A DNA stretch of 64,000 bases from Thermothelomyces thermophilus ATCC 42464 (lineage: Eukaryota > Ascomycota > Sordariomycetes > Sordariales > Chaetomiaceae). Below, piece by piece: positions 1 through 64,000 of the stretch. The notes under the pieces were generated by a model, which saw nothing but the letters and a program-made list of their open reading frames with translations, did not search any database and was not told where the DNA came from. The stretch spans positions 2,976,001-3,040,000 of the forward strand of contig NC_016477.1 in assembly GCF_000226095.1 (NCBI RefSeq), read 5' to 3'. Numbering within the stretch: position 1 is the first letter of the stretch; every line of letters starts with the position of its first letter. The translations under genes were made by a program, and so were the position numbers.

Positions 1-774
1 AGGCGGCTAAGCTACTATAATAGAGTCTTCTACTAGTTATTAGGTCTATTATAACGCTTCCTAGAGAAAACTAGTATCTTAGGAATCTTTGCTAAGATCG
101 AATTAATTAACTTCCTAGCTCGCTACCGCTAGTAATAACTCTATTAGCTACTCTTTACCTAGATGGTAGAAAGTCTTCTTATCGAAGTAAACGTTACAAG
201 TTATAATGACTCTATTAAGCTTAGATATCTAAATACAATAGATATTAGATATATAATATCCTATAAGATATCCTATTAGCCTATATAATAATACCTTAAA
301 GTCCTTTATATACTACTTAGCTTCCCTATCCTTATAGAGGATATATACCTAGCATTTATATATAAAGATACTACTTTAGTCTAGGTATAGGTTACTAGTT
401 AATATAATTGTTAAGCTAGGTTTGTACTAGCGAAAATACTATTTAAACTAGCTATAGAGTACTTCGTTAGGAGTTCTAAACAAGTAAGCACGGCTCGGGC
501 TTATCGTATATAAGTATACTACCGTTCATACACTTTCTAACTAGAGCTTTATAGGCAGATTCGTACTATTAAGTATCTTAATTAAGCATAAGATCAGTTC
601 TTACCTTACTTGCTCTACTAGTCTATTAGGCTTATAGGTATATAAAGGTAAGAGTTTAAGATTAATACCACTTTCTATAGCCTAAGTCTAATAGCATATT
701 AGTATACGCCCTATTAAATTAATTATTATAGTATTATTATCTTACTTAATCTTATAGATAGCAAGCCTATATTA
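1..774. repeat. RIP-decayed AT-rich repeat remnant
   Basis: This stretch is AT-rich and full of TA dinucleotides, with no open frame of useful length on either strand. That composition is what repeat-induced point mutation (CpA to TpA) leaves behind in Pezizomycotina. It presumably derives from transposable elements, but no domain or terminal repeat could be assigned. It runs off the left edge of the window. Confidence 0.7.
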
Positions 775-1200
775 TGTCACGGAAATATATATGCAGATGC
801 CGCCTAAGCCACTAGCACAAATAGGCCAATCAAGCCAAAGGAATGATAGACTAATCAGAACAGGATCATACTTAGTAAGAAATGATCCCAGCAGAGGATC
901 ACTAGCTCACGACATAAGCTAGGTAAGCCAGTATAGAGGATCACCACAACTGCTAGTGATCCTAGGATTATATATATATATAGATAGTCACTCGTTACGG
1001 TAGACTCTGAGAGTTCACTAGTGATAGTAACTCATAATCACAGTACTCATACCAAGCATTGCTAATTACTGTAAGAGACAACTCTAGTGTTGTTGTAAAC
1101 CCTTTGGCTTCACCGAATCCCTTAGACGACCTGCCTACTTGTCCCGCTTAATCTACCTTTGTCTGAACCCTTTTAGAAGAAGTCTGAGTTGGGTTTGTCA
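775..1200. repeat. LTR copy A (Ty3/Gypsy-type), detached
   Basis: It begins TGTCAC and ends GTCA, and it matches the repeat at 9063-9481 along its full length with scattered transitions. Its right-hand half also matches 1955-2406. No convincing target-site duplication was found around it. It is either a solo LTR or the 5' LTR of a second, mostly lost copy, because the first dozen bases after it resemble those after the LTR at 1955-2406. Confidence 0.75.
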
Positions 1201-1954
1201 TATATTAGTATCTTACCTAGCTCTCGAAATTCTATATAACTCTTATAATCTAGTCTAATGACTTTATTATTAAGAGGAAAGGGAAGAGCTTCCTATTATA
1301 TTTATTAACAATTATAAGTAGCTATTATAATCTATTAATCGCTTTAGGATAGTCAAATAGATCCTAGGCTACTCGCTAGAACAGATGTATAGACTTCTAC
1401 TTAGGTAGTATTTTCCTAGAGATAACCTTGCTTATATAAATATAAGTATAGCTCTTATACTTAATACGTGCCGTCCCCTTGATATAGACGTTTCTAGCGT
1501 TATTAATAAGCGCTTTTAATGCTTCTAGTCTAAGGTAGCTAGCTCTTAAGTGCTAAAGATCCTTAGTATCTTCCTTTATAGTAGGTAACGCTTACGTCTA
1601 GGACCTTCTACCATATATAATAAACACATTCTATAAAGATATACGAACGTTTACGATACCTGCTTTACTAATTAAGACATAGTCTAAGAGGCTCGAGTAG
1701 TAAGAAAGTAGCTTATATTCGAGAAAGGTATAATTATACTTACGTTCTAACTTATAAAGGATGACATTATTTTCTAATATTCCGAAACGTAATAAGTAAT
1801 CTAAGCTATAGTATTAAGCGCCTACCTTAAGCAATAGAGCTTCTAAGATAATATTAATATAGAATCCTTCAATAATAGCGATATCCTTAGGCATTAGGCT
1901 CTTGGTATACGGTCTATATAGTCTATCTAGAACGTTCTCGATCACCCAAGTACC
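1201..1954. repeat. RIP-decayed remnant between two LTRs
   Basis: AT-rich, TA-rich sequence with no long open frame. Only its first bases resemble the start of the internal region of the neighbouring Gypsy element; the rest matches nothing I recognise. It may be the left part of an older element truncated by insertion of the one at 1955-9481. Confidence 0.55.
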
Positions 1955-2406
1955 TGTCACAGATAAGTACATGGACGGCCCGGCAGGCTACAGCTAGGAC
2001 GCGGGATATTCCGATAGCCAATCACTTGACAGACCAATCAGAAGATTATTACTACCAAGACTAAGGTCTTCACTAGTAATAATAACATATCACCATCGAC
2101 AACGCGGAATCACGGAGTAAAAGGAGGAATAGTACTAGTAATAACTATTAAAGAGGGACAGATAATTATATATATATAGCTAGCTAGTCACTCGTTATAG
2201 TAGACTCTAGGAGTTTACTAGTGATAGCAACCTAACCTACAATCACAAGTACTTATACTAAGCATTACTAACTATTATAGGAGACAACTCTAGTGTTATT
2301 ATAAACCTTTTAGCTTTACTAAATCCCTTAGACGACCTATATACTTGTCCCGCTTAATTTACCTCCGTCTAAACCCTTTTAGAAGAAGTCTAAGCTAGGT
2401 TCGTCA
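1955..2406 (+). repeat. 5' LTR (variant B) of the Gypsy fossil
   Basis: Starts TGTCACAG and ends GTCA. From about 2165 to its end it aligns with the other two LTRs, including the block around the TTAGACGACCT motif and the AGAAGAAGTCT block. Its first 200 or so bases do not match them. The left part (U3 by position) is therefore a different subfamily sequence. Confidence 0.8.
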
Positions 2407-5400
2407 TACGTTACTATCACTCCCTTTGTTCTATTATAGTTTAGAACGGAGGTGACCTCGACCTCGACATCGATATAGCTACTAATATTACGGCCGAATA
2501 GCTGCTCGCTTAGCTTAGTCAACTCTAGCAGCAGATCTAGGAGTTAGACTAGAGAGATAAGGTTGCTTAAGCCCGAATTAAGGAACTCGAGAACGGTGAA
2601 AAGTACTTATAGAAACTGGTTAACGAGGCCTATGCCAAAATCGAAGCGCTCAAGACTGCCAAAGCGAGCCGCATTAAGATTAAACCACCTAGCAAATATA
2701 GAGGAACCAAGGAAGATCTTGTAGGATTCCTAACAAACCTCTAATCCTACTTCTAGCTTAATAACGACAAGTTTCTAGATGATAAAGCTAAAATTCTCTA
2801 TATAGCTATAAGATTAGAGGGCAAGGCACTTAGATAGTTTAAGCCTATGTAGAACGACTATCTTATTAAGGAAGACAAAGACGACCGAGACGTGTTTACG
2901 TAGGCAGTCTTCCGATCTTACGACCATTTCGAAGACGAGCTTCGGAAGGTTTTTAGCGATAAAGACAAGAAGATTTATATATAAGAAAGACTTGCTAATC
3001 TTTGACAGACTAAGTTAGTAGCCTCTTACGCTATATAGTTTAGATAGGATATATTTAAGTCTTAGCTTAACGACGAGGCATTAATATAACTATTCTATAA
3101 TGGCTTAAAGGAAAAGGTTAAAGACAAGCTATATAAGTATAATTAGCCTAAGACCCTGGACAAATATATTATATAGGCTATTAGAATCGATAATCGACTT
3201 TATATATAAGAGTAGTAGAAATAAGGACAAATAAATAGAACTATAGTTAAGGCTAACGACAAGAAAAAGCAAGTATACGTCAGTACCTCGTATAGGACGT
3301 ATCCTAGAGCTATAGATATAGATATAGCATAGAAGCAGGACAAGAAGAAAACGACTAAAGACAAGTCTAACATTACCTACTATAACTACAGAAAGAAAGG
3401 ACACTATAGACGAGAATATCAAAGCCTAAAGAAAGACTAGAAACCAGTCCCTAGAAAGGAAATTACGGCTATTAACGAAACCGCTAAGGATGTCATCGAA
3501 GTAGCGGCTACAAGCTATAAAGACAGGGACAGCGACATAGACAGTCTTAGATACGACGGCGACGGTAAAGATAAACAAGCACTGTACTCTGAACTGGTTA
3601 CTATAGATCTAGAAATAGGTCTTGCCGAATGGGATATAGTAGGAGAGTATATACTACTAATTTCGATTCTCCTAGCCTTAAGGTAGTAGGGTTTCATAGT
3701 TACCTAGAGGCGGGATAGATTGTAGATAACTGATACCTAAGGAATCGAAAGACCTGGACCTAATGTTCTATTCCTTTAGGAACGAATCGAATAGTACTAT
3801 AACAAAGTTTTCTAGCTTAATACGGAACTACGCGAATAGGATAAACACTTGATTTGACTTACCTAGTAGAGCAATAGAATAAGGGACAAGATAAGGGAAC
3901 TCCGATATATTGTAGAAACCATCAAAGGGGAACAGCCTATGACATATAATAGGCCTGACAGCTACGCCAAGCATTTTGACGATCAGCAACTTAGCTACAA
4001 CATATGGAACCCCGAGTACTAGTTTATATATATAAACTGTAGAAAAGACAAACGTACGTAGGAAAACTACTAGAAGAAATACTCCTACCTTAGCATTAGA
4101 GTACCTATAGCCTATATACAGTAGGAAGGATTTGGAAAAGAGTTCTAATACCTTCTAGGCAATGCTATATAACTATACCTGCGATACAAGGTATATATAC
4201 AAGTGCCCTAGTTCTAGTATATAGTATACAAATGCTAATACCACTTTCGCGACAAATTCGAAAGCAATTACTAGCCGACCTGACAAGGAAATAAGGATAG
4301 AAGCCTCTGCCCTATAGAATAGGTCTATAATGTAGGAAACAGAGCGGCCAAATTACTCTAGAAGATCGAAGCCCGTGATCTAGAAGGCATTACGGTAGTA
4401 CCAAAACGAGCCTAGCCTAGGTACTACGGAATAGGACGAGATATATAGGACTCGTGCTAGAGTAATAACTACCTCTATCACGCAGACGAAAAGAAATCGC
4501 GAATTTAGGAGCTCTAGATGAAGCTATAGTATATACGATAAAAAGTAGAACAGACTTAATGGTAGGAAGCTATAAGCACTTAATAGCTTATAGAAATAAG
4601 CACGATTGACAAAGCCGCTATTAGCCGAACAACCAAAGAGGTTAGCACTAACCTAGGAAATGGGTTAGGGCCCTTTGAGGGGCCTAGAAACCATTAATGC
4701 CTGTGTAGCGGCGAGAGGTAGCGTAGTATAGGAGGAACTAGTATAAGAGACCACTATATCAAGACCTCCTAGTAGAAATATAGGAAATCGCCGTAATCTT
4801 TGGACAATAGTAGTAAGATAAGTGACTATGGATAATAGTATAATAGAAGTAGTATAAAATGCTTGTACTAGTAGATAGTAGAGTAGAGATGAACCTGATT
4901 TTGCCGACGCTTATAAATTAGCTATAAATACCCTAGAGAATAAAGCGAAAGTATAGCATAGTCAAAGGGCTATTTCTAATGTAATAGGTATATAGGGAGA
5001 CTAAACCGATTGACATTACTATAGCAGGGAAGACTATAGTAGTCATATTTAGTATTATAGATATAGGTAACGATAAAGATATAATATTAGGGTTACTATA
5101 GTATAAAGATTATAACCTAGACATTAGCTAGAAGAATAGTAGCTACCTATAACCCTAAACAGAGTTATATTTAACTAGTAAGATAGGGAGTATATAAGGA
5201 TTGTAAGCAGACAATACTTAAGGGAAGGCATATCCTACAGATCTACTATAAAAGATAGATAGTAGCAGACAGACTACTATAGACTCTAGAAGAAGTAGTA
5301 TAATGACACCAACGTTACGATAGAAGGAACGAGCTAAACCGCCGATAGCTATTCTCTCCGTTAACGAATACAGAGCACTATAATTAGAGTAGTAGGTTAA

Positions 5401-8400
5401 GATAGGAGAAATTACTAGCATCGCTATAGATGGAACTAAGTTTGTATACTATTAGAAAACCGAGAGACGAGACAAGACTAGGGAAGTACCGAAGGAATAC
5501 AAAGGATACCTAGCATTCGAACCGAAATATCTAGAAGGACTACTAGAATATAGCCTATAGGATTACAAGATCAAGCTTAAGGAAGGAGCATGACTAAAGT
5601 TCTTTAAGATTTACTATATAAGCTAGATATAGAACGAAGAACTTAAGCGATATTTGGAGGAGAACTTCCGAAGAGGATATATCTGCCCGTTGATATCGCT
5701 AGTAGGCTATCTAATTCTATTTATACCTAAGAAAGATAGAAAGCTATAGTTATATATTAACTATCGGTAACTTAACGAATAGACTATGAAAAACTAATAC
5801 CTGTTACTACTAATCTTACGGCTCCGAGATTAGTTAGCAGGAGCCTAATATTTTACATATTTTGACTTGCTATTGGCCTATAACTATATATAGATCAAAG
5901 AAGGCGATGAGTGGAAAACGGCCTTTAGGACACCCTTTAGCTACTACAAGTACCTTATCATGCTATTCGGACTTATAAACGCGTTAGCAACGTTCTAAGC
6001 CCTAATTAATCAAGCTATCTACCCCTTTTTCGACAAATTTATAGTATATTATCCTGACAATATACTTATCTTCTCTAAGACGATAGACAAATACCGAAAG
6101 TATATAAAAGCAATGCTAGGTACGCTATATATATACAAACTATCAATTAACAAAGGAAAGAGCGAATTCTATATTAGGAAAACGGTATTTTTGGGATATA
6201 AAATATCTCTAAGATAAATTCGGATAAAACCTTTAAAAGTTAAAGCTATTAAGAATTAGCTACGACCGATATCAGTTATAGAAGTATAAAGCTTTATCGG
6301 ATTTACAAACTTCTACTAAATGTTCATTAGAAATTTCGGAGCAATTATACGACCTTTGCACGAACTCACTAAGAAGAGTACTAAATTCCAATAAGAAAAG
6401 CAATATAAGCAAGCATTTATATAGATCTATAACGCTATTACCGAAGATCTAGTACTAGTACTGCTAGACCCTAAGAAGCTATTCGAGGTAGAAACAGACG
6501 CTTTAGACTATACTATCGGAGGACAATTAGGATAACAAGACGAACAAGGAAAGCTATATCCTATAGCCTTCTTTTTAAAGAAGCTTAATAGACTACGTCT
6601 TAATTATCCGATCTACGATAAGGAATTACTTATAATTATTAAAGCTTTTAAGGAATAGTAACTATACCTTAGTAGTACGATTGAACCGGTATAAGTATAT
6701 ACGGATTACAAGAATTTACAATACTTTACAATAACAAAGGAGCTTAATAGATAATAAATATAATAGGTAGAATTCCTTATAGAATTTAACTTTAAGATCC
6801 GCTATAAAAAGGGCAAAGAGAACGTACGAGCAGACATCTTAAGCTAACGAACGGATTATACGGAAGGATAAACGGAAACAATACTATTATTATTCAAGGA
6901 ACGAATAGACGGAACGCTATATTACGAAACGTAGACACCTATAGAAGATAATCCACTTAACTCGTTCCTAGAATGTTATATAATCTTTTAAGAAGAAAGG
7001 ATTGACAAGATATAGTATTAAGTAGCACCTAGACTAGTAGTACCTAACAGAGTAAAAGAAAGAGATAGGAAACTCTAGTACCGAGGCAAAGTATATATCT
7101 ATAATAGGGATTAATAGCTACGAATGATTCGAGAACTCTATAAGTCGAAACTTGGAGGATATAAAGGAGTTACGAAGACTGTCGCATAAGTTAGGAAACA
7201 CTATGACTTTCTATAGTTAATAGTATAAGTTAAGGAAGTTGTATAGAACTATGATATTTGTAATCAAAGCAAAACGGCACGATATAAGCTATATAGGTTA
7301 CTTTAGCCACTGCTAATAGCTAATGAACTATAGAGTTTAGTCATAATAGACTTTATTATAAAGCTGCTAGAATCTAAGGATATAGCTATAGGAGTAATCT
7401 ACGATAATATTCTCACTATAATAGATTGCCTAACTAAATAGGTATACTTCTTTCCCTACAAAGAGACCTAGATAGCGGAATAGTTAGTAGATATAATCTA
7501 TCGGCAAGTTACATTAGTATATGCTTAGCCGTAAGAATAGATCACCAATAGAGACACCAAGTTTGTATTAAAGTTCTAGTAAGCGTTAATATAACGATTA
7601 GACGTTAATAGCAAGCTATCAATAGCATATTACCCATAGATTAACAGATAAACAGAACGACTAAACCAAGTTATTAAGTAGTATCTCCGTTCTTACATTA
7701 ACTATTAGTAAGACGACTAGGTTATACTATTACTAATAGTATAACTCGCTTACAATACGATACTAATAGAAACAACCAAAGTCATACCGTTCTTCGCAAA
7801 CTATAGATATAAAGCAGACCTTAGGTAAGGACTAGAGGTCATAGTACTAAGAGCAGTAGTCAAAGTGAAACAAATATATATACTATATAAAAAGCTTAAA
7901 AAGGAACTCGAGTTTGTCAAGACTAGAATAAAGAACTACTATGACAAATATAGGCTCGAGGGACCTTGCCTAGAGAGGGGAGACAAAGTCTACTTAATTA
8001 TACAAAACCTACGAACCAAACAACCAAGCATAAAGCTAGATTTCAAAAAGATTAGACCCTTCGTTATTAAAGAACGAATTTCGACATCTAACTACCGACT
8101 ATCGTTACCATTATCTATATGACTATAGACGGATGTTTTTTATATTTCGCTTCTCGAACTAGCACCGAAAAACACTAAGGTTGCTATATATATCGAAGCA
8201 AAAGATAAGGAAGAAGAATAAGACATTAAAGAAATTCTAGATTTATATATTATTAATAGGGAACTATAGTATCTAGTTAAATAGCTTAATTTTGGACTAG
8301 AAGATAGCTTATAGGAACTAGTTAAGAACTTAAACTACCCTAAGAAACTAGAATAGTTCTATTAGCAGAACCTAGATCGGCTAAAGGCAAACCTAGGATA

Positions 8401-9062
8401 GAATCGAAAATAACGCCTTAGTTAATAATGTTAACGCTACTATTAAGTTATACGATAGCCCCTAATTCCTACTATTTTACTGCCTCTAATTCGTCTAGAT
8501 TCGATAAACCCCGTATAACTATATCTGCCCCTTTCTCTACTAGGAACTCTCGTTATTTACGAACCTAAGTTAGATAGGCTAATGCCTTAGAAGCTTTATG
8601 TTAATATTCTTATAGCAAGGCTTCGGCCTCTTTCTCTTTAGCCTTTAAACGACGTTGCTTACGTATAATACGATCTATTACATTACAATTAGAGATATAC
8701 CCTTATAAGGAAATAGGAACTTATAAGAAGAAACTAGAACGCTAGAACTATCATAAGCATGACCCCGACATATATAAGCCTTATAGCGACGAGATTTTTT
8801 AATCATTTTATATATTTGGTTATACTCTACGTAATAGGAATACGCTATTACTATGAACCTGTGATTAGAAATAAACTAAGCTAAACGCTTATAGCGAATA
8901 GACGCTAGGGATCTATGTATATTAGATAGTATAATTAATAGTACGAAGGGCGACAAGGGACTAAGGAGAAAAACACGTACAAAGAACGTAAGGGATGTTA
9001 GCGCTATTTGAAACGGCCTAAAAGAAGGCTTTTAGGTCGAAAGCCTTAAAGGGAGGGCATCA

Positions 9063-9481
9063 TATTACAGAAATATATATACAGATACTACTTAGACTAC
9101 CGGTATAAACGGGCTAATCAAGCCAAAGGAACAAGAGGACCAATTATAACATAGGAAGTATAGTAATTATTACGCTTACTAGCGATCAAGGTAATCACCA
9201 CTATACAATCACTTACGATCACTATAATTAGGAGTAATCACTAGGATTATATATACATATAGATAGTCACTCATTAGGTAGACTCTAAGAGTTCACCAGT
9301 GATAGTAACTTACAATCACAGTACTTATACTAAGTACCGTTGTTAACTACTGTAAGAGACAACCCTAGTGTTATTATAAACCCTTTGGCTTTACCGAATC
9401 CCTTAGACGACCTGCCTGCTTGTCCCGCTCAATCTACCTTCGTCTGAACCCTTTTAGAAGAAGTCTGAGTTAGGTTTATCA
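9063..9481 (+). repeat. 3' LTR (variant A) of the Gypsy fossil
   Basis: Follows a purine-rich tract (AAAGGGAGGG, ending near 9058), as expected for the plus-strand primer site. It matches the LTR at 775-1200 over its full length, but matches the 5' LTR at 1955-2406 only in its right half. Confidence 0.82.
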
Positions 9482-10200
9482 CAGTTTAGGGTCTATAGTA
9501 TATACTAGCTAGTGTTATAGCTATCCTATCTGCTTACTAACATCTATAGTATATATGATATCTTTATAAAAGGAGTCTTATAATTATATAAATTCGGCTA
9601 TAATGGTTACATTAGAAGGTATTAAATCTATAGATATTAAAGGTAATAATCCTTCTAGGAGTTACTCCTAGGAAGCTAAGATAAGGTTATCTCTAGCTTA
9701 CTTATAGGTTAAGCGCTATAGAACTTCTAGATTTAGCTTATAGTTGCCATTAAGGTTAATAAATCCCTATATACTAGCAAATTTAGCCTATAACTATAGT
9801 TTAATATATTACAAGTTCTAGAAACTAGGCCCTATAAGGCATATAGAAGTCTTAACTAGGATCTCGGATATAATAGACACGTCGTTAAAAGCATATTAAA
9901 GCAAGGTAAGAGAGTTCGTAATAGAAGAAGCTACTACTAATATTAAAGATACGTCGGCAGAGGAGTAGTCAAGGCGCCGGGCTTATAACTGCCGAATATA
10001 GTAGGAGCTCTAGGAGCGTTAAAAGCAGTCTATAGTAGGTAGCTATACGAAGGAGACAGTACCTTGTTGAAACTATCTACAAAAGAGACAAAACGACTAA
10101 TATTTATAGATAAAGGAACTGGCCAATGCGTTGGCAACGACGCCTTATACGTTGTGGCACGTATGTGGCTAATACTCTTAGAAGCTCTACAGCTTCTGAC
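9482..10200. repeat. RIP-decayed remnant at the edge of the AT-rich block
   Basis: TA-rich sequence with no intact frame. A stretch near 9950-10070 has a residual basic, glutamine-rich coding look, but I cannot assign a family. The composition changes to ordinary GC content at about 10,140-10,250, marking the edge of the RIP-affected block. Confidence 0.55.
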
Positions 10201-11129
10201 AATCTGAGAATGGTGACTGCCGAATCAGTCGTCTCCAAGACTGGATAATTTGATTAATAAGGCAGCCAAAACGAGCAAGAACTACTGGAACCTATATGCA
10301 TTTACCTTACTAACCTCTAGAGAGGGCCATCTAATAAGTAAGGTACCTAATTCAACTTTGATCATCCCGAGCTTTCCTCGACCAACTTTGCGGTCCTTCC
10401 TCAAAAAGTCCAAATGCCCGTGTTCCCCAAGCGTCCCACCACCCTATGCACCTACCTAAGATACTTAACCTCCCTTCCAGGTTAAGCTCGATTCAGCTGG
10501 ATCCTCTCTGAGCTCCTCGCTGGTTGGCAGCAGAATCCTCCTTTTCCCTCCTAGACAAACGAAGGCACAGCCCTGCACGTATCGTGCGACGACTGTGTTA
10601 TGCCGCAATTGCGTTGCACAGACAATCAGACCTCGAAAATGCCCGCCCTGCACCTTTCCGGCCTTTGTTCCGATGGACTCCCTTGACTCCGCCTTCCATG
10701 CCGTTTGCTGCCATCAGCTTGCTGCCAGCTTCCGTCAATGAATTGCCACCGCGGAAAATCAGCACCAACCACGAGGCCGGGATCCGCGGACTCAGATGTC
10801 TCGCCGGTTAGCCGCAGCAGCACCGCAAAACCCATACAATCTTGGGCGTTTGATTTTGTGCCTCGGGGTAAGCTTCCCCCTTCTTCATGAGCATAGGCCA
10901 CAGGCACCCCAACTGGGCAGGCTTGAGCTAACCATGGCTGGCTGGGACTGATGACCGCTCTTCTCCTTCTATCGTTTCCCCATTCATGCACTAGAACACT
11001 CGCTCCTTTGACCGAACAATGAATCATCTACCGGAGAGTTTTATACACTCGTTCAAGTTGCTCTTGTTTTTTTAACTCGGATCAAGACTGCTAGAGGGCC
11101 CCCTTCCTGTGACAGCATCACCAGCAGCT
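10201..11129. other. Intergenic, upstream of the membrane protein gene
   Basis: Normal base composition returns here. Short overlapping frames occur on both strands but none resembles a protein. A TTTATACA element at about 11,039-11,046 lies roughly 85 bases before the next start codon and could serve as a TATA box. Confidence 0.5.
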
Positions 11130-12715
11130 ATGGACTCGTTTGTGCGCGAAGCCTTCTCACTGCTCGGAATCGGCTTGTTTGTGATTGGCCTCCGACTTTA
11201 CGTTAGAATATCCTCGGCTGGACTGAAACATCTCCATGCTGATGACTATCTCATGATCCTGGCCGCGGTAAGCGCCAGATCAGCGCGCGACATTCGAACC
11301 TCCACTGACTCGATGCTCAGGTGGCTTACTCCGTCGAAACATACCTAGCCTACTCGGTCGGCGCGTTCTGGAAAGGACTTGCCAACAATGGCATGACCGA
11401 CAAGCAGCGGTATCTGCTGGATCCGGACAGCGAGGAGTACCAATGGCGGTAAGAGATACCCTCTGCTAAGAGGAATGGTCACCGTGTTAACAAGAACCCC
11501 AAGCGTCAGCGGTTCAAAGACGCAACTGGCCGGGTGGTCCACTTACACCTTCTTACTCTGGGTCATCAAAGCGGCCATGTGCTCTTTTTATCTCCGTCTC
11601 ACTGTACGCATTGTCGGTGGTTCAACGGGGACCAGTAGTCGGGCTGACTGTAGCTTCAGGAGGGTCTCGGTTTTGAAAAGCGCATATATGCGGGCTTCGT
11701 TCTCATCTTTGCCACGTGGCTTGCTGTCTTGCTCTCCATCCTCCTGGGATGCCAACCGTTCCAGAAGAATTGGCAAATATATCCTGACCCTGGAAGTAAG
11801 GATATCTCACTGTTATGCCCACCATGCGCTGACGGACAGCAGATGCATGCCAGCCCGCTATTTCCAAAATCGACATCTTTGTCACCGTGGTTCTGAACGT
11901 TGTCACCGACATATATCTCATGAGCATTCCTCTCCCATTGCTCTGGAAGTCCTCGCTGAGATCGCTTAAGAAGGCAGGCCTTATGCTGCTCTTCTCCGGT
12001 GGCATCTTTGTCACGGCGGCAGGCGTTCTGCGTTGCGTTCTTATCATTGCTGTACGTTATCCGGCGTCCCACCAGTTCTGCATCTTGACCTGCGAGCCAC
12101 CGGCACCCAAGTTGGAGACTGACAGACCCTCTGGTTTTTAAGGATCCAGTCAACGGCGCCCAGAAGGCAGGATCATGGGCCGTACGGGAGACCTTTGTCG
12201 CTGTCGTCACATCAAATCTGCCCATGATCTCATCTCTCATTGCCCGCTGCTTCCGTCCGATCATCGGCAGCCTGCGATCACTGTCTTCATCTGCAAACAA
12301 GATGTCGAAGGCTCCACGAAGCCGAAACGGCAACGTCCGAAGTTTTATCCTGGAAAGCAAGGGGCCCCGTCGCGGCAGGGGACCGCGGAGCATTAATCCG
12401 ATCCCAGACTTTTCAATAAACGGTAGCGATGAGCAGATCTGCATCGACCCCAAAGGGAACGGAGGCTCGGCATTGGACGACATAGATCTCGAGGCCCACC
12501 GTGCAACTCGTCCTAGGGGCGGAGTAATCGTCAAACAAACGTCAGTGGAGGTGATTGAAACACGAAAATCCGGGGAGGAGGGTAACAAGTGCGATGTCGG
12601 CGACTACTATCTCGTGAAACAAGCACAGAGGGAGAGCGAGCTGCTGGCGCGGAAGTCAAGTGCTGGAAGAGGAAGGAGGTCGAGCACAACGTTTGGGATA
12701 GGAAGGGCCGCGTAG
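11130..12715 (+). CDS. PTH11/SAT4-type integral membrane protein (fungal rhodopsin-like domain)
   Basis: Six exons give 425 residues: 11130-11267, 11321-11448, 11510-11603, 11660-11795, 11843-12051 and 12143-12715. Every junction keeps frame with GT-AG ends, the last acceptor being AAG. The protein has the seven-helix fungal rhodopsin-like domain seen in PTH11-related and SAT4-type proteins: an N-terminal helix, the DDYLMILAA motif after it, WSTYTFLLWVIKAAMCSFYLRLT in the middle (helix 3), a GCQPF motif at the extracellular edge, the ACQPAISKIDIFVTVVLNVV block with the TDIYLMSIPLPLLW helix, and the NLPMISSLIARCF end of the domain. A charged tail of about 150 residues follows and is probably cytoplasmic. 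Such proteins sit in the plasma membrane; most have no known ligand. It is the first gene beside the RIP block. Confidence 0.88.
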
Positions 12716-13253
12716 GATGGGCTTGGTGTGTCACCACGAGGATAAACATCTTGTACTAATATGTCTTGCCCAGAGCGTTATACATTTCGATCCTACGGAG
12801 ACACTTTGGTTTGTTAGGAGACACTTTTGGAGGAGGATCCTCGTTCTAATTATGTTCACGGTTGAAATGCAAGGCGGTTAACGTTCCGCAACTTTAGTTG
12901 GGAGTATTATAAACTGTCAAGTCATTGAAAGCCATTCTTTGCCAACTTCACTGGTGGTCTCTCTACACCATTAGAAGGAGACCAAAATGAAGAGGAGCAA
13001 GGGGGTTGTTTATGTTGATAACTAATTAGGTATAATTCGTACATCCATATAATATGTATGCATATACACCACCCTAACCCTGAAGCATAGCCGCATTGTT
13101 TCAGGGTCCAGAACGTGCGCAGGCGGCCCCACCTTGTTTACCTGGTAGGGCAGTTGGGTTGTCGCGGGGTCGAATCCCTGAAACGGCTTCCTGCCTCCAA
13201 AGATGCTTCGCCTTCCTTTTTCCAACGTCATTCGCTCGCGCTTTTTCCACGCA
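12716..13253. other. Intergenic with inverted repeat and telobox-like motif
   Basis: Holds the 3' flank of the membrane protein gene and the promoter of guanylate kinase. GTTTCAGGG at 13098-13106 is complementary to CCCTGAAAC at 13176-13184, and outside them GAAGC (13082-13086) pairs with GCTTC (13186-13190). No coding frame is supported. Confidence 0.55.
13072..13084. promoter_or_regulatory. Telobox-like motif CCCTAACCCTGAA
   Basis: Nearly two telomere-type units, about 170 bases before the guanylate kinase start. The identical 13 bases recur in the 5' flank of prp22 at 34583-34595. TTAGGG-repeat-binding factors are known to bind such promoter motifs in some fungi; a role here is inference. 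Confidence 0.4.
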
Positions 13254-14140
<887 letters not shown>

Positions 14141-14788
14141 AAAAAATTGCCTGACCGTGGGTTTTAGATATAGACTTGTTTTCTCATGGATGGCCAAAAC
14201 ATTTATTGTCCGATCCTCCCTCAAGACATGGTCGACTGGACATCGCCCTTCCAATTCTTGTCATCTCTCTCTTTCCCTCTCTCTTTCCCTCTCCCTTCTC
14301 CTCCTCCTTCGCCACATACGCACTTGCCTCGCATGGTTGCCGGCGTGGGCTGCCTAATTTGTAACTGCCACTTCCCGCCGCAAGTCGCAAGGATGCATCG
14401 CGTATTCGGAACTTTTCTTCTCGGCGACCTTTCACCCGGATGCGGCTCGCCATACTTCAATTCCCGGCAACCGGGTTCTCTCCCCGCAATAATTGCCCGT
14501 CCAAACCCCGCATACGTCGGAAGAAGCAACCCCAAATAGAGCTTGGCATGGCCAAAGACATGATGTACCAGCATCGTTATTCGTCGAACCAACCAACAGC
14601 GTTCCTACGTCCAGCCCTTGCATGCAGGCCCGCGATGACCGAAACGGCTTCGATCTGCGCGACGTCGACATGGGCTCTGTTGGAGTTGGGAGGTTATTAT
14701 TAAAGATGCTGCTCGAGATGGCTGGGGGACTGCAAGTGTCTTAAGAGTCTTTGTTAGTCACCACGAATGAGACTCTAGGATAGTGACG
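14141..14788. other. Intergenic with pyrimidine tract
   Basis: Contains a CT-rich tract at about 14,262-14,312 on the plus strand, typical of fungal promoters. It separates guanylate kinase from the sugar transporter. Overlapping short frames on both strands look like chance. Confidence 0.5.
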
Positions 14789-16560
14789 ATGCCGATCATC
14801 GGTGCCAAAGAAGAGCATGTCGACCCACGCCTGACGCGCATAGCGCAGGCCGACAAGAAACCGTGGTACAAGAAACCGAACCTCCGGTTCCTGTACCTCA
14901 TCCTCGTCCCCACAGGGCTTGGTGTAGAATGGACTTCGGGCTTCGACTCGTCCATGATGAACAGCCTACAGGCCGTCCAGTCATGGGTTGACTGTGCGTG
15001 AAGGCCCCGATTTCTTTACCCCCCGACCGACGAAGCTTCACCTTGGTTGTCGAGCCTCAACTGACAGTATCTCGAATCAAACCCGAGGCAGATTTCAACA
15101 ACCCCACTTCAGGCCGACTCGGCCTCCTCAACGCCATGTACTCCCTGGGCGCGCTCATGGCGATTCCCTTCATCCCCACGGTCAGCCATTTCCTCGGGCG
15201 GCGGCGGACGATCCTGCTCGCCTCGGTCATCATGTGCATGGGCGCGGGCCTGCAGGCCGGGGCGCGCAACTCGGACATGTTCCTGGCCTCTCGCTGGGTG
15301 CTCGGGTTCGGCATACCCTTCGCCATCGTCAACGCCTCGTCACTGATCGGCGAACTGTCCTACGCCAAGGAGCGGCCCATCATGACCTCGCTGTTCAACG
15401 CCTCCTGGTTCGTCGGCGCCATCGTCGCGGCCGGCACCACCTACGGCACGTTTCAGATGGAGTCGACCTGGTCCTGGCGCCTGCCCAGCCTGCTGCAGCT
15501 CGTCCCCAGCTTCTTCCAGATCACCTTCATGTACTGGTGCCCCGAGTCGCCGCGCTGGCTGATCTCCAAGGACCGTGGGGACGAGGCGTTCGCCATCCTG
15601 CAAAAGTACCACAGCGAGGGCGCGGACGGGGACGAGTTCGTGCGGCTCGAGTACGCGCAGATCCAGTCGACGATCGCGCTGGAGAAGGAGGCGGCCTCCA
15701 GTTTCGTGTGGGCGGACGTGGTGCGCGATCCGCCCATGCGCAGGCGGTTCACCATCGCCGCCATCGTCGGCTTCTTCACCCAGTGGAGCGGCAACGGCCT
15801 GCTGAGCTTCTACATGAAGCAGATCCTGGCGTTGGTGAACATCACGGACAACCGGACGGTGCAAAAGATCATCCTCAGCAACACCTGCTGGGGCTTCATC
15901 AATGCCGTCCCCCTTGCGCTGATCGCCCCGCGCTTCCGGAGGCGGGTCATGTTTCTGACGTGCACGATCGGAACGGCGGTGGTGTACACCGTGTGGACGA
16001 TTGCCAGCGCTCGGGCCGAGATTGACCCCTCGGCGGCGACGGCGATTCCGGTGTTGGTGTTTATCTTTGTCTACTCTCCGTACGTCTCCTCTTTTCCTTC
16101 GAGCTTCTCTTCATTCGAGGACCTTCACAAGATGCACAAATGCCTATTAACTCAGCTTCCGTGCAGATTTTACAATCTCGGATGGAACGCTCTGGCTTAC
16201 ACGTACATGGTCGAGATTTTCCCCTTCCGGCAACGCTCCAAAGGCATCGCGGTCGAACAGCTGACGGTACGGTTTGCCGTCTTCTTCAACACATATGTCA
16301 ACCCCATCGCGCTCAAAAACATTGGATGGAAATACTACATTATATATTGTGTCTGGATCCTTGTCGAGATCGCGACCGTCTACCTCCTGTTCCCGGAGAC
16401 GCACAATCGCACGCTCGAGGAGCTCAGCTTCATATTTGAGGGCAAAGCGGTCCAGGAGAAGATGCAGCAGAACGTCGACAAGGTGCTCGAGGTTGAGCTG
16501 GATGCCGTGAAGAGGCGGTCGTCCAAGGATGGCGTGGCAACCGCTGAAGAACGGGCTTGA
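14789..16560 (+). CDS. MFS sugar transporter (hexose/lactose permease-like)
   Basis: Three exons (14789-14993, 15092-16079, 16167-16560) give 528 residues, normal for the sugar porter family of the major facilitator superfamily. The family signatures are visible: GFDSS in helix 1, the loop 2-3 motif FLGRRRT, RWVLGFGIPFAIVNASS in helix 4, the PESPRWLISKDR motif after helix 6, FFTQWSGNG in helix 7, and PETHNRTLEE after helix 12. A cytoplasmic tail of about 55 residues follows. It should move a sugar into the cell across the plasma membrane with protons. The substrate cannot be read from sequence; the pattern resembles fungal lactose/hexose permease-like members. The start ATG is taken because the upstream frame has no other ATG near it. 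Confidence 0.92.
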
Positions 16561-16832
16561 GGGAGGTGAGAGGGGATGGGGATGACGGGCGAGGAGGGAG
16601 AGCGAGCAACATATTAACAACACCATTCAACAACGCCGCTTCAGTCAGTCAGTCGAGACTTTTTTTTTTCAACCGATCCACAGAAATCAATAAACTGTCG
16701 AGCAAAGTCAGCTCGCGGTACGGCCCCAAGCGGCCTCACCATACGTCCCTTGTGTTCCAGAATATGGAAGAGTGAAAGAGTTACTCACCGCTTTCCCCAT
16801 CTTCCAAGCCTGCCCTCTGTCAAGTTTTGGCG

Positions 16833-17561
16833 CTAGGAAGAGCCATCATCTCCTTGGGGCATTGGTGGCGCTCCTCGTTGTTCCACTTTGGCCTCCAACA
16901 GCAGCGGGTAGAGGTTCGCAAAGGCCTCGAAGACGTCCTCCCTCTTCTTGGCGCCGGTCAGGACGACCTTGCCGGTGGTGAAGACGAGGCACTTGAGACT
17001 GGGCCTGACCATGGTGTAGACCAGGCCGGGGAACAGCTCGGGCTCGTGGCGGGCGGACTGCCAGTAGCGGTGCGAGATGCGCTCGAGGCGGACGAGGAAG
17101 CCGCAGGCGGCGGAGCCGACAAAGTTCTGGACGCGGAAGTCGGCGAGGCGGGTGGGGAAACCGCACTTCTGGATGGCGCGGGCGTGCCGGCGGGCGGCCA
17201 GGCGCGCGAGGCCCGCCGACTTGGCGCCCGTCACCACCATGCGGCCGGACGCGAAGACGAGCGTGGTGGTGCGCGGCTCGCGGATCCGCATGACGAGCGC
17301 GTGGAACTTGCGCCGGTTGTACTCGACGTTGCGCGCGTGCTGCGCGATCGCCTGCAGGTCCAGCCGGCACTCCAGGCTCGCCGTCGCCACCACGTTCTGG
17401 ATCGTCGGCACCGGCCACTCGGGCCTCGCCCTGCTAATACCCTGCCACCGGGGCTCTTCTGTCGATCCTGACGAGCCAGGCTGATTATGGTCTTGGCCTT
17501 GGCCTTGCGGACAGGCAAAGGGAGGACTGGAGGGTGGGCTTGGTTTTGCGTTGGGGAACAT
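16833..17561 (-). CDS. Divergent TATA-box-binding protein (TBP) paralogue, intronless
   Basis: A single exon of 242 residues: a loose Pro/Gly/Gln-rich lead of about 50 residues, then the two direct TBP repeats (about 52-130 and 143-222). TBP nucleates transcription pre-initiation complexes in the nucleus. Numbering against yeast TBP, the four DNA-intercalating phenylalanines are kept (F86, F103, F177, F194), as are the two groove asparagines (N56, N146) and the TFIIB stirrup PELFPGL. The TFIIA-facing helix keeps its basic residues, but the acidic SEDDSK loop reads SAGLAR. Many other core positions differ, for example SLECRLDLQ, RISHRYWQSA and NLYPLLLEAK. Fungal TBP is normally among the most conserved proteins and its gene usually has introns, so I read this as a second, fast-evolving copy, perhaps a retroposed one. 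It is convergent with the sugar transporter. The open frame over the whole core argues that it is functional. Confidence 0.88.
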   Translation of the reverse strand: MFPNAKPSPPSSPPFACPQGQGQDHNQPGSSGSTEEPRWQGISRARPEWPVPTIQNVVATASLECRLDLQAIAQHARNVEYNRRKFHALVMRIREPRTTTLVFASGRMVVTGAKSAGLARLAARRHARAIQKCGFPTRLADFRVQNFVGSAACGFLVRLERISHRYWQSARHEPELFPGLVYTMVRPSLKCLVFTTGKVVLTGAKKREDVFEAFANLYPLLLEAKVEQRGAPPMPQGDDGSS

Positions 17562-18154
17562 CCCTCAACTGTTCGCCTCTTGGTTCGACGGTTTTCTCTT
17601 ATTAGCAGCTGGAGTCGTAATGTTTAATGGTTAATTAAGTCTTGTTTGAAAAATTCGACTCGGAAAGAACTAATTATTTCGGAGCCTTCAACGATTATCA
17701 TCACCTTGAGGGCACTTAAGGCAAATTATTAATATATCATCAAGCCTCAGGACAAAGGACTTGTCGAAAGATATCGACCCTGTTCTACGCTTGATGTTAT
17801 GGCCATCCTGACCAAAACAAAGGCAACTCCGAGACAATGAATTGTTATTCTTGGTCATAGAGGTCTAATTCGTGGATGGGACAAAGAGGATCAGCCCTCT
17901 TAGTTTCTACTGTTGATTTACCGAAACTAATATTACCTACTCAGAGAGTTTCCAGGTGTCGGTCCACCCTAGAAAGTTCTGGCCGGCAAGAACAGCACTA
18001 GACACTTCTTAACATGGCCGTATCTCCAAATGGAAGGCATCGAGAACATCGAGCTTGGATACAATATGTTTTGCAGTAATCACGGTATTAATTAAGTCTG
18101 GGAGTGTCGGAACCAAAAGTTCATTTCCGATGGTATCAACAACCTCTTAATTAC

Positions 18155-18191
<37 letters not shown>

Positions 18192-18467
18192 GAGCCTCCG
18201 TGAGCATCTACCCGTCATCTATCGCCTCTTCCAAACGATACTCTGCCTCAGATGCAACAGCGCTGCAAACCGAACGTGATATGATGCCGCACATCGGACA
18301 ATTAATTACCGGCCGAGACGCATGCTCGAGGCCAATGCCAATTTACCGAACCAAAGATGACGCCAGAATTGCATCGACTTCGCCCAAGCACGAAAAAAGA
18401 GGAACTTTGACAGGATTCTCGCGGATGCTGAAACTCGCCTCATGTCGTATTACCGGCCACTTACACG
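17562..18467. other. Intergenic, divergent promoter region
   Basis: About 900 bases, fairly AT-rich, between the TBP paralogue (-) and the hypothetical gene (+), which diverge. It contains a CT microsatellite (18157-18190). No gene is supported. Confidence 0.5.
18157..18190 (+). repeat. (CT)n microsatellite
   Basis: Seventeen uninterrupted CT units about 280 bases upstream of the hypothetical gene. Its position fits a fungal promoter pyrimidine tract. Confidence 0.9.
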
Positions 18468-19955
18468 ATGCCATCGGTGTTGTCTCTCTTCCGGCACAGT
18501 CGAGACATGCCGCGTCCCGTCCAGGCCGGCGACGACGGACAGAGAACTGTGGCGAAAAAGCGACGAAGCCGGTTTTCCATGGTGATTCCGGGCAGCTCCA
18601 GCCGAACGGCTCGCAAGAGTGCCCCCTTTGACAGCGCCCTGGAACCTCTGGAATGGAAGGGTGCGGCGATGGCCGCAGACGTGCCGGAACTGCCATCATT
18701 CCCACTATATCAGCACTTTGCGTCGACGAGGCACCTCAGTGATTCGCATCAGAGGCGGCAGCGTTATTATGAGAAGTCAGAGCCAAGGGGGGATCGAAGA
18801 CTGTCTCGCGCGGCGACTGTTTCCGATTTCCACTCGCTACGTCCTCAAAGCGAGCTGATTCCGCGTAAGAGCGATGTGACGACGCTGTCGACGAACGCAC
18901 CCCCGGCATGTGATCGAGCTGTTGAGTTGGCGAGGCTCTATCGGTCCATTTTGCCCGACTTTCGTACCATATGTGAGGAAGAGGAAGAGAAGGAGGAGGA
19001 TGAGGAGAAGAAGAAGGGGGAAACGAGGGAGAACGAGGGTGGTAGGCGGGAACGGGAAGCGGGCGGGTACGGAGGGCAGCGACCAAAGAACGGTAGTCTC
19101 GGCGCAGCATCGACGCAAGGTGTCACTGAAAAAGAGAGAGACAGACGGAAAGATGGCGGCCTCTGTCCAGAAACCCACGCCGGCGAGCCACCGCATCGTC
19201 CAGCAGGTGGTTGTTCTTCCCTTACCGCCGGGGCCTCCAAGACTTCTGCTGTCAAGCACCACAAGTTCCCGGACGGCGCTGCCCAACGGCACCAGCACCA
19301 CCGCCCATCCGATCCGAACACTCCTGGGCAAAGTAAGCACGCGTGGCCGCTCCCCATCCGGCCTCTACCACCATCTTCTTCCCCGCAGACGACAGCAACT
19401 CCCGAGACCACAGAGGCGGGGCTCGTCCGGGAGACCGAGAACGAACACGACGACCGATCAATCCTCAGCCAACACAGCACCGTCGGCCTGCAGATCTGCA
19501 CCGAACTGCTCGTCGACCGGCTGATCAGGGCGCTTGGCCTCCAGCGGCGGCACGAGAGAGGAGGTCACGCGGGGCCGAGCAGCCACGGCCGTGTTGATGA
19601 AGGTTTCAAGGTAATAGGCGAGAAAGAGATGGAGAGGGAGGAGGGGGATGGTACGGAACATAGAGAGAGCAGCAGCAAACAGTTGGAGATGCTGCTGCTC
19701 ATTGAGGCGTACGAAGGCCTGTTGGGGTGCTGCAGGAGAGAGACGGCGGCGACGGCGGCAACCATGACCACCAAGACTGAGTCGGTTGAGGCGGGCGCCG
19801 GCGGGAACAACGCGGCACAGCCGGGCGCTGACAGGAGCAGCAGCAGCAGCAGCAGCAGCAGACCGGTCGCGGAAGCCGTGCCCATCTTGGAACACTGGCT
19901 GGAGACGCTGCATGCGCTGTATGAGGCAACGTTCGAGGAGCGTGGGGAGGCTTGA
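18468..19955 (+). CDS. Hypothetical protein, low-complexity middle
   Basis: The frame is open for 495 codons from an ATG at 18468. I do not recognise a named domain. Visible parts are a short helical segment near residues 152-165 (AVELARLYRSILPDF), a Glu/Lys-rich run after it, a long Pro/Ser/Thr/His-rich middle, a helical stretch (VGLQICTELLVDRLIRAL), another (QLEMLLLIEAYEGLL), a run of eight serines and a final helix (ILEHWLETLHALYEATF). The spacing of these helices recalls an uncharacterised family common in Pezizomycotina, but that is memory of a pattern, not a search. A good intron candidate at 19333-19388 (GTAAGC to CCGCAG, 56 bases) would join a different upstream frame to the same C-terminus, so the middle of the model is uncertain. 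The two ends are more secure. Confidence 0.55.
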   Translation: MPSVLSLFRHSRDMPRPVQAGDDGQRTVAKKRRSRFSMVIPGSSSRTARKSAPFDSALEPLEWKGAAMAADVPELPSFPLYQHFASTRHLSDSHQRRQRYYEKSEPRGDRRLSRAATVSDFHSLRPQSELIPRKSDVTTLSTNAPPACDRAVELARLYRSILPDFRTICEEEEEKEEDEEKKKGETRENEGGRREREAGGYGGQRPKNGSLGAASTQGVTEKERDRRKDGGLCPETHAGEPPHRPAGGCSSLTAGASKTSAVKHHKFPDGAAQRHQHHRPSDPNTPGQSKHAWPLPIRPLPPSSSPQTTATPETTEAGLVRETENEHDDRSILSQHSTVGLQICTELLVDRLIRALGLQRRHERGGHAGPSSHGRVDEGFKVIGEKEMEREEGDGTEHRESSSKQLEMLLLIEAYEGLLGCCRRETAATAATMTTKTESVEAGAGGNNAAQPGADRSSSSSSSSRPVAEAVPILEHWLETLHALYEATFEERGEA

Positions 19956-20016
19956 GCAACGCTAATTATTAATTAACCGCACCCGTGGTCGGCCGCTGCG
20001 CGAGGTGATCATCATC

Positions 20017-20055
<39 letters not shown>

Positions 20056-20496
20056 TTCAACATATTTTCGTCAGCCTTATCATCATCATCATCATTATCA
20101 TCATTATCATCATCATCATCATCGCATTGTCGTTCGTTGACATCAATCTACCAGGGGTGTGGAGGGACGACGTGTTGGGATCGTGCGGCTTACAACCTAT
20201 GCCCTTTGCAACGGCATATGCTATTCGGGTGATTGGGAAACATTGCGCTCCAGCTCTCTTCGTCTCGAGCCGTCTTTAGTTGACTCCGGTGCGGCTCATT
20301 CTACGATTTTACGAGGCATGACGGGAGAAGAAGGGCGGTATTAGTGCAGCAGTAATTAATACGATTCTGGTATGAGAACGAACAACAGCTTCCCTCCCCA
20401 CTAGCGGACACCTCATCACCAAGACCCAACGACGAGCGCAATGTCATCTGCGCCCAGAGGGTACGGGATGACGATGGTGATGGTGATGGCTCCATC
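19956..20496. other. Intergenic between convergent genes, trinucleotide repeats
   Basis: Shared 3' flank of the hypothetical gene (+) and the secreted protein gene (-). It is dominated by the trinucleotide repeats listed separately. Confidence 0.6.
20016..20131 (+). repeat. (TCG)n and (ATC)n microsatellites
   Basis: A run of TCG/GTC units at about 20,018-20,055, a short spacer, then an imperfect ATC/ATT-rich run to about 20,131. Both lie in the 3' flanks of convergent genes. Confidence 0.85.
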
Positions 20497-21365
20497 TCAA
20501 GCGGTGACCGTCACGTTGACCAGCGGCCAGTTGATGCCCGCGTCGGCCGCCCCGGTGTTGCCCAGTCCAGCGCAGCTGAACAGCCCGACGTCGTTGTTCT
20601 CCACCGCTCTCATGAACACAAGGTCGACGCATTGCTCTGTCGCATTGTCTCATTGTTAGATGGGCGCCTTTTGACTCTGAGTTTGCGTTTATTGAGAAGG
20701 GAATGGGAAAGGGGGAGGGTTTTGGGGCTCGGCTCAGGGGTCATCCTCCTATTTATTTATTTCTTTTTTTTTTTTTTTTTTGATGGTGTTTCTTTTCTCT
20801 GGCACTTACGCTGATTCGATGCCTCCAAGGCAATGCGGCCGTCATCCATGACGAACCAGTTCTGGGACTCGGTGTCTGCGCACTCGTTGACGTAGATCTT
20901 GCCCATGTCCCTCCAGTTGTCTGGCCGCAAGCGTCAGACAAACACTTGATCAGACCCCTTCTCCGCCTCTCTTCTCTCTAATTACCCTTCACTAGCACGC
21001 ACCTTGGGGCCCGCCATCCACGCAGAGGGTGCTGTCGGCCAACTGAATCTTGGTCGATCCCGTCTTGAGGTACCACTGCTGCTCGGGCGTGTTGTTGGCC
21101 GTCTTACTGCAGCAGCCAAGTATTAAGTATTTTCCATCAGCTCGTGTCCTCTTCCTTTTCTTCTGTTTTGTCTTCTTAGGCAATGCGTAATTAGAGGGGT
21201 AAAAACCTACACAATCGTTGTGGTGCCCGCGGTGCGCTCCTTTGGCACAATGACAAACTTGGTGTTCACTTTGGACGTGATGTATACCGTGCTGTAGCCT
21301 TCGGGAGCCTGAGCGAGCCCCATCGCGGCGAGGGCGAGGAAGACGGCTGATGTCCGTAGCATCAT
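20497..21365 (-). CDS. Small secreted protein with ricin-B-like (beta-trefoil) pattern
   Basis: Four exons on the minus strand (21211-21365, 21003-21106, 20810-20920, 20497-20636) encode 169 residues with all junctions in frame. The first 19 or so residues (MMLRTSAVFLALAAMGLAQ) form a signal peptide. Three QxW-like positions follow at trefoil spacing (QQWYL, QNWFV, INWPL), each after a short strand-rich segment with single cysteines (TLCVDGG, VNECADTE, QCVDLVF). This resembles the beta-trefoil fold of ricin-B-type lectins and carbohydrate-binding modules. It is probably exported and may bind glycans; no catalytic domain is attached. The second ATG three bases in could equally be the start. 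An alternative reading is a fold-only secreted protein with no sugar binding. Confidence 0.78.
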
Positions 21366-22752
21366 GGCGACTGTCGACACAGAACACAGTGGATCAACAC
21401 AAAAAAAAACAATGAACAGCTTACTTAGTTTTCGACACTGATCATCGATCACTGCCAGCAGAAAGTTTCCCAGACAAGCCTAAGGTTCTTATAATTTTTG
21501 GGGTCCGGCGTGCGTAATACGTAGTCTGAGATACTCGTGCAATCAATCAAGTATCTAATATCTAATCTCTTCGTACATGCCACATAAATACCAGCATTAA
21601 CGCGTGTTCCCCGCTTAATATACCGACCTGGAGAAGCTTAATTTGAACATGGAGCTCCTAGAGTCACCGATAGGCTGGAGGCCTTTATAGGCCTAAGGGA
21701 CTCCTCCGGGGAATCCAACCCTTGGAATTGAATCGTGACCGAACGTCCTGTGTTCGGGGGATCGGCAGATGCATTCCCAGCCGAAAATGGGGGGATGCTG
21801 ATATTGCTCGCCCCGGGCCATTCGATTCCGGTTGGCCAATCCACCCACGCCCGGCCTCGGAGGGGGATAACAACTGCTCGTTTCCGCTTACAAGGTTCGG
21901 GTAAATCCGAGCATTTCACCCTTGAATTAGCACCCCTTGAGATACTACTAATACCTTTAAACATTTCTCCGGGTAATGGTCCGTCACAAAGTCACATCTT
22001 ACACCAAGCCTGTTCTGTTTGTGAGGAAAAAGAAGATAGGATGGACTAGGGACGTGTCGTCTCCCGTATAACACCAGCAGTCGATTATGGTCGACCAGAC
22101 AATGCCGTTAGTCCACCAATCGTAGCCGTCGCTCGATCCCGGGCCATCTAATTAGGAGCCCCAATTGTAGTTTGCACAGGCGCAGCAATGGCCCTCGGAC
22201 CTGTATTACTACCCTCATAGTGGAGTTCGTTTCTTAATTACTGTGTTCGTCATGCACGCATGGTTCGTGTCTATGACTGGAATGGGTCGACACAGTGGGG
22301 AGAAATGGAGTAGATGAATATGGATGAAGAGCTCTAGGGCTGGACGCAGCAATGCAAAGGTCGTAGGAGACGGGCTCTGAATCCATAAGACGAGCGATGA
22401 GATCGTGTCTTTGTCAGATGGAGGTTGCAGCACCGCAAATGCTCCAGATTCGCGGGGCTAACAAGTTTGAAAGCAGAAGCGTCGGGTCCACAACCAGTCA
22501 CAGCAGGCCTCCTGCCTCCTACCGAAGAAGCGGCCCCTTCCTTCCCGTTGACCCTGCTCCGCGTCTCCCAATTGATCCCGAATCGGTGTCCTCACCCCAG
22601 GAAAAAAAAGAAAAAAAAAAAAAAAAAAAAAAACTTTGACCGTGACCGGTAACAACAAAGGACAACACAGCAAGTCGACGCCTTTCGCGCCATGTCGGGG
22701 GGTTACGTTGTCGCCGTAATTAGACCAAACGGCGACTCAGCATGACGGCACC
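21366..22752. other. Intergenic, 1.4 kb
   Basis: Promoter side of the secreted protein gene and flank of the kinase pseudogene. Near 21,640-21,990 the sequence is more GC-rich and open on both strands for about 100 codons, without resemblance to a protein I know. A long A-rich run (with one G) sits at about 22,602-22,633. Confidence 0.5.
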
Positions 22753-22753
22753 G

Positions 22754-23461
22754 AATGAATCCCTGGCAATCAATGACACACTGGTCCGCCGTTTCTTCAC
22801 CCTCCTCGCCCTCAAGACCACGGGGCGCCTCTAGGGATAATTACTGCGGCTCTTGCGTCCCCTATCTCCAGGAATCCGATCGTCAAGATCGGGCCGTTTG
22901 CACACCTCATAGAGGCCGCAACCATGCGATTCGCGGCCTGCAAGACATCCATTCCCGTCCCCCCGTGTGCACTGCGCCTTTGTCCACAAGAACAGAGCAA
23001 TCATCGTCATGGACCGGATCCGCGGCGTGTCTCTTTCTAGGGCGTAGAAAACATTGTCGGAGGAGGACCGCGACGGCATCTTCCGACAGCTTCGGTTTCC
23101 ATGCTCCAGGAGCTCCGAGCGCTTCCTCCACCCCCGGAATGCGGGATCGAGAAGCTGCGTGGGCGGTTCCCTGCGCGACGCTCGTAGTGTATCCCCCGGT
23201 CTTGGCCCCGCTTCGGGCCGTTCAATACCACCCAAGAGTTCCACCTCTGGCTCCGCCACGGGCTGCGGCCCGAGGACCACCCGGACCACGAAGCCGACGA
23301 GGACCGGAGGGAAATCAAGGCGATGGTCAAGAAGCAGGACGGGCCATGGCCGCCCCCCCGTACTCACCCACGGTGATCTCAACCCGTCCAACATCCTGGT
23401 TCGCGCACAAACCATCCGCCCTGAGGTTGAAGACCTCATCATTACGAAATTGGCTGCTTGA
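22754..23461 (+). pseudogene. Aminoglycoside-phosphotransferase-fold (APH/CHK) kinase pseudogene
   Basis: Fragments of one APH-family protein occur in order but in different frames: NDTLVRRFFTLLALKTTG (about 22,775-22,828), NPIVKIGPFAHLIEAATMRF (about 22,873-22,933), VHCAFVHKNRAIIVMDRI (about 22,969-23,023), SEEDRDGIFRQLR (about 23,057-23,095), SCVGGSLRDAR, FGPFNTTQEFHLWLRHGLRP and finally the Brenner loop HGDLNPSNILV (about 23,370-23,402). At least three frame changes are needed, two of them at runs of six or seven C, and an in-frame stop (TAG, 23,041-23,043) replaces a Trp position. The match ends right after the Brenner loop, so the metal-binding DWE/DFE segment and the rest of the C-lobe are missing. 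Homopolymer errors could explain one or two shifts, but not the truncation. In fungi this family is large and mostly of unknown substrate. Confidence 0.82.
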
Positions 23462-23929
23462 GAATGGACAATGCGAGCTCCATTTGCGATTAAATCGTTG
23501 CACGAGCAGGGGGCTAGGAGCCAAGAGTTATTATTATCAGAATGTCAATCCACACTGATGATAGCTTATTACGGCCTCATCTTTTATCTATTGATCTTAT
23601 GCCCCGCACCTTTTCCCGAATCACCCTTGGCGCCCTACGGTAAGTCTATCACAATAGGCAGCGTCAAAACCCATATACTCTCGTCCGCCTAAGCCAGGCA
23701 TTGGCCTTGGAAATACAACTGGCAAGGCGTGCATGCAGTAGCGCCTCTAATAAATGCCCCAACCCCTCTGGACCCGCCTCAGGGACAGATCGAGAAGGCG
23801 TAGGATTTGGAATGATAATTTTTATGTATGCAACACAGCATGACACCCATAGCAAAACTCATTATGCCCCCATGCCCTGAGTTCTTGTGTTTGGGGGCGA
23901 ATTAAACTCCAATAGGCATCCACTTGCTC
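23462..23929. other. Intergenic, 3' flank of glutamine synthetase
   Basis: About 470 bases of mixed composition with no supported gene. Confidence 0.5.
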
Positions 23930-25528
23930 TTAAACGGGCCCGTAGATCCTGGATTTAAAAGGTTAGCATTTTACAGAGACAACGCTGGAAGGGATTTGGT
24001 TGTAACATACGTCTCCATGAGGATGCCGGTGACACGGTAGGGGTCGGCGTTGCTGGCGGGTCTGCGGTCCTCGAAGTAACCGTAGCCCTTGGCAGCGACT
24101 TCACGAGGAATGCGGATAGACGCGCCGCGGTTGGCAACGCCACTTTTGAGATTGGTAAGCTAATGCCTGCTTGGACGGCGAGAAAGCAAAACTTACTAGG
24201 TAAATGAGTCGATGGCGCCTGTCTCGTGGCGGCCGGTGAGGCGCTTCTCGTTGTCCTCGCCGTACACAGCGATGTGCTCCGCGTGGCGACCCTCTAGCTT
24301 CTTGATGGCAGCCTCGATAGCCTTCATACCTCCCTCTTGGCGCATCTCCTTGGTCGAGAAGTTGCTGTGCAGGCCGGCACCGTTCCAGTCGCCAGGGATG
24401 AGCTTGGGGTGGAGCGAGACCTTGACACCAAAGTCCTCGGCCACGCGGGCGAGGATGTAACGGGCCATCCACAGATCATCACCCACTAAGCGGGAGGTCA
24501 GTTCGCCGCCGCACCGTTCTTGTTGCGGACGCGGAACCCGCGAGGTTCACTTACTGCTGATGCCAACGCAAGGGCCAACTTGGAACTCCCATTGTGACTT
24601 GCTGACCTCGGCGTTGGTGCCAGAGATCTTGATGCCAGCGTAAATGCAGGCGCGGAGGTGGCTCTCGACAATATCGCGCTGCACAACCTTGCCGGCGCCG
24701 ACACCGCAGTAGTAGGGGCCTTGGGGCGCGGGGAAGCCCTGTATGGAAATGAGTAAGTTGTTGATCTCAACTAGGGACCTAGTCCAAAGAGCTGGTGCGG
24801 GACACATACGTTCTGGGGCCAGCCATAAGGCCTATCGTTCAAGTCCAAGAGGGTGTACTCCTGCTCCAGGCCAAACCAGGGCTCTGCGTCGGCGTGGGCC
24901 TGCATGAGCTTCGCGCACTCGTGGCGGTAGTTGTACTTGTTGGGGGTTCCGTCGTGGTTCCAGCACTCCGTCAGAACGCTGTGCAAAGTGTCAGCGCATT
25001 GCTTCCAGGCATGCGACGGTCCTCAGGTCTAGTGAGACGTTGAACGTACAGAATGTTGTTTCCCTTCCTGAACGGGTCCGGGTAGACGGCACAAGGGCGG
25101 AGGTAGACATCTGAGTTGTCGCCAGGAGCCTGGCCGGTGGAGCTCCCGTCAAAGTTCCAGATGGGTAATGTGTCGACATCCCAGGGCTTGCCGTCTTCGC
25201 GAGGCTCAAGGGTCTGCGACGCTAAGTAAGCTTCCGGACGTATTCTTCAGATCACCACCGGTAAGGAAAGCGTACGCGAGTCTTGGAGCGGGTGTTGCCC
25301 TCTGAATCGATCCAGACGTATTCGGCGATGACAATGCCCCTCTGGTCGAGACTTGTGTATTTTTCGAGCTAGGTGGCCTGTCAGTGGTTGCGCCCGGTTT
25401 ACCGTTCTTGCGGGACGTTGGTGCTTACGATCTCTGTCCGAGAAATGGCCGCTTCTGATGTCGCCTGCACGCAAAAGACTGGTCAGTAACGCGGGGTTGC
25501 GACAGCGGAGAACCTAGGGACGTACCAT
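23930..25528 (-). CDS. gln-1: Glutamine synthetase
   Basis: Makes glutamine from glutamate, ammonia and ATP in the cytosol. Nine exons on the minus strand give 362 residues, the usual eukaryotic GSII length: 25526-25528, 25429-25464, 25276-25368, 25050-25213, 24810-24978, 24555-24738, 24197-24485, 24011-24142 and 23930-23948. The beta-grasp domain carries [17 protein letters not shown]; the catalytic domain carries FGLEQEYTL (metal-binding glutamates), [42 protein letters not shown] (ATP-side histidine), and [13 protein letters not shown] with [13 protein letters not shown]. The initiator ATG is the whole first coding exon and is followed at once by GTACGT. The last exon has 19 coding bases and ends IYGPV. 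An unspliced reading past that stop exists in another frame but breaks the splice phase, so it was not used. Confidence 0.95.
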
Positions 25529-28500
25529 GGCTGCGGTTGCTGCTGCGGCTCTTCTGAAAATCCGGGGTGTCCGGGGTTTGGTTGAAAGGCGGGAAGCAGT
25601 GCGAGATTTTCAAAGTATGAATGAGAATATAAAGCAACGAAACAACAGAGTCAATTGGAGAACAGCAAAGCGGACTTGGTCAATGGTAGGAGTCATATTT
25701 CAACAGGAACGAGGGAATTTAGGGGATTTGATCGGTAGCAGGTTCGCCCCGCAGTGGGGGTGGGGGCAGTGGGGCGCAGGTCTTGGTTCCATGCTCTGGG
25801 CTCGGTGGTCCCTGACGGCCTGCATGAGACATGCAGCCCAAACAAGCGACGACTGCCCAATTCTTTCTTCCCGCGGCTCGCCAATGGCACTCGCCTAACA
25901 CGGGCTCGATTGCGGCTCCTGCTTTCCGCCGAACAATCTCGAAAGTCCAATGAGAGGATTTCCATTACTTCGTTCACACATACAATTAGGTCACACCGTT
26001 TCGCTGAGTTCGCACACCAGCCTCCGATTAGGTCAAACCCAATGCTCCACCGGGCCCGGTACACGCTACTCGTACTCGCTCACCATCGCCACCAGTCCAT
26101 TGTATTCTCTTATCGGCGGCCTCTGATTCGCCAGACAGTCTTTTTTGCGTAAGAACGCTGATGCGTGCAAATGCTCGACGCCGGCGGCCGGACAGTCTGC
26201 CAGTCGTCAATGTCCTAAGTTGTCAGGGTGGTCCTCGGATCCCCTTCGTGTGAGCCAATGGAGGGATTCGAACGAAGCATCTGAAACCTCGTAAACACGA
26301 GCAGGAGTACCCATCCGAACTCGTCTCGACATTTGCATTTCGAGAACTTTGCCGGCTCTTCAACCACAAACGGGGCGTAGCAGCTCACCGCCACCTTTCG
26401 AGGCTCTAAACATAGATGACCTCACACGTCAGACGTGTACGAACTCCGTAGGAAGCCTGGACCCAGCGGCCAGGCCGGCCGGCTGGGTCGTTTCAGTTTG
26501 CCAACTGGCCATTGTGTGGCTCGCGACGCTTCGGACCCAGTTTACACATAACTACGCAGTATTATGCCTCCGGGGCGGTGCGCTAGGACTAGGGCAATCT
26601 TTAGCCGGAAAGAGCGAGTATTGCTCGTGTAACTACGGATTATGTCGGGGATGCCGACGTCATTTGTCTTGCGACTTTACCCGCCCCGGCTTTTCACGTG
26701 ACAACCCGCTTCGCCGACACCAAGAAATGCAAGAAGCCGGTGGATCCTGCAGGGCGCTGCAGCCCTGCATCGGATGCTAATCCGTTCCATCGACCATCTC
26801 GGTCGTTTCGATCATCTCGAGAGTCTGATGTCGAGTCGCGACGTTCCCATAGTGCATGTGCAGGAAGTGATCTCCGGAGCAATCCTCGGTTCTGGGTTTC
26901 TACCGCCGATTCCGTATGGAGTGTAGTGCAGAGCTTGAACACAGCCCAACTTATTGCTTTCTTCCTCGGGTTTTCGACACGACTTCGGCCGTTCCCGGAG
27001 TGCCGCGGCGGTTCGGCGCCACCACATGACCGCAGTGTATTATTGCAGGGAGCTTTGCAATCTGATCTTGGCTTCAAATTAAGTGTACGGTCACTACTCA
27101 CGTGTCATCAAGCAGAGAACCTTGGATTTACAGCACTCCCAAACCCAAGCCCAAACGTCAGTTTTTGGTGCTCGTGGTCCTGCAAGCCCAGTGTCCTACT
27201 GTTTGAAGTGTTTGCTTGGGACGCTGGCGAGCAGCAGGAGCCAATCATCGTCAGGCTTCCACTGGAAGAATCGAAGCATCACCGGATTGCACCCTCTCGG
27301 AATAGAAACCAGCAGAACCGCAGCTGTTCCGACAAATGTAACTTCATAGAACCATGCGAACTGTCCAACGAGAGAGAGCGAATGCATCAACTCGAAATAA
27401 CTAGAGGGTTCGCTGTTTGTTACCTGGGCAGCACAACCTTCCAGCCCACTGTTCTTAGGACCCTTTCACCCCCTATTTACTCACTCACCTACTTCATGTT
27501 TCACGTTAATAGGCATAATTACTTGCTCTACAAGAATTTCGCCGGAAGGTTCCATGGACTCGTTTCAGCGGAGAGACGCTAGTGATTTGCGCCAACCGTC
27601 GGGCTTCCCGAACTCAAGGAGGTGCATCAAACCAGACCTCTTTGAAGTTGTTAGAAAGGCTCCCATAGCTACGATGGCTCGTTCAACACGAAGAGTACTT
27701 CAGTCAAAAATGCCAACAGAGCCAAACGCATTCATTACTGTAATTAATTAATTAGTAATTAATCCAAAACCTCAAACGGAGCTACGCTAGAGAGATCGTT
27801 TAGATCTTTCGACTGGCAGTGCCTTGTGCTTTTTTACTCCCAAGCTTGAGAATTGATTCATTAGGACACGAAGAATTTAATTAGGCAGCCTGGCCTTCAT
27901 AGTGTTAGAGGCTTGGGATCGGAACGGACAAATCGGAGAAGGGCTGGTATGTAACCTGGCATCTGCATAAATGGCTCTGACCAAAATTCGCTTCTTTGGG
28001 GAATTTAGCCTCAGAATATTAGCGCTTTAATTACCAAGGTGGAAGCACTGGTTGGCATTCGTCATCCAGGGAATGCTCTCGTTGGACATACTCTCACTCC
28101 AGCCATCGAGCCCATTCACCTCTATGATTGGCTGTTAAACTGCAGGTCAACTTTGCGTTTCAGGGTTTCCTTTCCTACAGGCTTTGTATACTCTCTCGTA
28201 TAGTACGTTTAGAGTCTGCTAAATGATTGAACAAGGCTAGGCCGAGCCGAGCGAGCGGGTTCTCACAGTTAAATATAATTACCCTGTCTAAACCAACATT
28301 GCTGTCCTATAATGAGGTACTAACACGACAAAGGAATCAATATTCTTTTCGACACTTTGTTTTATCTAATCATCTTGTCGAATTGACGCCATGATGGAGT
28401 TGGCTGTATGCGCTATGTACTCGTACTGGAGTCAAGTTCATGGGCATCCGCCCCATTACCTTAGGTACAGTCAGGAGTCAAAAGTATTTATCCTGCCACT

Positions 28501-29425
28501 CCACCCAATTAAACATTAAACGCGTTCCACGACGCGGACGCGTATCCTGCCTTTTCTGCCACATCCTACAGTTCAGCAATATAGACCTCAATATACACGA
28601 TTTTATACGCAAATTGATGGCTAACCATAGCCGTAACCAGGAATTTGGTTCAACTTCTTAGGTAGGTAGTCAGCTGAAATCGACAAAGAACAAGTGCTAA
28701 GTGGGCTTCACTTCCCTCGCCTACAATTACCAGTCGGTAGAAACTACACCTGATAGTCCCAATACAATCCCCAAAAGCCTCAGCGATAGATTTCAATACT
28801 GGAATTTTGTCTAGGATACTCTCTTCGCTTTTCTTTACCTTCCTCTCACTTGTTTATCTCTCTTATCTCTCCTCTCTCTCTGTCTCTCCCTCTTCCTCCT
28901 TTCTCCCTTTCCTCTCTGTCCTTTTACATTTTTTTCCCGCTTTTTATTTTCCTCTCATTTTGCAACGCTTAGGTCAGGCGAGTGACTTTTTTGTGTTCAG
29001 TTCGCCCAACATTACACGCCTCATCGCGGCCGCAACCGTGGTGTTGGTAATAGCCTGCGGAGTGCACTTGTGTTGAACTGACACTTGGTACTCCCCTAGT
29101 GAATGCTAAGGGGTGGGACGATGGAATGAATGAATTGGCAATGTGGAAGCGATGGCCAATTCCGGACCGGGCCACCCTCCTAAGGATATCTGAACATGAA
29201 TAGTCTCTCTGCCTAGAGTGTGGTTTCAATGTTGTTTTCTTTCCTTTCCTTTCCTTTCTTTCTTTCTTTCTTTCTTTCCTTTTTTTCCCTTATCTATCTT
29301 GAGAAGATGTCATCTACTTCCACTCGGGCGTTAAATATGCGAGAATGATTTGGCGCGACAGACAAGGTACCTGAGATACCGTACCTTAAGCAGTCTGCCT
29401 GTCGTGTAATTAATCCACCCAAGTT
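25529..29425. other. Long gene-poor stretch (3.9 kb)
   Basis: Includes the glutamine synthetase promoter. A frame open for 294 codons (26,698-27,582, plus strand) lacks an upstream ATG and resembles nothing known; I do not call it. Other content: AT-rich patches near 27,740-27,770 (TTAATTAATTA), a palindromic TTACCTTAGGTA near 28,456-28,467, a polypyrimidine tract near 28,820-28,970 and a CTTTC repeat (29,236-29,280). Confidence 0.5.
29236..29280 (+). repeat. (CTTTC/CTTT)n microsatellite
   Basis: Pentamer CTTTC units pass into tetramer CTTT units, about 150 bases beyond the end of the thioesterase-like gene. Confidence 0.85.
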
Positions 29426-30289
29426 TCAAGACAAATCCATCGCAACAGAATCCGCCGCAGCCCGCGTTTGCTCACCGGCATTTGGCCCGAAAACAAACTT
29501 CTGCAAGAACTCGATCGCATCATCAATCCCCTCGGGCTCCTGAAACCAGTGTCCGCCAGTTATGTACTCCCTCCACTCGACCTGCGCTCCGAACCCCTTC
29601 AGCGTGTCTCTCAGTCGCCGGCCGTTATCGATCAGCACCAGCGGATCGTCCGCGCTGTGCTCCAGCAGCACCGGTGTCCGCCTCAGCACTCCGTTCTCCC
29701 CGGCCGGGGGAGAGCCGGGAAGGGCGAGCACCTCTCGCATCCCCTGCAGGCTCCTCCCCGCGAAGGGGCAGCGAGCGCAGAAGGCCAGCAGCGCCGCCAG
29801 CCGGCCGCCGCCCTCTGCGGGGATGTCCAGGTTGAACAGCGTGTGCACGCTCGTGGCCCCGCCCATGCTGATGCCCGCCAGGATGACGCGGTCCCAGCGG
29901 CCCCCGAGCTGGGCCGCCTCGCGCGCGATCATGTCGCGGATCAGCGGCACGCTCTCGCGCAAGCCCTCGACCTGCACTTCCTCGCGCTCGCTGAAGTCCT
30001 GCGCTGTCCACAGATCGAACCACTGCGGGAAGATGTGCGGCCGCGGCAGGTTGGCCGTGCTCGCCACCTGGCGCATTGGCGCCTGCGGGAAGACCCATCG
30101 CAGCGTGGGGAAGGTGTCGAATAGGGTGGTGCCCCGCGACGAGTGCCATTTGCGCAGGGCCCGGCTGAAGGATTTGATGTTGTCTCCGCGGCCGTGGAGG
30201 AAGATGATCGTGTGGGTGTGGGGGTGCGGGGGTGAGGGCGGGATGGTGATGACTGGGAGATCTCGGGCGGGGGCGGCGGTGGTCGACAT
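29426..30289 (-). CDS. Acyl-protein thioesterase / phospholipase-carboxylesterase family hydrolase
   Basis: A single-exon alpha/beta hydrolase of 287 residues. The oxyanion strand FLHGRGDN lies near residues 30-37, the nucleophile is S141 in GISMGG, the acid D215 in HSADDPLVL and the base H247 in TGGHWF; FPQWFDLW near 87-94 is also typical of the APT1/LYPLA1-type family. Such enzymes remove palmitate from proteins or hydrolyse lysophospholipids and short esters; which of these applies here is not visible. It is longer than yeast APT1 (about 227 residues), mainly through a Pro/His-rich lead and a loop around 173-205. No signal peptide is present, so it is probably cytosolic. The frame stays open upstream but has no ATG before 30289. 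Confidence 0.85.
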   Translation of the reverse strand: MSTTAAPARDLPVITIPPSPPHPHTHTIIFLHGRGDNIKSFSRALRKWHSSRGTTLFDTFPTLRWVFPQAPMRQVASTANLPRPHIFPQWFDLWTAQDFSEREEVQVEGLRESVPLIRDMIAREAAQLGGRWDRVILAGISMGGATSVHTLFNLDIPAEGGGRLAALLAFCARCPFAGRSLQGMREVLALPGSPPAGENGVLRRTPVLLEHSADDPLVLIDNGRRLRDTLKGFGAQVEWREYITGGHWFQEPEGIDDAIEFLQKFVFGPNAGEQTRAAADSVAMDLS

Positions 30290-30774
30290 GTTTGAGAGCC
30301 GTCGTTCGGTAAGAGTGTCTTTCGGCTTGGTTGTGGCCAAGGCTATCGTGAGGCTGTAGAAGTTGGAACTGGAGGGTGAGAACGAAATGCGTCGTCCTTG
30401 TTGCTGATATTGGTGCAAAGGTGTGTGCCTCTTGACGTCTTGGCAGGGGTTCCTGTTTCGCTGGGCTCGGGTCGTATCGCTGCAAGTGATGTTGGTTGAT
30501 TGAGGAGAGTCGAGGCAACCAATCCCCTCGCAGCTCCCCCCCCCCCCTGCGCAGACAAAAATCATGTACGGAATGAGAAAGCAGCAATGGGGCGAAGCAC
30601 CTTCCCGTCGCTCATGTTGGCGCTGCTACGCCTCAACATCTCAGTGTGATCAGACGAAAACAACTCGAAAAAGGGTATCATGAATTCAATGTTCTTCCGC
30701 CCTTTGAACCGTTCGCCAAGGAATGCAAACACAGTTGACCAATACCGCATACCAATGTTGACCAAGCACCTAAG
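30290..30774. other. Intergenic
   Basis: Promoter of the hydrolase and 3' flank of prp22, both on the minus strand. A run of ten C at about 30,538-30,547. No gene is supported. Confidence 0.5.
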
Positions 30775-34453
<3,679 letters not shown>

Positions 34454-35088
34454 GATGTCGAGTCTCTGGATGAGCGAGCATGGGAAGTCGGCCTAGAAAG
34501 CTACGATAACCCAAGTTCGCAAGGTACGTTGATGGATAGCGCTCGGACAACCCGGAATTCTGCCAGCCACTACCGCCTGCAACCCTAACCCTGAACACAC
34601 AGAACCGGGACTGAACTGTGTCGCCAGTTGTCCTAGTTGGTGTTTCAGAGAAAACCACTGGAATCGGGAAAAGGGCTGCAAAGGGGAAGAGGTCAGAGAT
34701 ACGTCCAATACAACGGATCGGATTGAGTGTTGTCATTGCTCATTTGAAAGGGAGTGTTCTATGTAATCCGTACAGGCCATCTGTTCATCTGTTCGTATTT
34801 ACTTTTGTTCCCCAAGCTCAGTGGCACATACACTACACTCTCGGCAATGCAGAAGATCAGCCGCTGAATTGCCTTGAACGCGTAGTATGCGGGGCGGCCA
34901 GCGCCCCCGTGCCGCCTGAAGGAATCCAAGGACCAGATAGGATAAGGGCCATCCGCATTACGCAATGCCTCTCCACTGACCGTCCTGGCACTGGAACAGC
35001 CCACTTCCAAACGACCGACTTCAACCACGAACCCATCACCGTTTTCTTTGCTTGCTCAATATAGTTTGCCTGAAGCGATCTCATAACA
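34454..35088. other. Divergent promoter, prp22 / PMP3-like
   Basis: 635 bases between two start codons pointing away from each other. Holds the second copy of the telobox-like motif. An open frame on the plus strand begins without ATG and is not called. Confidence 0.6.
34583..34595. promoter_or_regulatory. Telobox-like motif CCCTAACCCTGAA
   Basis: About 130 bases upstream of the prp22 start, identical over 13 bases to 13072-13084 before guanylate kinase. Possible site for a TTAGGG-repeat-binding factor; function inferred. Confidence 0.4.
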
Positions 35089-35795
35089 ATGTGCTCGACC
35101 GACATCTTTCTCGGTCTTCTCGCCGTCATTTTCCCACCCGTGGCAGGTCAGTTTACCCCGCATTCCGGGCTGGTGCGCGTAGCAGTCGAAACCATCATCA
35201 GCTGAAGCTCACAATCCTCCGTGCAATCAGTCTGGGTAAAGCGCGGCCTCTGCTCTGCCGACTCCATCATCAACATCCTCCTCTGCGTTCTTGGATACGT
35301 ACGTCCTCACCCGCCTTCTCTCTTTGTTGCTCACATCATCCCCTTCTTAACCAGCCCCCCCCCCCCACGTTTGCATGCTTCAACTAACACCGGACCCCCT
35401 CCCAGATCCCGGGCCTCCTCCATGCCTGGTACATCATCGCCAAGTACCCTGAACCGCCCTACGACTATGAGTACCAGAGCATTCCGCATGACCCGGAACA
35501 CGGCCGCATCTACGTCTTCGTGCACAACGGCGGCCACGGCCAGCCGCAGACCCAAGGCTACCAGCCGCAGGAGCCCGCTCACGCTCAGGCTCCCAAGCCG
35601 CAGGGCCACATGAACTACGGCACCACGGGCGCGGCTGCTGCGCCCCAGTTCCAGCCCCCGCATCAGCACCAGCCACAGGAGCAGGGCACTGCCAGCGCTG
35701 CTGGTACCGCTGCCGGGCCGAGCGACGCCGGTGCGCCGCCGCCGAGCTACGCTCAGGTTGTCGCGGGGGATTACAAGGTCCAGACGCATGACTAG
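35089..35795 (+). CDS. PMP3/SNA2-like stress-response membrane protein with long tail
   Basis: Three exons (35089-35146, 35231-35298, 35406-35795) encode 171 residues. Residues 1-60 or so are the UPF0057/PMP3 unit: two short helices joined by a tight turn, with FPPVAVWVKRGLCSADSIINI and the LGYIPGLLHAWYIIAKYP end. Small proteins of this family (yeast Pmp3 is 55 residues) sit in the plasma or vacuolar membrane and affect membrane potential and salt tolerance. Here a soluble Pro/Gln/Ala-rich tail of about 110 residues follows, with a PPPSYAQV motif close to its end, resembling the tailed SNA2/SNA4 type, whose PPxY motif is used for ubiquitin ligase binding and vacuolar sorting. PPSY fits the PPxY pattern. 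Confidence 0.88.
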
Positions 35796-36489
35796 AATGG
35801 TGTGAATGGGCTATGCTCTCTGACTACCCAGTATGGTGGCAGCATTGCAGCGGGCGGGGTTTTCCGCTCGTTTTTTTTGTTGCGACCCGCGGGGGGGGGG
35901 GGGGGGGGGCTCGCCGTGATACATAGTGAATTGGAATGGATTCGTGGGAATGGATCGTTTGCTTGTCCTGTTTTTTTGCGTATGGATTTAGTCGGTGTTT
36001 CAAGGCGGGTATAGTGTTTGTTTGGCCGATATTGGATTATTGGATGTTGGATGGCTTTGATGTTAGCTCATGTATGTACCACCGTCATGCGGTGACCGCC
36101 CCGCTATTCTGTTGATCATGCGGTATGTTCACTGTGTCATTATACAAACCACGAGGTCTCCAGGACTCGCATCGTGTAAAGTATCATATGCCTTTCTATC
36201 ACCGTCAAGACATGGCTGAAGAGATTTACCGAGAACAGCCTCCCGATTGACAAGGGCAAAAACGTTGCGACCAGATACAAGTTAGGTCGTTAAACTAGGT
36301 TCACGAAGCATGAGCAACCGATCGAGTTCGGAGCGTATGAGGAATATAGACGGACAAGTTGGCACCGAACTAGGAGGCAATGTTTGCCGATCCACCGTGA
36401 GTTAAAGACCATATCAAAATACGCCGCTTCGGTAAGCGGCCTCCTCACCGATAATCTCACTCCTCAATACTTGATGCCATCATCAAATC
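35796..36489. other. Intergenic between convergent genes, poly-G run
   Basis: 3' flanks of the PMP3-like gene and arb1. A run of 19 G lies at 35,891-35,909. No gene is supported. Confidence 0.6.
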
Positions 36490-38057
36490 TCAGCTCTCTA
36501 CATCTCCCCCGTCGTTGTAACCTCCAGCTGGAGCGTCGCCGTCGGCCTCGTCCTCGCAGTCGTATATGCTCTTCGCCGGACGGTCATTTGGAACAGGTTC
36601 CTTGAAGTGGAACATCAGTTCTTGGGGTAAAAAGACGTAAAAGCTCGGCCGGACCTGGGTCACGTATTTGATGAACTTGAGCCCAACGTTCAGCGTGCAA
36701 ACTCCAATGGTCAACTTCATACCCACCACCAGCAGGCGGAGGATGTCCTCTTCAAGGATAAATTCGCTTTCTTTGTCAGCCTCCGGAGGGATGGTCGCCG
36801 CCATCGTGTTGTCCCAGCCGTCACGCACAATCACTGGGCGGGCGATAATAGTGCCGCAAGGCTGGATATCAGAATAGCCGGTGAGATGTTGGTTAATGGC
36901 CTTGTACTTTGCCCGAATGGCATCTGTTGGGAGCTTGATGGCGAGGACCTCGAAGGTGAATTCGGCCGTGTCGGTGACGAACCATTCGCTGTTGGTTGGA
37001 AACCGGTCGGCTCCCATCAGAATCGAGATCGTAGCTGCGTGGCTCACTTTAGCCTGCTTTGGATCTGGCAATGCCTTCTCAAAGTAGTTATCAACGCCTG
37101 AGGAGCCGTCATCTTGGCTGACATACAGCACCCTGAGTGCGGCATTGAACTGACCGGGAAGTAGTTGTAGCAGTTTTGTCGTGGCCGGGATTTCTTCCAG
37201 CGCCCTTAAGCACACCCTTTGCGCATTCTTGATGTCGTCGGCATACTCGGGGCACACGTCGTGGAGATCGACGTACTTGAGAAAATTGAGGACCACGTCG
37301 ACACCCATGAAGAACTGGTCGGTTTCAGGGCCAGTCAGGGCGGGAAGGTGTTCAGATCTGATCATGTCAGCGGCAATAAACGACGGCAAGTGCGGGTCGG
37401 GAAGCTCACACAAAACCAGCGGCAACGCCCGTGAAGTCGACGTCCCAGTGTTCCGGATAGTTCGGGTTGTAAAACCGTGGGTTTCGGTTTCCGTCCCCGC
37501 CGCGCTGAATCACATCGTCGGCGGTCATTTCGCGAATGGAGTTTTTGGTAGCATCCTCAAGAATATCGTCTCCGATGGTACGGGTGCTTTGAAACTGTCG
37601 AACAGAGGCGTCAATGCCTCCCAGGAGGAGGTATCTGGAGAAGAGATACTCGCGGTCTGAGTTGAGCCGGCGGCGGGCACGGTACCGCTGGATGCACTCC
37701 TCAATGCGATCAACGAAAGGGCGATGCGGTGGGTAAATGACATCCCTTTCTTCGTTGTACTCGGCCGGAGTCATGGGCGGATCGCAGTAGAATTCTAGTA
37801 TTTGTAAGCCGGTACGACCGACCAGAACGGGGAGACACACAGCCTCGCTGCAGGTCTTGAAACTTACCCTCAAATCCAGTGCCACGTTTCTTCGCTCCGG
37901 CGCTACGCTTCTTGTTCTTCTTCTTCTTCTTTCCATCCTGGGATGCGTCGGCTTCCACTGTGACATCTTGGGTGCCCTCGAGCCGTGACTGCTCGTCGGT
38001 TGGAGCATTTCTCTGCGAGCGCCCCATGGGTAAGTCGAAGTCCGAAGATGAAGCCAT
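36490..38057 (-). CDS. arb1: Argonaute siRNA chaperone complex subunit Arb1
   Basis: Three exons (37868-38057, 37410-37794, 36490-37357) encode 480 residues. After a Lys-rich nuclear-type lead (KKKKKNKKR near 44-52) comes the Arb1 domain, recognised from FYCDPPMTPAEYNEERDVIY, PFVDRIEECIQRYRARRRL, YLLLGGIDASVRQF, the NPRFYNPNYPEHWDVDF block, LKYVDLHDVCPEY, and the conserved KYKAINQHLTGY region. In fission yeast, Arb1 with Arb2 holds Argonaute with duplex siRNA and is needed for heterochromatin; in filamentous fungi the role is less defined. The second intron uses donor GTGAGC after a GT, giving a valine across the junction; the in-frame alternative of reading through meets a stop at once. An acidic C-terminus closes the protein. 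Confidence 0.9.
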
Positions 38058-39688
38058 TTTCGAGTGCTGCCGAAAGAAAAAGTCAGTGTTTTACACGAAT
38101 GGGCTTTGTGGCTGGAAATGCAGTTTACGGAGCTCTTTATCACTCATTCGGAAAGCATGCGAACAAGGGTTTTGTATACTAGAGTTGGCAAATGGGTGGG
38201 AAAGAGAGACAGGCGGGAAGCTAATAAGTGCTAGAATGGGAAGGGGGGCAAGGCTTGAAGGTTCACAGCCTTACTGTTTGGAGCATCTTCCTGTTGTTTG
38301 TAGTTCCCATGAGGTGGCTTCAAGATCGGAACCTGAGCAAATCAGATAAATGAACCAGTATGGAGGTCCATTCGAAGCATGGCGCGGGAAAGGAACAGTT
38401 CAGAAAGCAGGCAAGAGCAAACGGGCACCCGCGGAACGGGCACCCGCGGTTTGAGAGCGGGTTGACCACTTGGGAGGACCGGTCTCTACAAGCCGTAGGC
38501 ACATCTTACGAGGGGATAAGTAGGCCCTCTGTTACTGTTGGCGGGTGTGTGTACTTAGGTAGCCTACCATTCTTAGGTAGTGATATGACGAGCAGCTTCC
38601 ACGGTTCAGCTTTCGACTGGGTGGTTGCCCTGAAGCTCAAGAGCGGATGTCCATCGGGCCGCTTTGCAACTTCGCATCGGGTTGGTGGCGGCGGCCGTCG
38701 CCGCAATACTCACGAGAACTGCATTTTCCAGAATGTAATTCGGTTGGTGCTTTAGAATAGCAAGCGAGGCTCAAACCGCCAGGAGGCGTAGATGGCCAGT
38801 GTCACTGGAACAGCTCGGCCACGCTTGCGATTCAGCTCGGAACCCCGCAGCCTGGGAGATAAACCAACCGTGTCAATCTTGGGACTTACCCGCAGCGCCG
38901 TTTCAGGGGTGCCATTGACCGGAATGGTAATTGATCATTGGGTGATGCGGATATGCTGCTGGCGCCATGTTGGCAGCCGGTAGGCTGTGTTTGCCAGCGA
39001 GGAGGGTGTGAACCTGGCAGGCTGACAAAGGAATTAGGACTGAGAGACGGGACGGGACGGTCTGTCCATATCAGATGCTGTGGATGAACATGATTTCCTG
39101 CTGCTCGTGATGGCAGCGCAGTTGCCAACATTCCTTGAATTCCTCCATTTGATATGGGTGTGGTTATGTTCCCAGTTTGGCAAGCGGCCAGGGAATGACA
39201 TGCAGGTCTCCGTGGTTGGAGGTCAGCTTGACGCGTGACGATTGATGAAAGGGCAATGGGCAATCCCCGCGAGTACCCTGCCGGGGTCAGCCCGAATGCG
39301 CCTCGTTTGTGTGACCTGATTGGCCTGAAGTTGGACTCCCGAGCGTTTGGGCGCCAGCGGGGCGATCCGCCATTTGCGACTCCGCAAGTTTCTCAACTCC
39401 TAGTGTAATCCTTTAATCTTGACTGCTCTCGGGGCGTGCTGTCGGTAGAAAATGCCATGGTTTCCGTTGTACGGACACGTTCTCTCTTTGTCTCAGATAC
39501 CCACTCACGATACCTGACGACAAGCCAACACGTCATTTGCCGTGCGCCCATGCAGATGCAACCATCGCCTGTGGCCCAATCCCAACTCCCCACTAGAAGT
39601 ATAAGTATCCACGGAGTCGGCCCCGGCTTCTTGCATCCCCAGCGCCTTATTACAGGACGGGGGTCCGGCTGCAGCCACGACCGACAGT
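38058..39688. other. Divergent intergenic, 1.6 kb
   Basis: Between arb1 (-) and the inositol polyphosphate multikinase gene (+). Includes a 15-base unit repeated twice in tandem (38,421-38,450) and TAGGTA-type motifs near 38,556-38,579. Small frames on both strands show no recognisable protein. Confidence 0.55.
38421..38450 (+). repeat. Tandem duplication, 2 x 15 bases
   Basis: ACGGGCACCCGCGG plus one base occurs twice back to back; each unit also contains the short palindrome CCGCGG. Confidence 0.85.
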
Positions 39689-40995
39689 ATGGCCGCGAGC
39701 AGAGAACTTCCAAACCACGCTGATCTTCAACCATACAACCACGCGGTGGCAGGGCAGTAAGTGCGCGATCAAGGGGAACCGCCCAGTCAGGCTCAAGTGC
39801 TAATGCGCCACGCAGTGATGGAACACTTTCCGACATCGATGGCGAGCTGTTCATCAAGCCATGCGTACAGCAGGAGATCGACTTTTACGAAAAGACCTTC
39901 CGGGACCACCCCGAATTTGCCTCGGTGATGCCGCTGTTTTTCGGGACGCTTTCGCTTAACGATGCGACCGATATCAATTCGCTGAACGAGCAACTCCCTG
40001 CGGTTTCCGATCACATAAGCCAGGGCTTGAAGGAAGAGGCGGTAAAGATGGCGAAGGAGGCAGCGGCCGAGGCAGCAGCCGAAATAGCCGACGAACCGGT
40101 AGACATCGCATGGAAGCCGAACAAGAACAGGAAAATAGCGACCAACAAGTCAGTGGTTCTACAGAACACTGCCCACGGCTTCAAGAAACCCAACATTCTC
40201 GACGCGAAGCTCGGTCGGCGTCTGTGGGCCGATGACGCACCATTGGAGAAGCGGAGGCGGTTCGACGAAATCAGCAGGCTGACAACCAACGGGTCTCATG
40301 GATTTCGCATCGCGGGCATGCGCGTTTACAAGGGGTCCGACAACCCGGAGGAACTCGACGCCAACGGCTTCAAGGTCTACAACAAGGATTATGGCAGGTT
40401 TCAGGTCAACAAGGATAATATCGTCCAGGAGATGGCCAAGTTCATCTTCAACGACCGGGCGGGCATCGACAGAGAACTGGGACGAGCGGTCGCCCAGGCA
40501 TTTCTGGAGGACCTGAAACGGGTAGAGGAAGTCTTGGCCAACTCTGAAACCAGGATGTACTCTGCCAGCTTGCTGTTCACGTTTGAGGGAGATGGCGAGG
40601 CACTCCGTGCTGCCATTGAGGAGAACAATGCCCTCGTTGATAAGGCAAACGCTCTGGAGGAGGATGACGGAATCATCGTTCGGGGACGCAAGGAGCTCGA
40701 TGCCGGGAAACTTAACGGGATTATGGTTAGCCAGCAAGATATGGGCACAGTCGATATAAACGCGGTCTCCGGCGCCATTGAAGGAGACGTCAAGGTTGTG
40801 GAACTGATGGGCAACGTCGCTTCCGATGGCGAGGATGACGACGACGACGACGGCTTCTCCACCCTACCGCGAATCTACTCTCTCAAGCTCATCGACTTCG
40901 CTCATGCTGAGTGGGTGCCCGGTCAGGGGCCCGACGAGAATAGTTTGCTCGGCGTTCGGAGCCTTATCAAAATATTCGAGGAGTTGGCTCAGTAA
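39689..40995 (+). CDS. arg82: Inositol polyphosphate multikinase (Arg82/Ipk2 family)
   Basis: Phosphorylates inositol trisphosphate to tetrakis- and pentakisphosphates, mainly in the nucleus; the yeast protein also supports arginine-gene control. Two exons (39689-39756, 39816-40995) encode 415 residues. Family marks: GELFIKPCVQQEIDFYE near residues 31-47, the inositol-binding PNILDAKLGRRLW (PxxxDxKxG) near 147-159, the segment KVYNKDYGRFQV, the SLLFTFEGDG motif (SSLL-type) and the metal/ATP site SLKLIDFAHAEW near 376-387, followed by DENSLLGVRSLIKIF. It is longer than IP6 kinases of plants and has an Ala/Glu-rich insert (about 88-105) and an acidic DDDDDD run before the last strand. The intron is 59 bases with GTAAGT and a CTAAT lariat. 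Confidence 0.93.
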
Positions 40996-41645
40996 GGGAT
41001 AGATGGACTAGTCAGGCTTTTTTGTTTGGTTTTGGGCGGTGATCAATTGCGTTTCGCACGACAAGAATAAAGAGCGGGATAAACATCGTTACGAGCCCAT
41101 GACCTTTATGACGCAGAGGACTTAGAGGTGCGGAGGATTTTTTTTTTCTCAATACCCCAAGGTTGGCGTTGGTTTCTTGATTTCGTCAGTAGCTAGCCGG
41201 TCATCTCCCTATTTATTTTATTGATCATCTGCATTTCAATGACCTGCCTCTCGAGACGTGGGAACTGGTTCTCAGATTTGATATGATCTCTTCTCAACTT
41301 GAACTTTCGTGGCGCGTTCTTCAGGTGCTTACCTTAGCTCCAACAGCTAGGTCCTAGGTACCTGAGGAACTATGGTTAGATTGCCTAGGTTTTCCTGGTA
41401 CGGTCTACGAAGAAGTGTTGTTGACTTTCAAGATCCAGCCGCTGCCGGGCACCCCGCGATACGGTGTTTACAGTACAAATCCTACGCTATTCCCACTGAA
41501 CTTGTTACGCTATGCCCCACCTTTTGCCTGCCGGCGTAACCCAAACCTCCCGTGCAGCAACCCAGACTTAAGCTCAGAGCTGCTGGAGCTCGATCCGAGT
41601 CCCATCCGACGCTGAGCACACGGCACCGCAGATGAGGTCGTCGAC
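40996..41645. other. Intergenic, promoter of CLP1
   Basis: About 650 bases between two plus-strand genes. Around 41,330-41,400 several palindromic CCTAGGTACC/TTACCTTAG-type motifs cluster. No gene is supported. Confidence 0.5.
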
Positions 41646-43329
41646 ATGTCTATCCCAGGCCTGGGGCAGATTCCTCCGCAGGTCGGTATTCTTTCGCTAT
41701 CGAATTCCCCGACTCGTTTCTTGACTAATTCCGACCACTTCCAACCAAAAACAACGAGAGCGCCGCTAACTGACTTCGAAGCAACCAGCGACTCCTACAA
41801 CTCGAACAATAACACTCCGGCCCTTCTGGGAATGGCGGTTTGAAGTGCCCCGGAGCTCCGCATCCCAGGCGGGCGCGACCGTTCGGCTCACCAGTGGCAC
41901 GGCTGAGCGCGACGGTACCGAGCTAGCCTTGAATCACACCTACACCTTCCCTCGCAATACCAAGTCCAAGCTCCTCACATACACGGGGGCCACCCTCGAA
42001 GTCAGCGGCGAATGCGTCGACCGAGTTGCGCAGTACAACACCCCGGAGGATTCGCCCCAGCTGCCGGTACTCAACCTCCACTTCGCGCTGCAGGAGTTGC
42101 GGGGCGCAGCCGCCGCCAACAACAACAACAACAACCACAACCACATCATCAACCACAGCACCGGTGGTAACAATGATAAACATGGGGACGGTGGCGGGTC
42201 CAAGCCCCCCGGTCCGAGGGTCATGATCTGCGGTGAAAAGGACAGCGGCAAGACGACGATGGCGCGGACGCTGGCCGCGCTAGCGACGCGCGTCGGCGGA
42301 CAGCCGCTCGTGGCCAGCGTCGATCCGCGCGAGGGCATGCTCGCGCTACCCGGGACGGTCAGCGCTGCCGTGTTCGGGACCATCATGGATGTGGAGGACC
42401 CCGCGGCAGGGTTTGGCGTCAGCGGCACGCCGAGCAGCGGGCCAAGCGCCGTGCCCGTGAAGCTGCCGATGGTGTACTACTTTGGGAGGGAGAGGGTGGA
42501 TGAGGATGTGCGGTTGTGGAAGCAACTGGTGGGGAAGCTGGGAAGCTCGGTGAAGGCCAAGCTGGAGGCAGACGAGGTGGTACGGGAGGCTGGCTTAGTG
42601 CTGGATACCCCTGCGGCAAGCGTGGCGAAAGGAGATCTGGAAGTTCTGGAGCATCTCGTGAAGGAATTTGACGGTGGGTGGGCTTCCAGATCCCAGGCCC
42701 CGACCCTGGATGGCAGCGGCTGACTGTTGATAGTGAATATCGTGGTCGTTTTGGGCTCGCCTGGCATTCATGGCGAGCTACAGCGTCGCCTAGAGTCTCA
42801 AAAGACGGTATACGGAGAAAGCATCACTCTCATTTCGCTCGAAAAGTCCGATGGTGTGGCAGGGAGAGATAAAGACTCCATGAAGTTTACTTTCGACGCG
42901 GCCATCAAGGAGTACTTTTTCGGGGATGCCAAACGGACATTGAGCCCGTTCACGCAGTCTGTCAGCTTTGACGACGTGACCATCTTCAAGTCGCCAGACG
43001 GTATGGCTTTCGTGCCCACAGCAACGATATACAGAACCCTTCTCGAGGAGGCTGACAGCATCCCAGATCCGTACAACGACCAGGCGATCCTCGAGCGGGC
43101 AGACATCTCGGCGGAGATGTCCCACTGGACACTCGCCGTTATGAACGCCTCGCCGAGCGACCCTCCAGAAGCGATTCAACAGGCAGCGGTCATTGGATTT
43201 GTGGCCATCGCAGACGTGGACGAGGACAGACGTCGACTCAAGATCCTCTCCCCTGTTAGCGGCCGGCTGGGAAACAGGCCAATGGTGTGGGGTCGCTGGC
43301 CGGAGCCGTATATCAATCTGCTGGGTTGA
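41646..43329 (+). CDS. clp1: mRNA cleavage and polyadenylation factor CLP1
   Basis: CLP1 is a subunit of cleavage factor IA (with Pcf11) in nuclear 3'-end processing. Three exons (41646-41681, 41782-42673, 42734-43329) encode 507 residues. The N-terminal beta domain holds WEWRFEVP and LTYTGATLEVSG, the central domain has the P-loop GEKDSGKTTMAR near residue 162, VASVDPREG and the VVVLGSPGIHGEL switch segment, and the C-terminal domain closes with IIGFVAI-type and SGRLGNRPMVWGRWPEPYINL segments (the former reads AAVIGFVAIADVDEDRR). Intron 1 ends in an AAG acceptor after a clean CTAAC; the CAG six bases later would break frame. A run of Asn/His residues (about residues 124-140), encoded by AAC/CAC repeats, sits in the loop just before the P-loop. 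Confidence 0.93.
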
Positions 43330-45105
43330 CTCGTTAAACTTCCTTCCTCCCTTACACTATTTAATCTTCACTTGTATATTTCTTGTGTACTTTTTGGTTT
43401 CACATTGCTGGTGCGGTGCTACGAAAGGACTTTTTTTGGCCGGCGCTCTAAGATCGGGAAGAATGTTGAGGTTTCAAGACAACTCGTACAGTGTGGTGTA
43501 CGGAAAAGGGCTCCATTCATTGCCGACCAAATGGTCAATGGATGTAATCCGGAGAGTTTGTTCCAGACGTCAAAGTCCCCTGCATGAGCTTCCTCCCGAA
43601 ACCGGGCCTCGTGGTTTTTGCATCGCTGAGAGCCTCATTTCTCAGATAGAGTGACGAGATCTATGGTTGTAATGCCCAGCTAACTAATTAATGGAAATGT
43701 GAGTTGACAATCCCATCCCAGGGGGGTTTTCCGAGTTACGGTCCATCCAATTTTGTACATCTCAATCTGAACTCCCCGGCTCACGGCAACAAACTCTAAA
43801 GTTTGTCCAAAAGATCGGGTCGCTTACTTTGCTCGAACGGGTTAACCGCCCCGACGGTGATCAGGCGAGCAGCGGGGAGGCATTGGCCTGGGGCGCGTCG
43901 CGCATTTTTTTGTGCTTCAGCACAGTCTCGGCGGCGGCGCACAGATTGAGGCCTGGCCAATAACCACAGGCCGGTGCACTAAAAATGGGCACTCCAAAAA
44001 TCAGGTTGAGTTTCAATGTCTGGGACGAAGACAGCTGATACGACACCCAAGATGAGATGTACGAGATCCACAAGATCGACCCCACGAAAGCGAAGCGCTG
44101 GCCAGCTCGGGTGATCACCTGGTTGCCTGGCACGTCAGGTCAAGATATTCCCGGTGGAGCGGCCTCTACACTAACCCAAGCCGCCCTGTTTCCGCTCTGT
44201 CGTTGGTCTTGACCCGTTCGCGAAATGAACCACGTCGAGGCGGGCGGCAATCCTGTCGATTTGGAAGAGACCACAGACAGCAAGCAGCATGGAGTACGGA
44301 CTAGTGGTAGATATCAAGAACAGGACGAATGGCATTCATTCTCCGCAATGGCGGACTGCATCAGCTCACACTCATCCGGTCAAAGGCGGAAAACAAGGCA
44401 GCCACAAATGGTCCGCCCTCACACCTCGGCCCGCGTGTTTTTTCCTGCGTCGGTTGGTGCCCTGCATGACCCGTCACCGTCACCGCCAACCGGGTTTGTG
44501 ACGTGGACGACAGCCCACATCGCTCCGCAAGCGATCTCACAACAGGGCAAGAATGGCAAATGTTGCTGGGTCTGCTCGCCTGGGGCGCCTACTTGGCTCG
44601 CACACCCAACATGACCAATCTGGGGCATCTCGCCTGATCATGTCGATCCTTCCCGCACCCCAGCGCGGCCTAACCTTCCGACCTCGCCTATTGAACGAGT
44701 CCTGCAAGATGAACTAACACCAAGCCCTGTTGTTTCCTTTTTTATATGTGGCCTGTCGCCTCGCCCCTGCTTGTTTTGTCGGTTTGGGCATTCCCAACGG
44801 TCCTGTCCGCACTTTTCCTTTTCACCCTCGGCTTCCGGTGTCACGCATGAAAGAGGGAAGGGTCCCGGATGTCAACCCCTGTCATCGAGCCAGTCGACGA
44901 ACGCTTGGACAAAGCCACACTCACGCCCCTCGGGCTTCCTCCTCGGTCTGCTCCCGTACAACGGTGCCCGCTTGCGGCAAGCCTCCGCAGACCGCCGTGA
45001 CCAAACCTCCGTCGTCATGCACCGACGCCTTGTGGACGATTCATGGAACGGTAGGCGAGACTGATAGTCTTGCCACTTAGCCGAAGAGATATACCACGGA
45101 TTGCC
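43330..45105. other. Intergenic, 1.8 kb
   Basis: Separates CLP1 from the receptor gene, both on the plus strand. A frame of 129 codons with an ATG (44,225-44,614) has no recognisable content and no coding look, and is not called. Nothing else stands out. Confidence 0.5.
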
Positions 45106-47182
45106 ATGACGGTCCCCAGATGGATATCTCTGGGGATGGGTCTCCGTTACCTCCTTGACGAAACGACCTCTTTTGAGACGCTGTCGGTCGTGACACGGCA
45201 CCATGCGAGCACCGACGGCGAGTCGCGCATGATTCGGACCTTGTTGATCCTGTCATTGACGTTCGCCTCTATCAGTGTCATGTCGACACTGTTTGCCCTG
45301 TACTGGTTCGTGAGGATGAGACGGGCCTTCCGCCACGAGCACGTACCAGCCCATTTCCCCCCCCACCCCTTTCTCCTCATCATGACCACCGTCGTGACTA
45401 ATACGCCCGGGCAGGTTGATATTGCTGCTGATCAAGGGCGATTTCGTCAAGTCAACGGTCCTCCTGGTATATGCAATAGTCAGCTTTGCCAGGGGCAACG
45501 TCCGCCCCTCCTCGGCCTTCTGTCAGGTCAGCGGTTTTGCCCTCGCTGTCGGCATCGAGGCCTCGGACGTTGCTGTCTTGCTCATCGCCCTGCATTCCGC
45601 CATGTACATTCTTCGGCCGAGGTCGGGACTGTACCCATATCGTCACTTCGCTTATCTCGCCTTCTACCTATTCCCTATCGTTGCTGCCTGCTTGACCTTC
45701 ATCGCCGGTAACGGGTATGGGGACATGGGCCCCTATTGCTACCTTCGGACGGATCGGCGCTGGGCCCGGCTGGCACTCAGTTGGGTGCCGCGATACGCCA
45801 TCTGTGCCGCCATTGTCCTCATCTATCTCTTCATCTACTTCTATATTCGAAGGAGGATGGGGGATTTTGGGAGGAGGCACTCCGAGGCCACCCAGCCGCG
45901 GTTCCCGAGCGAGTCGGCCGGAGCAATCTCGATGCCGCGTCTCCGCTACAACGGGCTTCTCCCCTCCTCGTCGTGTTCCCGGCCCACCTCGACAACTGAC
46001 ACCATCTCGGCAGTCAAAGACCAGCTCCGGCCCCCATCATCTATTGGCCCCGCGCGGTCCGTGAGTGCCAGAACGAGTGCGGAGGCCCCCCGTAGAGGGC
46101 CCGTCAAGTGGAACTGGACTGTGTTTGCCCATGATCAACTTCCCGAAAGTAGTCGGCCCTCAGCAGACGACACGTACGATCCAACCTCGCCGAACTCGCC
46201 GGGCCATTTATTGATCCCGCCCTCGCCGGCATACAGCCATCGCCGCAACACCATCCCAAGCGACCACGTCTTATCGGGTTCGTACCCCGGCGGCAGCAGC
46301 AGCAGCAGCAACAACAACAACAACAACAGTAACAGCAACAGCCGCCGCGTATCTCTCCCACCCTCCCTACCACAGCATACCGACGATGCCCGAGCCGAAG
46401 TGGATGTCGACACCTCAGATTCATCTCCGATGCTTCCAGTTCCGGCAGCGTCGCTGCCGCCGCCGTCGTCATCCCGCTTCACGGCATCCATCACCCCGGC
46501 CGACCCGGACCCGGGCCCAGCCCCGGACCCGGATCCGATCCCATCGAAACAGCTCAACAACAAGAGGACCCTCCGCCAGCTCCGGGCCCTCTTCGTCTAC
46601 CCGCTGGCCTACATCGTCGTCTGGCTCTTCCCCTTCGTGTCGCACGTCATGGGCTACGACGACGACTCGACCCGCTACCGGGGGCAGGGGACGCCGCACT
46701 GGCTGTTCGTCGTCAGCACCATCAGCCTCGGCGTGCAGGGCGCCGTGGACTGCACGCTCTTCCTCCTGCGGGAGACGCCGTGGCGGCACGTGTCGGCCGG
46801 GGCCAAAGGGGGCTTCTGGGCCGCGCTGGGCCGGAGGTGGAGCTGGAATCTCCGGAGGGCCACGTGGTGGTGCGGGCGCGGGTGGGGCTGGAAAGGGTCC
46901 TCTGCCGACGGGGTCGGCAGGACGCGGGAGGAGATGCTGGTGGACGGGCGGCTGGCGAGGGAGAGGAGGGAGGAGGAGGTGGCGGTTGAGCGGGAGAGGA
47001 GGAGGGGAGCCGCCATGGGCCTGGAGGGGCCGGGCGGCGGGGTTGGGAGGGGGAGGAGGAGGAGGAGGAGGGAGTGGTGGGATGTGTATGCCGAGAGGGA
47101 TGGCATCCTCGATGGTAATGACGGTTTGGATGATACTGATGACGGAGAGGGGCAGGTCGAGGTTCCGCAGGAGATTGGGTAA
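45106..47182 (+). CDS. Git3/Gpr1-type G-protein-coupled receptor (carbon-sensing class)
   Basis: Two exons (45106-45338 and 45415-47182) give 666 residues. The first five helices lie at about residues 50-245, including LTFASISVMSTLFALYWFV with the MRRAFRHELI cytoplasmic motif, VGIEASDVAVLLIALHSAMY, and AICAAIVLIYLFIYFYI. A large third cytoplasmic loop of about 240 residues, rich in Ser/Pro with Ser/Asn repeats (CAG/CAA codons near 46,290-46,345), leads to the last two helices, beginning LRALFVYPLAYIVVWLFPFV, the hallmark of the Gpa2-coupled glucose-receptor C-terminal region. A long Arg/Glu-rich tail follows. Fission yeast Git3, budding yeast Gpr1 and Neurospora GPR-4 signal carbon status to adenylate cyclase through a G-alpha. 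The single intron appears to be GC-AG (donor GCACGT); this donor is the only one that gives the expected FRHELI junction. Confidence 0.87.
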
Positions 47183-47603
47183 TGCGATGATGCTTAAAGG
47201 GAGCACGCGGTTTCTTTTTTGATCGTGATTTACTACTGCGTCTTAAAAAGGAGGGGATTGGTTGCGTCATACCCGGGTTTCGCATAGACGGGCGTTTACG
47301 GGCTGTATTGGAGATACCTTCTGCGGGTTTTGGATTCTTGGGCCACACACACTACCATCTCGGCATCTAGAGTGATTCTTTACCATATACTGTACAGTAC
47401 TCCATATTGTCTAACGTGCTGCGAGGGACGAACTTCAGTTAGTGTTCAGGGGCTCTTCGGGGAATATATCGCGCGGGAGGCAGCGTGTCGTCGATCGTAC
47501 TCGGCGGACTCGGAAAACCTGATTGTCTGCGATCGTCGGCTTGGCGGTGACCGATCACATTGCGCAGGACGGCTTAGGAAACAACCAAACGACGATTCTT
47601 GTG
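47183..47603. other. Intergenic between convergent genes
   Basis: About 420 bases with the palindrome TACTGTACAGTA at about 47,388-47,399. No gene is supported. Confidence 0.55.
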
Positions 47604-48529
47604 TTATTGCCCCTGAAGGAACTTGACAAACACCTGGGCCACGAAGACACCGTCGTGGTGGTCGCCGTTCCGTGTCTTGCCGCTCTGGTACAACTCGTCC
47701 GTGAACAGTCCCGATTGGTGTCGTAGCTCGAGGAGCTCATCCATGATATCCTCGGTGAATTCTGGATGTCCCTGGACAGTGATGACACGCCCGGGGATAA
47801 TGAAGCCCTGATTCCCGCACTTCTCGGTCGAAGCCAGCAGCTCGGCACCCGGGGGCACACCGAAGACCTGGTCACGGTGCATCTGTTGGATTTTCTGTGT
47901 GTTTTTGTGTGTCAGTGTGCATGTGTGTGTGTGTGTGTGTGTGTGTGGGCGCACACACACACAAACACACGAACACGCGTCTTCTTAGCCTCTCACCATC
48001 GCTGCTTGCTAATCGCGCTCTCCGGGGGGGAGAATTATGCACAGTACACAGTACGGGGAGGGGAACCTACCAGCGTCTCGCGTCCCCCAAACAACTCCTT
48101 CCCCTTCTCCGTCAGAGTTGTCTCCACCACGCTGACCTCCCACCCCTTGTCGTTGCGCGCCACCAACGCCCCCAGTGCGCGCGCCACAATCTGGTGGCCG
48201 AAGCAGACGCCGACCACCTTGACCGGGCGGTCTTGCCGCAGGAGCGCCTTGCGCACGTACTCGACGAGGGTCACGATCCAGTCGTCGTTGTCGAACGCGT
48301 TGTACTTGGAGCCAGTGATCAGGATGGCATCGACCTCGTCCAGGTCCGGGTAGGCCGAGGACGGGTTGTGCACCACGTCGTGACCGGTCAGGGTGAGCAC
48401 CGACTCGAGCGCGGCCGGGGCGACGGCACGGGCGAAGAGGTGGCGGAACACGCCGAGGTAGCCTTTGTAGCGCTCGTTGGCAGCTGGCACCGGGGTGTCG
48501 GCCTCGAGGATTGCGAGGCGGAGCGGCAT
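47604..48529 (-). CDS. Class I glutamine amidotransferase-like protein (GMP-synthase-like)
   Basis: Two exons (48071-48529 and 47604-47894) encode 249 residues made up of one triad-type amidotransferase domain. The nucleophile is C109 in VGVCFGHQIVARALG, and the His/Glu pair is H196 and E198 in VQGHPEF; ITGSKYNAFD near 71-80 forms the oxyanion side. This matches stand-alone fungal proteins often labelled GMP synthase-like or copper/iron-regulated amidotransferase; no synthetase domain is attached, so it may act as a gamma-glutamyl peptidase or amidase. The substrate is unknown. The intron (47,895-48,070) is 176 bases, long for this region, and its 3' end consists mainly of an AC/TG repeat reaching the ACACAG acceptor. 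Confidence 0.88.
47917..47971 (+). repeat. (TG)n/(AC)n microsatellite within an intron
   Basis: TG units followed by AC units on the plus strand, able to fold back on each other. It lies inside the amidotransferase intron close to its acceptor. Confidence 0.85.
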
Positions 48530-49357
48530 GGTGTTAATTTCCCTGTTTCTTTTTTTGTGCTTTTTCTTTTTTTTTTTTCTCGGCTGTCAGGAAAGAGCGT
48601 GTCTCAGTGATTGTAAGGAAAGGGAGAGGAGGAGGGGGGGTGTTGGCGAGGAAGGAGCGGGATGACCGTGAGCTGAACTTGGTCTTGAAGCGATCGGACA
48701 AACCTCGGGCTGATATGTCGTCAATTTGAGATGATCTGTTTCATGCACATATTATAAGTGCGGGATTGAGGTTTGAGATCTGAACTTGGATACGTAATAC
48801 AAAGCGGTTGGGGTCGATAGCAGCAGCCCCGAAGCCGGTCGGCGGGGGCGTTTATGTTAGTGCTCGGCTCCGATAACGTGAGCGAGGCGGCCCACCTGTC
48901 CCCTCTCGGCAGAGAGCGGAGTTCGGAGTTCACGGTCAGCGTCGGGTTCAGTCCGAGAGTCGGCTGCCAAGAGCCGTTGGGTTAGCTGCAGGCAGCGGCT
49001 GCAGGGTTCCTGTGGCGTTGCCTTCGCCGAGTTCCTGAACTCCGGGAAGCGGCAGTGACGTGCAGAACGCCCTGCGTTGTCGAGGCGCCAGTGGGAACAG
49101 TGCATCCGTCCCTCGCAATGTTCAATTTGGTTCTTGCGGAAAACACGCTAATTCTAAGATAAAGAAGGGCAAAAGAACCAAAGGAAACCAAAAAGGCGAC
49201 TCTTACCCAAACTCCTTTTTTTATTTTTTTTTCTCAATTCTTCCCGAGACATCCAAGAATTTCTGGTTGGTAGTGCGCTCGCCGCTCTACACTCGTCCTC
49301 ATATCGAATCCTGGAACGACTTCCAGGTACATACTCTATACATCAAAAAACACAGAC
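48530..49357. other. Divergent promoter, amidotransferase / exopolyphosphatase
   Basis: About 830 bases between divergent start codons, with T-rich runs near 48,548-48,580 and 49,218-49,233. Short frames on both strands show nothing recognisable. Confidence 0.55.
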
Positions 49358-50717
49358 ATGGCCCCTACTCGAGCCTCACTGAAAGGCTTTCTGGCAACCG
49401 CCAAGAAGGCTTTGGTCTCCCCTCCAACGCAAAGACCGAACCCTCTGACCTTGGTTGTCGGCAACGAGTCGGCCGGTGAGCAGTGCTTGGGATAGCCGGG
49501 CCATATATCCTTAAAACGGGGCGAATACTGATGGGGCCACAGACCTTGACTCGATCTGCTCGGCCCTCCTCCTTGCCTACTTCCGCACACACACTCCGCC
49601 TCACGCTCTGCACATCCCCGTTTCCAACCTCCCCCGAGCAGACCTCGCACTTCGCCCAGAGCTCAATGCGGTTCTCGGGCCAGCCGGCCTCAAGCCGGAC
49701 GACCTGATCACCCTCACAGATCTTCCACGAGATGGGCTCAGGCCGGAGGACACCCGCTGGCTCCTCGTCGACCACAATGTCTTGACTGGCGACCTGGCCA
49801 AATCCTTCTCCAGCCGCGTAGTGGGCTGCATCGACCACCACGAAGACGAGGGAGCCGTCCCGCACGACTTCCCGTCAGATCAGCCGCGCATCATCGAAAA
49901 ATGCGGTAGCTGCATGAGCCTCGTCCTCGAGCACTGCAAGTTCACGTGGGACGCCCTCTCGAACCTCCCTTGCGAAGGAGAGGCCGAAGGCGGCAGCAGC
50001 ACCCCGGCAGCCGAATGTGACGCGCACCTCGCCCGCGTCGCCCTCGCGCCCATCCTCATCGACACCGCCAACCTGACGTCCAAAGACAAGACGACCGACC
50101 GCGATGTGCGCGCGGCCGAGCTCGCCGAGTCGAAGCTCCTGCCCGGCTTGCGCACGTTATCATCATCACCATCACCTCCCTCATCCTCCTCGGAGCCATA
50201 CGACCGCCAGACCTACCACGACACCCTCGCCGCGCTCAAGGAGCAGATCGTCGGGCTCTCGTACCGCGACGTCCTGCGCAAGGACTACAAGCGCTGGACC
50301 GAGGGCCCGTTGGCTCTGGGCGTGTCGACCGTCGTGCACGGGTTCGAGTACGTATTCGCCCGCGTCGGCGACCAGAGCCGCGAGGCCTTCCTGGCCGCGT
50401 TGAAGGACTGGGCCCGCGAAGAGGAGCAGAAGCTCGACGTCGTGGCCGTCATGACCGTGTCGCGGCCCGGCGGCATGTTCACGAGGGAGCTGCTGGTCTG
50501 GGGTCTGAACGAGAAGGGGGTGGAGGCGGTCGGGCGGTTTCAGAAGAAGTTTGGCGGGACCCTCGGGCTGGAGACTTGGAGAGGGGGCGAGCTGGACGGC
50601 GGCGGCGAGGGCGAGGCCGAATGGAGGCTCTGTTGGAGGCAGAAGGGGGTTTCCCATAGCCGGAAGCAGGTGGCACCGATGCTCAGGGAGGCGATGAGGG
50701 AGTCGGCGAGGTTGTGA
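49358..50717 (+). CDS. ppx1: Exopolyphosphatase, PPX1-like (DHH superfamily)
   Basis: Removes terminal phosphate from inorganic polyphosphate; yeast Ppx1 works in cytosol and mitochondrial matrix. Two exons (49358-49475, 49543-50717) give 430 residues. Metal-binding motifs of the DHH domain are in place: the NESADLDSICSALLLAYF motif with D40 and D42, LLVDHN (D116, H117) and CIDHHEDEG (D137, H138, H139), followed by ILIDTANLT. The C-terminal DHHA2 domain begins near YRDVLRKDYKRW and includes STVVHGFEYVF and the MTVSRPGGMFTRELLVWG strand. A Ser/Pro-rich linker joins the domains. The first 20 residues (MAPTRASLKGFLATAKKALV) are basic and amphipathic and could send part of the protein to mitochondria. 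It is related to family II pyrophosphatases, but the layout fits PPX1. Confidence 0.91.
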
Positions 50718-51455
50718 TGGGATGTAGGACTTTGGCTCATCATTTTTTATATGAAGTTTGGAAGCATTTTGTGAGCGAAGCTAATTTAAATGATTGTTTT
50801 CAATGCTGAGATATATTTGTGGCCTATTACAGGCTCCCAGTGTTATTCAAGAAGTGTCGTAAGAGTACAAATGTGCTGTTGATACACGAATTGTTACACG
50901 CCATTCGCAGCCGTGCCCACTAACCACCGAGCTCAGCCAAGGATGGCGTTTTTTTTGGGCCGGTTTTGCCGGCACTGCGATATGGAACCCGTCTTACCGA
51001 GACAGGTGTATGGAGAAGTAGCACGCTAAGAAGGGTGCGGAACATTGGTTGGCACCTGTCCACTCTCAACCTGTCGCCTGAAGACGCAGGGGACGAGACT
51101 GATCACAATGTTTTTGACCGTATTTCTCCTGTTGTTTTTTTTTCTCCCGCTGTATTGGATTTCGAACCAAAGCGAGGTTGTAAAGGTTGATTGAGCGGAT
51201 TGGTTCAACAGAACTGCGGTCGATGACTGACTGGAGCTACGTGCCAACGGAGCGTTTATCCGCCCAGACATCGAACCTGTGAATCTCTCTGTGAGAGTCG
51301 GCTGCGAATTGGCAGTTCATCGTCACACCACGGTGCTGCTCGAGCAGTTGACCAGTTCACCGAAGTTCTTCGTCCGTCATTCATGTTGGGACATTGGCAA
51401 ACAGCCGACGATGAGAAGTTCACGGCATGACCTAGCCGTGTGGTCTACTGAGGGT
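50718..51455. other. Intergenic between convergent genes
   Basis: About 740 bases with no supported gene or repeat of note. Confidence 0.5.
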
Positions 51456-52445
51456 TCAGGATGATGATGCCGGCGGAGTCTCTGAAGCAGGCTGAGCTGT
51501 CTTGGGAGCAGGCTTGGTCGACGATCCAGCCAGTTTCTCCAGACTTTGTTGCAGCATCCCAGTCCACAGCCCTTCCAGGTCGAGATCACGGCGTCGGGAT
51601 TCGGTGAGTAATTGGACGACAATGGTGTTGCCCGTCTGCGGCACACCAAACCCTGTTGGCCTACCCTTCTCGTCCAGGATTTGTACCTCCTTGTGCGAGC
51701 CCCCGACCAAGCCGAGATTGACGCACACCCACCCCGTGCTGATACCGTCGTCCCCGCCGCGCATGACTCCGGAATTGCCTAGCAGCTTCGCTTTGCGGGC
51801 AAGCCGCCTGAGCTTGATCTTCAGCTCGTTGCGCCCAAGGAGCCCATCGGCCTTCGCCGTGACGCCGCGGCCACGGAGCCACCTGACAAGGCGGTCCGCC
51901 GAAACGTGAAGATGACGCTCGCTGCGGGCCGTCCCCAACACCATCAGCAAGCCCGGGCCCAGGGCCGGCGGCGGGTCTATGGCGCGCAGGTCGAGCAGCG
52001 ACAGGTTGTCCATGCCTAGCTCGTCCGCCACATACTTGAGCAGCGGCTCCATCAGTTTGGGCGAGTTGTCGGGAATCTCGGGCAACGGTGCCGGCTCGCT
52101 CACCAGCGTCGGGTGTCTTGGGGGCTCGACCTGGAGATACCACGGCACATCGGAGTTACTCGAGTCGGAGGACGGGCCATTGCCCTGCTTGTCATGGCCG
52201 GGCTGCTTCTCAACCCGTTCTTCAATCGATGGACTCCCTAATAGTCGCGGGGTGGGCCGCAAAGTCGAGAATGGCGCGGCAGTGAGCGGGGCGAGCCGTC
52301 GGGTTTCCGATATTGCCAATGAGACCCGGGCCTGTGGTCCTGCACCTGCAGAGCGGGCGATAATCGGTCGCAGCGCCGAGAAGATGCAGGAAGAGCAACG
52401 GCCGACTCGCAGAAGGGACGGATTTGCCATTGCTGCTAGCGACAT
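51456..52445 (-). CDS. atp25: ATP25, mitochondrial (RsfS/Iojap-like domain)
   Basis: One exon of 329 residues. Residues 1-65 or so are basic and Ser/Ala-rich, a mitochondrial presequence ([19 protein letters not shown] start). The mature part begins around [12 protein letters not shown], a signature of fungal ATP25, and contains the ribosome-silencing-factor-like fold: [20 protein letters not shown], the [20 protein letters not shown] motif and the [14 protein letters not shown] strand. Yeast Atp25 is about 612 residues and is cut into this domain, which binds the mitochondrial large ribosomal subunit, and a second part that stabilises ATP9 mRNA. Filamentous fungi, as here, have a short form lacking that second part. 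The frame is open 54 codons further upstream from another ATG, but the chosen start gives the presequence expected. It diverges from the mitochondrial RNA polymerase gene. Confidence 0.9.
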
Positions 52446-53099
52446 GATGTGAGGTTTGAGGGTTGCTGGCAAAGTTGGGATGTCCCAAGTGCCGCAACAG
52501 TCGAAAGTTTTGAACTTGCCCCGAAGCTTGAGAATCCAAGGTCCAGAGCTCGCGAGAGTGCTCGTTGCCATTGGCCGCCAGTGCTGCTCCAGGTTCTTGG
52601 CGGTCACTGCGGTCTACACTACAACCGGGGCCTCGAGCGCACTCCACTCCTGCTGGTGGGGCCTGGCAGCTCGTCCAATCAGACGCGCTCTACACAGATT
52701 TTTTCTCCCAGGTTCGAACGACGCGAAGTCCCGGCTCATCCTGATAAGATTGAACGAGGCCAATTTTTGACCTTGTGTTCTCATCCGACTTCTTCGGTCG
52801 AGGGAAGAAGCACAGGCGATACTCTTTGATCAACACCTCGAATGAGCTGCTCTCCAACTTCGGCGAGTTGAAAGCAGCCCTTTTTCATGTACTAGAAGTC
52901 GCCGACTTTCCTTTTCTCTTGTTTTATTACAACCACTATTCTGTTTAATGCATTGAGTTTTGCCTTGCTTCCCAACAAACTTCCCTCCTTCCGGTGGAAG
53001 CCCGCCCCTTTCCCTCATCATCTCTCTTCTCTCGGACGGCCAGGCAGCAGAAACATTGCCACTGCTGCGCGAGCCCTCCCCCCCCCCTCTCCTCTCAAG
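52446..53099. other. Divergent promoter, atp25 / mitochondrial RNA polymerase
   Basis: 654 bases between start codons of two mitochondrial gene-expression genes that point away from each other. Pyrimidine-rich patches precede the polymerase start (52,978-53,098 on the plus strand, with a run of nine C near 53,079). No gene is supported inside. Confidence 0.65.
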
Positions 53100-56000
53100 A
53101 TGCTCGTCCGCCCCGGCGCCGCACGACAGACCCTCCCGGTGCGCCATCTTCTCGCATCCACCCCCCTACGACACTCGACGAGAGGCGCGGCCGTCAATTC
53201 GCTTCCCAATGTGTCCGAGAGCCGTCGGATCCTGACTACCGGGTCCGACGCGCGCCCATGGAAGAAGAAGTCGTATCGGGCCCTTGTCGGGTTTGAGCGC
53301 AACCTGGCCACTGCGCTCGAAGACCACCGGTTTGGCGACGATGTCCCGTTCGAGGGTCTTTCGACCGGATTGGCCTCCCAATACCAGCCGCAAAAGTCAC
53401 AGCCACCGCTACACATGCTGAGGCCTTTCAATGTCAACTCCACGCTGGTTCTCGCCGAGCCGAAACCGTACCCGCCCAAACAACGCCTCAACCCTATGGG
53501 TATTCCCGGTGACCTGGAGGAAATGCTCTCGGTATTCGAAGCCTGCGTTCAGGTCGGAAGGCTGGATCGTGCCGCGTTGGTTTTGAAGAGATTCGAGAGG
53601 ATGAAAACACTGGAGCCGCACCAGGCAGTGGACCTGCACAATCGATATCTTCAAGGGCGTGTTGCTCAGCTCATGAATGAGCCTTCAAAGGAGAAGGCCG
53701 AAGAGGTACACAAGTGGTTCGAACTTCACATTCGGGGTGCTCGACTACCATTCACCCCCATCACCATCGCGTATATGCTCAAAACAACCCTTCTCACATC
53801 TGAAGGCTCGACACGGGCGGCTCGGATAGATCGCTACATGAGCATGATGCCTCATCAGAACGCCAATGAACCGCTGGATCTGGGGAACGTCCTGAGCGAT
53901 GAAGATCTGGAGACCATCGCTGAGGTGTGCCCCGCCTACTATATTCCCGAAGATGCTTCCGGTGCAGCCGAAGCTGAAGCCCTCGAGGAGGACGAGAGCA
54001 CCCATCTGGAGGATACGGAGACCCAAGATGCCCAAAGGAAAGCTTCGAGCGGCACGCCCGAGGTCCGTGAAACTCCTCAGAAGGGCATGGGACTCAAATC
54101 TTTGAAGACAGCTCTCTCGCTGCTGTCCGAGCTCCCGGAGGGCTTGGATATTGCATCCCTTCCGCTCTCACAACGGCGCGAAGTTCAGGCTAGGTTAGAA
54201 AGGGATTGTGTCGATGCTGCCATTGCTAGGTGGCGGGAAGAGAACGAGCAGCTGATGAGCATGGGCCTCAATACCCAGCTGTCAACCCCCTCCCTAAACT
54301 CCAAGTTGTACGACTGGCATCAAGCTCTGGAGGCTCGACTTATCCAAGAGCAAGCCAAGGTTGAGGCCTCCTTGTCGGCGCCTCGGAAGTCGCGAGAAGA
54401 CATGGAGCGCTGCGTCTACGGACCCCATCTGCTGCAATCACCCGCAAACCGCCTTGCCGCCGTCGCCATTCTCAGCGCCCTCAGTAGTCTGGCCATGCAT
54501 GGTGCGGACAAGGGCATCCCGGTCTCTAACATGGTCCAACAGTTGGCCAAGATTGCGGAGGAGGACATTCGAGCCCAGGCGATAGCCAAAAACCTTCCTA
54601 AATCGAAACCACGCAAGCAGAAAAGCGCGCGCCAGCTGATGCGACTCCACGACGCCGCCCCGACCGCGACCACCAAATCGTCACCCACCGCCACCGCCTC
54701 CCCAGCTTCCCAGCCCGCCACGAACAGCGAGCCTTCCGAGTTTGCGTCCCGCTGGCCCATAGCCATCAAGGCGAAGTTCGGCGCCGTGATCCTGGGGGCC
54801 CTGATGGACACAGCAAAGATCGTGGTGGAGCGGGAGCATCCAGAGACGAAGGAGAAGGTGACTCAGGTTCAACCGGCCTTTACGCACACTGTGCAGCTCA
54901 AAAAGGGGAGGAGAGTTGGTGTTATTCAACCCAACCGCTCACTGATCGAGCTCATGAAGCGCGAGCCCAGGGGAGAAGCGTTGGCTCGCCATTTGCCCAT
55001 GGTTGTTGAGCCCGAGCCGTGGTCCAAGTTTGACAAGGGTGGCTTTATCACGTCGCCGAGCCCTCTTGTCCGTCTGAAGAACCACGAGAAGGATCAGCGC
55101 ATCTATGCCGAGGCGGCCATCGAGCGGGGGGACATGGAACAGATGATGAGGGGCCTGGACGTGCTCGGGAAGACCGCCTGGAAGATCAACCGTCCCGTAT
55201 TCGACGTGATGCTGGAGGCCTGGAACACCGGGGAGGAGTTTGCAAACCTGCCGGCGCTGGATCCCAAGATCCCCATCCCTCCGGAACCGGATTCGACCGA
55301 CGACCCGATGAAGAGGCGCCTGTGGCTCAGGGCGGTGAAAGCTGCTGAGAACGAGAAGTCGGGGCTGCATTCCGTCCGGTGCTTCATGAATTTCCAGCTC
55401 GAGATCGCACGGGCCTTCCGGGATCAGACCTTCTATTTCCCGCACAACATCGACTTCCGTGGGCGCGCCTACCCGATACCCACCTATCTCAACCACATGG
55501 GTGCCGACAACATGCGCGGTCTGTTGCTCTTCGCCAAGGGCAGGCCTCTCGGGAAATCGGGGCTGGCCTGGCTCAAAGTCCACCTCTCCAACGTCTACGG
55601 ATTCGACAAGGCTAGTCTCAAGGAGCGTGAAGAGTTCGCGGACCGGAACCTTGAGAACATCTTCGACTCTGCGGACAACCCGCTTACCGGGAAGCGCTGG
55701 TGGCTTCAGGCCGAAGACCCTTGGCAGTGCCTCGCCACCTGTTTCGAGTTGAAGGCAGCCCTGTCCTCTCCGGATCCCACCGCTTACGTCTCTCACCTCC
55801 CCGTTCACCAGGACGGGACGTGCAACGGCCTGCAGCACTATGCTGCTCTTGGTGGTGATACGTGGGGTGCGCAGCAGGTCAATCTTCTGCCCGGTGATCG
55901 CCCTGCCGATGTGTACTCGGCGGTGGCCGAGCTAGTCCAGAAGCAGGTGACGGAGGATCTCGCCAACGGCAACGAGTTTGCCCAGGCCATGGATGGCAAG

Positions 56001-57308
56001 ATTACTAGGAAGGTCGTGAAGCAGACGGTCATGACCAACGTCTACGGAGTTACCTTCGTTGGCGCCAAGAAGCAGGTCCAGAAACAGCTGGACTCGCTGT
56101 ACCCAGACATCGAGAAGGAAACGGGCCTGAGTTCGGGCGTGCTAGCGTCGTACATTGCCGCCAAGGTTTTCATGGCGCTGTCAACGATGTTCCGTGGCGC
56201 CCATGACATCCAGAACTGGCTCGGCGAGATCGGAGGGCGCGTGTGCCGTGCCGTGACTCCGGAGCAGCTAGACCGGATTGCCGAAGCTTCGGGCGAGAAG
56301 GTCGGGTCTGGCGAGGAGTCCAAGTCCACCAAGAAGAAGGCCAAAGCGTCGTCGAAAGCGGGAGACGAGGATTTGGCCTCTCACTTCCGCAACACCCTCG
56401 TGTGGACGACACCGCTGCGGATGCCCGTGGTCCAACCGTACAGGAAGAGCGGCACCCGGCTGATTTCGACTTGCCTGCAGGATCTGGTTCTCACCAACGT
56501 GGATCGGGATGATCCAGTGAACCGGCGAAAGCAGCTGCAGGCTTTCCCCCCCAACTTTATTCATTCGCTGGATGCCAGCCACATGATGCTGTCGGCTCTC
56601 GAGTGCGACGCCATTGGCCTCACATTTGCCGCCGTTCACGACTCGTTTTGGACGCACGCGGCCGACGTCGATGCCATGAACCGAGTGATCCGCGATGCCT
56701 TCATCCGTATCCACCAAGAAGATGTCATTGGGCGCCTCAAGTCCGAGTTCGAAGCACGGTACCGGGGGTCCATCTACCGGGCAAAGATTGATTCCTCGAC
56801 CGAGGTGGCCAAGAAGATCATCGATTGGCGCAAGAAGAGCCGCATGGGCGCCAAGGATGAACTGCTGCTCGAGCGGCGGCGTCAGATCCTCTTACGCTCA
56901 CTCGACCCGGAGGAGGTGCGGCAAGGGAAGGAAATGGTGACGCCTGCCAGCATTTTTGAGTCGATGGCGACCCCCGACATGGTGGCTAACGATGTCGATC
57001 CCGAAGAGATGTTGTCCGTGGGCGCCGAGGATGAAGACGGAGACGGCCACGACGGCGAGCCCATCGAAAGGGAAGACGTCAGGAACAAGGTGACGGAGGG
57101 CCTGAAGAATTTTGCGGCACACCTGAAGGAGCTCCACGGTACCAACTACTTCGTCATGGAAATGAACAAGCCCAAGAGGAAGAAGGAACGGAGTGGCTCG
57201 AAGCCATCGCAGGTCGAGCTCTGGCTGCCGCTGACGTTCCCTGCGATACCCAAGAAGGGCGACTTTGACGTGACCCAGCTCAAGGACAGCAAGTATTTCT
57301 TCTCTTGA
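53100..57308 (+). CDS. cyt-5: Mitochondrial DNA-directed RNA polymerase (T7-like)
   Basis: Transcribes the mitochondrial genome; orthologue of yeast RPO41 and Neurospora CYT-5. One exon of 1402 residues. The start ATG at 53100 opens a basic presequence (MLVRPGAARQTLPVRHLLAS). A pentatricopeptide-like N-terminal extension fills about residues 130-300, the N-terminal domain follows, then the phage-type core: DFRGRAYPIPTYLNHMGAD, the first catalytic aspartate in HQDGTCNGLQHYAALGGD near 903-920, the O-helix RKVVKQTVMTNVYGVTF near 970-986, NFIHSLDASHMML and the second aspartate in HDSFWTHA near 1180-1187. A Lys-rich insert (KSTKKKAKASSK) near 1078-1089 and a long acidic loop near 1300-1325 precede the final VELWLPLTFPAIPKKGDFD and the KYFFS end, where the C-terminal aromatic residues close the active site in phage polymerases. 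The frame continues open upstream without an ATG. Confidence 0.96.
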   Translation: MLVRPGAARQTLPVRHLLASTPLRHSTRGAAVNSLPNVSESRRILTTGSDARPWKKKSYRALVGFERNLATALEDHRFGDDVPFEGLSTGLASQYQPQKSQPPLHMLRPFNVNSTLVLAEPKPYPPKQRLNPMGIPGDLEEMLSVFEACVQVGRLDRAALVLKRFERMKTLEPHQAVDLHNRYLQGRVAQLMNEPSKEKAEEVHKWFELHIRGARLPFTPITIAYMLKTTLLTSEGSTRAARIDRYMSMMPHQNANEPLDLGNVLSDEDLETIAEVCPAYYIPEDASGAAEAEALEEDESTHLEDTETQDAQRKASSGTPEVRETPQKGMGLKSLKTALSLLSELPEGLDIASLPLSQRREVQARLERDCVDAAIARWREENEQLMSMGLNTQLSTPSLNSKLYDWHQALEARLIQEQAKVEASLSAPRKSREDMERCVYGPHLLQSPANRLAAVAILSALSSLAMHGADKGIPVSNMVQQLAKIAEEDIRAQAIAKNLPKSKPRKQKSARQLMRLHDAAPTATTKSSPTATASPASQPATNSEPSEFASRWPIAIKAKFGAVILGALMDTAKIVVEREHPETKEKVTQVQPAFTHTVQLKKGRRVGVIQPNRSLIELMKREPRGEALARHLPMVVEPEPWSKFDKGGFITSPSPLVRLKNHEKDQRIYAEAAIERGDMEQMMRGLDVLGKTAWKINRPVFDVMLEAWNTGEEFANLPALDPKIPIPPEPDSTDDPMKRRLWLRAVKAAENEKSGLHSVRCFMNFQLEIARAFRDQTFYFPHNIDFRGRAYPIPTYLNHMGADNMRGLLLFAKGRPLGKSGLAWLKVHLSNVYGFDKASLKEREEFADRNLENIFDSADNPLTGKRWWLQAEDPWQCLATCFELKAALSSPDPTAYVSHLPVHQDGTCNGLQHYAALGGDTWGAQQVNLLPGDRPADVYSAVAELVQKQVTEDLANGNEFAQAMDGKITRKVVKQTVMTNVYGVTFVGAKKQVQKQLDSLYPDIEKETGLSSGVLASYIAAKVFMALSTMFRGAHDIQNWLGEIGGRVCRAVTPEQLDRIAEASGEKVGSGEESKSTKKKAKASSKAGDEDLASHFRNTLVWTTPLRMPVVQPYRKSGTRLISTCLQDLVLTNVDRDDPVNRRKQLQAFPPNFIHSLDASHMMLSALECDAIGLTFAAVHDSFWTHAADVDAMNRVIRDAFIRIHQEDVIGRLKSEFEARYRGSIYRAKIDSSTEVAKKIIDWRKKSRMGAKDELLLERRRQILLRSLDPEEVRQGKEMVTPASIFESMATPDMVANDVDPEEMLSVGAEDEDGDGHDGEPIEREDVRNKVTEGLKNFAAHLKELHGTNYFVMEMNKPKRKKERSGSKPSQVELWLPLTFPAIPKKGDFDVTQLKDSKYFFS

Positions 57309-58767
57309 GGTGACGATATATGGCGCGGCACTGAAGGGAGTCTCTGGCAGGAAAATGTGTTGACTGCTGTACCACTAAACCCGGGTGCTTGGTTGCTTCT
57401 ATTGGCGTTTCTGTCTTTTTTTGGCGTGGTTGGCATTGCTGGCGTGGCGTTTGCGATATATAAAGACGGGGTTGATCTTGATGCATGTACGTTATTTAAC
57501 GTCTGGGGTACGTCTGGGGTGGTCGACAACTCCACGATGATGTTGTATACTATGAGGGGGGAGCATGGATAGGAACTCTAATCAGACGTCTCTCTCACTG
57601 TACACACACTCAGATCCCGGTCTTTTTGTGAAGGACAAGTGAAGTGCGGACACCCGAGTCTCGTGCAACCTCGCATCGCAGGGCCCCCGGCGTGTGCGTC
57701 TGCGCCCTGCATGCAGGCGCCTCGCCCTCCGGCAAGACTTGCTGCAAGGTATGTACGGAAGCGGCTGTGATTGTTCCTCTCCGTGATTATCACCTTGCAG
57801 GCCTCTTTGTTCGTCTGACCATGTTCACCTTTTTATCCGCTGCCACACTCGGCTGATCGAGCATCTGCAGCTACTAACGCTGGTCTCTTAACTACCACAA
57901 CCGAGAAACCCTTAAGGGTTTCCGAGAGAGGAACTTGCTCTACCTCCGAAATTTGCCTTTGGCGTTCGCTCAAGGCGGAACTGTCGCTTGGGATATCGGG
58001 CCTGGTCAGCCGGAAGTGGCTACGAATGTTCTCGAAGGGGAGGAGGTTGAGGTTGTGATATTTGAAGAAGAATTGCTCTCTTCTCGAGATTGTCCCCCTT
58101 AAATAACACATAGGCTAGAGAATCTGTTTTCTTCGCAAAAGGACCCCGTGATGTGCGCCATGTACATCAAGGTGACGAGCATTGAAGCGCCGTGTAGCTA
58201 AGTCAATTCAGAAGAAGGAGGGCAGGGAAGGGAGGAAGGGGGTTCGTCCGCTTCGCTTCGCTTCAAAGGAGACGATAGAGTGGGCGAGTAACTGGGGCTG
58301 ACTGGACTGATGCCCGCTGCTGCCGCCGCTGCTAAATCCTCAGCACCGATTGCTGTTCATACACGCCAACCGTGACCGCCATCACCGAGGTGTGCCCTCG
58401 CTGCACGACAGGCTGCTGAGACCGTCATTGTCACGACTGGCTGCGAGACGACCACCGGGTTGCCCGAGCCGACGGCCATTGTTACTGTGGCTTAGAGAAG
58501 GAAGGGAAAAGAATAACATGAACAGGAAAAGGTGGGGGGGGGGGGGGGGCGGGGGGAGAGACGAAGAAAGAATTGCGATCTGGTGGGGAGAGGATTGGTT
58601 TGTTTCGGCATCGTACGGGTAGCTCCGTACACATGTTCTATTTCTTTTTCTTCCTCCTGACAAACATGCGGTCCAACACTTTCCGTTGTTTGATAATTCC
58701 CCATCGTGCCGGTATCTAGATCTACCCTCACTTATATGATAACCTGGCTGGATAGTCAGACCGTACC
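57309..58767. other. Intergenic between convergent genes, palindrome and poly-G
   Basis: About 1.46 kb. Contains an 18-base perfect palindrome (57,905-57,922) and a run of 16 G, one C and 6 G (58,534-58,556). Short frames show no recognisable protein. Confidence 0.55.
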
Positions 58768-60000
58768 TCACCGCACCTGAGCTCCCTTGAGTGAGACGAC
58801 CTTGCAGACGCCGCCGCTGGCCGTCACCAGCCTCCCCAACCCGGTCCTGCCTTCCAGCGCCTCGACCACGCCGGCGTCGAACGCGACCTCGAGATCGTCC
58901 GTGGTGGTGAAGCCGGGCTGGAAGGTCTCCCAGATCTTCTTCTTGGGGTTGAGCACCTTCTCGGGCTCGCCCTCCCAGCCTTCGAAGAAGACGCGCTCGC
59001 CGGCCTTGGCATCGGCTGGCGGGTTGACCAGCTCGACGGGGCCCTTGTGGTCGTCGGCCTCGCCCTCCTTGACGCGGGGCGAGGCGGCGAGGACCATGGC
59101 GGCCGACTTGATGCCGCGCATCTTGACGGGCTTCAGGTTGCACACCACCACCACCTTGCGGCCCTGCATCTCCTCGAGCGGGACGAGCCCGTTGAGGCCC
59201 GAGCACACGGTCCGCACCACCTGGCCCTCGTACTCGGACGTGTCGTCGGTGCCGGGCGCGTCGCCCATGGCGATGCTCGAGACGTAGAGCGAGTCGGCCT
59301 CGGGGTGCTTGATCGCCTTGAGGATGTGGCCGACGCGGAGGTCGATCAGGCAGGGAGACAGCACCGCCGGGGCCGCCGGGGCCGCCGGCTGCTTGGGCGC
59401 CCGCTCCTTCTTCTCCTTCTTCTGCTTCTTGGCGGCCGCGCCGGCCTCTCCCGCGACCGCCGCCGCCGCCTTGTCCTTCACCTCGGCGGCCTCGTCCGCC
59501 ACCACACCGGCGGCTTCCTTTGTCCGATCCACGAGCGTCTTGTTGTCTCCATCGGCGCCGACGCCCCCCGCCGCCGCAGCAGCAGCAGCGGCCTTCTCCT
59601 TCTTCAGCCGCTCCTTCTCGGCCTTGGCGTCGACGGGCGGCTTGACGTAGAGGATCTCCTCGGCATCGACCTGCACCTTGTCGGCGTCGGCGACGTTGAG
59701 GCCGAAGAGCGGGCTGTTCTGGACGAAATCGACGAGGCGGACGATGTTGGGGCGGCCGTTCTGGCCGGTGCGCTGCTCCGGGGTCCAGGACTTGACGAGC
59801 GGGGCGAGTGACTCGTACAGGGCAACGTCGGCCTTGCTGGGCTTGGTGCCGATGGCGGTGGTGCGGGTCGCGAGGTCGGCATTGAGGGAGTCGAGGAGGG
59901 CGTCGGAAGCACCAGCCTTGATGGAGGCGGCCTTGTCGAGCCACGCCTGGATCTCGGACTCCTCGGTGGGGGTGTACTTTTGCGCGTCGAGGGCGGCCAT
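58768..60000 (-). CDS. arc1: Arc1/EMAPII-type tRNA-binding cofactor of aminoacyl-tRNA synthetases
   Basis: One exon; from the first ATG (60000) 410 residues. An N-terminal GST-C-like domain (about 1-125, with SWTPEQRTGQNGRPNIVRLVD-type helix; binds synthetase partners), an Ala/Lys-rich linker (about 130-215) that grips tRNA non-specifically, then the EMAPII-like OB fold starting LIDLRVGHILKAIKHPEADSL, with VVRTVCSGLNGLVP, VVVVCNLKPVKMRGIKS and AMVLAAS, and the final TSGGVCKV-type strand (TASGGVCKVVSLKGAQVR region). Yeast Arc1 delivers tRNA to methionyl- and glutamyl-tRNA synthetases in the cytosol. Upstream of the ATG the frame is open for more than 90 codons; 38 codons of it, from a CTG at 60112-60114, read as a mitochondrial presequence (see findings). 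Confidence 0.92.
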   Translation of the reverse strand: MAALDAQKYTPTEESEIQAWLDKAASIKAGASDALLDSLNADLATRTTAIGTKPSKADVALYESLAPLVKSWTPEQRTGQNGRPNIVRLVDFVQNSPLFGLNVADADKVQVDAEEILYVKPPVDAKAEKERLKKEKAAAAAAAAGGVGADGDNKTLVDRTKEAAGVVADEAAEVKDKAAAAVAGEAGAAAKKQKKEKKERAPKQPAAPAAPAVLSPCLIDLRVGHILKAIKHPEADSLYVSSIAMGDAPGTDDTSEYEGQVVRTVCSGLNGLVPLEEMQGRKVVVVCNLKPVKMRGIKSAAMVLAASPRVKEGEADDHKGPVELVNPPADAKAGERVFFEGWEGEPEKVLNPKKKIWETFQPGFTTTDDLEVAFDAGVVEALEGRTGLGRLVTASGGVCKVVSLKGAQVR

Positions 60001-60758
60001 GATGCGCGGGTTGGACAGCGAGATGGCGTTGAGCGGCCGGGACGAGACTTGGCGCAGGGGAGAGACGCTTCGCAGGGCTGCTGCTGGGCGTGCGGCGGCT
60101 CGTAGGGAAAACAGTTTGGGCAGATGGTAAGGCGGAACCTCGAAGAAGAAAGACTCCGGGTTGTTTGGTTGGTGATTGAATTTTGTTGGCTTAGCGAGGA
60201 CTTGGGGTCTCTCTCTCTTTCTGTTGATGGTGGGGTTGGAGTCGTCAAACAATTTTGACCCGGCAGGAAATGCGGGGCAAAATTGGGTTTGGGTCAAGAC
60301 GAGGGGCACTTCTCTCGATCCTTGCTAAGTACTGTACCGACCGAGTACAGTACCTAACTGAGTCGTAACAGGGATGAAGATGTGGGCCTGTGCGGTGTGC
60401 CTTTAACGAGCGGGTCCCTTGCTCGTGACTGCGCGCGGGCGTTTGACGCGTTTTCGATCTCATTGGCGATCACCCAGTCGCGTGGATCGCGCGCCCTTCC
60501 ACTCATTACCGTTCCTGCCCTTCTGCAAACCCAGCATCTATCCGGTTAAACTTGTCCATTGTGCCGCAGAATCCTGCATCGGTCATCGTATTGTTTCCAT
60601 GCAGTCTCTGTAGCATCTGATGTTTTCGTGCCTTACTGCATTCCGATTGTGACCGGTTTTGCTTCTTTTCTTCTGAATTCTTCCTCATCACGCTCGTTCG
60701 CCATCCTCAGTCGTCGTATTCAACAACCACCCGTTGATCCCTCCTCATTCTCCCGACA
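60001..60758. promoter_or_regulatory. Divergent promoter, arc1 / LSH-type remodeller
   Basis: About 760 bases between divergent ATG codons. The arc1-proximal 114 bases are open in the arc1 frame as a possible non-AUG leader. GTACTGTAC (60,329-60,337) and its complement GTACAGTAC (60,345-60,353) form an inverted repeat with a 7-base spacer, a candidate regulator site. Confidence 0.6.
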
Positions 60759-63558
60759 ATGCCGTATATTTCCTCCCCCGATGGCGGGTCAGTGAGCCCG
60801 ATCTCGCAGCTTCCGACCAGTGCACCCTCTTCTCCGCCTCCGCAGTCCCCTACGCGCCCAGCCAAGGACGCGTCCAAGATGAGCTACACCAAGATGAGGG
60901 AGGAGCAGGTGCTCGCCGCCGAAGAGGAGAAGGCGCGCAAAGAAAACCTCAAAGCCGAGGAGAGGCGCAGGAAGAAATGGAAGAAGCGGGTGCTCAGCAA
61001 GGAGGAGCGCGAAGCCAAGGCCAAAGATCTAGACCGCCTCCTCGCCCAGAGCGCGGCATTCAGCAGCATTCTGACCAACAAGACGAAGGTCCTGGGTCGC
61101 GTCGGCACCAGTCTGGATGGCAAGGCGCTTGGCGAGCATGACCTGACCATGGCGAAGCAGCCCAAGTGCCTCGTCGGCGGCACTATGCGGGACTACCAGC
61201 TCGAGGGCCTTACATGGATGTACGAGATTTGCATCCAGGGCATGAGCGGGATTCTGGCCGACGAAATGGGATTGGGTATGTTGAGTTGTTGTCGCCTTCT
61301 TTTTCGCCTTCCACAAGCTAACTTGACCCAGGTAAAACCGTGCAGACGATTTCTCTGATTGCGCTACTTCGAGAACAGGAGAACTACCTCGGCCCCCATC
61401 TCATCGTCGCCCCGTTGAGCACCCTATCCAATTGGCTAGACGAATTCCACCAATGGGTTCCCTCGATACCAGTCGTCATGTACCACGGGACACCCCAGCA
61501 GCGCAATGAGATCTTCAAGACCAAGATCATGCGTCACATCCACGGTGGAAGGCCGACGGAGAAGTTTCCCGTTGTTTGCACCAGCTACGAGATGGTCCTC
61601 AAGGACCGCGCCGCCCTTTCCAAGATCAACTGGGAGTTCATCATCATCGACGAGGGACACCGCATGAAGAACTTTGACTCAAAGCTGTTCCGCGAACTCA
61701 AGTCCTTCACGTCGGCCACCCGTCTCCTCATCACGGGCACTCCCCTACAGAACAATCTCAAGGAGCTGTGGTCGCTGCTCAACTTTCTGCTCCCCAAGAT
61801 CTTCCGCGATTGGGAGGCGTTCGAGAGCTGGTTCGACTTCAGCGACTTGGAGGACGAAGAGGGCACTGAAGAGTTCATCGCTGACAAGACCAAGCAAGAG
61901 CTCGTCAAGAAGATGCATATTGTGCTACAACCCCTGCTGCTGCGCAGGGTAAAGGCCGATGTCGCCAAGTACCTGCCCAAGAAGCGTGAGTACGTCTTGT
62001 ACGCACCTATGACCAAGGAGCAGACGGACCTATACAATGTCATCAACGATAAGAACATTGATACGCGAGCGTACTTGGAACACAAGGTTGTCGAGCGTCT
62101 GACGGCGGCCACGAACAGCAAGGCATCGTCGCCGACCCTCAGCCCTCGCTCCACGAGATCGAGCAGCGTCAAGCGGGAACCAGAGGCAGAGAGCGAATCG
62201 GTGACAACGAGGAGTAAACCGGCCGCCGCGAAGCCGAAGGACGTCATCCCGCCAGCCAAGAATGCGTTCAGCCTCATGATGGGCAAAGCACGCCCTCAAG
62301 GCCGGCCGCCGAAAGCCTCTCCTCCAAATCAGCAAGCACCTGCGGAGCCATCTCCGAAACAGACAAGGAGAGCGGCCAAGAGAAAGAGCCCGCCTGAAGC
62401 CGAGTCTCCAGCGCCAAAGAGCGCCAAGTCGAGCAGGCAGTCCACCCCGCAAAGCACCCGAGGCCGCTCACGGAAGACCAGGCAGTCGTACAAGGAGGAT
62501 GACTCGGACGACGACCTGCTAGATGACGACGAATTTGAGGCGAAACTTGCTAAGAAGTTGGCCGACGAAGACGCCGAGGCGGCCGAGGTGGCCGAGGAGG
62601 TTCTCGACGAAGAGGAATTTGAGCGAGCGCACACTCTTGAAATCGCGAGTATGTTTTTTTCACATCATTCCCGATTGGGGTACGCTCATGCTGATGGCTC
62701 GCAGAACGAGAAATTGCAAACAAGAAGCTGGGAAACCCACTCCTCCAGCTCCGGCTGGTCTGCAACAGTCCGCATAACTTCTACAACCCTTGGGCGAGTG
62801 ATAGCGGGGTGCCAATTGACGAGAGCATTGTTACAGCGTCCGGCAAGATGCTCCTCCTCGACCGCCTCCTTCCCGCCCTTTTCGAGCGCGGCCACAAGGT
62901 TCTCATCTTTTCGCAGTTCAAGACTCAGCTTGACATTCTCGAAGACTACTGCGCCGAGCTCCGCAAGTGGCGCGTCTGCCGCATCGACGGCGGAGTCGCG
63001 CAAGAGGACCGGCGAGCCCAGATCCGCGAGTTCAACACGGACCCGGACATTAAGATCTTCCTGCTGTCCACCCGCGCGGGTGGGCAGGGCATCAATCTCG
63101 CCAGCGCCGACACCGTCATACTCTTTGATAGCGACTGGAACCCGCAGCAGGACCTGCAGGCGCAGGACAGGGCGCACCGGATCGGCCAGACGCGGCCCGT
63201 CATTGTGTACCGGCTCGCCACGAAGGGGACGGTGGAGGAGGAGCTGTTGATGAGCGCGGACGCCAAGCGCAGGCTGGAGAAGCTCGTCATCAAGAAGGGC
63301 GGGTTCAGGACGATGGGGCAGAAGATCGATATGCGGGAGGACCTAGACCGAGAGACGCTCAAGGCGCTGTTGCTCAAGGACGGGCAGGTGTACAACCTCT
63401 CCGGGGGCGAACAGGTGTTGAGCGATGAAGACTTGAAGGTGCTGTGTGACAGAAGCGACGAGGCCTACGAGAGGGCTGCCGTGGGACAAGGGAACGCGGC
63501 CGGGTACACGGTGATTGAGACGGGGGCGCACGGGATCCGGACGGCCGGGGCCGCATAA
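60759..63558 (+). CDS. mus-30: SNF2-family chromatin remodeller, LSH/HELLS/DDM1 type
   Basis: ATP-driven nucleosome remodeller of the nucleus; the plant and animal members (DDM1, HELLS) support DNA methylation of repeats, and the Neurospora relative MUS-30 guards against DNA damage. Three exons (60759-61275, 61332-62648, 62705-63558) encode 895 residues. A charged coiled region (about 43-100) precedes the ATPase: CLVGGTMRDYQLEGLTWM, DEMGLGKT (about 167-174, split by intron 1), DEGH (278-281), TGTPLQNNLKELW and LRRVKADV. A Lys/Pro/acidic insert of about 200 residues (about 415-625) separates the lobes; this interruption and the SPHNFYNPW motif mark the LSH class rather than ISWI or CHD. The second lobe has HKVLIFSQF, LLSTRAGGQGINL (about 731-743) and RAHRIGQTRPV. 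All introns are GT-AG and 56 bases long. Confidence 0.92.
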
Positions 63559-63619
63559 TGGGGGCTTACGTGGATGACCCGCTCACTCAGTCCGATTCCA
63601 CGCCGCTGCTCATGGAATC

Positions 63620-64000
63620 TCACACAAAATCGAACTCGATACTCTTAGCCATGTCCCTCACCACATCCCCAGACAGATACACCAACTCGGCGCAGGTCAG
63701 CAGGAACCAATGGGCCGCCTCTACCCAGAGCACGTCATAGTCGAGATTTGACAGCCACTCCCAGAGGCCCCAACAGGCGAGCCCGGCAAAGATCACCGCC
63801 CAACGCCTCCTCACGAAGCCGGCCCACTGCACCACCAGCTCCCTCGCTGTCTGGAGAACCAACCAAACAGCGAACAGCAGCACGTCCCCGGCCACCCGCA
63901 CGGCCGTGACGGCCCAGGTGACCCCGAGGCAAGTGAGCAGCAGGTGGCCGTACAGCTCGGCGGCGGCGCGCAGCAGGGGCACGGCCCAGCCGACGACGGC
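63620..64000 (-). CDS. Membrane protein, C-terminal part (cut by window edge)
   Basis: The frame is open from the right window edge to a TGA at 63620-63622, giving 126 residues without an ATG, so the start lies outside. At least three hydrophobic segments are visible (LLLTCLGVTWAVTAVRVAG, VLLFAVWLVLQTA, WAVIFAGLACWGLWEWL) and possibly a fourth (HWFLLTCAELVYL), ending in SIEFDFV. I do not recognise the family. It converges with the LSH-type gene, 61 bases apart. Confidence 0.7.
   Translation of the reverse strand, partial: AVVGWAVPLLRAAAELYGHLLLTCLGVTWAVTAVRVAGDVLLFAVWLVLQTARELVVQWAGFVRRRWAVIFAGLACWGLWEWLSNLDYDVLWVEAAHWFLLTCAELVYLSGDVVRDMAKSIEFDFV

Follow-up and report, generated by a model that had tools for sequence, protein, structure and literature searches.

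Besides a canonical TATA-binding protein (TBP) encoded elsewhere in the same genome, the window (i.e., the whole stretch of 64,000 nucleotides analysed here) carries on its minus strand a second, intronless TBP gene, designated TBP2, which is very probably real, old and maintained by selection. A second, diverged Spt3 gene (Spt3B) occurs in this genome as well, and it can tentatively be proposed, at somewhat less than an even chance, that the old and selected TBP2 forms together with Spt3B an alternative pair for TBP delivery, feeding a shared TFIIB and TFIIA.

The TBP2 gene and the canonical TBP

The coding sequence of TBP2 and its two repeats are positioned as follows:

16833..17561, minus strand: TBP2 coding sequence, 242 aa in a single exon, stop included, recognised by its translation, a PF00352 match of 185.8 bits and its match to solved TBPs
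17163..17408, minus strand: N-terminal TBP repeat, PF00352 at 103.2 bits in the genome scan, 56/92 residues as in the canonical copy
16893..17141, minus strand: C-terminal TBP repeat, PF00352 at 87.2 bits in the genome scan, 37/79 residues as in the canonical copy

The ATG stands at 17561, with an in-frame TGA one codon upstream, and a single frame of 242 codons runs free of stops and frameshifts to the stop codon ending at 16833. The PF00352 match (E 1.1e-55; curated cut-off 22.9 bits) comprises two stretches. The earlier note had described an intronless TBP at this place, and both the coordinates and the nature of the gene are borne out, the strand being what it left out. TBP2 matches 35 distinct PDB sequences at E up to 0.001, and over residues 47-223 its alignment with yeast TBP (chain 1rm1) is gapless; yeast numbering (TBP2 residue + 13) is used below. 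No match was found for the first 41 residues, and AlphaFold run on TBP2 without an alignment gave a mean pLDDT of 40.

A profile search of the genome (38.74 Mb in 7 contigs, hit counts being lower bounds) located TBP (PF00352) matches at no fewer than two places, namely TBP2 and one canonical gene on contig 4:

G000:C4:2591500-2596500, 1807-2797: canonical TBP gene, with three introns (54, 108 and 55 bases) between its four coding exons

The four exons, joined by hand across the three introns, encode a protein of 257 aa. The earlier note had allowed that the gene in the window might turn out to be the sole TBP of the genome; with an intron-containing canonical gene present elsewhere, this is not the case. 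The canonical core is identical at 172/172 positions to chain 7z7n, which we take to be Chaetomium TBP, at 157/172 to yeast TBP and at 146/172 to Arabidopsis TBP. The TBP2 core, on the other hand, shares 94/172 positions with the genome's own TBP, 95/172 with yeast and 91/172 with Arabidopsis; at 94/172, it lacks the near-invariance expected of a canonical fungal TBP orthologue. All three canonical introns are missing from TBP2, which suggests, and fits with, an origin from a processed copy or else the loss of every intron. In a six-taxon tree of TBP2 and five canonical TBPs, two of them with identical cores, the best placement of TBP2 is as sister to the fungal TBPs, none of the six placements being rejected (AU 0.20-0.86), and seven of its sites are fungal-like with nine plant- or animal-like. 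Scans of IMG/VR with TBP2 and with the canonical core as queries, together with one prokaryote genome scan, returned no relatives.

When the canonical core was taken to the same nucleotide divergence in 2000 neutral simulations, 60 of the 172 residues were kept on average and 72 at most, against the 94 observed, which excludes chance as the source of the resemblance; 79/2000 simulated sequences were free of a stop. Pairwise NG86 estimates between TBP2 and the canonical core are dN 0.38, dS 1.06 and dN/dS 0.36. Since there is next to no change in the canonical core, dN falls almost entirely on the TBP2 side, and the omega proper to TBP2 is therefore higher than the pairwise value, although an omega of 1 is excluded. 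In the codon model, dS became infinite under free maximum-likelihood estimation; omega was instead held at a series of fixed values, which gave log likelihoods of -1115.8 (omega 0.01), -1126.1 (0.1), -1153.1 (0.5) and -1176.7 (1.0). The likelihood thus climbs toward small omega with dS saturated, and omega = 1, some 51 log units worse than 0.1, is strongly rejected. Synonymous saturation combined with this rejection indicates that TBP2 is both old and selected. The selection posited earlier is upheld in this manner by the simulations, the codon model and the contact residues kept (see below), the omega of 1 expected of relaxed constraint being excluded.

Concerning the neighbourhood, the window opens on an AT-rich block (1-10300) with a strong RIP signature (GC 0.35 over 1-10500, TA/AT 1.57, (CA+TG)/(AC+GT) 0.52), in which 111 of the window's 119 TATAWAW sites fall and which ends about 6.5 kb from TBP2. 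As a source of TBP2 divergence, RIP was ruled out, TBP2 being GC-rich and devoid of RIP indices. Some 600 bases 5' of the TBP2 ATG lies a perfect (CT)17 tract (18157-18190), followed by a divergently oriented open frame of 495 aa (18468-19955) with GA-rich and CAG repeats and no match in Pfam/NCBIfam. Further along, a frame of 1451 aa (52953-57308) corresponds to a single-subunit, mitochondrial-type RNA polymerase with both domains (PF00940 and PF14700), and an Arc1p-like frame with a tRNA_bind domain occupies 58768-60309.

Kept contacts and altered surfaces

The features of the core considered in the following are:

16992..16994, minus strand: Lys codon at yeast position V203, concave face, read from the sequence; altered-specificity role presumed
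17013..17015, minus strand: Thr codon at yeast position R196, read from the alignment; backbone-contact role presumed
17025..17045, minus strand: EPELFPG, the TFIIB-contacting stirrup (yeast 186-192), conserved; role of the glutamates as given in the available text of PMC7221094
17046..17111, minus strand: rewritten C-lobe segment (yeast 164-185), 18/22 residues changed, including G174R and F182S; F168, R171, L172 and E173 kept
17202..17219, minus strand: SAGLAR in place of the acidic loop SEDDSK (yeast 128-133), from sequence and alignment
17301..17303, minus strand: His codon at yeast position A100, beside F99, read from the sequence; DNA-facing role presumed

TBP2 retains F99, F116, F190 and F207, which we take to be the DNA-intercalating phenylalanines, N69 and N159, presumably the groove asparagines, and the stretch EPELFPGL, so that all the contact residues listed in the earlier note are indeed present. 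Besides, a role for F116 is given in the available text of PMC7221094, where the acidic positions C.L3.2 and C.L3.4, E284 and E286 of human TBP, are also described as TFIIB contacts; by a human-to-yeast offset of 98, which is our own mapping, these correspond to E186 and E188, both kept in TBP2. Five positions invariant from human to yeast, namely A100, G174, F182, R196 and V203, are altered in TBP2, and both R196 and K201 are lost. Of these, A100, R196 and V203 are assumed to face the DNA, R196 as a backbone contact and V203 as one of the three residues of an altered-specificity triple mutant, the residue names of which were sought in the literature and not found. On a list of presumed base contacts, 15/16 are kept, compared with 70/126 of the remaining positions that do not vary among four canonical TBPs (P 0.002), or 15/17 if V203 is added; on a wider list of presumed DNA-side positions, the figures are 24/34 against 70/138 elsewhere (P 0.028). 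As such, the conservation of DNA contacts advanced earlier holds for the four phenylalanines and both asparagines but not for the DNA side as a whole, in view of A100H, V203K, R196T and the 24 of 34 wider positions.

The replacement of SEDDSK by SAGLAR is as the earlier note had it, and from this an altered contact with TFIIA or a regulator had been proposed. The basic charge of the helix that follows, H2, is nevertheless kept (K133R, R137, K138R, R141 and K145), which makes an altered TFIIA contact the weaker guess; the same helix also carries S136A, Y139H, I142A and L146C. A basic cluster of the N-lobe is described as common to TFIIA, Mot1, Brf1, Brf2 and TAF1 in the available text of PMC7221094, the assignment of its labels to H2 residues being partly our own.

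The changes are densest in the C-lobe segment 164-185, where 18/22 residues differ against 60/150 elsewhere; since this segment was picked for being the densest, the fair figure is that 258/20000 shuffles reach a window as dense. Comparison was made with five canonical TBPs, i.e., the genome's own, 7z7n, yeast, Arabidopsis and human, the first two being identical. While 48 of the 131 positions invariant among these five are changed in TBP2, the segment itself contains 16 such positions, 12 of them changed, the remaining 6/22 being naturally variable. According to the available text of PMC10136053, G174E in yeast TBP weakens the interaction with Spt3 and R171E that with Spt8, and spt3(E240K) suppresses G174E; likewise, F182V is given as NC2-defective in that of PMC1896006. 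The substitutions G174R and F182S of TBP2 differ from those tested in yeast. Together with a second Spt3 gene, the dense change in this segment turns the altered regulator contact proposed earlier toward Spt3 rather than TFIIA.

A second Spt3 and the possible roles of TBP2

Matches to PF02269 were located at three or more places of the genome, namely a TAF13-like gene, Spt3 and the diverged Spt3B, the latter lying on contig 2 at a distance of some 114 kb from its end, with TBP2 on another contig:

G000:C2:5337600-5341100; 1402-1443, 1513-1602, 1721-2608: Spt3B gene, apparently intact, containing both introns of Spt3 and a run of Asn

The hand-joined model of Spt3B, with a start codon chosen by hand, gives 339 aa, with two introns whose positions coincide with those of the Spt3 introns; in the model of Spt3 itself, the first intron, a long one, is tentative. 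Its PF02269 match reaches 80.8 bits (cut-off 27), and PDB chains of Spt3 match it over both the PF02269 part and the C-terminal part. Spt3B and Spt3 are identical at 95/191 positions over three blocks, including 41/80 and 14/28 in the C-terminal blocks, whereas Spt3 and chain 9ynu share 77/80 in the middle block. In 2000 neutral simulations, 71/191 positions were kept at most against the 95 observed (15/2000 without a stop), and moving omega from 0.05 to 1 costs about 51 log units. In all likelihood, then, Spt3B is a real and selected second Spt3; judged by its sequence, it is as diverged as TBP2. E240 is kept in both copies, and beside it Spt3B has T238A, F239R and M241W, in a block that is only 41/80 identical anyway.

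Partners were sought by genome profile across eleven families, those of TBP and Spt3 included. Extra copies of TFIIB or Brf1 were not seen, the two TFIIB-type places being TFIIB and Brf1; the same search gave a single place for TFIIA gamma, a single TFIIA alpha/beta over the cut-off and a single place each for Mot1, TAF1, TAF11, Ada1 and Spt20. PF00808, the family including NC2, matched at six places at least, which may include an extra NC2.

In the preferred reading, TBP2 and Spt3B would work together, given their co-occurrence in one genome and the known contact between TBP and Spt3. As part of SAGA or of a complex resembling it, Spt3B would load TBP2 at some promoters only, where TBP2 would then bend DNA and recruit ordinary TFIIB and TFIIA. 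In TBP2, G174R would face the region paired with E240 of Spt3, where the pairing of Arg with Glu could keep TBP2 attached to Spt3 instead of releasing it. As Arg174 opposite a kept Glu240 need not weaken the contact, an escape of TBP2 from Spt3 is not claimed. Moreover, the hold of NC2 may be weaker owing to F182S, and a different DNA preference may follow from V203K, A100H and R196T. A fuller version, i.e., a matched TBP2-Spt3B loading pair acting as a second SAGA-like route, loosened from NC2, with a shifted reading of the core promoter (V203K, A100H) and with TFIIB, TFIIA and polymerase shared, perhaps in sexual development, is conceivable though doubtful.

Alternatively, TBP2 could be a specialised TBP without a dedicated partner, serving the ordinary machinery while partly uncoupled from Spt3 and NC2, with Spt3B as an unrelated duplicate. 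G174R, F182S and the rewritten segment 164-185 would then mark the uncoupling, and the TFIIB and basic-patch residues kept would fit the ordinary machinery; the existence of a second Spt3 and the compatibility of R174 with the kept E240 nonetheless speak against it and make it unlikely.

TBP2 might otherwise be a backup doing the canonical job at a low level, its changes being tolerated and mostly GC-biased. Relative to the canonical copy, the changes are dominated by I>V (10) and K>R (9), TBP2 has 57 GARP residues instead of 41 and 34 FYMINK residues instead of 61, and its GC3 stands at 0.85 where the canonical copy has 0.73, all of which indicates that part of the divergence is GC-biased drift and is, like the DNA and TFIIB contacts kept, as a backup would have it. 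The drifted core spoken of earlier is thereby partly right. Considering that 40/78 core changes fall outside the conservative pairs (a list of our own) and that positions invariant from human to yeast are altered (A100, G174, F182, R196, V203), such a backup role is rather improbable.

A competitor or dominant-negative role, in which TBP2 would occupy promoters or TBP partners and support no initiation, accounts for partner contacts kept alongside the loss of R196 and K201 and the gain of V203K and A100H, but sits badly with an intact TFIIB stirrup and all four intercalating phenylalanines, and is very improbable. Least probable of all is a decaying duplicate, i.e., a once functional TBP copy with constraint now relaxed, for which a core identity of 94/172, very low for TBP, and a dN/dS of 0.36 almost wholly on the TBP2 side can be cited against a frame with 0 stops and 0 frameshifts, neutral simulations keeping at most 72/172 residues and the strong rejection of omega = 1.

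Relation to known systems

If true, a selected second TBP together with a second Spt3 in a filamentous ascomycete would represent a distinct instance of core-promoter specialisation, and would open to test whether duplication of the TBP-Spt3 contact defined by yeast genetics can yield two pairs insulated from each other. In the available text of PMC9934661, TBP belongs to a group of 14 families, most of them single-copy, whose orthologues are strongly conserved across 30 ascomycete genomes, and its index for Fusarium oxysporum compared with yeasts is 1; that of PMC4605657 speaks of few TBP studies in filamentous fungi, and in that of PMC7221094 duplication of TBP is connected with multicellularity, for which animals serve as the example. 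A literature search, mostly confined to journals free of subscription, found among the papers listed no report of a filamentous fungus with two TBPs.

With canonical fungal TBP (yeast Spt15, 7z7n), TBP2 has in common the two repeats, the gapless core, the phenylalanines, asparagines and stirrup and a basic H2; it differs in having no introns, a rewritten segment 164-185, A100H, V203K and R196T, and 41 unmatched residues at its start. Vertebrate TBPL2 (TBP2/TRF3) is likewise a second TBP with a different N-terminus, no orthology being implied; it is described, in the available text of PMC7755920, as acting in mouse oocytes in a TFIIA complex outside TFIID. The core of TBPL2 is described as highly similar to that of TBP, whereas the fungal TBP2 is far more diverged (94/172). 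Metazoan TBPL1 (TRF2/TLF) resembles TBP2 as a diverged TBP paralogue without the N-terminal expansion, but has a Trp at N.L5.1 according to the available text of PMC7221094, where TBP2 keeps a Phe (F116). Altered-specificity TBPs are laboratory mutants, e.g., the triple mutant of the second TBP repeat whose three substitutions allow it to read TGTAAA, as given in the available text of PMC10005294; TBP2 has V203K and I194V and keeps L205. The closest parallel for the proposed pair is the Spt3-TBP module of yeast SAGA, in which Spt3 contacts TBP and G174 and E240 are genetically linked, in the available text of PMC10136053; E240 is present in both Spt3 copies here and, unlike in the yeast module, TBP and Spt3 each have a diverged second copy.
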